NCBI GenBank assembly: GCA_964017185.1
Contig: OZ024870.1
Location: forward strand, 21,785,621-21,849,620
Length of the DNA: 64,000 nt
DNA from: Rugalucina vietnamica
Lineage: Eukaryota; Mollusca; Bivalvia; Lucinida; Lucinidae
Direction of reading: 5' to 3'
Part shown: piece after piece, positions 1 through 64,000 of the stretch
Numbering within the stretch: position 1 is the first letter of the stretch
How the letters are laid out: each line of letters opens with the position of its first letter
Notes under the pieces: generated by a model
What the model was told of the DNA's origin: nothing
Database searches by the model: none
The model's input: only the letters and a program-made list of their open reading frames with translations
Program-made: the position numbers and the translations under genes

Positions 1-110
1 CCAACCTCTACTGCAAAAATGCATCATATTTTTCATGTGTTTGCATTGTAATGGTATTTTAATGTCCCATTTCATGTAAGAATGATAAACTTGTATATTT
101 CAAGTAAAAA

Positions 111-1760
111 CCAGAGGACCAATGGTCCTGTAAACGCTCACCTGAGATCTGCTTCATATACCAATAAACATATTTGAATATTATGGTATTTAACAGATGA
201 AGCCCTTGGGCCATTTTCTTTTTTCAGAATAATCAATATTCTGTCCATTTGTCAATTTCCTGCTGATTTTCCCCTTCAAATAACATTTTAAAAACAGATG
301 AGCCTCTGGGGTCCATTTTTTTTCAGAATCATTAAATTTCAGTCCTACTGCCCTTTCACTTAAAATGACATTGTAAAAGGTTTCCCCATTCAAATGCATT
401 GACGACCTTGCCATAAAATAAGTCAAGGTCACCACAGGGTCATGTTTTATACATACATTGTAGTACTTGAGTCATCCATACTTCATGCAAACTTTCGTTG
501 AAATCGGTTCACCGGTTCTGGAGAAGAAGATATTTTAAGGGTTTTTACCGCATATGGGCATGGCGGCCATCTTGGTCATGTGACCTAGATTATTTATATA
601 TACATTGGTTCCCACTTCCTATAGATGCTTCATATAAAATTTGGCTTTCATTGGCCAAGTGGTTTCAGAGAAAAAAATCTTTGAAAAGTGTGTATGGACG
701 ACAGACCGGCCAAGGTCAAGAGATGACCTTGACCTAAATTAATCATATACCTTCATCTAATCCATTAGTTGTTTGCATCTACCACTTTTCAGATCTCAGG
801 CTGCAATATTTTTCAAAAAAATAGCTAATTTCCACTTTTCTATGGAGTCTATGGAAACTTAAAGTTACCATAGCAACCAGAGTTCTTATCCGACTGGAAT
901 AAAAAACACAAATTATGTAGAGGCTACTGTCAGGAACATGCATAAAAAGGACAGGATTCATCCACTTGACAGTTTCTGAGGAGAAGATTTTTGAATGTTT
1001 TTTTCAAAATTTTGCCCTTTATGGGGCCCCAGCAACCAATCAAAATAAAGGATTAGGACAAAACTCGCAAGAAACGTCAAACACTACTCAATAAACATTT
1101 CTGCAAAAACAAAATTCAAATGTCTGCAATTTTAGCGGAAAAATAGCCGATTTCCACTTTTCCCATTATAAGTCTATGGAAACTTTAAGTTGCCATAGCA
1201 ACCAGAGTTCTTATCCGCCTGGAATAAAAAACACAAATTATGTAGAGGCCACTGTCAGGAACATGTATACAAAGTACAGGCTTAATCCCCTTGACAGTTT
1301 CTGAGAAGAAGATTTTTGAATGTTTTTCGAAATTTTGCCCTATATGGGGCCCCTGCAACCAATCAAAGTAAAGGATTAGGACAAAAGTCACATGAAATGT
1401 AGAGGACTACTCAATAAACATTTCTGCAAAAACAAAATTCAAATATCTCCAACAAGACAGCAAAAACTGGCAATTTTCACTTTTTTCCATTATAAGTCTA
1501 TGGGAAGCATAAGTTACCATAGTAACCAGAGTCCTTATCCGATCAAAACAAAAAACACAATTATTCTTTCCCCCTACCTGTAGATGGTGTATGTGTAATA
1601 TGAGAACAATCGGCCCAGCGGTTTCAGAGAAGAAGATCTTTGAAATTGTGGACGACGGACGACGGACGGACGACGGACGGACGACGGACGGACGGACGGA
1701 CGGACGACGGAGCATGGGTATACTATAAGCTCACCTATGAGCCTTCGGCTCAGGTGAGCT
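111..1760 (+). mobile_element. Tandem-repeat-bearing element, family P1 (copy 1)
   Basis: The 5' end carries the hairpin GGACCAATGGTCC (116-128) followed by GCTCACCTGAG (136-146). The 3' end carries the inverted counterpart CTCAGGTGAGC (1749-1759) inside a hairpin, preceded by a (GACGG)n-like microsatellite. The middle has a repeat of about 325 bp seen at roughly 830, 1155 and 1485. The insertion is dated relative to its host: the flanks at 110 and 1762 are contiguous in the inverted arm at about 7478, which acts as an empty site. The architecture resembles non-autonomous Helitron-like or 'pearl' elements of bivalves, but no transposase is present and the class is inference. The open frames here are translations of the repeat, not genes. 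Confidence 0.75.
1648..1716 (+). repeat. GACGGAC-type microsatellite at the 3' end of P1 copy 1
   Basis: A tract built from GACGGACGACGGACG words precedes the terminal hairpin. The same tract occupies the same place in the copy ending at 63,846, so it is part of the element rather than an independent microsatellite. Confidence 0.85.
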
Positions 1761-2299
1761 AAAAACTGACAATTTAGGTAAAACAGTTGTAAAAATCATA
1801 TTCAAATTCACAAATGCACATGTCCAAGGTTTTTCACCTAGGAATGTTTGTTTGATGGCTCATTATTTATGATCAGATAGTTATGGCTGCTTTTTTTACT
1901 TCTTTTCTATCAAATATAATATCTGTAAAGATTTTAGAGAAACAGAAATATTGTTTCTTATATAAGCTTCATGCTTAAAAACAGGTTTTAGACATCCAAC
2001 CCAACACGACAAAAACAGCAAAAAGTACATATTTTCTTATATAAAATATGCCCTTCAATCTTGTTTGTTTTTGATTCTATATACATGTACCATAGTGTTT
2101 GTCTCAGTCTTAGTTTGTAGCATAAAATCCAGTGTTTGCCACCTCAGCAAAGCACAGGATAGCTCCAGTATTGAAGATGGCATCCAAGAAGGCCGTCAAA
2201 ATATTGAATTTTGAAAAATGAGCCAAATATGTCCCTTGACTTTCATTTAGTAACAAAAAGCTAAAATCAAGTTGTAAAACACTTAGAACATGTTCTTAA

Positions 2300-3050
2300 T
2301 ATTATCTTCATGTGTGTGTTTCCTTGTTAAAACAAAATTATTCAGACACCATAACCTTTTTATAACACTATTGTAGGGGTTCAAACCAATCTCTGTGTTA
2401 GCTATATTCAATTTGTGTGATAACGAGAGTAAAGTATATAGACATATACCAAAGGTAGTATGAAATGACCATTTGGAGTCCAGCTATGATCAGTGCTATA
2501 TCCAAAACTATGTTTCTTGAACTGAGTTATAGGAAGGTCCAGATGTATTTATTCCAGAAATGAGTGGAATTTTCTTGCCCGGCAAGAAAAAGAGCAACAA
2601 AGAAAACTTATTTTCTTGTACATCATAAGCTCCGCAATCTTATTACAAATGTAATTCACAAATTTGGTTCTGCAATTAATATAACTTTGGTGCAGTATTA
2701 ATCATACAATTAATACAACCTTGGTGCAGACATGGATGTACGATATGGCACTATATAAAACAAAATAATACCAAACCATGTTTTGTTTCGACACTATAAT
2801 CAAATGTAGATTCTAATTCCTCATTAACTGATTATGCTTTGAGTATTTATGTACAAGGTTTATGCAAACTGTGGTGCCATAAGAACTTAAAGCAAAAATA
2901 GTAGAGAGGTAAAGTCAAACATAAGAAATGATTAGACTAACCCTAGAAGTACCACATCATCTACAAAGTATTTTGATTGGAAGAATAATTGCTTATTTGT
3001 GATGAGATTTGTGACCTGTTAGAAATGAAAGTAAAGTAAGTGGAAGCTGG
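2300..3050. other. Internal AT-rich stretch, no gene seen
   Basis: AT-rich sequence inside the composite element. Short related words occur near 2670 and 2710 (ATTAATCATACAATTAATAC-like). I see no open frame, RNA gene or recognisable element. Confidence 0.5.
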
Positions 3051-3053
3051 TCG

Positions 3054-3381
3054 ATGTTAGCGTGCGCAATTGGTGATTGTAACATTGATGTATTTATAAG
3101 AGTTGTTGAAGCAACAGGGAAAGGCAATGGCTTCAAAGTGCTATACAAACATGTACTAATGGACCTTCCAAATGGTGACTTAGTTGCTGCTGGATCAATA
3201 TATTGTGCAGTAAAAAGAGCTGTTTGTTCAATGACACATTAGAATATAACATTCAGCTATGACACTGAGCATGCTAGGGATAATTCTGTTTCATTTAAAT
3301 ATGCAGATACATGTTCAAAGCTAAAAGCTGAGTATGAAAGTTCAATAATGAACGAAAATCAAGTTGTAGAGTTATCCAATT
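3054..3381 (+). pseudogene. Decayed unknown ORF with one in-frame stop
   Basis: From the ATG at 3054 the frame runs to TAG at 3240-3242, then stays open in the same frame to TAA at 3379-3381. The residues have protein-like composition, for example GKGNGFKVLYKHVLMDLPNG before the stop and YDTEHARDNSVSFKYADTCS after it. The stop could be a CAG-to-TAG change. Further downstream, after the retroelement at 3581-4995, another stretch (5012-5170) reads YGPNYHLRTETDLVR and then VAEALNMFDQL in one frame, also with a stop. It may be the continuation of the same gene. I do not recognise the family. It probably belonged to the surrounding inverted-repeat element, which is inference from position. Confidence 0.45.
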
Positions 3382-3575
3382 AATAGACAAATTTAAACAC
3401 CTGGAGTTAGAAAGCTGTGTTATATAACATAGAATGTTAAAAAATTATTTACTGAATTATGGACAGAATTATCATTTACGTAGTTATTCATTTAATAGTC
3501 AAATTTAAATATCTGGAATTGGAAAGCTGGGTTATATGATATATGACATAGAATGTTATAAAACAAACAATATAG
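3380..3575 (+). repeat. Imperfect tandem duplication (~110 bp)
   Basis: A block reading AATTTAAACACCTGGAGTTAG followed by an AAAGCTGTGTTATAT-like stretch (about 3389-3440) recurs as AAATTTAAATATCTGGAATTGG with AAAGCTGGGTTATAT (about 3500-3560). Between the copies, TTATGGACAGAATTATCATT (3454 onward) also recurs beyond the retroelement at about 5010, so the insertion site lies in duplicated sequence. Confidence 0.55.
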
Positions 3576-3580
3576 AGAAG

Positions 3581-4995
3581 GTACAAGTAAGCAATGATCA
3601 GGAAAATGCGCAATCAGAAAGAAATTTCCACTCCTAAAGCCTAGGTGGGAAAAACTAAATTGACAATTAGGTACTTATAAAAAGAGCCTTTTAATTCCAC
3701 ATCTAGGTACTTCGATGACCTTTTGAACATTGACAACCCTTATTTTGAAGGTATGGTCAATCAAATTTATCCACCTGAACTTCAGTTGAACAGAGCTATA
3801 CCGAAGCCCCCTTTTTAGTTCTACATCTTTCTGTTGCAAATGGATTTGTTTCTTCTAAAATTTATGATAAGCGCGATTGATTTTGATAAAGTAAATGATG
3901 GTGACGTTCCTCGTCGTGCTTCTTATGGTGTATACATTTCACAACTTATTAGGTTTGCTAGAGTCTGCAATCATGTTACAGACTTCAATGCTCGAAATAA
4001 ATGTTTAACGGCAAAACTTCTCCAACAGGGCTATCGGTATCATAAACTTCGAAAAACCTTTTCTAAATTTTATCGTAGACACTATGAATTGATTTCCAAA
4101 TATAATGTTGGGTTAAAGACGCTTTTAAGTGAGGGCCTTTCGGAACCTGAATTTTATGGTGACTTGGTTTACAAATTTAAGAAACTTAAAGGAATAAATG
4201 ATTTTTCTTTTCAGTTCAGAAAAATCATAACACGTTACAGACGTATAGGTTATAACTTGAATGTTATGCGACAGTCTGCATGCTTAGTTTTTTACCCAAT
4301 CATGGTTGATAACTATGCTGCCTTCTTTAATTGCACGGTGGGTCGGGCGTCAGGCTCTATGATGGCCCCGACTTAAAGCTATTCATTTTAGTTGGTTGGG
4401 GCCGGAGCTTCTTGTCTGTTGCTTGGCCCACCGGGGTCCAACTGGTGTTTTTCTTTTGCTCCGGAGTTAGTAGGCTATTCGGTGCCCAGGGATTTCCATC
4501 GTCGGGCAGCTTACTCAATCTGTGAGTCCTGGTTTTTGATTCATCAGGATGTTTATCATGATTTATTTGTTTGTTCTTGATGATTCATTGACTAGTTAGA
4601 GATTCACCACGTGGACCGAAGAACTAACTAAATGTTATGAACCACTGCAGAAGCTGAGGGTGAGGTTAGGTACCTGTAAAACCGGTTTAAGCCCGCCAGT
4701 AACTTTGTGTTACTGATCGTTCCAAGTCGATACTTCTGTGGTGGTTCTTTTTGTTTTATGTCTTGGTGTTTAAAATTTTTTGTGCTGTTGGCGCCTTTTG
4801 TATGTTTTCATATTTTTAGTTAAGTTAAGGTAACTGAGTGGCCACCTATTGGGAAAATAGCTGCTCATTCGGCTTACGATATGTTTCATGGTATACGTAA
4901 GTACCTGATTGTTAGTTTGGTTTTTTCCCACCTCGGTTTTTAGAGTGGGAATCTTTTTCTTATTGCGCCTTTTCCTGATCTTTGCCTACTTGTAC
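3581..4995 (+). mobile_element. Retroelement remnant with ~98-bp inverted terminal repeats
   Basis: A left arm (3581-about 3678, starting GTACAAGTAAGC) and a right arm (about 4895-4995, ending GCCTACTTGTAC) are imperfect inverted copies. They keep the words CCTGATCATTGC, TTTTTCCCACCT and GGTACTTA in mirrored order. Between them is the C-terminal part of a reverse-transcriptase polyprotein (about 3800-4376) and a conserved-looking 3' noncoding stretch (4377-4890). The pairing of an RT fragment with inverted termini is unlike LINEs and ordinary LTR elements. Penelope-like elements can carry such arrangements, so that is one possibility; assignment is uncertain. A fragment matching the end of the right arm recurs at about 5655-5680. 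Confidence 0.6.
3834..4376 (+). pseudogene. Reverse-transcriptase polyprotein, C-terminal fragment
   Basis: An open frame of 180 residues. The convincing part starts near 3897 (DGDVPRRASYGVYISQLIRF) and runs through a basic helical region to the stop at 4374-4376. I recognise this as the C-terminal, post-catalytic region of a reverse-transcriptase protein common in bivalve and cnidarian repeats. The catalytic YxDD region is absent. Just upstream another frame (about 3805-3856) reads LHLSVANGFVSSKIYDKRD, which fits the same protein, so a frameshift near 3857 and a 5' truncation have killed it. The ATG at 3834 is unlikely to be a real start. Confidence 0.65.
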
Positions 4996-5070
4996 CTTTT
5001 TTTTATTTAGTTATGGTCCAAATTATCATTTACGTACTGAGACTGATTTGGTACGAATCAGTGTGGCTGA

Positions 5071-5291
5071 AGCGCTGAATATGTTTGATCAACTATGAAA
5101 ATTAAACCAAAGCATTTCAGCTGATGATACACACAGGCTTCTTGTAAATAATAGCAGAAGATACGATAAATCATAAAACTATCGGTATGTTTATAAATGG
5201 TATTCTTAGAAACATTGAAATTGTAATGGATCAATCTGCCACCATTGCAAGCCTTTCAAGATATTTTACTGTACTAGACAAATGGTCGGCT
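5071..5291 (+). repeat. 221-bp direct repeat, copy 1
   Basis: Begins AGCGCTGAATATGTTTGATC and is nearly identical to 6028-6248, offset 957 bp. I noticed one difference near 5123 (CAGCTGATG versus CAGCTAATG). It carries part of the decayed unknown ORF. Confidence 0.85.
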
Positions 5292-6027
5292 TCAAGTGTG
5301 AGCAATGAAAGATTCGCTAATGCTTCAGACATATTGGCTGAGCTTCAGTAGACTTACACTGTCTTTAAGTTGCTTGTAATATTACAAAAGCAGCGATTTC
5401 TATTGCATACCCAAAACATGTAGGTCATCAAATCTGGAGTAGACTCTTTGATTTAACAAATCTTCGATATACCCTGAAATGAGGAGAGTTTTATCATCAG
5501 CACACAAGCTAACACTCCCTCAGTGGAACCGCCCCCTCAGAAATTACGTCAGAAATCAGGGAGTATGCTTATACTGGGAGTTACCGATAACTTTGACAAT
5601 AACGAAAAGGCAGTAGATGTAAACTAACCAAACATGCAATGACCTCTATCGTTCTGATTGCGCCATTTCCTGATTGTTATTTTCATTTAGCTTTGTTATC
5701 ACATTATGCAGGGTCCTGAAACGAATATAGATCTGCACCATCTAGGTGAAGATTAAGAACACTCGGAGGATCATAGGTGGTCTAAGTTCGTAACAAAAAC
5801 AGTTTGTCTTTAAACTCACTGTGCGCAGAGAAGGCAATATTGTTGATGGCTAAAAAGCTACCTCGACAGATAACAGTTTTGGGTTTCATTGCCTGAGGTG
5901 TGTCTATCAACTGCATATTTGGCGGAATGGGTTGCACTATGTTCAGGAACTGAAATCATCATCAGACTTTAGATTTGAATTGGACCATGAATGATAAAAT
6001 AAAATGCTTAGTAATATTGAAAACTCT
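5292..6027. other. Interval between the direct repeats, no gene seen
   Basis: Contains a fragment related to the retroelement terminus near 5655-5680 (TTCTGATTGCGCCATTTCC). Otherwise there are no open frames or recognised elements. Confidence 0.45.
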
Positions 6028-6248
6028 AGCGCTGAATATGTTTGATCAACTATGAAAATTAAACCAAAGCATTTCAGCTAATGATACACACAGGCTTCTT
6101 GTAAATAATAGCAGAAGATACGATAAATCATAAAACTATCGGTATGTTTATAAATGGTATTCTTAGAAACATTGAAATTGTAATGGATCAATCTGCCACC
6201 ATTGCAAGCCTTTCAAGATATTTTACTGTACTAGACAAATGGTCGGCT
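6028..6248 (+). repeat. 221-bp direct repeat, copy 2
   Basis: Second copy of the block at 5071-5291. Sequence on both sides differs, so only the 221 bp were duplicated. Confidence 0.85.
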
Positions 6249-7811
6249 CCAGAGCTATTGAATGACACTGTATGCTAACGTAAAAAAATGAGTGATGAAT
6301 ACTGCACAAACTCTATTTGTCGACAAACATACACTGTGATAAATAAATGTCAGAAATTAATAAACATGTAGTTATATACCTAATGTGCATACTATCTTTT
6401 CAGGCATGTTGACAGAGGAAAATTACAGTGATTCAGATTATTAAAAGGAATTTAAGTTGCGTCTGTTCAAACATACTCCAGCCTTTACCCCATGCATTTC
6501 TAGATTTGTATGCATTATGTAATATTGACAAAGAAATATATACATGAAAATATTTTTAAAAAGATAGATCTAAGTGTTTTAGCTTGTTTTTAACTGTTTT
6601 GTTAGTAAACAAAGGTTGAGGGACACATGTGGCTTATTTTTGAAATGTTATATTTTGACGGCCTTCTTGGGTGCCCTTTTGAAAACCGGAGTTATGCTGC
6701 GTTTGCAGAGGCGGCCAACGCTGGATTTAAAAGCTTCAAACCTTCAGAAAGCTTGCAAGACAAAATATTTGGTATATAGAATCAATAACAATCACTATTC
6801 AAGAGCCTATAATGTATAGGAAAATATGTATTTTTTGTTCTTTTTTGCCTTGTCAGTGAGACCTTACTCCATTCATATCTAGAATATATATATATGCATA
6901 ATGTAGTTTTAACAATGGAAAACACATGAAAATAACAATAATAAGATAACTTTAAGTGTTTATAGCTTAATTTTAGCATATTTGTTTCTAAACAAAAGTC
7001 AACGACATATATGTCTCATTTTTTCAGAATTGTAAATTTTGACGCCCTTCTTGGATGCCATCTTGAATACTGGAGCTATCTTGTGTTCTACAGAGGTGGC
7101 AGACACTGTATTTTTATGCTACAAACCAAGACCAACACAAACACGATGGTATATAGAATCAATAACAAATTAGATTTTAGAGCATATTTTGTATAGGAAA
7201 ATACGTATGTACTTTTTGTTGTTTTTTCCGTGTTGGGTTGGATGTCTAAAACCTGTTTTTAAGCATGAATATTAAATATAGAAACAATTTCTGTTTCTAT
7301 AAAATCTTTAAAAAATATTATATTTGATAGAAAAGAAGTAAAATAGCAGCCATAACTATCTGATCATAAATAATGAGCCATTAAACAAACATTCATTCCG
7401 AGGTGAAAAACCTTGGTCACGTGCATTTGTGAATTTAAATATGATTTTTACAACTGTTTTACCTAAACTGTCAGGTGTTTTACTTGAAATAGACAAATAC
7501 ATCATTCGTACATCAAATGTTGCATTAAAATACCATTACAATGCAAACACATGAAAATTATGATGCATTTTTGTATAGGGGTTGATTTTAAGAAATGGCA
7601 GCCATCTTGGACGCCATCTTGAATACTGGAGGAGTTATGCAAGGTTTGCCAAGGTGGCAAATGCTGGATTTTTAAACTACAGACCATTACGTTTTGGTAT
7701 ACAGAAACAAATGTGGTACTCCATAGACCACCCCCTTGAAAGATAGCCCATGATATTTGCTCCACTAAACTGTAGATCTAAGCAGATCGACCGACTATCT
7801 CGTCCCCCACA

Positions 7812-7822
7812 TAATGATGATG

Positions 7823-7878
<56 letters not shown>

Positions 7879-7880
7879 AA
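7812..7880 (+). repeat. (GAT)n microsatellite
   Basis: About 20 GAT units with one interruption (GGTGAT). A poly-serine frame on the other strand is a translation of this tract. Confidence 0.95.
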
Positions 7881-8192
7881 CTTTATTTCCGCCAAAATTT
7901 GAAAATTATCACACATATATAGACAATAACAATAAACATTAAAAACAAGTTAAGCAAGGAACAAGAAATGGTGCATATGTACACAAAGGCAAACAATGTG
8001 TTCAAGTTCGTTACAACCTTGCCACATGTGGCGGAAAGCAAATGTCAAAACAGCATGTACATTCTGCGAGTGTGGAGAACTACATGGGCTGTATGCAGCT
8101 GATTTTATTTTGACCTCGAGCGATTTGCAGACTTATGATTATAAAATGAAATTCAAGGCCCCTTAAGATTTTCACAAGCACATAAAACCCGG
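7881..8192. other. Intergenic, nothing recognised
   Basis: No open frame, hairpin or known repeat stands out in this stretch. Confidence 0.4.
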
Positions 8193-8483
8193 CATCAGGG
8201 AAAAATGTCCGTGAAATGTAGATACCCCTTAAACCCCACTTTTATTTAGTGAAATTTGGGTATGCATGGGTATATCCTATTTTTGCTCCAAAACATAGAT
8301 TGTGGGTACTCGTTAGAAACGCCTCGGCGAGACGGTTCTAACGTGTACCCACAATCTATGTTTTGAGCATAGATTAAGAAAAATAAGAAAAGTATCAAAT
8401 CTTTTCAGCTGAAAATTTTTATTTTTTAAAGCTATAAAAATATATGTTTATTGCAACCTCCTTGAGGGCAAGTTTTCGTAATT
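8193..8483 (+). mobile_element. MITE family A (copy 1)
   Basis: Family A is about 255-290 bp. One end reads CATCAGGAAAACATGTCC and the other, inverted, CATTACGAAAACTTGCCC, giving a terminal inverted repeat of about 25 bp. The middle holds a long palindrome with arms ACATAGATTGTGGGTAC and GTACCCACAATCTATGT around GAACCGCCTCG / CGAGGCGGTTC. Between end and palindrome lie CCCCACTTTTATATAG and GGGGTATGCAGGGGTATACC. No coding capacity is seen, so it would need a transposase from elsewhere. This copy shows the full palindrome (about 8292-8365). Confidence 0.85.
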
Positions 8484-8723
8484 GGTAGCGACATCGAAAT
8501 GTTGGAAGCAACGCAAATAAGGTGAGAGTTTCGATAACCAGTCTGTTTTGCAAATAGAAAATTATATGAACAAGAAAATTATAGCATGTTTTTAGTAACA
8601 TGCTATGCGGAGGGGTTCATAGAAATTTGGAAGTTTAAAATAATATGAGATTGTGATATTAATCTACACCGACAAGAAGAATTATTCCTTTCAATTAGTA
8701 ACATTTAGTGCATTTTGATACTA

Positions 8724-8977
8724 CATTACGAAAACACACCCATGCAATATACAGAGATTTTTGTTGAAAGCAAAAATTGAAAATTTCATTGGAAAAAATT
8801 TTGATATTTTTTTTAATTTTTGCTCAAAACATTGACGAGGTGGTTCTAACGAGTACCCACAATCTATGTTTTTGGAGCAAAAATAAGAAAAATAGGTATA
8901 CCCCTACATACCCCATTTTTGCTATATAAATGGGGGGTTTAAGGTGGTAAACATTTCACGGACATGTTTTCATGATG
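8724..8977 (-). mobile_element. MITE family A (copy 2, inverted)
   Basis: Starts CATTACGAAAAC and ends ATGTTTTCATGATG. The left arm of the central palindrome is largely lost; the right half is intact. Confidence 0.8.
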
Positions 8978-9222
8978 AAATAAAACAGATACTGTGTTAA
9001 ACCGTAATGGTTTCATCACCACGTCTGAAAAACTGTTGACTTGACCATTAAAACTTAAAAGAAACAAACAAACATATGTAAAATTCCACCAGCAAAAGAA
9101 GATTTTATTCAAAATTCCAAACATATATTCTTGCTATTTGAGTGACCCAAAGTTGTATAGCGTGCTTGTGCCTAACTTGATTAGATTCTCTGAGTCTCCA
9201 AACAAAAGTTTCAAATACTTGA

Positions 9223-9683
9223 TGAAAGTTTGATTTTGCTAGAACCAATCAGAATAATACTACCACAGAATCAAACAATACTGGAAGGACAAGGTGAATC
9301 CAGTTTCAAAGCTTTGCTATAAATATAATTTAAATCTAAGGTTATCTGGCATAAGCCAAAATCTGCTATCACGTGACTAAAATGGTATATTCTTAAAAGT
9401 GAGGTTAAACTATTTTTTTTTGTGGCGTCGTGTGATGTAGCATAAATCCGTACTATAAGAAATTTGGTTACATGACGGATACATGTATACATGGTGCAAT
9501 AACCCTTCGGGTACGGTTTTCCTGCGTTCTAAGTAAATCACAATATTGTTGTGCACATAAAATGCTTCACATGCTTCTATGTGGTGAAAAATTCGAACCA
9601 TACTGGATTCACCTTGTCCTTCCATTATTGCTTGATTCTGTGGCAGTATTATTCTGATCGGCTCTAGCAAAATCAAACTTTCA
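9223..9683. mobile_element. 461-bp element with ~85-bp inverted repeats
   Basis: The left arm (9223-about 9307, TGAAAGTTTGATTTTGCTAG) is inverted at about 9597-9683 (ending CAAAATCAAACTTTCA). The arms share GGACAAGGTGAATCCAGT and AGAATAATACT. No ORF lies inside. I read it as a MITE with long terminal inverted repeats; the family is unknown. Confidence 0.75.
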
Positions 9684-10837
9684 TGCTATAATTTTTAGTA
9701 ACATGCTATAATTTTCTTGTTATCACAATCTATGTCCGTTTCGGACAATATCGGTTCGTTTCGGTCTAATTCGGTAGATCGTGATACCGCATGTCAATCA
9801 TCTATGAAAGCGGACGTGAACGAGAACACTGTATTGGAAACAACATAATTTCATATGGATCGTTTTCCGATAAATAGGTCAGCGACAGAGAGAGTTCGTC
9901 CAAATCTTATGATTTAAAAAACATTTGAAACTATGCAACACTACTTAATATCATTAAACAATACATCTCCAGTTTAATTTTATCATAAGCATCGTATTTA
10001 CTGATCTCGTAATCGTGAAGAAAATAGATTTATTTATCGAAGTGATGAAAAGTGACAAAAATGGCCGACAGAACAAACTCCAGCCTAGTCTAGCCTCGAA
10101 GTGCAAGGGGCCCAAGAAAGGGAATTCAATATCGTGCATTGAAGCAGTTATGGAAAATGCACCTTCATAAACCCATAAGGAGCCTTATTACGTCAAATGA
10201 TTGACAGAATACTGAAAACATATGGAGAGGTCAATGCTACGGTTAAACACTTCCCTCCTGAAAAGTTCCTATTTATTCTGGCACGCCCATAGTATCCAAT
10301 GTCTGAATTTTTAACTGCCCGTGTCAAGTTTCGAATACGTTTTGCTTAAATCGCCCTCGTAAGTGCAAAATGGAAATACATGCAGTTTCATTCTTGCACC
10401 AAAGGGTGACACCTTCAAACTCAGATCCAAAATAACCACTGGACCAGAGCTTTAAATGAACGCAACTTGTGCTCGATTGTCGATCTTTCAGCCAATGCAA
10501 TCGTGCAAATCCGACCATGTATACTTTCGGCCGGGTTTATTTTCAAGCTGGTGCGGGTGTGACTCTTATGGCCATTTCATTTTTTCCAATGTTTAGTATC
10601 CGCGGGCGGGTTGGGTTTTGACTTTACATTGGAACAAATAGATAATAATGTGCTTCAAAATTAAAGTGTAATCTATTAGGAAAATGTTATGCTTTTATCC
10701 TGATACGTAGGTTTTGATGGTCGGTGTGAAGATAACGGAAAGGCCTTAAGACACACCAAAAGTGCACAAGTTACAATGCGTATGTTCAGTTCTGGAACAG
10801 TCTGCTGTCTTTCACAATAATTTTACCCCGCAAGCAG
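9684..10837. other. Intergenic, nothing recognised
   Basis: Starts with a short scrap related to sequence near 8577-8615 (TAGTAACATGCTATAATTTT). The rest has no supported gene. Short open frames here lack splice context or any motif I know. Confidence 0.4.
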
Positions 10838-11044
10838 CATCATGAGAAAACCAGCATTTTGTATATGCGAAAACAAAAGGCGCAGATCAGCTTCGCGTTA
10901 AACACGAAGCTGATCAGCGTCTTTGTTTTTGCTACACAGTTAGTAGGTAACAATTCTTCCACTTTCTAAACCCAAAATTTCCAGTCTCCAGCCATCTACT
11001 GTGTTTGTTCAGCTCGATTTGTGTCAGACCTGTTCGGAAACCAC
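10838..11044 (+). mobile_element. MITE family B (partial copy)
   Basis: Contains the family B hairpin (AAAAGGCGCAGATCAGC / GCTGATCAGCGTCTTT), here with a damaged loop, and the outer segment GTGTCAGACCTGTTCGGAAA. Family B is described at 19,947. Confidence 0.75.
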
Positions 11045-11904
11045 CATCACAAAAACATATCCATGAAAAGTGTTCCCCTCATATCCCACTTTCATATAGC
11101 AAACTCACACCGTACAACCGGCGCCTTTGATGACAGATTATTAAGTAAACATTGATGACAGACGAATTGTTTTGGTTCATTTAGTAGGTGGGTGGTGTTT
11201 TTTGATTTTTAAACATTCTCAGAGAAATCCTCTGGTGTTCTGTGACTGGTAATTTAACTTGTAGATGTCTAAAGAGTTTACAGACGCATGATGAATATAT
11301 ACCTGTCACTATTAAGGCCAAACTTGGTCATCGTTACAGCGTTTTCACAAGAAAAGTCACGAAAATTGGTTACCTGCTCAGGGCTGGCGTCTTTCTGTTG
11401 TTTTTTTGCTGAATTTACTTATATACAATAAAAACTTCTATCATTTAACTACATTTCTGCCAAATCTGAATCCCCAGTTCGACAATGTAAAAAAACTGGA
11501 TGCCTTCAAAGATGACAGGTACTTGCAAAACGGTTGCCTTTGTCTACAGATGGATTTTGACATGGCTGTCTTTGATGACACCAGACAAATTTTAGTGGCT
11601 AACGTTGTAGACAGATCGGAATTTTACGAAGATACTTGAAAAAAGACTATTTTCACTGAGGATGGTCGCAACAGAGAAGAAAAATCAATTTCCACGTTGA
11701 GTCAAAATCATACTGGACTCATATTGCCGCTTTGAAGAAAAATAGCGGCTCATATGCAGTTCTGGTGCACCCACAACCTCATTTGAAGAATAAACACTCC
11801 TTAATGTGTTAACCTTATATCAGCTGGCCAACCTGCACTGCGCTACACTTCGTTTTTCGCTCACTCTATTGTGACTGAACATCGACAGGAACACCCTGTC
11901 GGTA

Positions 11905-12184
11905 CACCAGGATAGCATGTCCGTGAAAATTATACCCCAGTAAACTCCACTTTTATATAGTGAAAATGGGGTTAACATAGTCATATCTATTTTTCTTATT
12001 TTTGCTCAAAAACTTAGATTGTGGGTACTCGTTAGAACTGCCTCGCCGAGGTGGTTCTACCGTGTAGCCACAATCTATGGTTTGAGCAAAAATAAGAAAA
12101 TATATCGAAATTTTCAACTGAAAATTTCATATTTTTACAGCTGAAAAAGTTACTGTATAGTTATTATAGGCGCGTTTTCGTAAT
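11905..12184 (+). mobile_element. MITE family A (copy 3)
   Basis: Ends CACCAGGATAGCATGTCC and GTTTTCGTAATG, with a central palindrome around 12,015-12,090. It is nested inside the 2.7-kb element. Confidence 0.82.
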
Positions 12185-12257
12185 GTATATAACCTTTGAA
12201 TGATGGATTTTCGTTTGGTGAAATAGCAATATACATTGAAGGTTGTGATTGACAACT

Positions 12258-13295
12258 GGTCAGAATCAGAATAGTTTACTGGTGAAACGCCAAAATGACA
12301 ATACCTCACCAGGGGGTGCGCTTGGGGGAAAATTAGTCCCTGGCTCTCACAAGAGATTCGAATTTGGACACACAATCATCTGACATTTCAGAAGAGGAAA
12401 ACAGTGATTCAGGGAGGTTATTCCAGTCCCTGATAGTCTGGGGAAAGAAACTATATTTGTAGGCATCTTTACTAACTCGGGGTATCTGAAATGACAAAGA
12501 GTGTTGTCTTGTGGATAAGGTCATCCATTGGTATTCTGGCTTTACCGTTCAGACCTTTGTATAACAATATAAGTCTACTGTCCTTCCTCCCTTTCTATAG
12601 AGATTCCCAATTAAAGTGTCCCAAAATGTCAGTCATACTCCCGGTTTCAAAAACATAATTTCCAGTCACAAACCTTGCAGCACGGTTTTGAACCTTTCCT
12701 AATTCTTCATGGAGACACCGAGTGTGAGGATCCAAAACAGAGCTACCGTATTCCAGTACCGGTCCTTTATAAGCTTCTTCCTTGACACTTAGGGAACATG
12801 AATACCGATTTCTTCTCAAGTAAACAAGAGTCCTATTTGCCTTAGTACATACATTGGTGATTGAGTGTTCCATTTCAAATCATTTGTAATAGTTACACCA
12901 AGATATTTGATACTTTCCAGGACTGTGCCCTCAAGGGTATAAGTATATAGCCTTGATTTTACTAATGCGCTTATTTGTCAGCTGCATCATTTGCATTTGA
13001 CAGGTTGAAATCTCATACCACATTTACTTGCACAACTTCATAACCGATCAATATCTCTCTGCAGTTTCAATGTATCATCTTCCTTCCTAATTTCACGGTA
13101 GCAAACACAGTCATCAGCAAAAAGTCTGATTTCTGACTCTATAATATGAGATGTCATTAATGTACAAGGAAAACAATAACGGACCAAGAACGGTGCCCTG
13201 AGGGACACCAGACACCACAGGAGCCCAATCTGATCTCACCGTTTACAACTACCCTTTGTTGTCTGAAGCAAAGAAAAGCATTAATCCAATTCAAT
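12258..13295 (-). pseudogene. 5'-truncated LINE (jockey/CR1-like), RT and C-terminal region
   Basis: Read on the minus strand in shifting frames. Near 13,180-13,290 it gives [20 protein letters not shown] and then the [12 protein letters not shown]-type motif (broken by a frameshift). Near 13,120 comes the catalytic [11 protein letters not shown] motif (FxDD box). At 12,595-12,873 comes a 92-residue frame with TLVYLRRNRYSCS and KVQNRAARFVTGNY, and at 12,333-12,524 SFFPQTIRDWNNLPESL. This order is the standard C-terminal half of a jockey/CR1-type retrotransposon. Frameshifts make it dead. A 3'-end piece (about 12,258-12,335) has a relative at 60,333-60,420. Confidence 0.85.
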
Positions 13296-14012
13296 GTTGT
13301 CATCAATGTTAGCCACGAAAATTGAATTATTCCCATATCGTCATCAAAGACAGCCACTTAAAAATTCATCTGTAGACAAAGGCAGCCATTTTCTGCCTAC
13401 CTGTTGTTTTTGAGGGCATGCCATTTCTTTATTATACAGAATTGCGAATTCAGATTTGGCAGAAATGTAGTTAAATGATAGAAGTTTTATTGTATATAAG
13501 TAAATTCAGCAAAAAACAACAGAAAGACGCCAGCCCTGAGCAGGTAAACAAATTTTCGTGACTTTTCTTGTGAAAACGCTGAAACGATGACCAAGTTTGG
13601 CCTTAATAGTGACAGGTATGTCTTCATCATGCGTCTGTAAACTCTTTAGACATCTACAAGTTAAATTACCAGTCACAGAACACCAGAGGATTTTTCTGAG
13701 AATGCTTAAAAATCAAAAAACATCACCCACCTACTGAATGAACCAAAACAATTCGTCTGTCATCAATGTTAATAATCTGTCATCAAAGGCGCCGGTTGTA
13801 CGGTGTGAAACTGGGGTTTACAGGGGTATGTCTACTTTTCTTATGCTTGATCCAAAACATATAGAGATTGTGGGTACTCGTTAGAACCGCACGTGTACCC
13901 ACAATCCGGATGTTTTGAGCAAAAATATTGAAAGAATCATTTATTTTTCCAATGAAATTTTCAAGTTTTGCTTCTAAAAAAAAAAATGTTGTATGGGCAA
14001 GTTTTCGTAATG

Positions 14013-14350
14013 CATTGTTGGTTTCCCCATGGTGCGGCTCATATGTTATATACAGTTCTAAAGATCACTTGCCTGGAATTGGCATATTGATGGACACATT
14101 GTTTTCGTTGTTGTTGACAATGTAACACAACCAGAATCTGGACCAGACAGGATACGATTCATTTGTCATCCATTCACTCCTCCGAAAAGTCGCGACGGTA
14201 AAACAATACATGTACTACATGTACATGTACAAAATATCGGTCAACCATTTACGAGATATTTGTTTTACAAATGCACGCCATTTTATCACTGAAAAAGACA
14301 TACACTTTCATTTAAATAAAAAAAGCGAGGTATTCGATGTTGGTGTATCA
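14013..14350. other. Distal upstream region of the phosphatase gene, no gene seen
   Basis: Contains a CATGTACATGTAC run near 14,215-14,230. No open frame of substance. Confidence 0.4.
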
Positions 14351-14352
14351 TT

Positions 14353-14391
14353 ATGTTTCTTTCTTTCTTTCTTTTTCTTTCTTTCTTTCTG

Positions 14392-14435
<44 letters not shown>

Positions 14436-14436
14436 T
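14353..14436 (+). repeat. (CTTT)n microsatellite
   Basis: About 20 CTTT units with two interruptions. Overlapping open frames (phenylalanine/serine-leucine runs, or lysine-glutamate on the other strand) are translations of it. Confidence 0.95.
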
Positions 14437-14592
14437 TCATCAGCAGACTCACGACTGTGCTGATTTGTACATTTTTGTTTATCTTAAGATTAAAAATGAG
14501 GTCAGGAACCACTCTTAACCTGTTATTTTCAGTTCGAGTCACAGGTGAGCCACAAACTGAATCGTTCCTAAATATAGATTTTTACCTATGTG

Positions 14593-14600
14593 ACGTCACA
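14593..14600 (+). promoter_or_regulatory. Consensus CRE upstream of DUSP
   Basis: Perfect TGACGTCA inside the 12-bp palindrome TGTGACGTCACA, about 250 bp above the TATA box. Vertebrate DUSP1 promoters use CREs, so the match is plausible; function here is inference. Confidence 0.65.
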
Positions 14601-14709
14601 GGTAAATAAACCCAAAATGGTAATATTATGATGATTTAATTTGTGTCTATAAATCCATCCTTTATCTCACCACTTAAAGTTATTGAATTGTTTAATTTAT
14701 TTTACTATC

Positions 14710-14745
14710 ACCGGAAATGATTTTATGAATGATTATCCTTAAAGG
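14710..14745 (+). promoter_or_regulatory. ETS site plus CArG-like site (possible SRE)
   Basis: ACCGGAAAT (14,710-14,718) matches an ETS/Elk site. CCTTAAAGG (14,737-14,745), about 20 bp further on, resembles a CArG box but has five rather than six A/T bases. Together they suggest a serum-response-like module, weakly supported. Confidence 0.35.
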
Positions 14746-14847
14746 CATAACTAATAAATTGGGAACTACTTTTTCTCGCGCATTTATCTCCGATATTTCA
14801 TTCATAATCAGCGGAAACGCTGAGCTCCATTCATAAAATCTGTTCAC

Positions 14848-14855
14848 TATAAAAG
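14848..14855 (+). promoter_or_regulatory. TATA box of DUSP
   Basis: TATAAAAG lies 94 bp before the chosen start codon. It predicts a transcription start near 14,875-14,885 and a short 5' leader. Confidence 0.7.
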
Positions 14856-14860
14856 GCTCA

Positions 14861-14876
14861 AGCGTACATGTACGCT
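14861..14876. promoter_or_regulatory. 16-bp perfect palindrome at the core promoter
   Basis: AGCGTACATGTACGCT sits between the TATA box and the expected transcription start. Its role is unknown; it could be a dimeric factor site. Confidence 0.45.
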
Positions 14877-14941
14877 TAATAGTTGATAGCGTATAGCCAA
14901 AGGGAAAACATTAACAATCATTGAAAAATAGGAAAAAGTGA

Positions 14942-15377
14942 ATGAAAAACTCAATGCGCCAATTGGAAGGAAAAGTTTGTAATAACATATCCCTGGATAT
15001 GTCTTGTGAAGAGGCTACAATCGCGAAGGGGGTGAGTCCGAAAGTTGTAGCGGATTGTCTACAAAATGCAACGAATTCAACGCTCATTATGGACTGTCGG
15101 CCATTTATGGCCTTCAACGAGAAACATATCAAATCTTCATCGAATGTGCACTGTCCACCGATTCTGAAGAGGAGATCTAACGGGTTTGTGTCGCTTGAAA
15201 ACATTGTACCCTGTGAAAGACAGAGAAAATCCTTGCAGGCTGGACATTACCGTAATGTGATTGTTTGTGACGCGGACACGGTCGATCTCAGTGCTCCCTC
15301 TAAAGACTCGAACCTAAACTCAGTGATCAAAAGTCTCAGGCAGCAGGTGGACATAGACTTGGTGCTGTTCATAGTCG
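14942..15377 (+). CDS. DUSP: DUSP exon 1 (rhodanese domain, MAPK docking motif)
   Basis: Ends at donor G|GTAAGT with one base of a split Gly codon. Encodes 145 residues including the KRR docking motif. Confidence 0.92.
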
Positions 15378-15609
15378 GTAAGTTAATACATTCCAGCTTC
15401 TTCTTTTTGATTAGAATTGTATGTGTAAGCGTCAACAGTTGAAATGTGGCCTGATCATACTGATAGTGAGGTTGCAAAGGCATATGCGTTGCTAGCGTCT
15501 AGTTTGAGGGGGTGTACTAAACGCCGATTAAAAGCCACAAGAAAAACAGCAAGTTGACAATGTTACTACTGTAGGTGTGACTATAGCGCAAATCCACAAT
15601 CATTTAATT

Positions 15610-15664
<55 letters not shown>

Positions 15665-18600
15665 TTAAAGTATCGTTTTACGAGTATAAACAGTAAGAGT
15701 TCAGAAAATTTAACAGTTTTAATTTTCCCATCGTCATAAATACATGTACATATGTACAAACTGTTGTTAACAGGCTTTACGAACTGTTTCAGAATCATGT
15801 ATTTATTTGAAGTATACATATTTATTAAAATACCATTTTTACGAGTCGGGTCGAATTTTTCTGTCGTCATAAATACAACGTCAGGTCTGCAAACGTCACT
15901 GCAAAAATACAATGTACGAACTGTTATAAACATGCTTGAAATACAATGGTACGAACAACAATGTCAAACTGTTTGGCCCACATGTAAAATAGAATGATAA
16001 CGATAAGCGAAAATCTTAGATGAGGGTCTGGATGGGGGGTCCTGGTATTCACTAATCATTAAAAATTTAGCCATTTATTCACTGTCATTAAAAATTTGGC
16101 CTATTCATTAAAATTGGCTATATTATTCATTAAAATATGATGATTACTAGTCACGGAATCTTCACCCAACTTATATCCATAAGCATAAAGGTGTTCCCCA
16201 CCTAAGTGTTCCCATATTTCAAGCCACAAGGGCTAGTTCCATGATATCAAACTACAGACTACTGAGAGCAACCTTGATTTTTACATCTTGAGAGAAGCGT
16301 ATATACTCTGCTAGACCAAAAAGTTTCATGGAGACTTTCGGAAATACTGATTGTTTTAGCAAATCCCCTTTTAAATCGGTTGGGCGTATAATCCCCTCCA
16401 TCTTAAAAACTGAATACGCTCTAAGTTATGAATATCAAAGGTTATTTAAGATAAAATTGTTACTTCAGGGGTAAATCTTGAGCTCCATCGTCGGGAGACT
16501 AAAAAATACACCAATCAAAGACGAGGACTCAAAAGATTTAGTGAGCTACCCGACGATGGAGATCATTTGGTTGTTTATATTTAGTGAAGTAGTTAGTATT
16601 GGAGTAAGTATGTGATGTATGGATTTGTGATGTACAGATTTGTGCTCATGCTTTATTGTACAACACCTTTTTGATGTCTTAAATACCGAGCGAGCGAAGC
16701 GAGCGAGGAAAAAAATATGTAGAGCCATATAAATTGCCAGATAGCTTTGCATTAACGTTTGTATCTGATTTCAAAATACACTTTAATTATGTTCTGTCAT
16801 ATTAAAAGCAAGATGATGCCCATCCAAAGAAAAGATTATCATTATAGAAACTTACATGATGTCCTTGGATCTAATTGTATGCCTGATTGAACAGTAACTT
16901 TTCGAATTGTTTTCTGCAGTAGCCAGCCAACAAAGCAAGCGATGAAAACTATAATTGTGACACACAGAAAATGTAAGGAAAACATTCTCAACACCCTTAG
17001 TACAGATTGCGCAGTACATTTAATATCGTAAAGTACTAAGTGACTGAGCAAGGACAAAAATGAAAATTTCCATAAGAAAATGTCAGAAAACATTACCTAT
17101 ACCTTATGTTCAAAGGACAATGTGGGGTAATAGAATAAAAGAAAATACATTTACATAAGCAAACAAAACAGTGATTTAATATCGTAAAGTACTAAGTGAC
17201 TGAGCAAGGACAAAAATGAAAATTTCCATACGAAAATGTCAGAAAACATTACCTATACCTTATGTTCAAACGACAATGTGGGGTAATAGAATAAAAAGAA
17301 AATACATATACATAAGCAAACAAAACAGTGAAATACTATCTGGCTCAGTAAACATCCAGAATTTTTTCATTATTTTTCTCTGCCTGCAAATGGCACATTT
17401 ATTTTGCGATTGGTCCATGAGGTGAGCCCCAACAGGCTTGGCTACAAGACATATGTCTTTCCAAATATTCAAGGATTTCTGAAATATGAACACAACATAA
17501 GAACTAAATCGGGTCTGGGGGGCTCGTCCCCCAGACCCCAGAAAAAATGAAATTCTGGAATGTCAAGGAGGCCATCTACGAAAAAAAATTCCATAGCCAA
17601 ATTTTAGCATATTCATTATTCTTTAAAATGTTATTATTCACTATTCATTAAATTACTCTGCTATTCATTAAAAATTTACATTTATTCATTATTCTTTAGG
17701 ACCTCATTATTCACTAATCATTATTTCTTTTGCTCATTATTCACTCTCATTAAAAATTTTAGGCCATTATTCACTAATCATTATACCCCATCCAGACCCT
17801 CTTAGATATGAAAGTCATTACATGGAAATTACAGCGAAAACAATCGCGTACCAAAGATCCGTACCAAAGTTCTGTATATATAGAGAAGCACCCGTCTCGA
17901 CTTTATTGCATGTATGTGTGTTGAACTGTGTTTCCATCCGGAAAACATGCCCATGAAATCTATAGTAAAACTGTGGTATGCAAGGGTATACCTATTTTTC
18001 TTTAAAGGTTTTGCTCCAAAACACAGATTGTGGGTGCTCGTTAGAACCGCCTCGGTTATAATGTGTACCCACAATCTATGTTTTGAGCTGAAACATAAGA
18101 AAAATATGAAAAAAAAAATCTACTGAAAAATTTTTACAGCTTCAGAAAATTCTATATATTGCATGGGCACGTTTTCGTAATGCGGAATATGTCGGTATAA
18201 AATATATACATGCAGCGTTTTTTACCTCCACATCCTGCATCCTGCTTGGATGCAAAGTTTTTAATTTTGATGGGTTGATGATGCAAACATTTGCTATGAA
18301 AACTAGTAGGGAGCTGGTCCAAATGATATTGAATCTTGCGAGTCCATAGGCCCATAGTCTCAAAATTGTAAATAAATCACTGTACATTAATCAAAAATAG
18401 TATTATTTTCATTGAAAACAATGTCGTCAATGTATTTTATATATTTATACAAACTATTTTGTCATACACAGATGAGCCGCCACATGGGAAAACCGACAAT
18501 CAACATATGCGATAAAAAAAAGAGAAAAAAAGACGCAGAACTGTACAAATGATCAACATATTTGTTTTCGCTAAACAGATAGTACAATTAATCATCTTCT

Positions 18601-21600
18601 TAAATCTGCAATTTGAAGCTTCTAACTAATTTCTGTGAGTGCACAGACCAGTTTCTGTCTGACTGGTTCTAACGAGTACCCACATTCTGTTTTGAAGCAA
18701 AAATAGGTATACCCCTGCATACCCCAGTTTTGCTATATAAAAGTGGGGTTCAAGGGGGTATACTTGTCACGGACATGTTTTCCTGATGTTAAGTTGCATG
18801 GCTGGCATTTGCCACATTAAGCCCCGTTTACACATTCACGGTTTCCTCTACGATTCACCACGATTCACCCCGGTTTCTCATGGTCAGAAAAATCGGGATG
18901 GATCGTGGTGAATCGTGGCGAAAAGTGGAAATATTCAGTATCACTACGATTCTAGTAAGAATGTCCACGGTATTACTACGGTGTCTGTAAGGAGTCTCTA
19001 CGAATCAATGACGATTCATGACGGCAACGCTACGGTCAATGAGGATTAACCACGGTGACACAACGAATGCTCACGGTGCTTGTACGGTTCGATACGGTAT
19101 TAGTACGATTCACGGCGGTAGCCGTCATGGCCAATCGTGGAGCTCCGTAGCGAAACCTTGGATGATTCGTAGGACAACCGTACACAATTCGTGGTGAATC
19201 GTGAGAGTTCGTGGCGTCAAAGATTCCACGGTTTCGCTACGGAGCTCCACGATTGGCTACGATCTCTCACGAATAGCCGCGAATATAGCTACGGTGTCAG
19301 TACGAATAAGCACGATTCCGCTACGGTTGCGCTACGAATTAGGCCACGCCCATTTACCACCACGATTCGCCACGGTACGCCACGAATGTTTTAAACAGAC
19401 GAATCGTAGCGCCACCGTAGCCAAAAATCGTGAATGTGTAAACAGGGCTTAACATACACGTTGCGCACATTAGATGTGCATTGTACTTGTTTCACGGCCC
19501 AGTTTCTTACTACACAGCTCAGTCGAAGTCGGAATCTTCGAGGACACGGTCCGAATTAGAGACTTCGATTTCTAAAGACAACATCCCCCGCAAAGTGACG
19601 ATGATTTTCTTATGAATTAAATTGACTTTATTTAATAACATGGTGTTAACTGCGGTATCTCCCCCGCTGCGCTTTTAAGCCTTTTGAAATCAATCGAGTC
19701 TATTTGCCCAAATACGGATCAAAGCCCAAAAGTAACTAGGACATAAACCGCAGCCTTGTCCTATTCCGGCAATAAAACTTTAAGGATTCTTTCTCAGGAA
19801 ACTCATATTTTTGGGGCGTTTGCGATCAGTTCGCCGACCTTTGGATGGTTTGCAGGTTTTAGTTTGTTGCGATCAGACTATTTAGACATTGACTGCTCGG
19901 TCTGTGTACTGGCCTATGTTTTCGGTCATATGGCACAAGATATATTTGAGCCGCCTCATGGGAAAACCAACAATTTACATAGGCGAAAACAAAGGCGCAG
20001 ATCAGCTTCGCAGTAACTGCGAAGCTGATCAGCGTCTTTGTTTTCGCTACTCGGATAGTATAATTCCTAAATCCGAAATTTAGAGCTTTTATCTCTTTTC
20101 TGTGACTGTACAGGTCGGTTTGTGTCGGACCTGGTCGGAAACCACAACGTTTGTTTTCCCACGAGGCGGCTCATTTATTATTCATGGCTGCAATCATTGG
20201 AACAAAGTTGTCAATAGTGTCAATAACTGAGCCCTAGCGTGAGAAAACAAACAATTTGGGTTCCGACCAGGTCCGACACAAACCGGGCTGTACAGTCACA
20301 GAAGATGGTTAGAGGCTTGAAATTTTGGCTACAAGTAGAAGAGGAATTGCACGAATCGTGTAGCGAAAACAAAGGCGCTGATCAGTTTCGCAGTTACTGC
20401 GAAGCTGATCTGCGCCTTTGTTTTCGCCTATGCAGATTGTTGCTTTTCCCATGCGGTGGCTCAATTTTAAGGCGATTGTCAACCAATAGGTCAGTGGTTT
20501 GCCGATAACCGTGCTTTTGGCATAATCAATTAAGATACATGATAAACTAAAACTACGTTCAAATGATTGTTTCATGTGTGCCAAATTTTGAAACATTGAA
20601 CTATAATATTTTGGCGATGTTTCAAAAGTTTATGATTTTAATTCCCTTTCATGGTGTCATGTGAATCGTATAATCAATACAACTTAACCAACTGACACTT
20701 ATTCTCGCTTTGTTGAGAAATAATCAAACGTAATAAGAAGCAATAAATTTGTTTTAATGTTAATTTCAAAAGTTTGAAAAGTCGCAGATTTGATATTAAA
20801 CCAATTTCGCCGATTTTGTACTTAACGCACATGCACTTTAAAGGCGTAGTTCAGTTACGCATGAGGGGGCGAGAATATAGAAAATACACACATCTGCAAT
20901 GTTCTCGTCGGTACATCGTGATACCTTCACGCCTCTCTCTCGGAAGTGGAACGAGGTACCGAAGTGGAGCGGAGTGGCGGTTAAATAGCCAGCTGATCTA
21001 GCTATTCACAGGTGCAGCAGTTGGGATTCTTTGTATATATATCCTGCCGAGTTTCATTCATCCTTGTAGATAGAAATGAGCCGCATCGTAAGAAAACCGG
21101 ATTTTTGCCTAAGCGAAACCAAAGGCGCAGATCAGCTTCGCAGTAACTGCGAAGCTGATCAGCGCCTTTGGTTTCGCTAAACGGATAGTACAATTTGTCA
21201 TCTTCTTAAATCCAAAATTTCAAGCTTCTAGCCTGCTTCTGTGACGGTACAGGCCGGTTTATGTCGGAACTGGTCAGAACTTCCGAAGACCGGTTTTCTC
21301 GTTTCGCACCTCAAATCATAAGCTCGATAAGTACCCCATCTGTGAATGGAGTAATTAAGATCAAAGCGATGATAACCCTCCACTGAGAAAAAATGATTCT
21401 CCATACTCCACCTAATTAGCCTTAATGAGTATGTCTGGAAAAACGGCTTAGAAATTTGCTCTGGTGCGGAAAACGGTCCCTTCCTCAGAATACCAGCTTT
21501 TCTTGATGCAAGGGAAACGCTTCGTCCAGAAGTGGTCTCATTATGTTTCCGGGGGCCCTCGTGGTGTGCACTCATGAGTGTTGCACCCACGAGTGTTTTT

Positions 21601-24600
21601 CGCTCAGCTGATGGTCGCTCTACTTCTCGATCACGCACATGATGATCAGTTTGTCTTTTTACTGAGCATCGACTCATTACTACACCACACCTTTACTTGT
21701 TTTATGAATGAACTGAGGTTTTACTCAAGAAAACCTGTCTTTGATGTTTATATGCGCCGACGGCTCAGACGCAATGTCTTAATATTAGCTGGGAAATTCC
21801 ATTTCGCATGTATAAGAACATGAAGAATACGCGTAGACTTAACAAGAATGCGGCAGATGCCAAATCTGCTCGGAGCCGCAGCGTTTGCACATGTACATGG
21901 TTTGTTCTTCATCATGTACAATATTTACTGACACGGCTCAAGTGGCAGTACATGTATCGATCTGGAATGGGGAAAAATAGTGCACAACTGTCAGATGCGA
22001 GTTAGAATTAATTTATTAAATATATTTTGGTGTCCAGTATAAGGTCTTGATTCTAACATCGATTGGCAATTACTATAACAACACAGATGTGTCCTGGCCG
22101 TAAAATGAACATTTACATTCGCAAATACGAAAATTTTGGCACGCTATGCAGAAATGCAGAACTTTACGCTGGAAAAATTACTCCGCCGTTCAACCCATTC
22201 ATACATTTCATCTTTGAACGGAAACGAGATAAGGTCTGCGCCGCGAAAAGGTACCTGGCCACTGACTATAGTATAGCCGGGATGTGGCTTGTCACTGTGA
22301 ATAAATGCGAGATGCATATATGCAAACGTCAAGTCTTCGCCCAAAACTACTATTGTAAGTGATGGATAAGGGCATTATCTGGTCCTGCCACACACCAAAG
22401 ACGCTTATAAATGGGTGGCGTGGCCTAAAGTGAGCACAATACAATGTAACATTGATGGTAACTCCAAGGAGCTACATTCATAATACAAACTGTTCATTCA
22501 GCTGATTTTAAAATCGCATTTATGGAGCTTATATACAGCCATATTGGTATCAATATTAGTAATTAATGAGAAAATCCATATCCACGAAGATCCATAAATA
22601 CAACCTGTATTCAATCAGGGACAGTAGATTTACAGGGACCTGAAACTTCAGTACTGCTATTATCATTTTCCAATGTATGTGTAACTTGGAGTCAAGCCAG
22701 GTTTTAGAATATGCCCAACAGGTATTTACATGGAGAATAAGTAAGAAAATATGTGTTTATAGTGGTCAGTTTCTACGAACTACTCCTTCTTCTAGATTGC
22801 ATTTTTATTCAAGCAAAGCATGTCATCTGTTTAAGCACATATTGGGCTTTTTTTTTGATGTCAAGTTTGAATAGATACACCAAAAATTACACCTAAGCCA
22901 TCTGTATAAAAATGAAGAAAAATTGTTTTCTTCCAGAAGAAGTTTTTTTTTTGCCTCTTTTGTAACAGCATTTTTATATAAAAGTATTCACTCAATCTAT
23001 TTGAATTGTATATAAAACAACACTGGAACAGTTCATCTTTAGAATGGTATATTTCTTTTTAAGTTATGTTCAGTATGCTTGTAGGAGTATTTGGTAAAAC
23101 ACAGGCAGTGTTTGGAATATTTTGCCTTATTAAATTGCATAGTCAATTATTGGAATACCTGTCCAGCCCAGTCCAAGTGGCAAGACAAGCATATTCTATA
23201 AAATAGGGCTAGAGTCCAATCACTTGTATTACAGATCACTGATTCAATTGAAGATCTTGCGGATGTTTCCTTTAAAGTTTAAAAACAAACATAAGTTTGT
23301 CAATTTACATGTAAATCTGACACGAAATGAAGACGAGCAGGCTAGACCGGCATAGTATACGCAATCGTTTTCATGTCACCAATATTTTCAATCTTTATAC
23401 ATGTAAATTTCATAATACAAAAACATCAAACAAGACAACAGGCGTTTCAAATCGCCTTTTCTGTTTTTGATTTGAGCCGCGACGCGAGAAAACCGGTCTT
23501 CGGGGTTTCCGACCAGGTCCGACACAAACCGGCCTGTACAAGCTCAGAAAAGAGTAGAAGCTTGAAATTTCGGATTTAAGTAGAAGAGGAATTGTACTAT
23601 CCGAGTAGCGAAAACAAAGGCGCTGATCAGCTTCGCAGTTACTGCGAAGCTGATCTGCGCCTTTGTTTTCGCATAGGCAAATATCCGGTTTTCTCGCGTC
23701 GCGGCTCATTTCGTTCATCCGAATCACCATGTTTGACCTTTTAAGGCAATAAAATATAATTTCTTCCTCAATAAATCATTTCTGCAAATAAACTGTCTCG
23801 ATTTTGAATACACATTTTTTTATTTTAATTCTGCGGTTTTAAAACATACGATTATTTTATTTTAACTTCTTAAAATCAACAACCATGAAGTCGATTTGTG
23901 AAAAAAATGATATCGGATGCCCAATAGGACCTGAAAATACTAGTAGCCTGCTCATGGGTTTGCCTGCAGCAACAGTACTGTACTATACTTATACTGTACC
24001 ATAAGTGAAACCACTGAAAGACGCTGATCAGCTACTGTAATTTATACATCCCATAAGTTTTGAACAATAAATCAACACACGTTCTCACAGCAAAGACAAT
24101 TTAAGTGGGCGATATGAAAATAAATTTCACTTTAATATCTCGTTCATGTTATTAAAATATATAGTTTTGACAGTACAGTTTTGTTTTTTAAATCTCTATA
24201 ATGAATCAAATTATAAATGCACGTAACTGGGCGTCAATAGTCCAACTTGAATTTAGATTTCATATAGAATGCTTTAGCAGTTATTTCCGCCAACATATTA
24301 AATGCTAGATAGTGAAACACTTCATGACCTATCATGAATGTTATATTAAAGTGCATGAGTGCAATTGTCACAAAACGATGTAATAAAAATAAGAAACATA
24401 AACACGCGGAAAAATTACAATAAAACGTACAGGAAACGCGCGCACACTGCAAACTCCGGTTGATGAGGATACGAAGGGGAGATTTCCGGTGTTAAACGCT
24501 CTGAACCGCAATCAAACCACGGAAATAAGGATAATCATACAAATTACTACCCATATAATTAACTCTGGATCAAAATGAAACCTCTTTTTATTATTTTCAC

Positions 24601-25330
24601 CAAGGATACAATTACCTCAGTTTATTTCCGGATGTAATGGTCAAAACATCAGATCATGGCACGTAGTGGACGTCACTGTTTGTTCAAAGTATGGCGATAA
24701 ACCTACAATTTTGGCCCGGGTCAGTTATGCAAGAGATTTGATTTTGTTTTATGGGAAAACAACACACCTTTGACAAAACAGTGTGAACAGATTAAAGTAT
24801 GACGTTACGATGTATTTATTTGGCCGGCGAAGCAGTGGTTCCACATCGACATGGCTGAACATAAATTGTCGCATTTGGGCGTAATCGTCTCATTTCAACC
24901 CGAATAAACAAACAAATAAACGCTTTTCTTTGGCGCGGATTGAAGGACAGTATCATCTTTGTGCAAGGCTTTGAAATCAAACAGTGTCTGAATGAGTTGT
25001 TTTATATTTGCAGGTGGTTTCGAGGCCTTTGAAGCAGAGTACCCGAACATGTGTATAGGTCAGAACGGGAACTGCCCCAGCACCCTCTCTCTTCCGTCCA
25101 GAACCACCACTCACAATCGAGAGGTATGATCACTTTGTCAATTGCTATTTCCACAGAAAAAAAAAACAAACAAACAAAAAACAAAATAAAACGCGGTTTG
25201 ATCATCCCAATCAACTTTTTTTCAATCATGTCCCAAGTGATAATAGGGTCATAATTTAAACGGTTGACCAAGATGTAGTATTAATGAATTTAGGGGCTAG
25301 ATATGGACTCTCTTATGGCATAAATGAAAT

Positions 25331-25384
<54 letters not shown>

Positions 25385-25455
25385 CTCTTATCTTACTCAA
25401 TTGTGGTTGTCTCCCTTTGACCAAGATAATGGTCACCGAACATGACATGAATGGT

Positions 25456-25501
<46 letters not shown>

Positions 25502-28500
25502 GAAAGTTACAAAATGATACCACAATGTTAATGTTATATCAGGCCTGGACCTACCCCATAGAGACCCTGAATTTCTTTCTTTTTAGAATATGAGGATATT
25601 ACAAGTTTATGTGTAAGTGGTCTGATTTTTGTATTGTTGTGGTATAGGATCATATTTTATACTTTATAGCACTAAATTTTTTGTTGTGTTTTAGTCTTAT
25701 AGTGTTGAGTCTGTCAGGGTACCTGTAATTTGTTAATTCTATGGTCATTTTTGCCGGAATTTGAAAAGATGCCACTGAAAACAAGATTGACAATAAGTTC
25801 TTGGAATGTTCAAGGTTTGTTTAAAAGGAATGACAATGAAAGGGTTTCAAAATTAAATGAGGATGATTTTTTAAGTCATATAAAATCAGATATTGTATGC
25901 CTTCTTGAAACTAAAGCAGATAATGGAGATAATGTATCCCTTAAAGGTTATCGTTTACTTAAACATATTACTAGGCCTAGGAAAGGAAAGGGTATTTATG
26001 GTGGAATAGCTGTATATGCAAAAATGAATATTGCAAAAGGAATCACATTAATAAAGACCAACTCCACTGAATATCTGTGGATGAGACTTAGTAAAACTTT
26101 CTTTAATCATAAAAATGACATTTATTTATGTTGCGTGTATAATGCTCCAAAAAATTCAACATTTGTTAAGAAACAAACCAATGTTACCTCAATTTTGGAA
26201 AAACTTGAAGATGATATGTCAAAATTTTCTTCTACAGGTGAGATTATGCTTGTTGGAGATTTTAATGCACATACAAACATTTTAGATTTGGATTTTGTTG
26301 AAAATGACTATGAAAAAGACTCTGAAGATTTATTACCCAATTCGTATATTGGAGATGCAGTCCTTTTGAATAGAAATTCACTGAAGCGTAATACTAAAAC
26401 TGATGATTTTGGGAGGTCTCTGCTTGACATGTGTATAAGTTCACAATGTCGCATACTTAATGGCAGAACTTTAGGGGATACAGAAGGCAAACCTACATCA
26501 TATCAGTACAATGGCAGTGCAGTCGTTGACTATAGTATAATAAGCCAAAGTCTTATTAATCATATTAGTTATTTCAAAGTTGAAGAGTTTACTATTCATT
26601 CTGATCATAGCCAGATAACTACGTGTCTCAACTTAAATATAAGCAGACAGGAGGATAAATTAGGTCGTCCACCTCCAGTAGGATTAAAATGGTCAAAGCT
26701 TACTGAAAAATTATTTCAAGAAAAAATTATTTCTCCAGACATAGAAAGGCTTTTACAAAACTTCCAATTTACAATTAGGGAGAATAATGCTGAAGGTATA
26801 AATGATGCAGCATCAGAACTTTCATCTATATTTAAACAAATCAGTTCAGATATTAACACCCACTCAAAGTTAGCATTGCAACATACCAAGAAACGAAAAA
26901 CAGTGCGCAAACATAAAAAATGGTTTGACCAAGATTGTGATACTCTGTATAGAAACTTAAAATCAACTGCCCGTTCTCTTACTAGCAACTGTAATGATAC
27001 AAACAAGCTGAAGAATTATTACAAACTCCGCAAAAGCTATAAACAATTAATAAGAAAAAAACATCGTCAATTTAAATCTAAACTCTTGTCATCTCTGGTA
27101 GATCTAGAGAGTAAAGATTCTAAAACCTTTTGGAATGTGATTAATAAATTCAAAAATGGAGAAGCCGAACAGAATGACCCTAGCTCAAATATTTCTCCTG
27201 ATGAATGGCATAGCTATTTTAATAATCTCTTAAGCGTAAGGGTAGAAGAATGTGATTATGAAATTGGCATAGCTACATTGAAAAATAATTTTGATGAACA
27301 TATTACTGTCAAGGAAGTTACTAATGCAATTCGGACACTAAGGAATAATACATGTGTTGGTTTTGATACCATAAGTAATGAAATGCTAAAAAATTGCAGT
27401 ACAAATATGTTGCAATGTATCTGCAAACTATTCAATCTTATATATGAATCAGGTATTTACCCAGCTAAATGGACTGAAAGCATCATAAAACCTATATTTA
27501 AAGCAGGTGATGAATGTGATCCTAGTAACTATAGAGGTATAGCAATATCAAGCTGTTTGAGCAAGTTGTTTTCTAGAATCCTATATAATAGAATGGATAA
27601 GTTTGTTTGTGAGAATAACATTTTAAGTGAATGTCAAATCGGATTTAGGAAGTCTTACAGAACAACTGACCACATATTCACTTTAAAATCCATTATAGAC
27701 AAGTATCTTAGATCTAAACAACATGTTTATGCATGTTTCGTTGATCTGCGTAAAGCTTTTGACACAGTTTGGAGAAATGCAATGTTTGCTAAGATGTTGA
27801 AATATGGAATTAATGGGAAATTGCATAAAGTAATCAAAAGTATGTACTCTACAGTAGAATACTCTGTCAAACTGTCTACTGGATTGACTAAATCACTGTC
27901 ATCAAATGTTGGAGTGAAACAGGGATGTATTTTAAGTCCGCTTTTATTTAATCTTTTTCTTAATGACCTTCCGGAATGTTTAGGATCTAATGAGAACAAC
28001 CCTGTGTTTATTGGAACAAATAAAGTTAACTGTTTAATGTATGCTGATGATGTGATACTGTTGTCTACTTCTAGGGAAGGGCTTCAGAATTGTTTGAATT
28101 CCCTATATGCATATGCCGAGAAATGGAAACTAAAAGTAAATACAGAAAAAACTCAAGTAATTACATTTAATGGAGGGGGGCAACTTATAAAGGATAATTC
28201 ATTCTACTTTGGCAATGATTTATTGAAAAACGTACAAGAATACAAATATTTAGGGGTAATTATAAAAGCATCTGGTAATTTTAATAGTGGAATATGCCAT
28301 TTATCTAATAAAGCTTTAAAGGTGGTATATATGATAAGAAGTAGATTTCATACGTCTGAAGTGAATGCAAAATTATTATTGAAACTGTTTGATGCATGTG
28401 TCAAGCCTGTACTCTTATATGGAAGCGAACTATGGTCGGTATTTAATTTGAATCTTTCTAAAAAGCTATCAGGTGAACAAGAGTGTGCTCTTGAGAAAAC

Positions 28501-31228
28501 TTTCGATTCCTTTCTACCAGAAAAGATACACACGCGATACTGTAAGTACATACTAGGGGTGGGCAAGTATGCTTGTAACATGGCTCCTAAAGCTGAATTA
28601 GGTCGCTTTCCTATCGCTATCTCTGCCTTATTACAGTCAATTAAATATTGGTTATATTTGTTACAAAACCCATTTGAAAAAGCGACAAGATTTTCATATT
28701 TATCGCTAACGTATAATGATGGTGAAGCATTTGGCTCATTTAACCATCAAATAGGTTGTCTACTGAAATATCTCGGCTTTAGCCATGTTTGGCATAATAA
28801 AGGAACAATGTCTGTTAATAAGTTAATATATGCTATTAAGCGAATTTTACTTGACAGATACGAAGCTTATTTTAATTCCGTCATATCAGGTACTTCTACA
28901 AGAGTTAAGACTAACAATAAGTTATTAACATACAGTGAATTCAAGAAGAAAATCTGCTTTGAAAATTATTTATCGGCAAATGTTGATAGATCTATACTCG
29001 CAAAATTTACGAAACTTCGCATATCTAATCATAGACTAGAGGTAGAAGTTGGAAGATATACTAGAACAGCAAAACAGTTAAGGCTTTGTAAAACATGCAA
29101 CTTGAAAGCCATAGAAGACGAGTTTCATTTTATTTGCATCTGTAAAGCATATGACGATTTGAGAAAACAGTTGTTCAAAGATATGTCATCCATAGTTCCT
29201 AATTTTGACAATTTTTGTCTTTATGATAAGTTTTTATATATCATGTCAGTTAGTGAACTGGACATGATACCAATTGTTGTCCTGTATGTAGATAATTGTT
29301 TAAAGATTAGGCAACAATATCAGGACTCCAGTCAACATCAGGTACATTAGTTTTCAACTAGTTTTATTTGACATTTTATGGACATAATAACAATACATTT
29401 ATACACTGTTACGGCTGCACTGCCAAGTGTAATGGTATGTCACACTAACATAAGTCATATTCATAGTATAGTTTTGTACATCGTGGAATGCAAATGTACT
29501 GTAAATGTAGTGTACATGTAGTTGTCATTTTTCATCTTGTATGTATGTTATATGTTTCTGTCATAATCCTGTATGTTTTGGATTGAATGCAGATTAAACT
29601 TTGAATCTTTGAATCTTTGAATCTTTGTCTGTACGGAGCTACCGTTTCCCGGGTATTAAGTCAATAATTGAGTAGAACTGTGGACGTTAATGTGTCTCGC
29701 TCAAGGACAAAACCGTTGAAAAACTCGGCTTTTGTACACGTCCAACGGGTACTAATTATATGACCTTATTAGCAAGGCGATGATGGTGGCAGAGATTGCA
29801 TCCATTGTCAGGCCGGCTAGCGGCTGCATGTACTTGATCACATGGTAGAACTTACCTAAGTATTCAGTTTCGTCAAAGTCTGTCCTGATCAGGCGCCATG
29901 TTCCGAGCGCTACATGATAAATCACCGTAAGGCCATAAAATCCATTGGAAGTTGCTATGTCCCTAAAAGGGATTTCTTTTGGTTTTGATTCGCAGTGGCT
30001 CCTACCGTTTCAGTCCTAATTGTCTGCCATTAGTGCTACACGTGTGAACGAGAGAACAAACAGCGAAATTGGTTTATGAATGAGGCATAAAAGACCTGCT
30101 GTACAAACAACTGCGAACATAAGCCATTCCCATGTCATTGATTTTGTCGCATCTAATTCCATTCAGATATAACATGTATACGTCGATAAAAAGGCTAGGT
30201 CAGTAAAGCAGAGAGTTCGTGACTTGAGGACAAAGTCTAATTAGCGCATTAAGATTTATATAATGGTGTACGTTTTATATGAACGTCGAAAAATGGCATC
30301 TTTTTGTACATATACGTATACATTTGCGAACTGATAGAAAATGCGCTCTGTACGGTGTCGCTCACCATCTAAAAGCCCGGCCTAAAATGTTGGGATTGTT
30401 TTCAGCCTGCCTTACAGCAACCCCAAAAAGATAGATATGATGCGGATGTTATTTGAGATCAGTCAGAGGATTTATTTACATTTTCACGCTTGTGTTTACA
30501 TGATTATATTTCGCCCCATTTCATCATCGTTGTCTAAAACAATCCTTTGACCGTAACCACTAACCACAGGTGTGTTTGTCCTGTCAATACCGTCACAGGT
30601 CGCGACTAATCACCCTCTCGACATGAAATCATTGAAAGAATCCGCGTCGCTCCAAAGTTTGCGTTAAGTGTGCGAAAATTACTAGTCTTTATCATTTTCA
30701 AGTTCGAAATAAGTTGTTAAAACTCTATTTTAGCAGCCCAAAGAGATGCTAATCAGCCCGTACAGCACTGCATAGCCAACAATTGTTTTTTAAGCGTCTG
30801 TTGGTTGAATTTGCAAAATTAGACTTTCCCATGATGAGACTAAAATGAGCCGTCCCATGGGAAAACCAACAATCTGCATAAGCGAAAACAAAGGCGCAGA
30901 TCAGCTTCGCGGTAACCGCGAAGCTGATCAGCGCCTTTGTTTTCGCTACTCGGATAGAACAATTCCTCCTCTACTTAACTCCAAAATTTCAAGCTTCTAG
31001 CGTGCTTCTGTTACTGCACAGACCGGTTTGTGTCGGACCTGTTCGGAAACCATATTGTTAGTTATTCCACGAGGCGGCTCAAATCGTGGCGGGATTGTCG
31101 TTGCGGTCGTGTTGCGGTCTCGACTCAATTGGCTTAATTTAGTGTGTTGTGACTGTTTCCTATTTTAGAAAGAATTATTTACGCACTATTTGTTTAATCC
31201 TGAACGTGTGCCAAAAATGGTTATTAAA

Positions 31229-31259
<31 letters not shown>

Positions 31260-32525
31260 GATATATAGATCTGCCATTTCATAAAGCCCTTATACATGTG
31301 TGACAGGTTTGCTTACGTACATGTATTGATGCGAGTCAAAGTTGGAAATTTCAAGATGAACCAGCAAAGTGATTCACAAATGAGCGAACGACGCCGTCAT
31401 ACGTGGGAAAAAAAAAAACAAAAAAAAAAAACAAAAAACAAAAAAAAACGGCAACATTTCCGTGTAATATATACACTTTTTATATAGCAAAACTGGGGTA
31501 TACACTCTGGGGGTGTACCAATTTTTCTTATTTTTGCTCCAAAACATAAATGGTGGGTACTCGTTAGAACGAGGCGGTTATAACGTGTACCCACAATCTA
31601 TGTTTTGAGCAAAAATATTTAAAATATCAAAATTTTTCGAATGTTTTTTTTTTTTAGTTTTTACAGCTGAAAACAAATCTCTGTATAGTGCATGGACAAG
31701 TTCACGGTGTCCGAAAAAAAGTGAAAGTAGTCCGGTTATCGGTACCATTTGTGTCACATAATGCTCGAATTTCCTTGTTTACAACATTATTAAACTATAC
31801 TATTGCAGTTGTTTATCGTGTTCAACATTTATTTTATTAGTTTAACCAAATTCTTTCTCGGGGGAAATTAGTGTACATAATGAAATGAACGAGTCACTCC
31901 CCGTATTTGTCCATTTTAGTGTTCGCATTCTGAGCTATTTCACGATCTACTTAAAATAATGACCTAGAGCTTGCTGATCGTGGTCAATTCTGTTTCATAT
32001 TGTCCTAAAATTCATACCGGTTTCGCTAATGTCGTGTTCTAACTCATTTAGAAAGTTAAGTTTTCCAAGTAATCTATTTAATTATAAAACTCAATTATTG
32101 ATGTTAATATGATCAGATTTGTTGATACGATGGGAGTGTTACATGACTCCAGAGAAAAATCTCATTTACGGTGAAAAATAATCATGAAAAATGAAATCCA
32201 TGGATGGCATGCTCAGATTACGCATTGCGTCATTGCATCCAACTGAAGACGGGACAATACCTTTACATGTGCGCGAAGTTAATTTTAACTTTAATTTAGA
32301 TTCAAGTTTTCAAGGTTTTCGAGCAACTTTTGTTAGTAGTCCGGAAGTGATCTTTTGTAATTCAAAGTAGCTTATCAAATTTGGTTGAAACCTGGCAGAT
32401 TAAGTGTATTTAATAATAAAGCTATTCAACTTCAACTCAAATAACCAACTTCCGGTCGACATTGTGCTGCCGAACTACTTTTTCAGATCAGATTGGTGTC
32501 ATGCAATTGGTGTCACACGCTCACA

Positions 32526-32565
<40 letters not shown>

Positions 32566-35500
32566 GATTTCAATTAAAATGGACAATGAACAGTATATTC
32601 CCTTACGGCTAACCGTAGCAACTTTAAAGGTTATGGCTAGCCGTTGCATAAAGACCAAACCGATGACCTTGGATCGGTGTTGGCTCGCAACAATGAGTTG
32701 CTCGAGGATGCATCACGCTTACATGTGCCGGTATTTTTCCTTCTTATACCCCTTTTTATACAGTAAAATGAGGTATACAGGGGTATACAATTTTCTTCAA
32801 GTATTTTTTTTTAAATTCAAAACAGAGATTGTGGGCACTCGTTGTGGGTACTCAGCGTTAGAACCGCCTAGGTGAGGCGGTTCAAATATATACAGCCATA
32901 ATCTATGTTGTTGATAACAATAATAAAACTGTTCTGCATTTTTAATTGAAGATTTGCAATTTTACAGCATAGGAAAATCATGGTCTTGTTTTCATAATGG
33001 AGCTTAGTCTCGGTTGTGTCTAGAAAACACCCATAAACAGCAGAAAACTTGTACTAATGATAACACCTGTAAAAAGGTTGACGACCCGCGCACGTCTTAA
33101 TTAAAACCATTTTTGCCTCCAGCACTTACTCGTTTGACAAGTTTATTTGCGGTTTGCCACGTTATGTAGGCCGACTTGTGGGCAGTTTACCAGTCGGAAA
33201 CAAAAAGCTGGATACAAAAAAGGGCTCGACTTGACCGAACATGGCTTAAATATCAAAGAGACAATAATTATTAAACTATATTATAAAAAGTTGTATCCAA
33301 TTTCGTGTCTTGCGAAACATTGCTATCTACTAGAATCGTGCATGTCGTAGCTGCAAAAGTCCTACAAACTCTTCTGTCTCCCAAACAGTGATATAATAGA
33401 ACCAGCTTTCTAAGCTGCAGAAAAAAACGTGATCATGCATCCCTGTGTGTTACATACGCGAGGGTGGGGTTACGCCATTTGGTTTTCCAAAACATACATC
33501 GGCGAGGCGGTTTTTCCCCAGTAAAATTCTTTAAAAAAATCTCTGTATATTGCAGGGGAAAGTTTTCGTAATGATCAAAACTTCAAATCATTAGTTTACT
33601 TGACAATCTCGGCAATATTATTTGCAATATTAATTACGCGCCATACAAAAGTTACTGGCATCTGACATTTCTGGCTTTGTAACCATAATAAGGCTTTGCC
33701 ATTTCCTGGTATATTCATTACGAAAACAAGCACATGAAACATACAATTTTTTCCTGCAGCTGCGAAAAGAAAAAAAAATAATTCGAAAAGTTTTGATATT
33801 TTTTCTTAATGTTGCTCAGAATATAGACTGTAGGTATACTTACTCTAATGAGTACCGGGACCCACAATAGCGATGTGTTCCTTAGCAAATAATAATAAAA
33901 AAATATGTAACCCTCCTTAAACCGTTGGGGTAGTGGGGTATACATTTCACGGACATGTTCACCTGATGACACTTCGTGGACAGAATATTTCCATCGGTGT
34001 TCCGTTAGACCTCACGGAAGTGGAGCGAGGTCACGAAGCAGGTTAGCCTAGGTACTTCCTAACTCCAGCCAAGCCTTTATGCAATGTTTTCGAGACCGTA
34101 ATCTGGTAATTCGTTATACAAGTGCACAAGGATGTTAGGTGCATGCGAACACCGTTATCATTGAGACATTTCAACAGCGTGTTATGCAAAAAATGAATGA
34201 TAATTTCAGTAACTGCACACCAAGCAAAACATGAGCCCAGTAATTAAAGCGAAATCTCATATTTCAAGAGAAAAAGGTGCCCATACATGTTTTTGTGTAT
34301 AGATTTTATACACTGGCTGATCGCACTTGGCAAATTTATTTAAAGGCGCTGATCAGACTGCGCGACTCGTACCGCTCATGCTGATCTACCAAATTTTGTT
34401 TGCTTATAAGAACAAAAAATACGAGTTTCTTAAGTTTTTTGTGTGACTGGATTCATATAAATGCATGGGCGGATATTAAAATAAAAAGTAGACAGTATTG
34501 AATTGAACGAATAACATAATCAGTGAAACGAACTGAACTATTAGAACTATGGAAGACACAAAGGAACCCATACAAACCTAATGCCCTTCTCATTACAGAA
34601 TAGAGACAATCAGCGTATATAATCGAGATTTAGGAATTCAACAACACCAAGAAAAGTCGAACTATTTGAACGAAATTACATGTACTCAGTAGACATTTCA
34701 TTTTAGCACTTATTTTAACAAATAGAAATAAAATAAAGAAAAAGAATAATAATAAAATAAAACATGTTGCACTAATAAAGTATATTGACGACTTCCTTAC
34801 CAAGGCACTCCGCGGTTTGAGTTCATCTGATGCTGAAAAACTTTCTGCACTCACTATTTACGACTTCCTTGTAGACACGCTTTTTTGTTCAGCTGATGTC
34901 TTATTTGAGCCTGTGCATGATAAGCCCAACAATGTGGGTTTCTGACCAAGCCTGACACCAACCGGCATGTACAGCCACAGAAGGAGGCTAGAAGCTTGAA
35001 ATTTCGGATTTAAGAAGAAGAGGGATTGTACTTCCCGAGTAACGAAAAAAGGCGCTGATCAGCTTCGCGGTTACCGCGGCACGCCCCTATTAATGAGCTC
35101 ACAATCCACTCATTCCGTCCCGACACGACTGACAAATTCTTGACTGGGACGTTAACTTAAGCCTCAACACAAACAAACAATCCACTCATGTGTGCTCCAA
35201 GAGGGAAAGTTTCTTCGCATATTCACTTTAATAATGCATTTATTCTCTCGTTTCAGACAGCCCCAGTGGAAATCACCCCCGGGCTTCACCTCGGGGACTC
35301 GATCCACTCCTCACAGCAGTCCCTGCTCAAAGACCTGGGCATCACCCACCTGATCAACGTCTCGACGGGCAAAAATTTCTTCGAGTCCGAATTCGAGTAC
35401 ATGAACATACCGGTGAACGACAACGACACGGCAGATCTCTCGTGCTGGTTCCAACAGGCCATTAACTTCATAGGTAAGGTTCAATCCCCGACAATCAAGT

Positions 35501-36794
35501 TTGGATTTCCGACCAGGTCCGACACAAGACCGGCCTGTACAGACACAGAAGCAGGCTAGAACATTGAAATTTCGGATTTAAGAAAACGGATTGTACTATT
35601 TGTGTAGCGAAAACAAAGGCTCTGATCAGCTGTGCGGTTACTGCATAGCTGATCAGAGCCTTTGTTTGCGCCTATGCATGTTGTTGGTTAACTTAATACT
35701 GGTCAAATACAACATTTATATGTTGAGAATAGTTTTCCTCTAAGGCCATAATGGGTTTGGTCGCTAGTGTAGCTTCCGTATATTGTACAAACATGTGGGA
35801 GTTTCGAGTTTGATGCCCGCGTGAGACATCAAGGTCTTTCGATTACATTTCATTTTCTCTATCCACGTGCAGATTCGGGAAGGGCTGTTGTCAATATATG
35901 TGTGATATTGTTTTCTGATGTGTCAATGTCATGTGGTGTATTTTGACACCTCTGTAGGGATTGGGGATCAGCAGTTATTGGCATACGAAAAACTTCCGCA
36001 TCGCGATGAGATGTTTATATTTTTCATCTAATGATATATCGTCAGCATTTACGCAAGGGAAAAGAGAAGAATATGATATGGTTCTGGTATTTTCCTTTTG
36101 TTGTCCGTCCCAGTCAACAGGTCTGGTCATGTCAGTCTGTCATTAGAGTGACGTCAAGTTATTACCTGTAAGTATACAAATCAGATAACATGACAATGCA
36201 AGTGTAAAGTGCTGCCACTGGAATGGTTTGGAAGACTTATTCCGTAAAAAGTTTCAGCATGGCAATGTTTCGTCGCGCACGTGTGTGTGGGGTGGTGGGG
36301 ACGGGGACGATAGTGCACGGACTAACCTACCCGCCTGAAATGTTTGTTACTCTGATTATTTATTTGACATTTTCTTCTCTATTACAGATAACGCCCGAGA
36401 CACCGGCGGGAAGGTTCTAGTCCACTGTCATGCGGGAATCAGCCGCTCAGCGACTGTCTGCATCGCTTATCTCATGTACAAAAACAACATGACGCTGGAA
36501 AAAGCGTTCGACCACGTGCGATCACGACGTGGCGTCATTTCACCGAATCTCAACTTCATGCAGCAGCTGCAAGAATTCGAAAAGGACATCTGTGGTGCTA
36601 GTTCCTCGTTTGATTACCCGGACTCCGTGTCAAGCCTATCGACGTCTCTGGCGTCGGTAGATTTTGACTTCAGTTCTTCAGCGCGTTCGTCAGACTATTC
36701 GGCGTCAAGTGGTGCTTTTGACTTCACGTTTGCGTCCGTGGCGTCATCCCCAGCGGTGCCAAGATCTCCAAAAGCCGTTCTGACATCAAGTTGA
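14942..36794 (+). CDS. DUSP: Dual-specificity MAP kinase phosphatase, class I (DUSP1/2/4/5 group), 4 exons
   Basis: Exons 14,942-15,377, 25,014-25,123, 35,257-35,473 and 36,388-36,794 join in frame to 389 residues, close to DUSP1 (367) and DUSP4 (394). Residues about 20-170 form the rhodanese-like MAPK-binding domain: MDCRPFMAFNEKHI, the basic docking motif ILKRRSNG, and FIVGGFEAFEAEYP across the exon 1/2 junction. Residues about 185-330 form the phosphatase domain: general acid Asp237 in VNDNDTADL and the P-loop HCHAGISRS with Cys268 and Arg274. The C-terminus is serine-rich and ends with two Ser-Pro sites (SSPAVPRSPK), which in vertebrate relatives are ERK sites. The family dephosphorylates Thr and Tyr of ERK, JNK and p38 in the nucleus. 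The start follows an in-frame TGA (14,939-14,941). Methionines at 14,954 and near residue 20 are alternatives. Which paralogue it is cannot be settled here. Confidence 0.93.
15610..15664 (+). repeat. (TTTA)n microsatellite
   Basis: About 14 TTTA units in DUSP intron 1. Confidence 0.95.
16483..16553. repeat. Inverted repeat around a short spacer
   Basis: CTCCATCGTCGGG is mirrored as CCCGACGATGGAG about 45 nt later, inside the 1.78-kb element. Confidence 0.75.
17021..17332 (+). repeat. 156-bp tandem duplication
   Basis: TAATATCGTAAAGTACTAAG begins both 17,021 and 17,177. The two 156-bp units are nearly identical, so the duplication is recent. Confidence 0.9.
17935..18182 (+). mobile_element. 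MITE family A (copy 5)
   Basis: Ends CATCCGGAAAACATGCCC and CACGTTTTCGTAATG, with the central palindrome around 18,020-18,090. Confidence 0.82.
18473..18788. mobile_element. Fused partial MITEs: family B left part then family A right part
   Basis: Begins like family B (TGAGCCGCCACATGGGAAAA) with a degraded hairpin, then at about 18,661 becomes half an inverted family A copy (GGTTCTAACGAGTACCCACA to ATGTTTTCCTGATG). One element probably inserted in, or recombined with, the other. Confidence 0.65.
18821..19448. mobile_element. 628-bp TTAA-flanked TIR element of repeated ACGATTC/CTACGG words
   Basis: TTAA lies at 18,817-18,820 and 19,449-19,452. The termini GCCCCGTTTACACATTCACG and CGTGAATGTGTAAACAGGGC are inverted copies. 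Inside is a mosaic of CACGATTCAC, CTACGGT and GTACGATT words, many also inverted; for example GGAGCTCCGTAGCGAAACC near 19,140 is mirrored near 19,230. TTAA duplications are typical of piggyBac and Kolobok elements. It is non-coding, and overlapping open frames are by-products of low complexity. Confidence 0.82.
19947..20173 (+). mobile_element. MITE family B (reference copy)
   Basis: Family B is about 220-250 bp. Its ends are TGAGCCGCCTCATGGGAAAA and the inverse ending GGCTCA. A 60-nt hairpin near one side has arms AACAAAGGCGCAGATCAGC and GCTGATCAGCGCCTTTGTT joined by TTCGCAGTAACTGCGAA. The other side carries GGTTTGTGTCGGACCTGGTC and a TTTCGGATTTAAG-like segment. No protein is encoded; repeated peptides of the type ENKGADQLRSNCEADQRLCF in open frames are hairpin translations. 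It is the commonest element in this window, with over 20 copies or fragments. Confidence 0.88.
20228..20463 (-). mobile_element. MITE family B
   Basis: Opposite orientation to its neighbour 54 bp away. The hairpin is intact (20,370-20,427). Confidence 0.86.
21077..21313 (+). mobile_element. MITE family B
   Basis: Ends TGAGCCGCATCGTAAGAAAA and a degenerate GCACCTCA. The hairpin arms are perfect apart from the one family-specific mismatch. Confidence 0.85.
21314..23472. other. DUSP intron 1 segment, no supported gene
   Basis: About 2.1 kb without a recognised element. The longest frame (22,063-22,362, 99 residues) has no motif I know and no splice context, so I do not call it. AGCACACTGATTT-like repeats are absent. 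Confidence 0.4.
23473..23708 (-). mobile_element. MITE family B
   Basis: Ends TGAGCCGCGACGCGAGAAAA and TCTCGCGTCGCGGCTCA. The CG-rich termini suggest little CpG decay, so a rather young copy. Confidence 0.87.
23709..25013. other. DUSP intron 1, 3' part, no gene seen
   Basis: AT-rich sequence with a tiny scrap of the family B hairpin near 24,016 (GACGCTGATCAGC). Nothing else recognised. Confidence 0.4.
25014..25123 (+). CDS. DUSP: DUSP exon 2
   Basis: Acceptor ATATTTGCAG precedes it and donor GAG|GTATGA follows. 110 bp plus the carried base give 37 codons (GGFEAFEAEYPNMCIGQ...THNRE), the end of the rhodanese half and the linker. It is too short to be found as an ORF; it is placed by splice signals and family alignment. 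Confidence 0.88.
25333..25380 (+). repeat. Poly(T), 48 nt
   Basis: Uninterrupted T run in DUSP intron 2. It could be an antisense poly(A) tail or an assembly-affected homopolymer. Confidence 0.95.
25459..25499 (+). repeat. Poly(T), 41 nt
   Basis: Second long T run 78 bp after the first, directly upstream of the LINE. Confidence 0.95.
25769..29350 (+). CDS. LINE endonuclease/reverse transcriptase polyprotein
   Basis: 1,193 residues from the first ATG (MPLKTRL). The frame is open further up, but only from a TTG. Residues about 8-290 are an AP-endonuclease-like domain: SWNVQG with Asn13, Glu47 in LLETK, GDFNAH with Asp164, and SDHSQ with Asp279-His280. Residues about 520-800 are the reverse transcriptase: FVDLRKAFDTVW with Asp659, GVKQGCILSPLLFN, and the catalytic YADD at 758-761, then KYLGV. 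Near the C-terminus CKTCNLKAIEDEFHFICIC (from Cys1107) gives a CxxC...H...C zinc-binding motif. All key residues are present and there is no internal stop, so it may be, or recently was, active. It would nick target DNA and copy its own RNA. The exact clade (jockey/CR1/L2 side) is not assigned. Confidence 0.92.
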   Translation: MPLKTRLTISSWNVQGLFKRNDNERVSKLNEDDFLSHIKSDIVCLLETKADNGDNVSLKGYRLLKHITRPRKGKGIYGGIAVYAKMNIAKGITLIKTNSTEYLWMRLSKTFFNHKNDIYLCCVYNAPKNSTFVKKQTNVTSILEKLEDDMSKFSSTGEIMLVGDFNAHTNILDLDFVENDYEKDSEDLLPNSYIGDAVLLNRNSLKRNTKTDDFGRSLLDMCISSQCRILNGRTLGDTEGKPTSYQYNGSAVVDYSIISQSLINHISYFKVEEFTIHSDHSQITTCLNLNISRQEDKLGRPPPVGLKWSKLTEKLFQEKIISPDIERLLQNFQFTIRENNAEGINDAASELSSIFKQISSDINTHSKLALQHTKKRKTVRKHKKWFDQDCDTLYRNLKSTARSLTSNCNDTNKLKNYYKLRKSYKQLIRKKHRQFKSKLLSSLVDLESKDSKTFWNVINKFKNGEAEQNDPSSNISPDEWHSYFNNLLSVRVEECDYEIGIATLKNNFDEHITVKEVTNAIRTLRNNTCVGFDTISNEMLKNCSTNMLQCICKLFNLIYESGIYPAKWTESIIKPIFKAGDECDPSNYRGIAISSCLSKLFSRILYNRMDKFVCENNILSECQIGFRKSYRTTDHIFTLKSIIDKYLRSKQHVYACFVDLRKAFDTVWRNAMFAKMLKYGINGKLHKVIKSMYSTVEYSVKLSTGLTKSLSSNVGVKQGCILSPLLFNLFLNDLPECLGSNENNPVFIGTNKVNCLMYADDVILLSTSREGLQNCLNSLYAYAEKWKLKVNTEKTQVITFNGGGQLIKDNSFYFGNDLLKNVQEYKYLGVIIKASGNFNSGICHLSNKALKVVYMIRSRFHTSEVNAKLLLKLFDACVKPVLLYGSELWSVFNLNLSKKLSGEQECALEKTFDSFLPEKIHTRYCKYILGVGKYACNMAPKAELGRFPIAISALLQSIKYWLYLLQNPFEKATRFSYLSLTYNDGEAFGSFNHQIGCLLKYLGFSHVWHNKGTMSVNKLIYAIKRILLDRYEAYFNSVISGTSTRVKTNNKLLTYSEFKKKICFENYLSANVDRSILAKFTKLRISNHRLEVEVGRYTRTAKQLRLCKTCNLKAIEDEFHFICICKAYDDLRKQLFKDMSSIVPNFDNFCLYDKFLYIMSVSELDMIPIVVLYVDNCLKIRQQYQDSSQHQVH
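29599..29627 (+). repeat. LINE 3' tail of tandem TTTGAATC octamers
   Basis: About 3.5 copies of an 8-bp word mark the 3' end. LINEs of the CR1/L2/I type often end in short tandem repeats rather than poly(A). Confidence 0.8.
29628..30845. other. DUSP intron 2 segment, no gene seen
   Basis: Ordinary-looking, less AT-rich than neighbouring intron sequence. No element or open frame recognised. Confidence 0.4.
30846..31081 (+). mobile_element. MITE family B
   Basis: Ends TGAGCCGTCCCATGGGAAAA and CCACGAGGCGGCTCA. The hairpin loop is CGCGGTAACCGCG. Confidence 0.87.
31462..31706 (+). mobile_element. MITE family A (copy 7)
   Basis: Preceded by an A-rich tract (31,409-31,448). The palindrome arms are at about 31,548-31,612. 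The terminal words are degraded. Confidence 0.75.
31707..32524. other. DUSP intron 2 segment, nothing recognised
   Basis: AT-rich sequence without supported features. Confidence 0.4.
32525..32564 (+). repeat. (AAAT)n microsatellite
   Basis: About ten AAAT units. Confidence 0.95.
32740..32999 (+). mobile_element. MITE family A (copy 8, diverged)
   Basis: Keeps TATACCCCTTTTTATACAG, GGTATACAGGGGTATAC and the GTGGGTACTC core, here with a short internal duplication (GATTGTGGGCACTCGTTGTG). The ends are degraded. Confidence 0.7.
33466..33573 (+). mobile_element. MITE family A (truncated, copy 9)
   Basis: Carries the right part only: CGGCGAGGCGG, then CTCTGTATATTGC and AAGTTTTCGTAATG. Confidence 0.7.
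33716..33968 (-). mobile_element. MITE family A (copy 10, inverted)
   Basis: Ends CATTACGAAAACAAGCAC and CACGGACATGTTCACCTGATG. Confidence 0.78.
33969..34905. other. DUSP intron 2 segment with a scrap of family B
   Basis: GGCGCTGATCAGACTGCGCG near 34,346 is a degraded family B hairpin. Otherwise there is nothing I can support. Confidence 0.4.
34906..35079 (-). mobile_element. MITE family B (truncated within its hairpin)
   Basis: Begins TGAGCCTGTGCATGATAAGC and runs to the first hairpin arm, ending GCGGTTACCGCGG. The second arm and terminus are missing. A SINE-like 3' tail (CGACACGACTGACAAATTC with ACACAAACAAAC after it, 35,110-35,180) follows, which may mark the event that truncated it. Confidence 0.72.
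35257..35473 (+). CDS. DUSP: DUSP exon 3 (first half of phosphatase domain)
   Basis: Acceptor CTCGTTTCAG and donor ATAG|GTAAGG. Begins TAPVEITPGLHLGD and ends CWFQQAINFIG-like with a split Asp codon. GC content is clearly higher than in the surrounding introns. Confidence 0.93.
35490..35695 (-). mobile_element. MITE family B fragment abutting DUSP exon 3 donor
   Basis: Starts about 17 bp after the exon 3 splice donor and keeps TTTCCGACCAGGTCCGACAC, the hairpin arms (GGCTCTGATCAGC / GCTGATCAGAGCC) and part of the right end. The left terminus is missing. Confidence 0.75.
35696..36387. other. DUSP intron 3, unique part
   Basis: No element recognised. It ends in the pyrimidine tract TTTTCTTCTCTATTACAG before exon 4. 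Confidence 0.5.
36388..36794 (+). CDS. DUSP: DUSP exon 4 (catalytic P-loop and C-terminus)
   Basis: Acceptor CTATTACAG. Completes the Asp codon, then NARDTGGKVLVHCHAGISRS. The stop TGA is at 36,792-36,794. Confidence 0.94.
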
Positions 36795-37055
36795 CTGACT
36801 TACATGGTGGACGTCATTTATTGACGTTGGACGTCTAGTAATGTTGACCGGTGCTGCAACAGTTTCAGCGTTTTGGAAATTTTGAAGAGATCAGCTGAAC
36901 AGCAGTCTATCAAGAACATTTACTAATAGACAATGCGTGTACAAGAAGAGAAACATACGCACCTGTATCAGTAAACGCAATGGGAACTTGAGACTTCAGT
37001 GTTCTCAACTCAGTGACTTTGTGGACATGCCTTTTGCGAATTGACTGAAAGATCT
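36795..37055 (+). other. Probable DUSP 3' untranslated region
   Basis: Follows the stop without a nearby canonical AATAAA. The first clear AATAAA is at 37,831, beyond a MITE, so the transcript end is uncertain. Confidence 0.4.
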
Positions 37056-37301
37056 GGCCCCGAGGTTATAAAACTTTTTTCATGCTCAGCCATGTCAGCT
37101 AAGCCTGAAATTTAATCTGCTCATAAATGACAAAGTAGCCCATATTAATTAAAATTTCAGGTTTAGATCACCAACTCCTATAATTTATCCTGCTTATAAA
37201 TGTTAAAATGCCAACAATTGTTGGCATTTTAACATTTATGAGCATGATAAATTTTAGACTCCACTGAGATGAGCATGAAAAAAGTTTTATAACCTCGGGC
37301 C
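37056..37301. mobile_element. MITE family C with 29-bp perfect TIR and central palindrome
   Basis: The ends CGAGGTTATAAAACTTTTTT and the mirrored AAAAAAGTTTTATAACCTCG extend to a 29-bp perfect match including CATGCTCA / TGAGCATG. The middle carries a 44-nt palindrome (37,196-37,239) around TGCCAACAATTGTTGGCA. It is non-coding. A half copy lies at 52,570-52,670. Confidence 0.87.
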
Positions 37302-37602
37302 TAGGAATCGTTCGGAAATGAAGACCTATAAGCGACAGATTTGAGAAGTTGTGACTATGTCGGTGGACGTTAGGACAGTGTCGGGTGGAAGAAGTGCAAT
37401 GTAAATAGTGTACCAAAGGAGAAATGAATCTGTGATACATTTTATTGTATAAACACAACAGTTATTCAGAGGCAACCAACGCCACTGAGTACAACTGACA
37501 CAGATGAAACAAATATAAGAAATATAAGTTTGTGTGATGAAAACACTTTTAGGGAATACCATAACTTCTTTTCCACAGACCATTCTGATCTATGACATGT
37601 TG

Positions 37603-37621
37603 CCCCCCCCCCCCCCCCCCC
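37603..37621 (+). repeat. Poly(C), 19 nt
   Basis: Uninterrupted C run; length may be unreliable in an assembly. Confidence 0.95.
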
Positions 37622-37841
37622 GACAGGTATTTACAGTTCTCCATATTTTCACATTGATTTCATCTGTGTTGGTTTTTCTCGGTCGCATTGGTTGTGTCTA
37701 GATAACAATGTGATTTATGAGCATTGTCATGAGAAAACCTGTTTTTGTGGTATCTGATCATATCCAACATAAAATTTGCTAGTAGAACTTGTGATTCAAC
37801 TCTTTAACTTCTAAACCAATTTGTCAAAGCAATAAAATAAT

Positions 37842-38080
37842 TGAGCAGCATCATGAGAAAACAAACAATGCGGTTTCCGAACAGGTCTGACACAAACCGA
37901 GCTGTACAAGCACAGTAGATGGGTAGAGGCTGGAAATGTTAGATTTAGAAAGTAGAGGAATAGTAATATCCGTGTAGCGAAAACACAGGCACTGATCAGT
38001 CAGCTTCGCGGTTACCATGAAGCTGATCTGCATCTTTGATTTCACATATGCATATGTCAGTTTCCTCATGATGTGGCTCA
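37842..38080 (-). mobile_element. MITE family B
   Basis: Ends TGAGCAGCATCATGAGAAAA and TCATGATGTGGCTCA. The hairpin is diverged (CATGAAGCTGATCTGCATC). Confidence 0.78.
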
Positions 38081-38599
38081 CATGTTTACATCAAAGCAAT
38101 TATACCTTCTAAGTACATGCAGTTGAAACAGCTCTAGCAGGTGATTATAATATGCATTTGTATAAGCCAGGTTTTCGCATGAGATGGCTCTTTTTTTTTT
38201 ACTCATTAATTGAACATTAATTGAACAAAATTTTTGTTTGATTTTTTTGTAAACTTGACATGACTGCTCACTTAAGCAGTCTACTCTTTATCCATTATTT
38301 TCTCAAATCTAGCACAGTGTCCCATTTGTTCATGTTTACTTACAAATTATCAGACCATACTTTTGAATTCTTATCTTCTGGAATATGAAACATGTATTTT
38401 CTGTGAGCTATATACATGCACTTTTGATAGGCTGTTGATAATCATATGAATTCTTTCAGTAACACCATGCATTTATATGGAAACTTTTCTACTCTTGTCT
38501 GTCTTGAAGTTAAGCTTGCTTTAAATTTCCTGAAGCCACTCCCAAGATAAACTCAAGATGAAATAATACTAGTGCATGTTTTGTGGCTTCCATATTAAT

Positions 38600-38808
38600 A
38601 GAGACTTCGCAAAAGAAAACCAACAATCTGCATATGTGAAAACAAAGCCGCAGATCAGCTGTGCAGTAACTGTTTTTGCTACATAGTACAACCTCCCTCC
38701 TTCTTAAATCCCAAAGTTTAAGCTACTAGCCATTTTCTGTAGCTGCACAGGCCAGTTTGTGTCAGACCTGGTCAGAAACCCTGAAGACTGGTTTTCTTGT
38801 CAGGTTTA
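38600..38808 (+). mobile_element. MITE family B, hairpin partly deleted
   Basis: Keeps GAAAACCAACAATCTGCAT and CAGACCTGGTCAGAAACCC. The second hairpin arm is missing. Confidence 0.68.
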
Positions 38809-39342
38809 GCATCTCCCTAAAAAGTCAGCCAATGCCATTGTCATGCTAGAAACACAGATCAGCTGGGTTATCTGTGCAGCCTTATATGTGTATTTGAATT
38901 TCACAGACTGAGCATGAAGTAGGTACCTTCATTCTTGGTTGGACATGCTTATTTTAGATTTAAAAATATTTGGAAACATAATCTTGGCTTTATGTTACAA
39001 TGTCTAACACGAGCTTGCTATCCTTGGTCACGACCTGGTTTAATGTGACCAGGTTTCATTTAATATTTCACATTGTTTCAAGTTAAATCATAGACTATGG
39101 ACTATGACTACAGTGTCAAATACTTTCAACTTGTCTCAATTTCAAACAACATTTTTCACACTTTAAAAAACCTTGTTTTTGAAATAGCGAAACTACACTT
39201 ATCTTTTTTTTTCTGAAAACTGTTGAAACAGATCAGTTTGCTGCCAATTTGTCATTCCTGTTACAATTTTAATGCTTCTGATTTACTGTCATTTAAAGAT
39301 GTCCAAAACTTTATGAAATTTACATGATCTTATGTAGACATA
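38809..39342. other. Intergenic, nothing recognised
   Basis: AT-rich, no supported feature. Confidence 0.4.
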
Positions 39343-39593
39343 TGAGCCTGTGCGTCAGAAAACTAACAATTTGGATTCCAACCAGCTCTAACACAAACCA
39401 GCCTGTACTGTCACAGAAGATGGCTAGAAGCTTGAAATTTCGGATTTAAGAAGAAGAAAGATTGTAGTATCCGTGCAGCGAAAACAAAGGCACTGATCAG
39501 CTGTGCAGTTACTGTGCAGTGCAGTTACTGCACAGCTGATCTGTGGCTTTGTTTTCGCCTAAGCAAATTGTTGGTTTCTCATGCTGTGGCTCA
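39343..39593 (-). mobile_element. MITE family B with duplicated loop
   Basis: The hairpin loop segment GTGCAGTTACT is repeated, lengthening the loop. The outer ends TGAGCCTGTGCG and TGTGGCTCA are clear. Confidence 0.8.
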
Positions 39594-39698
39594 TATAGCT
39601 TGTAAATGAGTGGGATGTGACAAGATGTCTATCATGTTTTATGGGCACTTTGTGACACTGTAGCTTGACCTACATTGATCTTTCAGTACATACAGATA

Positions 39699-39934
39699 TG
39701 AGCCTGTGCATGAGAAAACCAACAATTTGCATATGCGAAAACAAAGGCGCAGACCAGCTTCCCGGTAACCGCGAAGCTGATCAGCGCCTTTGTTTTCGCT
39801 AGACGGCTAGTACAATTCCTCTTCTTCTTAAATCCGAAAGTGCAAGTCTCTAGCCTGCTTCTGTGACTGTACAGGCTGGTTTGTGTCGGACCTGGTCGGA
39901 ACCCAAATTGTTGGTTTTCTCACGCACAGGCTCA
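39699..39934 (+). mobile_element. MITE family B
   Basis: Ends TGAGCCTGTGCATGAGAAAA and CTCACGCACAGGCTCA; flanked by AT/AT. The hairpin is intact. Confidence 0.86.
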
Positions 39935-40311
39935 TATCATAAAATCATGGAATACATTTTTGTTTTTGTGCTCAAGTTATGACTGGGCTACATGGTGTGA
40001 CTGTATTTTCCCTATGTAAACTTTCAGCAGCCTCAAAAACTTTTGTCTTGCATCTGAAAAATGACAGGAAAAGAGAGAGCAACATGATGTTTGTTTTATT
40101 AGAAGCACTCTTTTTTCTTAACTTTTCGGCCTTTCACAGCTGTTAGGACAAAAGATTGCTTCTAATAAAAATGAGACTGAAATGAAAATGTGGTTTTTTA
40201 AATATGAAGTTATATCTTTCGAAATTTCATTGCAGTTTTTGAGGCCATTGCACATATTTATTTTAAGAAGAGATTTGAACAAGTTCTTAGCTAAAAACGA
40301 ACTATAATAGC

Positions 40312-40463
40312 AGTCATGATGCGAGAAACCAGTCTTTGGTTTTTCGACCATGTCTGACATAAACCAGCCTGTACAATCACAGAAGAAAGCAAGAAGCTTG
40401 AAATTTTGGAATTAAGAGGGAGATTTTACTATCCATGTCTCGCATAGGCAAAAATGCAGCTCA
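40312..40463 (-). mobile_element. MITE family B fragment without hairpin
   Basis: Keeps TCGACCATGTCTGACATAAA, then jumps to TCGCATAGGC; the palindrome is deleted. Confidence 0.65.
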
Positions 40464-40858
40464 TATAGTTTTCTTAAAACGAAGCCTGAATCTGGCAGAG
40501 TCTTTTCTATCTGATGTCAGTTAGTGCTGAAAGGATGGAATACCAAGCACTGGTTTACCTCTTCAATATGCAATTTGTGCAAAAAAAGTGTTTACTGGAC
40601 TATCCTGATATGATGTCAACTGCCCACCATGTACGTTAATCGCAAGTCAGTTACACAATAGTAGCACAAAAAAATGAAAACGACAACGCAAAACTGGTAA
40701 GACAAAAACTAAACCTCGGTGCAAACTGAGTGTTTGGCTCAGTGTTGCGTCATTAAACTGAACAATGGTCAGCTGTGTTTGTCACACATCAACATTTTGG
40801 CATCATCAATTCAGTTCTGAACTTGTCCGGTTCTTACATTGTTGAACAAAACATGATA

Positions 40859-41080
40859 TGAGCCGCCTCGTGGGAAAACAAACAATGTGGTTTCCGAACA
40901 GGTGCTGTACAAGCATAGAAAATTGCTAGAGACGGGAAATTTTGGATTTAGAAAGTAGAGGAATTATACTATCCGTGTAGCGAAAACAAAGGCGCTGATC
41001 AGCTTCGCGGTTACCGCGAAGCTGATCTGCGCCTTTGTTTTCGCATATGCAGATTGTTGGTTTTCTCATGAGGAGGCTCA
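40859..41080 (-). mobile_element. MITE family B
   Basis: Ends TGAGCCGCCTCGTGGGAAAA and CTCATGAGGAGGCTCA. The hairpin loop is CGCGGTTACCGCG. Confidence 0.86.
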
Positions 41081-41775
41081 AATTTTTTAGTTTGAATCAT
41101 GTCAGAGTAAGGGAAATAACTCAGGGATAGATACAGCTAAACCTTTGACACCAGCTGAAAATTATTCATCAGCTGAAAGAAATATCATAAGTACCAATAT
41201 AAACATCCATTAAATTAAATTGATCCATATACCGTATTCGTTCTAATTAGCACACAGTGTGCTAAGCTTTTCAAAATAACTCAAAATAAAGGTAATAAAA
41301 TTTCGTTCTAAGAACAAAGACAACACAAACTGCTCAAATAAAAATGTCAAAAGTACCAATGCTGATGCCATTTGAGTGTTCCAATCATTGCAAAATAGTG
41401 TTTACTTTTAATGGGGACTAATATGGTATTAATATGTAAAATGGGTTTGAAATACCAATATACTAGTTGAGCAGTGTGCGCTTATGCAAATGATTTTCGG
41501 AAACGACCAGAGTGTGCGCTTATTAGAGCATGTGCACTAATTAGAACAAATACAGTACATGTAATTGGTTATTGTCCCTTTTGTCTATTTTCTGCTTTAA
41601 TTTTGTATGGTGAAAACTTTAGTTTATTTCTGTATTGTAAAAATGTTATTTTTCTTACTTTTCATGTTTGTATTTTTCTCACGTTGTTTGTTAACCATTT
41701 TCATCCTGGAGATCAGCTAAGGATGATACAAAATTATGAATATATTAACAAGAATCTAAATATATTTATGGAATA
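41081..41775. other. Intergenic, nothing recognised
   Basis: Contains two mirrored-looking words AGCACACAGTGTGCT (41,249) and AGTGTGCGCTTAT (41,474 and 41,509) but no gene. Confidence 0.4.
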
Positions 41776-42011
41776 TGAGCCGCCTCGTGGGAAAACCAAC
41801 AATGTGGTTTTCGACCAGGTCCAACATAAACCGGCCTGTACAGCTACAGAAGCAGGCTAGAAGCTTGAAATTTCGGATTTAAGTAGAAGAGCAATTGTAC
41901 TATCAGAGTAGCGAAAACAAAGGCGCTGATCAGCTTCGCGGTTGCCGCGAAGCTGATCTGCGTCTTTGTTTTCGCATAAGCAGATTGTTGGTTTTCCCAT
42001 GAGGAGTCTCA
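41776..42011 (-). mobile_element. MITE family B
   Basis: Ends TGAGCCGCCTCGTGGGAAAA and CCCATGAGGAGTCTCA. The hairpin is intact. Confidence 0.86.
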
Positions 42012-42140
42012 TATATTGAGAATTTTTTGAAGAATTGTTACACAATACACAAATATCTGCCCAAGCTGATCTCCTTCAATTCATAGCTTTACATTTGACA
42101 CCGAGTGTCAGTGCTTTTGCTGTTGCCATAATTCCTTTTG

Positions 42141-42304
42141 AATCACACTGGTTATCTGGAGACATTGTTCCACTGTGACAAACTAGAATCACACTGGTTA
42201 TCCCGAGACATTGTTCCACTGTGACAAACTAGAATCACACTGACTATCCAGAGACATTGTTCCACTGTGACAAACTAGAATCACACTGACTATCCAGAGA
42301 CAAC
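42141..42304 (+). repeat. 46-bp tandem repeat, ~3.5 copies
   Basis: AATCACACTGGTTATC / GACTATCC begins units at 42,141, 42,187, 42,233 and 42,279. Confidence 0.92.
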
Positions 42305-42416
42305 TGACGTGAACAACAAACACATAAAATCAATACAAGTCAGGGAACAACTTAACACTGATCATTCTAATCTGTACTGATTATTCTGGTCTGTAGCAAG
42401 TTGTTCCTTCTTATTT

Positions 42417-42693
42417 CACATAACGAAATCTTGCCCATCCAATATATGCAGATTATTTTTTCATTTATAAAAATTGAAAATTTCATAGGAAAAAGTTAGA
42501 TATTTTTTTTAACATTTTTGCTCAAAACATACACTGTGGGTACACATTCTAGCGAGGCGGTTCTAACGAGTACCCACAAAGTATGTTTTGGATCAAAAAT
42601 AAAAAAAATAGGTATACCCCTGCAAATCCCAGTTTTGCTATATAAAAGTGGGGTTAAAGGGGGTATACATTTCAAGGACATGTTTTCCTGATG
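42417..42693 (-). mobile_element. MITE family A (copy 11, inverted)
   Basis: Ends CACATAACGAAATCTTGCCC and GGACATGTTTTCCTGATG. The central palindrome is shortened. Confidence 0.8.
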
Positions 42694-42720
42694 GTCATGT
42701 TGGTTGTCTCTAGATAACCT

Positions 42721-42770
42721 GTGTTAGGACAGTTTCTTGTGAACCTGTGTTAGGACAGTTTCTTGTGAAC
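42721..42770 (+). repeat. 26-bp tandem duplication
   Basis: GTGTTAGGACAGTTTCTTGT occurs twice in succession. Confidence 0.9.
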
Positions 42771-43404
42771 AGTCATAATACAATATTTGTGAACAGTGGA
42801 TAGATATAATATTACTTCAGTAGCTTTAAAGTTAGAAATACTAGGTTGTAGCTAGGGAGCCCAGCTTTCTTCTGAAAGAGGGGACGGAATGTATAGTTAA
42901 CATGTATATTTTTGTATTATTTGATATATGTAAATATTTCATTTTTGATTTGTTACATTTTGTCATTTCAAGTAAATGTGATTAAAAGACAGCAGAAATG
43001 AATTTACAATCTTTTTGTTGCTTACATTCCCTTATTAACTCATATAAGCCTTGCATCCTACATATGGGAAATAGGCAAACAGAATAGCCCCGGATGAGAT
43101 GAAACGGCATCCCATCTGGGGCTTTTTGATTTGCTTAAAGGAATTTCATGGAACATTGAAATAAAAATTTAAAATCACACCTCGTGCCCCTCAAAATGAA
43201 AGTGGACTCACTCAATTGATAATGATGGGCAAGTGTATTTGTCACATATGAGTTGAGTTAAATACTCAGTTCATCAAAGCATATTGACAATGACAATGTG
43301 ATATCTCTTATGAGGCAATGAATAATTGCCAGTTTCCACTTTTCCAAATAAGACTATGAATCCAAAGGTCCTGAGTTAGAATCCCACTGCAGTACTGTGG
43401 TTTA
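42771..43404. other. Intergenic with a short hairpin
   Basis: AGCCCCGGATGAGATG and CATCCCATCTGGGGCT (43,088-43,126) pair as a hairpin. A related word set occurs near 56,710-56,775. A tRNA-B-box-like word (GAGTTAGAATCCC) is at 43,373. No gene. Confidence 0.45.
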
Positions 43405-43564
43405 ACAACAGGTCCTTCAGAAACCAAACTGCACAAGCACAAAAGATGGCTGTAGGCTGGAAATTTTGGATTTAAAAAGTACAGCAATTAAACCATCCAT
43501 GTAGCTAAGATGTTCTGCACCTTTGTTTTCGCATATGCAAAATGTTTTTCTCATGACGAGGCTC
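43405..43564 (-). mobile_element. MITE family B fragment
   Basis: Keeps the outer segment and TTTGTTTTCGCATATGC with GACGAGGCTCA; most of the hairpin is deleted. Confidence 0.65.
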
Positions 43565-43592
43565 ATATGCTTGTAGAACAAACACCATAATA

Positions 43593-43829
43593 TGAGCCGC
43601 ATCGTGAGAAAACCGGATTTTTGCCTATGCGAAAACAAAGGCGCAGATCAGCTTCGCAGTAACTGCGAAGCTGATCAGCGCCTTTGTTTTCGCTACTCGG
43701 ATAGTACAATTCCTCTTCTACTTATAGCCAAAATTTCAAGCCTCTAGCCTGTTTCTGTGACTGAACAGGCCGGTTTGTGTCGGACCTGGTCGGAAACCCC
43801 GAAGCCCGGTTTTCTCGCGCCGAGGCTCA
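43593..43829 (+). mobile_element. MITE family B
   Basis: Ends TGAGCCGCATCGTGAGAAAA and CGCGCCGAGGCTCA, flanked by TA/TA. The hairpin is intact. It ends 6 bp before a family A copy. Confidence 0.87.
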
Positions 43830-43835
43830 TATCAT

Positions 43836-44153
43836 CATCAGGATAACATGTCCGTGTAATGTATACCCCCTTGAACCCCACTTTAATATAGCAAAACTGG
43901 GGTATGCAGGGGTATACCTATTTTTCTTATTTTTGCTCCAAAACATAGGTTGTGGGTACTAGTTAGAACCGCCTCCGCCTCAGCGAGGCAGTTCTAACCT
44001 GTACCCACAATCTATGTTTTGAGGCAGTTCTAACGTGTACCCACAATCTATGTTTTGAGCAAAAATAAGAAAAATATCCAAATTTATCCTCTGAAATTTT
44101 CATTTTTTACAACCCTAAAAATCTCTGTAAATTGCACGGGAAAGTTTTCGTAA
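43836..44153 (+). mobile_element. MITE family A with duplicated palindrome arm (copy 12)
   Basis: Ends CATCAGGATAACATGTCC and AAGTTTTCGTAATG. The right palindrome arm (GTTCTAACGTGTACCCACAA...) is present twice in tandem, explaining the length of 318 bp. Confidence 0.85.
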
Positions 44154-44240
44154 TGATTTCTTGAGGTCAAAGAAAATATACTTCAAAATGACAAAACAAG
44201 ATGTGGAGCACTTGCGTAATAACCATGTTGCACAATAAAA

Positions 44241-44476
44241 TGAACCACCTCGTGGGAAAACCAACAATATGGTTTCCGAACAGGTCTGACACAAACTGGG
44301 CTGTACAGTCACAGAAGATGGTTAGAGCCAGGAAATTTTGGATTTAGAAAGTAGAGGAATTGTGCTATCTGTGTAGCGAAAACAAAGGCGGTGATCAGCT
44401 TCGCAGTTACTGCAAAGCTGATCTGCGCCTTTGTTTTCGCCCATGCAGATTGTTGGTTTTCCCATGCGGCGGCTCA
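44241..44476 (-). mobile_element. MITE family B
   Basis: Ends TGAACCACCTCGTGGGAAAA and CATGCGGCGGCTCA. Confidence 0.85.
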
Positions 44477-44904
44477 AATGATTTTCATCAGTGGAAAAAG
44501 AAAAACAAATACCAGTATACCTTGGCATGATAAAACCTGGTTTGCGTTCGCTATAACAAGGCTGCAGATTGCCTGAAGCTTCCGCAGTTTTCCTTGGTAA
44601 AGGGCTTCAATGGTTTTAAAAGACATCAGACAAAGGTTTATATGAAATTACATGAATTTAAAATCATCTCAACAGTCATTCAAATCCTTTTCAAGTGAAA
44701 TGACCAAAAATTCAAAGGCAATTTGAACCTGTCAGCGTCAGGTATGCAAATGACATAATGAAAACATCCCTATGTAATGTACAGATTGTTCCCAAATCAA
44801 TAAGAGCTGTCGCAGGACAGCGTGCTCGACTGCTTCTGACCTTTGTCAAACATAAGGCCAAACCCAACCAGTAACCCAAAGCATTATGCTCATACATCTT
44901 TTTG

Positions 44905-46345
44905 CCTTGATGCAATAAGGCAAAATCACTGAACCATGAAAGTTACCTATAACTACCTAAGATTTAAAGGTCTCACTCATATTGTGAAAGAAGTGTGTTC
45001 ATATACCAACTGAGTGCCAAGAAACAAGGCAAAATCAATGAACCGTGAAAAAAGGTCACACTGACCTATAAGTATTGCAGGGTCAAAGGTCTAGTGACAC
45101 TTACTCATAATGTGAAAGAAAAATGATTATATACCCATTCAGTGTTGAGATATAAAGCAAAATCACTGAACCATGAAATTAGGTCATAGTGACCTATAAG
45201 TATGTTTGGGTTAAAGGTCTAGTCATACTCATTCATAATCAGAAAGAAGTATGAAAAAATACCAACTGAATGTCGAGATATAAGGCAAAATCACTGAACC
45301 ATGAAATTAGGTCACAGTGACCCAGGAATACTTTACGGTCAAAGGTCTTGTCATACTCATACATATCATGAAAGAAGTATGTTCATATACCAATTGAGTG
45401 CCGAGATATAAGGAAAAATCACTGAACCTTGAAATTAGGTCATATTGACCTAGGACTACTTTAGGGTCAAAGGTCTTGTCATATGCAAACATAGTGTGAA
45501 AGAAGTTTCTTCATAAACCACTTGAGTGCTGAGATATAAGGCAAAGTCACTGAACCGTGAAATTAGGTCACAGTGACCTATAAGTATATTGGGGTCAAAG
45601 GTCTGGTCATACTCACTCATAATCTGAAAAAAGTATGAAAATATACTAATCGAGTGTCAAGATATAAGGCAAAATCACTGAACCGTGAAATTAGGTCACA
45701 GTGACCTAGGACTACTTCAGGGTCAAAGGTCTTGTCATACGCAAACATACTTTGAAAGAAGTTTGTTCATAAACCATTTGAGTACCGAGATATAAGGCAA
45801 AATCACTGAACCATGAAATTAGGTCACAGTGACCTATAAGTAAATTGGGGTCAAAGGTCTGGTCATACTCACTCATAATCTGAAAAAAGTATGAAAATAT
45901 ACTAATCGAGTGTCAAGATATAAGGCAAAATCACTGAACCGTGAAATTAGGTCACAGTGACCTACGACTACTTCAGGGTCAAAGGTCTTGTCATACGCAA
46001 ACATACTTTGAAAGAAGTTTGTTCATAAACCATTTGAGTACCGAGATATAAGGCAAAATCACTGAACCATGAAATTAGGTCACAGTGACCTATAAGTATA
46101 TTGCGGTCAAATGTCTGGTCATACTCACTCATAATCTGAAAAAAGTATGAAAATATACTAATTGAGTGTCAAGATATAAGGCAAAATCACTGAACCGTGA
46201 AATTAGGTCACAGTGACCTATAAGTATATTGGGGGTCAAAGGCCTGGACGTACTAACTCATAATCTGAAAGAAGTAAGAAAATATACTAATTGAGTGTCA
46301 AGATATAAGGCAAAATCACTGAACCATGGAAAGTAGGTCAACCGA
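44905..46345 (+). repeat. 128-bp tandem array with palindromic AGGTCAnnnTGACCT sites
   Basis: Sites start at 45,053, 45,181, 45,309, 45,437, 45,565, 45,693, 45,821, 45,949, 46,077 and 46,205, each exactly 128 bp from the next. All are perfect inverted repeats with 3-bp spacing except 45,309 (TGACCC). The spacer is CAG in seven. About 26 bp after each lies GGGTCAAAGGTCT or a close variant (six exact), a DR1 arrangement. From 45,565 on, units alternate between two types (TATAAGTATATTGGGG and CTAGGACTACTTCAGG), giving a 256-bp higher-order repeat. The flanking units at about 44,925 and 46,330 are degenerate. The DNA pattern is certain; receptor binding is inference. Confidence 0.92.
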
Positions 46346-46469
46346 CCCTTACCGTCATGACACACAAGTCAGTGTCACAAAGTCAAAAGATGAATGACCA
46401 ACCATCCTCCTAAGTTGTTTCTATTAAGAATAAAAAGAAAAAAAAATTCTGGGAGTTCTAGATTTTGAC

Positions 46470-47100
46470 CTCTAGCCCCGCCCCCGACTCCGACCCAGAG
46501 GTCCGATGTCATGGAACCTAAAGTGTATGAAGTATGAATGCTTTATGATAAGTTGTTGTCAAGATATGCCTCCTTGTAAAAGTTACACAACAGTACATCT
46601 ATTTTTTAGTGTTCTAGTTTTTAACCTCCAGCCCCACCCCCCAGGCATGGACCCAGGGGCCCGATGCCATGGAATGAAACTTAACCCTACAGGGTACCTA
46701 TGGTCAGAGTATGAAAGCCCTCTGATAAAAAGTTTTCAAGATATAGACTTCTACAATACTATATCACAGAAAAGCCATTATTATTAATGGTGTTCTAGAT
46801 TTTAACCTCTAGCCCCACCCCCTGGCATGGACCCAGGGATCTGATGCCATGGAATGAAAGCCGACCCTACAGGGTGTCAATGGCCCAAGTATCAATGCTT
46901 TCTGATGAGTGGTTGTCAAGATATGGACTTCTAGAAAACTTTAACACAAGAATTGCCATTTTTGAAGGTGTTCTAGATTTTAACCTCCAGCCCCACCCCC
47001 TGGCCTGGACCCAGGGGCCCGATGCCATGGAATGAAAGCTAACCCTACAGGGTATCTATGGTCCAAGTATGAATGCTTTCTGATGAGTGGTTGTCAAGAT
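46470..47100 (+). repeat. ~179-bp tandem repeat, 3 copies plus a degenerate one
   Basis: AGCCCCACCCCC with GGCATGGACCCAGG recurs at 46,644, 46,824 and 47,002, with a diverged unit near 46,475. Each unit also carries GATGCCATGGAATGAAA and TTTTAACCTC. It is part of the P2 element. Confidence 0.88.
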
Positions 47101-47217
47101 ATTGACTTCTAGAAAACTTTAACGCAAGTGTGACGCGCACGCACACGGGAACGGGAACGTGGACGACCGGGGTGACTGCAATAGCTCTATGCACTTCGTG
47201 CAGTCGAGCTAAAAAAT

Positions 47218-47440
47218 TGAGCCACGACGTGAGAAAACCTGTCTACGAGAGTTCTGACCAGGTCCGGGACAAACCGGCCTGTACAGTCTCAGAAGATGGT
47301 TAAAACTTGAAATTTTGGATTTAGGAGAAGAAAATATATTACTATCCAAGTGCCGAAAACAAAGGCGCTGATCAGTTTCGCATTTACTGCGAAGCTGATC
47401 TGCGCCAGACAAAAAGCCAGTTTTCTCATGACGCAGCTCA
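47218..47440 (-). mobile_element. MITE family B directly at the P2 3' end
   Basis: Ends TGAGCCACGACGTGAGAAAA and CATGACGCAGCTCA. It begins 4 bp after P2, suggesting insertion next to or within the P2 target. Confidence 0.8.
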
Positions 47441-47466
47441 ATCTTTGATATTTCTCTTATAGTTAT

Positions 47467-47613
47467 TAGAAACATATATTGTGGGTACACATTATAAGCA
47501 CCTTAACGCTTCTAACAAGTATCCACACACTGCTAAAAGAATATACCCCTATAAACCCCACTTTATCTTTATAAAAGTGCAGTTTTAGGGGGTATACTTT
47601 TCATGGACATGTT
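47467..47613 (-). mobile_element. MITE family A (partial, copy 13)
   Basis: Keeps ATATTGTGGGTACAC, TATACCCCTATAAACCCCAC and GGGGGTATACTTTTCATGG. Confidence 0.65.
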
Positions 47614-47624
47614 ATTCACCATTT

Positions 47625-47778
47625 TCACATTATCGGCTGGTTTCCGGCTTTCAAAAATCAATATTTGAAATACAGGTAACCAAAACCACCCTGACCTCAA
47701 GGTCAGGGTGGTTTTGGTTACCTGCATTTTCAATATTGATTTTTTCTAGGCTGGAAACCAGCCGATAAAAATGGTGAA
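47625..47778. repeat. 154-bp near-perfect palindrome
   Basis: Arms of about 70 bp: TTATCGGCTGGTTTCC...CAGGTAACCAAAACCACC mirrored by GGTGGTTTTGGTTACCTG...GGAAACCAGCCGATAA. The centre is CTGACCTCAAGGTCAG. It would form a very stable hairpin and may be a MITE made of two terminal repeats. Confidence 0.87.
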
Positions 47779-48235
47779 TGTTGATGGTGGATTGAAATCA
47801 GCCCGTGTAGTCAATGATGAGAATCTTAAAGGAGCTCAAATCAAGCAGTTGTGCATGCATAGTGTAAAGTTATACTGTCTGCATGAGAAAAACAAATGGA
47901 ATGATCAGCCTGCACAGTGGCCCAGCTGATCTGTGCCTTGCTTTTTATACATGCATATTTTTTTTCAAACACAAAAGGTCTTTTCATTTCTAATTGCATG
48001 GCTTTATGGCGTGCATATGTGGACATTGCTCATTAACAATTACATATCCTGATCAAAGGGAAACAACTTGCATATTCATTGGGTTTTATTTTATTTCTAT
48101 TTTTGTTCACAGGCAAAAACTACTCATTTTGGGATGGTTAGCCATATTAGCCACAAAGATCCTGGGCAAGTCTGTCAGTAGTCATTTAAACATTAATGTG
48201 GCAGGTTTTCGGTACTTAGTACATATCTAATACCA
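47779..48235. other. Intergenic with a weak family B relic
   Basis: GATCAGCCTGCACAGTGG and CAGCTGATCTGTGCC (47,902-47,937) resemble a decayed family B hairpin. No gene. Confidence 0.4.
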
Positions 48236-51200
48236 GAGGACCATTGGTCCTTAGAACGCTCACCTGAAGCCTGATCTTGGAGTATTAAGTCATCATGAAA
48301 TGACCTTGACCTTGAATACTCACACACCTTTATTGACTTCACAAGTTGTCTGCATCTGCAAAGTTTCAGGTCTCAGGCTGCAATAGTTTCCAAACCCAGT
48401 GATTTCTGAGAAAACCATAATTTTAATTTTGATATTTAAATGACCTTGGTTCAAGGTCAACAAATGACCTTGGCCTTCATTAATTACTTACCTTCACTGA
48501 CTCCATTAGTTTTCTGCGTCCAGCAACTTTCAGGTCTCAGGCTGCAACAGTTTCCAAAATATCCATTGTTTTCGCCTTTTCCCATGTAAAAGCCTATGTT
48601 TCCAAAATTGACCTTGCCGTAAAATAGGTCAAGGTCATCCTAGGGTCATCATTTCAACAAACTATGATGGGCTAGAGTCCTAATTGCTACATACCAAGTT
48701 TTGCGTAAATCGGCCAGCCGGTTCTGGAGAATAAGATTTTTGAGAGGTTTTTAACATAGTTGGGCATGGCGGCCATCTTGGTCATGTGACCCAAATTTCC
48801 TGATCACACTTTCGTTCCCCCTACCCATGGACACTCCACATAAAATTTCACTTTGATTGGCCAAGCAGTTTCAGAGAAGATCTTTGAAAAGTGTGTATGG
48901 ACGACAGACTGGCCAAGGTCAAGAGATGACCTTGACCTAAATTAATCACATACCTCCATCTACTCCATTAGTTGTTTGCAGGTCTCAGGCTGCAACAGTT
49001 TTCAAAAAATCCATAGTTTTTACTTTTCCCATGTAAAAGCCTATGTTTCCAAAATTGACCTTGCGGTAAAATAGGTCAAGGTCATCCTAGGGTCATCATT
49101 TGATCAAACTATGATGGGCTGGAGTCCCAAATGCTACATACCAAATTTCATGAAAATCGGCCTGCCGGTTCTGGAGAAGAAGATTTTTGAGTGGTTTTTA
49201 CCATATATGGGCGTGGCGGCTATCTTGGTCATGTGACCTGGATTTCGCGATCAAACTTTCGTCTCCCCTACCCATGGATGCTCCACATAAAATTTCACTT
49301 TGATTGGCCAAGCAGTTTCAAAGAAGAAGATCTTTGAAAAGTGTGTATGGACGACAGACAAGCCAAGGTCAAGAGATGACCTTGACCTAAATTAATCACA
49401 TACCTTCATCTACTCCATTGGTTGTTTGCATCAACCACTTTTCAGGCCTCAGGCTGCAATAGTTTTCAAAAAAATCCATAGTTTTCACTTTTTCCCATGT
49501 AAAAGCCTATGTTTCCAAAATTGAAATTGCCATAAAATAGGTCAAGGTCATCCTAGGGTCATCATTTGATCAAACTATGATGGGCTGGAGTCCCAAATGC
49601 TACATACCAAGTTTCATGAAAATTGGCCAGCCGGTTCTGGAGAAGAAGATATTTGAGTGGTTTTTACCATATATGGGCGTGGCGGCCATCTTGGTCATGT
49701 GACCTGGATTTCGCCATCAAGCTTTCGTCTCCCCTACCCATGGATGCTCCACATACAATTTCACTTTGATTGGCCAAGCAATTTCAGAGAAGAAGATCTT
49801 TGAAAAGTGTGTATGGACGACAGACAGGCCAAGGTCAAGAGATGACCTTGACCTAAATTAATCACATACCTTCATCTACTCCATTGGTTGTTTGCATCTA
49901 CCACTTTTCAGGCCTCATGCTGCAATAGTTTTCAAAAAATCCATAGTTTTCACTTTTTCCCATGTAAAAGCCTATGTTTCCAAAATTGACATTGCCGTAA
50001 AATAGGTCGAGGTCATCCTATGGTCATCATTTGATCAAACTATGATGGGCTGGAGTCCCAAATGCAACATACCAAGTTTTATGAAAATAAGCCTGCCGGT
50101 TCTGGAGAAGAAGATTTTTGAGAGGTTTTTACCATATATGGGCGTGGTGGCCATCTTGGTCAAGTGACCTAGATTTCGCGATCAAGCTTTCGTCTCCCCT
50201 ACCCATGGATGCTCCACATAAAATTTCACTTTGATTGGCCAAGCAGTTTCAGAGAAGAAGATCTTTGAAAAGTGTGTATGGACGACAGACAGGCCAAGGT
50301 CAAGAGATGACCTTGACCTAAATTAATCACATATCTTCATCTACTCCATTGGTTGTTTGCATCCACCACTTTTCAGGCCTCAGGCTGCAATAGTTTTCAA
50401 AAAATCCATAGTTTTCAATTTTTCCCATGTAAAAGCCTATGTTTCCAAAATTGAAATTGCCGTAAAATAGGTCAAGGTCATCCTAGGGTCATCATTTGAT
50501 CAAACTATGATTGGCTGGAGTCCCAAATGCTACATACCAAGTTTCATGAAAATTGGCCTGCCGGTTCTGGAGAAGAAGATATTTGAGTGGTTTTTACCAT
50601 ATATGGGCGTGGCGGCCATCTTGGTCATGTGACCTGAATTTCACGATCAAACTTTCGTCTCCCCTACCCATGGATGCTCCACATAAAATTTCACTTTGAT
50701 TGGCCTAGCACTTTCAGAGAAGAAGATCTTTCAAAAGTGTGTATGGACGACAGACTGGCCAAGGTCAAGAGATGACCTTGACCTAAATTAACCATATACC
50801 TTCATCTACTCCATTAGTTGTTTGCATCTACCACTTTTCAGGCTTCAGGCTGCAATAGTTTTCAAAAAATCCATAGTTTTCACTTTTTCCCATGTAAAAG
50901 CCTATGTTTCCAAATTTGACCTTGCCGTAAAATAGGTCAAGGTCATCCAAGGGTCATCATTTTATCAAACTATGATGGGCTGAAGTCCCCAATGCTACAT
51001 ACCAAGTTTCGTGGAAATCGGCCCACCGGTTCTGGAGAAGAAGATTTTTGAGTGGTTTTTACCATATATGGGCGTGGCAGCCATCTTGGTCATGTGACCT
51101 GGATTTTGCGATCAAACTTGAAATGCCACTACCCAAGGAGGCTCCACATAAAATTTCAACTAGATCGGCCAAGCCATTTCAGAGAAGAAGATCTTTGAAA

Positions 51201-51276
51201 TTGTGGACGACGACGGACGCCGGATCATGGCCATCCTATAAGCTCACCTTGTGAGCCTTTGGCTCAGGTGAGCTAA
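48236..51276 (+). mobile_element. Tandem-repeat-bearing element, family P1 (longest copy)
   Basis: 5' hairpin GGACCATTGGTCC (48,238-48,250) and GCTCACCTGA (48,258). 3' nested hairpin 51,241-51,274 (AGCTCACCT ... GAGCC TTT GGCTC ... AGGTGAGCT). The core is about five to six units of about 463 bp, each with CAGGCTGCAATAGTTTTCAA, AATAGGTCAAGGTCATCC, GGTTCTGGAGAAGAAGAT and CCAAGGTCAAGAGATGACC. The last unit ends in a short GACGACGGACGCCGG tract. Frames reading WRRRFLKGFYHIWAWRP-like peptides are repeat translations. No transposase is seen. Confidence 0.85.
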
Positions 51277-51535
51277 CAAAGTTTTTAAAACTAAGAATAA
51301 TGAACACATCAGTGAAGTGGTTTAAAATGCTTGTTCTATGAGATTTCAACCACACCTTTGAGAGGGTTTGGAAGAAAACGTGTACAATTTATCAACTTAA
51401 TTTTATGTTACAGACATTTATATTAAAACATAACATTGGACAAATGGACACAATTTTATGTACGCAAAAACAAGAAACAATTGCATTTATTATGACTGAA
51501 TCACCAACACATTAAAATCTGTCTCTCAAAATATT
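51277..51535. other. Short intergenic spacer
   Basis: No feature recognised. Confidence 0.4.
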
Positions 51536-51770
51536 TGAGCCGCCTCGTGGGAAAACCAACAATGTGGTTTCTTAACAGGTCTGACAGAAATCAGGCTGTA
51601 CAGTCACAGAAGCAGGCTAGAAGCTTGAAATTTGGGATTTAAGAAGAAGAGGAATTGTACTATCAGAGTAGCAAAAACAAAGGCGCTGATCAGCTTCGTG
51701 GTTACCGTGAAGCTGATCTGCGTCTTTGTTTTCGCCTATGCAGGTTGTTGGTTTTCTCTGAGGCAGCTCA
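51536..51770 (-). mobile_element. MITE family B
   Basis: Ends TGAGCCGCCTCGTGGGAAAA and CTCTGAGGCAGCTCA, 13 bp before a family A copy. Confidence 0.85.
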
Positions 51771-51783
51771 TATTTTCTTCTGA

Positions 51784-52022
51784 CATCAGGAAAACATGTC
51801 CGCTTAGTGCAAATGGGTTTAATAGGGGTAAACATTTTTTTTTAAAACAGAGATTTGAGAACTGGTTTAACTTAGAACTGCCTCGTTAAGGTGGTTCTAA
51901 CGTGTACCCACAATCTATGTTTTGTGTAATATAGAAACATCAATTTTTCTTCCCGATGAAATTTTTTTTTTTTTTTCAACTTAAAAAATCTCTATATAGT
52001 GCATGGGCATGTTTTCTTAATG
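51784..52022 (+). mobile_element. MITE family A (copy 14)
   Basis: Ends CATCAGGAAAACATGTCC and GGCATGTTTTCTTAATG. The left palindrome arm is degraded. Confidence 0.78.
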
Positions 52023-52106
52023 TGCATGTCATGTTTGTAGCTTTGTATTTTTGATTTAGGGCATTATACCCCACCCCCCTTAACAGCAATAGTCATGTCA
52101 TGTGAC

Positions 52107-52384
52107 CATTATGAAAACTTGCCCATGCAATATACAGATTTATTCAGGTGGTTCTAACGAGTAGCCACAATCTATGTTTTGGTGCAAAAATAAGAAAAAT
52201 AGGTATACCCCTGCATACCCCAGTTTTACTATATAAAAGTGGGGTTGAAGGGGGTTCTAACGTGTACCCACAATCTATGTTTTGAGCAAAAATAAGAAAA
52301 ATATTGAAATTTTTCTACTGAAAATTTTCAATTTTTTTACAACTTAAAAAACCTCTGTACATTGCATGGGCCTGTTTTCGTAAT
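52107..52384. mobile_element. Foldback hybrid of two family A halves
   Basis: Both outer ends are the same family A end: CATTATGAAAACTTGCCC on the left and its mirror GGCCTGTTTTCGTAATG on the right. The opposite (CATCAGG) end is absent. The halves meet near 52,250 in GGGGTTGAAGGGGGTTCTAAC. Confidence 0.75.
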
Positions 52385-52569
52385 GATTACCAGCACTCTG
52401 ACTGGACATGGGGGTCAGTTTTTTGTCCACTTTTAAAGACACAAACACTGCTGACCTAGAGAAATCACGCACAGTACATTCCTAGAAATAACTGTACTCC
52501 TGACACAATAGCACTTACAAATGCCCTCCTTTGGATAAATCATTGGCATGAGTAGTGTAATGAGCAAAC

Positions 52570-52670
52570 TTGGTTCAGAGGTTATAAAACTTTTTTCATG
52601 CTCAACTCAGCTGAGCTTGACATTTTAAATCCTCATAAATACTGAAATAGCCCAAATATATTGAAATTGA
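52570..52670 (+). mobile_element. MITE family C half copy
   Basis: GAGGTTATAAAACTTTTTTC with ATGCTCA matches the family C terminus of 37,056. The other end is not found. Confidence 0.7.
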
Positions 52671-52772
52671 AGGTTAGTTAAAAATGGGTCCAATGAGATC
52701 GGAGACTCTTGGACATGTTTTCTCATGACACTACTCAAGTTATACATCCAAAGATGCAGTGGAAATCAGAAA

Positions 52773-52987
52773 TGAGCCGCTGCACCAAAAAAACCAACCA
52801 TCTGCATAGGCAAAACAAAGACGCAGATCAGCTGTGTAGTAACTGCATTGATGATCGCCGCTTTTGTTTTCGCTACAAGGATAGTACAATTCCTCTTCTT
52901 TTTCTAGCCTGCTTCTGTGACTGTACAGCCTGGTTTGTGTTGGACCTGGTCGGAAACCCAAATTGTTGATTTTCTCATGAGAAGCTA
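52773..52987 (+). mobile_element. MITE family B (diverged)
   Basis: Starts TGAGCCGCTGCACC. The hairpin is damaged (GATGATCGCCGC), and the right end reads GATTTTCTCATGAGAAGC. Confidence 0.72.
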
Positions 52988-52994
52988 AAATAGC

Positions 52995-53127
52995 ACTAAT
53001 TAAAAGTAGAACAAAGGGAAACAACTGTTCACACCAGAATCCAGCAAACAATCCAGTGCCAACGGGAATTGAACCCACAACTTCTCGATCTCGACATATT
53101 AACCACTCGGCCATCATGCTACCCACA
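52995..53127 (-). mobile_element. tRNA-derived SINE
   Basis: On the minus strand ATGGCCGAGTGGTTAA fits a tRNA A box and GTGGGTTCAATTCCC a B box, about 30 bp apart. They are followed by an unrelated tail (GGCACTGGATTGTTTGCTGG). The anticodon stem-loop is not convincing, so this is a SINE head rather than a functional tRNA gene. Confidence 0.72.
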
Positions 53128-53819
53128 AAAGCTTTGAGGCATGTTGTTCACTATAGTACTATTATGATCATTCTGTTTAAATTGAACAAGCTATCAAGGA
53201 GCCACTAGCTTCTTCTTATTACTCTACAGGATATTTTCTCTTATATTTGTCAAAGAACCTTATGAAAATACATCTCTGTCCCCATGATGCTATTGGTCAG
53301 CTAGATGGCATCCAAGATAGTAATTGTTTTGAAAAAGCGGATACCATACAGTGAGATTCTGGGCAATACAATCCTACAAACTTTTCAAGTGAGCCTTCAG
53401 CTTATGTGAGTTGATTGGTTGGTTGATTTTGTGTTTTACATACCACTCAACAGCTAAGGTCATATGGAAATGGGACTTCAGTTTAAAGTCTAATGCACAA
53501 AACCATTGAGTGGAGATGCCCTGAAATGAATCTGCGAGGTCAGTGACTTAACCACAGTGACTTCCAAGGCGAGTTAGTATAAAGCCTGATGAAGATTCAG
53601 CGGGCAATCCCACTGAATGAAAGCTATTCTAATGCACCTGGACCTAACATGCAGTAATATCCCAGTCTATGGTACAGCATAGAAGAGTTAAATGGTACAG
53701 GTGGTAATGAGATGAAGTCCTCTTCCAAGGGATTCTTCGACCAGCCCTTTGCCTTTATAACCTAAAACAAACATAATTTTGATTCAAACACTGTGAATAT
53801 AAGCTTCACATACATTGAA
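53128..53819. other. Intergenic, nothing firm
   Basis: No open frame of note. The words GTGTTTTACATACCACTCAACAG (split: 53,431-53,453) look like a SINE tail fragment. Confidence 0.35.
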
Positions 53820-55540
53820 CCAGAGGACCAAAGGTCCTGTAAATGCTCACCTGGGATCTGCTATATATACCAATAAACAAGTTTGAATATTATGGTACAC
53901 ATATGGCCCCAATGCTGAGACAGATGAAGCACTGGTGTCATATTTTTCCAGAATAACAAATATTCTGTCCATTTGCCAATTTCCTGCAAGTTTTTCCCTT
54001 CCAATGACGTTTCAACAATTTTCCCAAATTCAAATGCATTAAGCAACTTATGTTGACCTTGTCATAACATAGGTTAAGGTCATCACAGGGTCATGATTTA
54101 AAAACACGTTGTACTATAGTCCCTGATGCTACATGCCAAGTTTCTTTGAAATTGGTTCCCTGGTTACGGAGAAGATTTTTGAGGGTTTTATCATATATGG
54201 GCAGAGCGGCCATCATGGTCAAGTGACTTGGATTACTTATATACACAATGGTCCCCCCTTTGTATAGAAGCTTCATATTAATTTTGGCCTTGATTTGCCA
54301 AGCAGTTTCAGTGAACAAGATCTTTGAATATTATGGCAGGGGCAGACTAACCTCTGAGGATCCAAATTTTCTCAGAATCATGTATCTTTAGTCCATTTGC
54401 TGCAAGTTTTCCCCTATTCAAATGTATAGGTGACCTATGGTGACCTTGCCATAAAACTGGTCAAGGTTATCCCAGGGTCATGATTTATAAACACATTGTA
54501 GTACTTTAGTCACAGATGCTACATGCCAAGTGTCATTGAAATCAGTCTACTGGTTCCAAAAAAGAAGTTTTTTTTTTAAGGATTTTAGGCATATATGGGC
54601 ATGGCGGCCGTCTTGGTCATGTGACCTGGATTATTTATAAACATATTGGCTCCCCTTGCCTATAGATGCTTCATATAAAATTTGGCTTTGATTGGCCAAG
54701 TGGTTTCAGAGATTTTTCAAATTGAATATTTTTGTAAAATACAGTATAATGCCCCTGGTGAAGCAGACTAACCCCTGGAGTCCATTTTTTTAGAGAATCA
54801 TGTATCTTCAGTCCATTTGCCCATTCCCTGCAAGTTTTCCCCTTCAAATGACAATTTAACCGTTTTCCCCCATTCAAATGCATAGGCCACCTATGGTGAC
54901 CTTGCTGTAAAATACGTCAAGGTCACCCCACGGGTCATGATTTATACAATCTTTGTAGAGCTCCATTGCCTGATGCTTCATGCCCTGTTTCAAAATCATT
55001 GGCCTTCTGTTTGTTTGTTTGTTTGTTTGAATTGATGCTTTACCTCCCAGTCAACAGCAATGGTATTGTCGGGACGTTGCCTCCATTTTATGGGACTTTT
55101 ATCCAACATTAGGATGTCATGACACTCAAAATGTGCTTCATAAATATGACCACCCAACTAAGCCAATAAGGCTTATACATATGTATTGATGGTTTGACTA
55201 AACCACTTTTCCTGGGCAGACTCAGACATAAGCGATTATCCAGTAATCAGATGGTGGGTCAGTAGATTAGAAGCTTTGCCTGGAGGCACAAGCAGCCCAT
55301 CTATTTCTTCTAGGGCCCAATGGGCAGGGACCCATTTGCCTTCTGTTTTTGGAGAAGAAGATTTTAAAAGGTTTTTCCTATTTATAGCAATGGTGGCCAT
55401 CTTGGTCATGTAACCTGGACCATTTATAAAAACTTTTGTAACTTTAGTTCCCCCTTCCTCAGGATGCTCCACGTGAAGTTTGACTTTCATTGGCTAAACG
55501 GTCTCAGAGCAGATCTTTGAAATTGTTGACTGACAATGCA
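53820..55540 (+). mobile_element. Family P1 element, 3'-truncated copy
   Basis: 5' hairpin AGGACCAAAGGTCCT and GCTCACCTGG are present. Three to four diverged units of about 450 bp follow (GGTCACCCCACGGGTCATG, GGCGGCCGTCTTGGTCATG). The terminal microsatellite and 3' hairpin are missing. A foreign piece with GTTTGTTTGTTTG and a SINE-like tail sits at about 55,003-55,310. Confidence 0.72.
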
Positions 55541-56028
55541 TAACAGACTTTTACAGTCTGTTTGCAGTGCTGTTTAATGTCAACAAGTTTTCACTCAGAT
55601 TGGGATGGAGCTCAAAAAACCCCAGTCTTCTCCATCTGTAGCTTTCTATAGGTGCAAAACTTCCTATTAGTTGTCATTAATAGCAAGCAGTGTCAATGTT
55701 CTGTCAATGGTTAAAAAGTTTACCTTCACTGATGTAGTATCACAGAAGCGGTTGTGGGTATTGAACCCTATTTCACAGGTGGGTCTTCTTCATTTGGCCT
55801 TTTTCTGCTATTCGTACTGTCACATCTTAGAAGAAAAGATAAAATCAAATATATATGCTGAGAATATATTGATGAGCAGTTATTTTGAGCCTGATTGGTG
55901 AATAATGTAGTCAAAACTGTCTGGAGGGGCTGTTGACAGCTCAATGCCGTGGTGTGAGACATAAGTGAGCATATGCCATTCTACATCATTCTCCTGCCAC
56001 GCAGAGAAGCCTGCACATCATTATTAAA
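55541..56028. other. Downstream flank of CACUL1, no gene seen
   Basis: A minus-strand stretch at about 55,730-55,780 could be read as a small exon, but its acceptor is poor; I do not call it. Confidence 0.35.
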
Positions 56029-56247
56029 TGAGCCTGTGCGTGAGAAAACCGACAATTTGGGTTCCGACCAGGTCCAATACAAACTGGGCTGTACAGCCAC
56101 AAAAGCCAGCTAGAAGCTTGAAATTTCAGATTTAAGAAGAAGAGGGATTGTACTTTCAGAGTGGTGAAAACAAAGTCGCTGATCAGCTGATCTGCGCCTT
56201 TGTTTTCGTATATATGCAGATTGTTGGTTTTCCCATGTGGCCGCTCA
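56029..56247 (-). mobile_element. MITE family B with collapsed hairpin
   Basis: Ends TGAGCCTGTGCGTGAGAAAA and CCCATGTGGCCGCTCA. The loop and inner stem are deleted (CGCTGATCAGCTGATCTGCG). It lies 150 bp downstream of the CACUL1 stop. Confidence 0.8.
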
Positions 56248-56402
56248 AATTATTTAAACCTAGAATTACACCAAAAATGGACCTTATCAAAAACAAATGT
56301 TATTAAGCCCCTACTGAAAACAGTTCTAATTTAATGCCCTTTTTTCATACACAAACCCACAACACAGACTTAGCTCAAGGTTCAAATCCACACTGACATA
56401 AC

Positions 56403-56548
56403 TCACGGTTCAAATCCTGGTAGACTGTGTATCTCTGCCTGCATCTTTTTTGTCTCTTCCACATACTGGTCAAGATTGGCTACACATGTGGGGGGTAACA
56501 CATTGGGAATATACTTAGAAAACAACTCAGGTCGTAGTTTAACATAAT
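56403..56548 (-). CDS. CACUL1: CACUL1 terminal exon
   Basis: Acceptor CTACTTTTCAG. 48 residues (DYVKLRPELFSKY...HSLPGFEP) then TGA at 56,405-56,403. The stop overlaps a strong donor-like word, GAACC|GTGAGT, so an alternative splice to a further exon is possible. Confidence 0.82.
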
Positions 56549-59500
56549 CTGAAAAGTAGAAGAAGCTCTGAGTCAAGGTGGGTATTTTACCTATTAGTGA
56601 CAAATGAAATCGCCCATCATTATCATTTAGATGAGTCCACTTTAATTTTTAGGGGCTTAAGACATGATTTTAATATTTCATTCCATTTTTCAATGAAATT
56701 CCTCTTAGCAAACAGAATAGTCCCAGATGGAACGCCACATTTTGCAGCGTCACATCTGGTGCTATACTGTTTGCCACAAAATGGACGCCAGGCTTATATG
56801 AGTTAAGGTCAGATCATTTAGTAATCCAGCAGTTATCTTCTTTCTTTTTCAAAATAAATGCCATTACATGTATGTCCTTTAAGTTATTCATCTGATTTTT
56901 ACGAGAACAAGATTAAGTTGGTAAAAATAAACTACCGTACAGATGAATATAATGTTTACAAGCTTATATAATGCAATGTAACAATCTAATATTTTGTTGC
57001 ATAAGAAACCTTAATAATCTGATGAAATTTTTTTTTTTGTTTTTTGATTATTCCTTATCATTGTAGTAGCTCTATCATGTACAACAACACTCTATTTTAG
57101 CAAAAGTAAAGACTTTATATATGCATTTATATCTCATTTAGCATGTGTATGTGTATTTCTACATAAAAATGTGTCGAGTAGGACTAAACTACCCCACAGG
57201 GTTGTCGTGATGTGTCCTTGAGCAAGACACATTTACTACATAAAGTACTGTTAAATACACAGAAGGTGGTGGCTCCGTTCAAACATGACTAAAAACTGTT
57301 GACTAAAATGTTACTACAAACAAAGAAAACATTTCATCAGGAAAACATGTCCGTGCAATGAATACCCCCTTAATCCCCACTTTTATATAGAAAAAAATGG
57401 GGTTTGCAGGGGTATACCTATTATTCTTATTTTTGCTCCAAAACATAGATTGTGGGTAATCATTAGAACCGCCACAATCTATGTTTTGGGCAAAAATAAG
57501 AAAAATATCAAAATTTTTCTAATGATTTTTTTTTATTTTTTTACAACTTTAAAAACCTGTGTATATTGCATGGACAAGTTTTCGTAATGTGATTGTCAAC
57601 AGTTTTACCTGGATGAAGCTGGTGTAGTTTTGTTACAAGTGCAGACATAGTGGCTGGAGAAACGGTGAAAGGAGTATTATTAGCCTCTTCTAGTAAATCT
57701 GAAAATGATAGAACACATACTAGTAGATGGTACATGTATGTTTTTATGATTTTACATCGAGGCTAAAAAGCTGAGGTCATGCTAAGATATTCAGTTATCC
57801 TAGCCACACTTTTCTTCACAGGTTTTTGTAGTTTACCAGTACTGAGTGTTACTTTACAAGGAATTGAAAACAAGAGTTAGAATGTGCAGTATCTAAGAAA
57901 CAAAACTTTCACATCAAGATCACAATTCACACATGCTACCGACTCCATGCCAGTACCATTAAGTAAATGATATCAGAAGGAAATGCATCATAAGAAGTCA
58001 ACATAAATAAATAAATGTTATTAAGGCAAATAAAAAGATATTTGAAACAATACTTCATAGCCACAAACATAATTGAAAAACAATACATTAAAGCTCATCC
58101 AAACAGACATTTTTAAATTCCAAAAAAAAAGAAATTTCATTTCCCTTGCATTTACTTTCAAAATCACTGGTCAAACCCCAGGAAGCAGTGGCTCTGTCCC
58201 GACATGACAGAAAAATTGTTGACTGGTACAAAAAACAACAAAACATTCTCCCTGTACCTACCATACATGTGGCTTTAAAATTAAACCCAATTATTGGATT
58301 TAAAGTGTGTTTTCTAGTTGCAAATATTTCCTAATTGTTTAAGTGTACATGAAATGTTTTCTTGACACAACTGAACCAATTTTCAAATTTTTGCTGCACA
58401 TTTTATAACAAACAAAATGTGAAGCAAAAATTTTGAAAATTGGTTCACAAGTAAAAAAAGTTCTGGTAAAAAACATTTTTGAATTGGGATTTCCTGTACA
58501 AAAAAATGCCATGAAAGGGAGGTAAATATTTACCCACAAAAAATTTTATTTGTTAGAATTTTAATATGATTGCTCAAAATGATCATAAAACAACACAAAT
58601 AACATAACCACGTTGAAATCTTCATGATCAAGTAAATTTTTTTTTAGAAAAATATTCATTTTCATGATCATCTATTATCTCCCTTGTCAATACAAAATCC
58701 CTAATCCAAATTCATTTTGGTCATAAAAATGTTATCTTCTAGTCGATTTTCACAATTTTTTGCAGGTCGTATTAGTTCAAACTGGGAAAAGATTTTGACA
58801 TGAAAATAATTTTCCTATCGGCCACCACACAAACATTTTCTAAGAAAAACCATTATCAGAAACAAGGTTTTCGACTTTGGTATTACAGTCCGGAAACCAA
58901 GCTATGAAATCAATACTTACTCAATAAATTTGTAATATGGTGATCAACAACTTTTTCTCTAAACAATTTTCTTAACTCTTCATTGAGGTCGGTTTTTAAC
59001 TTTGTCTCAATATAAAATCTGTTCTGAAAAGGAGAAAATTGAATTTGTTTGTTTGTTCTGGTTTAAAGTCGCTTTCAACATTATCTGTCATATCACGAAG
59101 GTGTCTGGTTGTGACAGGGAGCTCAATGCTCACTTTTATAGTGCTGCCTCCCAGACACTTTTACCTGATACCACCTCCAGTCACATTATACTAACACCGG
59201 AGCGACCGGTCCTAGCCCTATCCCTAAAATCCGAGCGCCAAGCGGGGAGCAACTATTACCATTGTAAACAACTTTGGTTTGTCGCGGCCCGGGATCGCAG
59301 CCCTTGGAGCGGACACTCTACCTACTGCGCTACCGAGGCCGGTGAAAATTGAATTTGAGCTACCATGTAATAAAAGAGATTTAAGCTTTTTGCAAAGAGA
59401 AGACTCAGACCAAGCCAAGACTTACATGTATTTGAACCAACTATATGAATATTGTTCTAGATCCAATTAATTTGTGCATCAATTATGTGATTTTTAATAT

Positions 59501-60843
59501 AAAATAGATGTAACAGTGGATTGTTGAGTAATAATTCACTGTTTGAAAATGAAAGTCAGTTGTAAAGAAGATCAAATAACGAGTGTGTAGCACAAGTGAC
59601 TTATTTTCTTACATTGGCCCGACAAACAAAGTAATTATATCATAATTGATTCATAATCTGACACCCATTTTGCTACGCAGTTCTTCAACAGGAAGTGACA
59701 TCATAGTGAATCTATGATGTCATTTCCAGTTGTGTGCTGCTGTGTAACATGCTTTTTAACCATTGGCTACATAAGCGAGGTGTGTTAGAATTTCATATTG
59801 AGCCGCCGCATGGGAAAACCAACAATCTGCATAGGCGAAAACAAAGGCACAGATCAGCTTCTCAGTAACTGCGAAGCTGATCAGCGCCTTTGTTTTCACT
59901 ACACAGATAATACAATTCCTCTTCTACTTAAATCCAAAATTTCAAGCTTCTAGCCATCTTCTATAGCTGCACAGGCCGGATTGTGTTGGACCTGGTCTGA
60001 ATCCAAATCGTTGGTTTTCTCACGCACAGGCTCAATTTATAGTAGATATTCTTTCTCATATTTTATAAAGTGTAATGGCATCAGTACAAGGGGAAATAAT
60101 AAAAGGCCAATTGTGATTGTATATAAACATAATCTTACCATGTAATTAAATATAGGTACAATACCACCTAAAGCTTGCATATATTGGTTAACAATAAAGG
60201 CAAACTTTTCAATAAACTGGTTACTTGACTCTACCTGAAAAAAAAGAAAACAAATTCAATACAATAAGTTGAATCAAATTAAGAGAGTAACAAACTGTTT
60301 AATAAGAACTTTTTATCCGTTGTTTTCAAAGCATATCTGAATGGTATACTGGTGACACGCCAAATTGACAATACTTCACCAGGGCATTGGGCAAGGCGGG
60401 AAATTAGTCCTTGTTAGGGCCGATCCATCAGTATTATCAAGTCACTACTGTGTGTTTGGTTGTGCCAGTCTGATTCAAAACTCTACCCCTCAATCTGGAG
60501 TTTGATGCTGCACTTACCACTGGGCCACCATATACTATACTCCAAACTCTTGACAGAATATGTTTGTTGGCTCCTTTCCAAAAACCTTTGACAAAAGTAA
60601 AAAAAAAAAAAAACCTTTTTATATCGGGACCAAGGAAGCACCCAGTGCTTTCAAAGATGTGGAATAACGAATTTGGTGTTCATGCTTTATCTCTTCTTTT
60701 ATTTAAAATTCAATATGGCAAATTGTTTACTCACACATTCTTGTAGCCCTGTGTTTACACCAGCCAAGTGTGTTGAAATGAAGTGTAAAAGATCCCTGTA
60801 TAGTCTCTCAGAAAACTGCTTACATACACACTTATATACACAA
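56403..60843 (-). CDS. CACUL1: CDK2-associated cullin-domain protein 1 (CACUL1), last five exons
   Basis: Minus-strand exons 60,843-60,735, 60,234-60,139, 59,023-58,921, 57,698-57,609 and 56,548-56,403 join in frame with GT-AG junctions. In order they read VYKCVCKQFSERLYRDLL, VNQYMQALGGIVPIFNYM, NRFYIETKLKTDLNEELRKL, LLEEANNTPFTVSPATMSAL and DYVKLRPELFSKYIPNVLPP. This order and spacing match my memory of vertebrate CACUL1, a protein of about 369 residues with a cullin-repeat-like domain that associates with CDK2 and promotes G1/S progression. Only about 180 C-terminal residues are here; the N-terminus lies beyond the right edge or in exons I cannot see. The C-terminus ends HSLPGFEP, shorter than the vertebrate tail as I recall it. 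Confidence 0.85.
56604..57334. other. CACUL1 intron with SINE-like scraps
   Basis: CACAGGGTTGTCGTGATGTG and CCTTGAGCAAGACAC (57,196-57,232) look like a SINE tail. No other feature. Confidence 0.4.
57335..57589 (+). mobile_element. MITE family A (copy 16), 11-bp from CACUL1 exon
   Basis: Ends CATCAGGAAAACATGTCC and GACAAGTTTTCGTAATG. The terminal repeats match at about 20 of 25 positions. Its right end is 19 bp from the exon at 57,609. Confidence 0.85.
57609..57698 (-). CDS. CACUL1: CACUL1 exon (third from end is 58,921; this is the penultimate)
   Basis: 90 bp. Acceptor CATTTTCAG, donor CCAG|GTAAAA. Reads LLEEANNTPFTVSPATM onward to HQLHP. Confidence 0.84.
57730..58372. other. CACUL1 intron, nothing recognised
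   Basis: A SINE-tail-like word set (GTGGCTCTGTCCCGACATGA, 58,187) resembles 35,106-35,125. No gene. Confidence 0.4.
58373..58445. repeat. 73-nt hairpin in a CACUL1 intron
   Basis: GAACCAATTTTCAAA with TTTTTGC is mirrored by GCAAAAATTTTGAAAATTGG with TTC. Arms are about 30 bp. Confidence 0.82.
58921..59023 (-). CDS. CACUL1: CACUL1 exon (NRFYIETK segment)
   Basis: 103 bp. Acceptor CTCCTTTTCAG, donor TTGA|GTAAGT. It starts in phase 0 and leaves one base for the next exon. Confidence 0.85.
59090..59342 (-). mobile_element. tRNA-derived SINE in a CACUL1 intron
   Basis: The minus strand begins CGGCCTCGGTAGCGCAGTAG, an A-box-like head, and about 40 bp later has CTGCGATCCCGGG at the B-box place. 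A body of about 180 bp follows, ending near GGGAGCTCAATGC in plus-strand terms. GC is higher than in the intron around it. Confidence 0.75.
59691..59727. repeat. Short hairpin
   Basis: GGAAGTGACATCATAG and CTATGATGTCATTTCC pair around TGAAT. Confidence 0.8.
59799..60034 (+). mobile_element. MITE family B in a CACUL1 intron
   Basis: Ends TGAGCCGCCGCATGGGAAAA and CTCACGCACAGGCTCA. It lies 105 bp from the exon at 60,139. Confidence 0.86.
60139..60234 (-). CDS. CACUL1: CACUL1 exon (VNQYMQALGG segment)
   Basis: 96 bp, 32 codons, phase 0 at both ends. Acceptor CTTTTTTTTCAG, donor ATG|GTAAGA. Confidence 0.86.
60333..60540 (-). mobile_element. LINE 3'-end fragment and tRNA-like SINE head
   Basis: 60,333-60,420 (GGTATACTGGTGACACGCC, CTTCACCAGGG) resembles the LINE 3' end at 12,258-12,335. 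At 60,440-60,540 the minus strand reads GGTGGCCCAGTGGTAAG, an A-box-like word, with a poor B box. Confidence 0.55.
60735..60843 (-). CDS. CACUL1: CACUL1 exon (VYKCVCKQFSERLY segment)
   Basis: 109 bp. Acceptor GTTTTTTCAG, donor TGT|GTGAGT. SERLYRDLL is the cullin-like 'SERLY' region. The first base completes a codon from an exon outside or not found in the window. Confidence 0.83.
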
Positions 60844-61949
60844 CTGAAAAAACGAACATCAAATCAACACAATATATTATGTTTGATCTACCATAACCCA
60901 AATTTTGCAAACTGGTATACAAAAACAAGTACATTTATGTTGTGCAATAACAAAGTAACCAGAGGACCAATGGTCCTGTAAACGCTCACCTGAGTCTGCT
61001 GCATATACCAATAAACATGTTTGAATATTATGGTATTTAACCCCAGTGCAGGGGCAGATGAAGCCCTTGGGCCATTTTCTTTTTTTCAGAATAATCAATA
61101 TTCTGTCCATTTGCCAATTTCTTGCTGGCTTTTCCCTTCAAATGACATTTTAACAGTTTTTCCCATTCAAATGCATGGGCAACCCATGTTGACCTTGCCA
61201 TAAACTTGGTCAAGGTCATCACAGGGTCATGATTTATATATACATTGTAGTACTATAGCCATGGATGCTTCACACCATGTTTCATTGAAGTCAATCTATT
61301 GGTTTCAGTGAAGAAGATATTTGAAGGGTTTTTACCATATATGGGCATGGCGGCCATCTTGGTCATGTGACCTAGATTATTAATATATACATTGGTTCCC
61401 CCATCCTATAGATGCTTCACATAAAATTTGGCTTCAATTGGCCAAGTGGTTTTAGAGGAGAAGATGTTTGAATATTATGGTAATATACATGTATATTGCC
61501 ACGGGGTGTGGGCATATGAGCCCTTAGGTCCATTTTTTTTCAGAATCATTAACATTTAGTCCTACTACCCATTTCCTGCAAGATTTTCACCTCAAATGAC
61601 TTTTTAAAAGTTTTCCCCATTCCAATGCATTGGCAACCTATGTTGACCATGTCCTAAAATAGGTCAAGGTCACCACAGGGTCATGATTTATATACACATT
61701 GTAGTACTTCAGCCATTGGTGCTTCATGCCAAGTTTCTTTGAAATCGGTCCACCAGATTTGGAGAAGAAGAGTTTTGAAGGGTTTTTACCTTATATGGGC
61801 ATGGCAGCCATCTTGGTCATGTGAACTAGATAATTTATATATACATTTATTCCCCCATTCCATAGATGCTTCACATAAAATTTGGCTTTGATTCGCCAAG
61901 CGGTTTCAGAGGAGAAGATGTTTGAATATTATGGTAATATTATAGGGTT

Positions 61950-62206
61950 CAGGGCTTTTTCTCTATACAAAACTGGGTCCGGTTTCCGGTGCCAAATTTT
62001 TTCCCAATTGGCTGAAAAAATTCCCAATTGACCTGGAACATTCCCAATTAGCAGAAAAATCCCAATATAAAAGGTAAAATTTCCCAATTTTGCTAAAAAT
62101 TGCACTATTTTTTCCCATAATTGTTGTATTTTTTCCCAAAATCGCACAATTTTTTCCCAATGTCATCGGTACCAAAAAATTCCCAAAAAAGTCAGAAAAA
62201 GCCCTG
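61950..62206. mobile_element. hAT-like MITE nested in the palindromic element
   Basis: Termini CAGGGCTTTTTCT and AGAAAAAGCCCTG, flanked by GGGTT on both sides (61,945-61,949 and 62,207-62,211). The interior repeats TTTTTCCCAATT words. CAGGG ends are typical of hAT elements, though hAT duplications are normally 8 bp. Confidence 0.75.
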
Positions 62207-62587
62207 GGGTTATTGCACTGATATCTGTGAATATTGTCCTGAGTTGGGATATCGAAGGACGCGAGCTTGCGAGCGTCCGTAGATATCCCAACGAGGGACA
62301 ATATTCACCGATATCAGTGTGATAACCCTTTTATTATATAGCTATAAATATCTACTTCTCATATTTAATGTTTTGTTGAAAGTTAGCCTTACAAATTGAA
62401 ATTTATGCAGGAAGGCCGCGATAATATACATAAGTGATATCATTTTTGCACTAGTGCAATATCAGATGATATCATTTTTGCACTGTTACTTTTCGGAAGC
62501 ACATTTTGCAATCGAATCAATATTTCTGACATTTTGTTTTCTTTTTTCGGCTTAAATTGCTGAAATTTGAAAGTGACAATTTTCAGT

Positions 62588-62659
62588 TGACGTTTCGGCC
62601 CGGTATGACGTCATTTTCCACGCGACGTCAGATGAAGATGACGTCATTAGAGTTGACGT
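62588..62659. promoter_or_regulatory. Cluster of five TGACGT cores (CRE-like)
   Basis: TGACGT at 62,588, TGACGTCA at 62,606, GACGTCA at 62,624, TGACGTCA at 62,639 and TGACGT at 62,654. All lie within 72 bp inside the palindromic element. Binding is inference. Confidence 0.5.
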
Positions 62660-63918
62660 CCCAATTTTACAATTTTGCACAATGGCCCTCAAGTCAAGAA
62701 TTTTGCAATTTTTCATAAAAAGAATTTTTCGCTTCTAACAAAGTGTGCAATATCAAGTAAGTGTGCAGATATCGTCCGATATCTGTACACTTGTTACTCG
62801 GCTTTTATCCCTAAGTTTTAATCATTTGATATCTATAGCTATATAATAAACATGTATATTGCCCCGGGGTGGGGGCAGATGAGCCCCATGGGGTCCATTT
62901 ATTTTCAGAATCATTAATATTCAGTCCTACTGCCCATTTCCTGCAAGATTTTCACTTTAAATGACATTTTAAAAGTTTTCACTATTCCAATGCATTGGCG
63001 ACCTATGTTGACCTTGCCGTAAAAAAAGGTCAAGGTCTTCACAGGGTCATGATTTATATATACATTGTAGTACTTGAGCCATCGATGCTTCATGCCAAGT
63101 TTCTTTGAAATCGATCCACCGGTTCTGGAGAAGAAGATTTTTGAAGGGTTTTTACCATATATGGGCATTGCAGCCATCTTGGTCATGGGACCTGGATTAT
63201 TTATATACACATTAATTACCCCTTCCTATTGATGCTTCACATAAAATTTGGCTTTGATTAACCAACCGGTTTCAGAGGAGATGATGTTTGAATATTATGG
63301 TAATATACATGTATATTGCCCCGGGGTGGGGGCATATGAGCCCCTGGGGTCCAATTTTTTTTTCAGAATCATTAATATTCAGTCCTACTGCCCATTTCCT
63401 GCAAGACTTTTACTTTAAATGACATTTTAAAAGTTTTCCCCATTCAAATGCATTGGCGACCTATGTTGACCATGCCGTAAAATAGGTCAAGGTCATCACA
63501 GGGTCATGATTTATATACACATTGTAGTGCTTGAGCCATCAATGCTTCATGCCAAGTTTTGTTGAAATCAGTCCACCGGTTCTGGAGAAGAAGATTTTTG
63601 AAGGGTTTTTACCACATATGGGCATGGCGGCCATCATGGTCATGTGACCTGGATTTCTTATATATACATTGGTTCCCCCTTCCTATAGATGCTTCATATA
63701 AAATTTGGCTTTGGTTAGCCATGCGGTTTCAGAGAAGAAGATCTTTGAAATTGTGGACGGACAAACGGACGGACGGACGACGGACGGATGCCGGATCATG
63801 GCCATCCTATAAGCTCACCTTGTGAGCCTAACGGCTCAGGTGAGCTAACAAGTCATATATGGAGGGAAAATAATTTTCTTTAATGTTCTAAATTATTGAG
63901 TTTGACAAGGACTCATCA

Positions 63919-64000
63919 CATTACGAAAACATGCCCATGCAATAATTAAACAGAGATTTTTTGAGCTTTAAAAAATGAAAATTTTCAGCTGAAAATTTTT
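63919..64000 (-). mobile_element. MITE family A (copy 17, cut by window edge)
   Basis: Starts CATTACGAAAACATGCCC, then CAGAGATTTTTTGAGC. The rest lies outside. Confidence 0.8.

Follow-up and report, generated by a model that had tools for sequence, protein, structure and literature searches.

Consensus oestrogen-response-type palindromes in the central array of a non-autonomous Helentron-like element of the bivalve Rugalucina vietnamica

Introduction

Helentron-like non-autonomous elements (HINEs) with satellite-like central repeats, including otherwise unrelated repeats that have short segments in common, are already known. In Crassostrea gigas, Cg_HINE has subterminal inverted repeats (subTIRs), a 5′ inverted repeat, a microsatellite and a 3′ palindrome, enters T-rich targets without target-site duplication, and carries central satellite-like repeats, sometimes in two arrays, whose orientation is fixed and whose otherwise unrelated sequences share short conserved segments (PMC7492417). 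HINE-A, the element described here, is like it in all these respects. The DINE-1 and HINE elements of arthropods (Drosophila, mites) show the same non-autonomous Helentron anatomy and empty-site behaviour (PMC4067079). The bivalve satellites BIV160/Cg170 resemble the repeats described here in being divergent families that retain short conserved motifs, two in their case, to which no known function is ascribed, and one published BIV160 primer contains TGACCC (PMC5139131). That a transposon family can disperse consensus nuclear-receptor sites, as happens here, is known from the DR2 retinoic acid response elements borne by Alu (PMC1785376). These statements refer to the excerpted text of each report. 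Here we analyse a window, the whole stretch of 64,000 nucleotides on contig C2, together with the 1.09 Gb of the genome that were searched.

Results

Ten palindromes in a 128-bp array

A motif search of the window found ten palindromes of the oestrogen-response element (ERE) type, AGGTCAnnnTGACCT, on the plus strand (45053..46219), with matches to AGGTCANNNTGACCT starting at 45053, 45181, 45309, 45437, 45565, 45693, 45821, 45949, 46077 and 46205. The search bore out the preliminary description, which had reported ten palindromes at 128-bp spacing, nine of them perfect: the spacing is exactly 128 bp at every step, and the sole imperfect palindrome, at 45309, has one mismatch (TGACCC). The palindromes have the consensus IR3 half-sites expected of a functional ERE. 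When up to two mismatches were allowed, the window held 17 matches against 2.18 expected, and none of 100 shuffles reached 17.

DR1-like motifs, GGGTCAAAGGTCT, follow the palindromes on the same strand (45080..46245, motif search). The exact 13-mer, which starts 27 bp from the palindrome start, follows six of the ten (at 45080, 45464, 45592, 45720, 45848 and 45976); near-forms stand at the other four, and a looser form follows nine of the ten. The earlier statement that most palindromes are paired with a DR1 site therefore holds, but not the statement that each one is.

Tandem Repeats Finder and unit alignment placed the palindromes in a 128-bp tandem array of 10.7 copies (44972..46340, plus strand), whose units belong to six main types and follow the order 2-1-6-4-(3-5)n. 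The two unit types previously distinguished were an under-count, although the right-hand part of the array does consist of two alternating types. A second central array, of 178-bp units in 3.4 copies, lies at 46530..47128 (plus strand, Tandem Repeats Finder).

The array lies within a non-autonomous Helentron-like element

The preliminary description had suggested that the palindromes might be mobile, which proved correct, but it gave the repeats only; it recognised neither the surrounding element (44,799-47,216) nor the kind and strand of that element. The array sits within a whole non-autonomous Helentron-like element, which we named HINE-A (44799..47216, minus strand) and delimited by the limits of homology in 12 copies and by empty sites. 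Homology between copies begins at 44,799 and stops at about 47,216 in 12 of 12 copies, the window copy included. The element is 2.4 kb long; following the published HINE scheme (5′ end at 47,216, 3′ palindrome at 44,806-44,821), we placed it on the minus strand, with its 5′ end at 47216 and its 3′ end at 44799. Its 5′ end reads TTTTAGCTCGACTGCACGAAGTGCA, and some of the A-run at 47211-47216 may belong to the target.

The 5′ subTIR, GCTCGACTGC (47200..47209, minus strand), has a perfect 10-bp partner in the 3′ subTIR (44824..44833, plus strand); the motif search found this sequence only at these two places in the window, and 0 of 100 shuffles reached two. The 3′ palindrome GCTGTC-CTGC-GACAGC (44806..44821, minus strand), identified by end alignment and folding, was found in all 12 aligned HINE-A ends, that of L006 having one arm change; its folding energy of -5.4 kcal/mol is no better than that of shuffles (z -0.48). 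At the other end, a region with an inverted repeat and hairpin (47174..47209, minus strand; folding z -2.0) contains the hairpin TGCAC-GAA-GTGCA (47190-47202), and GACTGCA, which adjoins the 5′ subTIR, is complementary to it. A GGGAAC-type microsatellite next to the 5′ end (47140..47163, plus strand) varies between copies, as their comparison revealed. Usable empty sites spanning the insertion were displayed for four copies (L005, L008, L011 and L014); these paralogous sites revealed clean insertion with no target-site duplication, before A-runs on the plus strand, that is, T-runs on the element strand. No ORF of at least 130 aa overlaps 44799-47216. Taken together, the exact ends, subTIRs, end hairpins, microsatellite, A/T-rich targets and lack of target-site duplication indicate that HINE-A is almost certainly a non-autonomous Helentron. 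It would move by rolling circle, presumably mobilised by an autonomous Helentron partner.

In the window, copies of another dispersed repeat, with the motif GATCAGCTTCGCA, flank HINE-A on both sides (44231-44488 and 47211-47406). A LINE-type retrotransposon ORF of 1,206 aa, encoding endonuclease and reverse transcriptase domains, lies at 25730-29350 (plus strand).

A genome search scored 150 Helitron_like_N matches among 409 candidates, and many of them lie within open frames of more than 2,500 aa, suggesting that likely drivers of HINE-A exist. The single readable Helitron, in L016, has no ends in common with HINE-A, and the seven Helitron matches on C1 below 57 Mb lie at least 52.8 kb from the nearest of the exact HINE-A ends listed. 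The set behind the Helitron_like_N matches, at no fewer than 150 places, is large, and its autonomous Helitron/Helentron elements were probably active recently.

Copy number and conserved order of units

A search for further copies, as had been proposed, was productive. A 22-mer of the HINE-A 5′ end has 1,085 + 1,023 = 2,108 exact matches in the genome (control, 0), so the copy number appears to be roughly two thousand. Perfect palindromes number 22,978 genome-wide, compared with 20 for the reversed pattern and about 46 predicted from composition alone. Eleven loci were fetched around listed ERE places and compared with the window. Among the matches listed, all from C1 between 0.6 and 2.7 Mb, 82 of 83 distinct ERE places fall in ten groups, and the fetched loci of each of these groups hold HINE-A; at L013, the lone remaining listed site (AGGTCACCCTGACCT), no HINE-A was matched. 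If the listed sites are extrapolated to the rest, most of the ~23,000 perfect EREs would have arisen through the spread of HINE-A. L008 and L009 (C1, ~1.875-1.886 Mb) hold HINE-A copies that are nearly identical, share their flanking sequence and lie about 6.3 kb from each other; they represent a local duplication, which was counted once in the within-type variant tests below and twice in the analysis of unit types.

In that analysis, 109 near-full units (from 131 matches in 12 elements) resolved into six main types and one single unit. The arrays, of about 7-10 units per element, keep the order 2-1-6-4 followed by 3-5 pairs across the 12 elements, with small losses and gains: type 6 is absent from one copy, another has one extra unit, and the L015 array is interrupted. 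Three further C1 arrays were read, two of which have the same order over the stretch covered, while one consists of ten alternating 3-5 units. Since unit order is kept across copies, the array has been inherited and copied as one block, and it is likely that one ancestral element already had the ordered array. The suggestion that tandem inheritance explains the repetition was therefore right as far as the array is concerned, and its dispersal is due to transposition. Chance or simple tandem inheritance alone was ruled out by the order-preserving copies together with the contrast between palindrome arms and spacer reported below.

Constancy of the palindrome arms

In the window array, the 12 arm columns of the palindrome depart from consensus only once over the ten units, the lowest value among 128 offsets (mean 14.3). 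The stretch GGCAAAATCACTGAACC just upstream is about equally constant, and when whole 15-column stretches are ranked it comes ahead of the palindrome, whose spacer varies. Between the six type consensuses, differences per column amount to 0.083 in the arms and 0.743 elsewhere; type 6 has the sole fixed change in the arms, from TGACCT to TGACCC, which still leaves a PuGGTCA half-site.

Variation within types was counted in 127 units from 14 elements, with the L009 duplicate and units with more than 20 gaps dropped. Changed cells made up 7/1,523 (0.46%) in the arms, 12/380 (3.16%) in the 3-bp spacer and 434/14,232 (3.05%) in the rest of the unit, and the arms differed from their own spacer with a Fisher P of 4e-5. 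The DR1 was less constant than the ERE arms (1.53% versus 0.46% of cells). All seven arm variants are private to one copy and none is shared, compared with 104 private and 64 shared variants elsewhere (Fisher P 0.049); for shared arm variants, zero were seen against 6.8 expected (Poisson P 0.001). Private arm variants were not clearly rarer than expected (7 seen versus 11.0, P 0.14; an earlier count in 11 elements gave P 0.33). No compensatory change was found among the seven arm variants. Of the 14 elements behind these constraint tests, 10 lie within the initial 2.7 Mb of a single contig, and units are not independent.

The palindrome is thus more constant than most of the unit, as had been claimed, but it shares this property with the sequence beside it: columns 57-89 form a neighbouring block that likewise changes slowly, and the conserved block extends about 30 bp past the palindrome. 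The proposed comparison of per-site divergence inside and outside the motifs likewise gave a divided answer, with a clear difference for the ERE arms (0.46% against 3.05%) but an adjoining block that is slow as well and some controls that are not significant. With an objective mask of all RGKTCA half-sites in HINE-A, the shift test gave 7/128, and anagram motifs were as conserved in 5 of 30 cases.

These data bear on the possibility that the array is an ordinary passenger, which has its motif by ancestry and owes its constancy to a young, homogenised array and a chance pick of a conserved block. The stereotyped unit order, the near-neutral decay within copies, a conserved block larger than the motif and anagram controls that are partly as conserved would all be expected of a passenger. 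We nevertheless regard it as a rather unlikely account, because the contrast between arms and spacer and the deficit of shared arm variants speak against it, as do the similar pattern in HINE-B and the similar module in otherwise dissimilar families described below.

Arms mutate in dead copies, and damaged arms were not seen to spread, which points to selection on the element rather than on single host loci. The pattern fits selection while the element transposes, followed by near-neutral decay, on modest statistics, and we consider it probable that the arms are under element-level constraint. The alternative of host selection for receptor sites at individual insertions, where a domesticated platform would rewire genes, has a precedent in the transposon-mediated rewiring of dosage compensation in Drosophila, as given in the excerpted account. 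That study reportedly concerns a Helitron. The Alu DR2 retinoic acid elements offer another precedent in the excerpted text (PMC1785376). Single copies, however, show no clearly slower decay of the arms, and domestication is in our view highly improbable.

The same observations could also arise if it is the transposition machinery that uses the palindrome and half-sites, either as a cis site for Rep/helicase or its RPA partner, comparable to the iterons of rolling-circle replicons, or by way of a hairpin or cruciform. Selection that seems to act on spreading lineages and not on dead copies, and a palindrome whose loop is freer than its arms, would suit such a role. However, the arm variants are uncompensated, indicating that it is the actual sequence that is conserved, and the fixed TGACCC again yields a PuGGTCA half-site; direct repeats (DR0, DR1) make no hairpin; and one would look for Rep sites close to the ends and not in ten central copies. 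We therefore hold a role in the machinery to be unlikely, and treat it, like plain passenger status, as a serious rival.

A second and a third HINE family

A second HINE-type family, HINE-B, was recognised by Tandem Repeats Finder and comparison next to HINE-A in the window, where a 465-bp array with AGGTCAAGGTCA and TGACCT modules occupies 48452..51218 (plus strand). The HINE-A copy in L015 is interrupted by a HINE-B-type element with a terminal hairpin, the subTIR GCTCACCTGA and a GACG microsatellite, and the copy in L010 holds a nested third HINE, HINE-C, whose units of about 120 bp lack AGGTCA and contain TGAACT only. Both nested elements (L015 ~2515-4665, L010 ~4094-5604) have clean junctions, each just after the repeat-unit GAAA. 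Repeats of 454-457 bp related to the HINE-B array, followed by a GACG microsatellite, were also observed in the window at 61080-63850, with a HINE-B-like end near 63,754-63,843.

In columns 20-340 of the 465, the remainder being unalignable across subfamilies, RGKTCA columns of HINE-B diverged by 0.08 compared with 0.19-0.21 elsewhere (12-19 subfamilies), the best or second-best of 320 shifts, and anagram controls were as conserved in 3 of 19 cases. When all 465 columns were used with gaps counted as change, the half-sites did not stand out (208/465 shifts). The similar module in this second family is a point in favour of a role in the transposition machinery. HINE-C, which moved without AGGTCA, is a point against it, and indicates that the module is no general need of HINEs.

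AGGTCA modules in other repeat families

The DR0 sequence AGGTCAAGGTCA has 136,183 matches genome-wide (control, 122), and the tandem families that contain them differ in period; the DR1 sequence GGGTCAAAGGTCT has 14,916 (control, 19). High site counts alone reflect repeat copy number. Among the first 100 matches listed, DR0 sites occur at 34 separate places, with spacings of ~146, 151, 168, 180-200, 353 and 455-465 bp. We compared eight short stretches from such arrays (L059-L066) with one another and with the earlier families by BLAST at E <=1e-3. About seven repeat groups emerged: HINE-A; HINE-B with L066; 166-168-bp repeats; 143-147-bp repeats; L064 (151 bp); L061; and L062 (353 bp). Matches between groups span 17-32 bp, and half-sites lie within them; the 147-bp repeats, for instance, match the 151-bp repeats over 25 bp at 92%, and the 30-bp match of HINE-A to L063 takes in a single AGGTCA together with the conserved sequence preceding it. 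For several group pairs, BLAST gave no match at E 1e-3. A TGACC-like sequence, eight AT-rich bases and AGGTCA are common to HINE-A and the 151-bp and 147-bp repeats. As judged from these alignments, common ancestry with strong constraint and convergence would both be compatible with the module shared by dissimilar families. That a similar AGGTCA module occurs in other families fits a shared use of host factors; residual similarity confined to such short segments would also be in keeping with binding by the transposition machinery.

Strict AGGTCA clusters (at least three in 60 bp) ranked first of 180 anagrams in a 200-kb C1 sample, with five families against a mean of 0.22. AGGTCA pairs within 15 bp were matched by 6 of 180 anagrams and those within 30 bp by 10 of 180. 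Relaxed RGKTCA clusters (at least three in 60 bp) occurred in seven unrelated contexts, a number reached by 74 of 720 column permutations. A genome-wide excess of half-sites as such was rejected: among 3,720 hexamers in the C1 sample, AGGTCA comes only at about rank 71, and in the window minus the element it ranks 419th by Markov score.

Nuclear receptors encoded by the genome

The genome contains 75 zf-C4 matches, and 20 short stretches were read. The ER P-box CEGCKAFF was found once, on the minus strand of C4, as the unique exact match of a degenerate pattern; for the exon with this ER-type first zinc finger, the closest solved chains are AncSR1 and human ER. An HNF4 DNA-binding domain is also encoded, as confirmed by sequence, and the finger in L045 carries CEACKA, which we take to be an ERR-type P-box. 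Of the ER, ERR, HNF4 and RXR genes that the preliminary description attributed to bivalves, ER-type and HNF4 domains and, on that assumed P-box assignment, an ERR-type finger were thus recovered, and RXR was not identified. A further zf-C4 observation is a row of first-finger fragments at C4:30355688-30356251, with seven matches every 82 bp covering model positions 2-25.

The excerpted report on a snail ER describes ligand-free binding of GGTCAnnnTGACC by the DNA-binding domain and constitutive activity of the ligand-binding domain (PMC3778743), and the excerpted text on an oyster thyroid receptor reports binding to AGGTCA probes from DR0 to DR5 in gel shifts (PMC4692385). Given these binding data and the ER-type and HNF4 domains, this animal very probably has proteins that can bind these sites.

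Discussion

The account that we put forward, at about even strength, is that the palindromes belong to the central array of a HINE whose arms are kept because host receptors bind the array where the element is active. HINE-A is presumably copied by autonomous Helentrons through their rolling-circle machinery. While the lineage still transposes, the palindrome arms would be held constant and the spacer left freer, damaged arms occurring only in single copies. In cells with an active element, the array would be occupied by nuclear receptors of the host, above all by the ligand-independent ER of molluscan type, and the bound receptors might keep array chromatin open or transcribed and so aid replication or transposition; lineages with damaged arms would spread less. 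The step from arm constraint to receptor binding as its cause is a tentative one, which we can only infer. The mobile carrier, the constant arms and the encoded ER-type, HNF4 and ERR-type domains make the earlier proposal of a mobile receptor-binding platform a live hypothesis.

A broader reading, which at present we consider rather doubtful, is that several HINE-type families use host nuclear receptors as a germline activation system. Their central repeats, dissimilar in other respects (~128, ~147, ~151, ~166-168, ~353 and ~455-465 bp), would each keep an AGGTCA module, in the form of IR3, DR0, ER8 or DR1. If this is true, at least 22,978 IR3, 136,183 DR0 and 14,916 DR1 sites would form a transposon-made field across the genome, behind the receptor biology of this lineage.

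The extent of EREs is now counted in this genome, and the listed sites lie nearly all in one transposon family. If receptors bind the arrays, mobile elements would supply most consensus sites, a hormone-receptor family would have a concrete use at the level of the element, and a possible buffer would have to be considered in endocrine-disruption work on shellfish. The arrays also offer a testable identity for the short conserved motifs of bivalve satellites, to which no function has been assigned.

HINE units with a consensus ERE and DR1, and a genome count of EREs, were unreported in the open literature that we searched. The listed titles and starts of abstracts, with figures and supplements outside the search, contained no link between HINEs or bivalve repeats and receptor sites. 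TGACCTTGAC appeared in the open bivalve repeat literature only as part of a SNP primer (PMC3706602), and AGGTCAAGGTCA served as an oyster thyroid-receptor gel-shift probe in a report whose excerpted text does not mention transposon carriage (PMC4692385). The main text of the Cg_HINE report, figures aside, contains no AGGTCA, TGACC, nuclear receptor or estrogen (PMC7492417). The excerpted text on DINE-1 and HINE likewise mentions no receptor motif (PMC4067079), and the conserved motifs of BIV160/Cg170, which we liken to HINE-A by description only, are not described as receptor sites in the excerpt (PMC5139131). Alu, in turn, is a primate SINE, whereas HINE-A carries about 7-10 tandem composite sites per rolling-circle element (PMC1785376, excerpted text). 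Compared with the cluster consensus lengths of 138-181 bp given for Cg_HINE in the excerpted report (PMC7492417), the HINE-A unit measures 128 bp, and unlike Cg_HINE, HINE-A combines an ordered array of six unit types, about 7-10 units long, with an ERE in nearly every unit and a DR1 in most.
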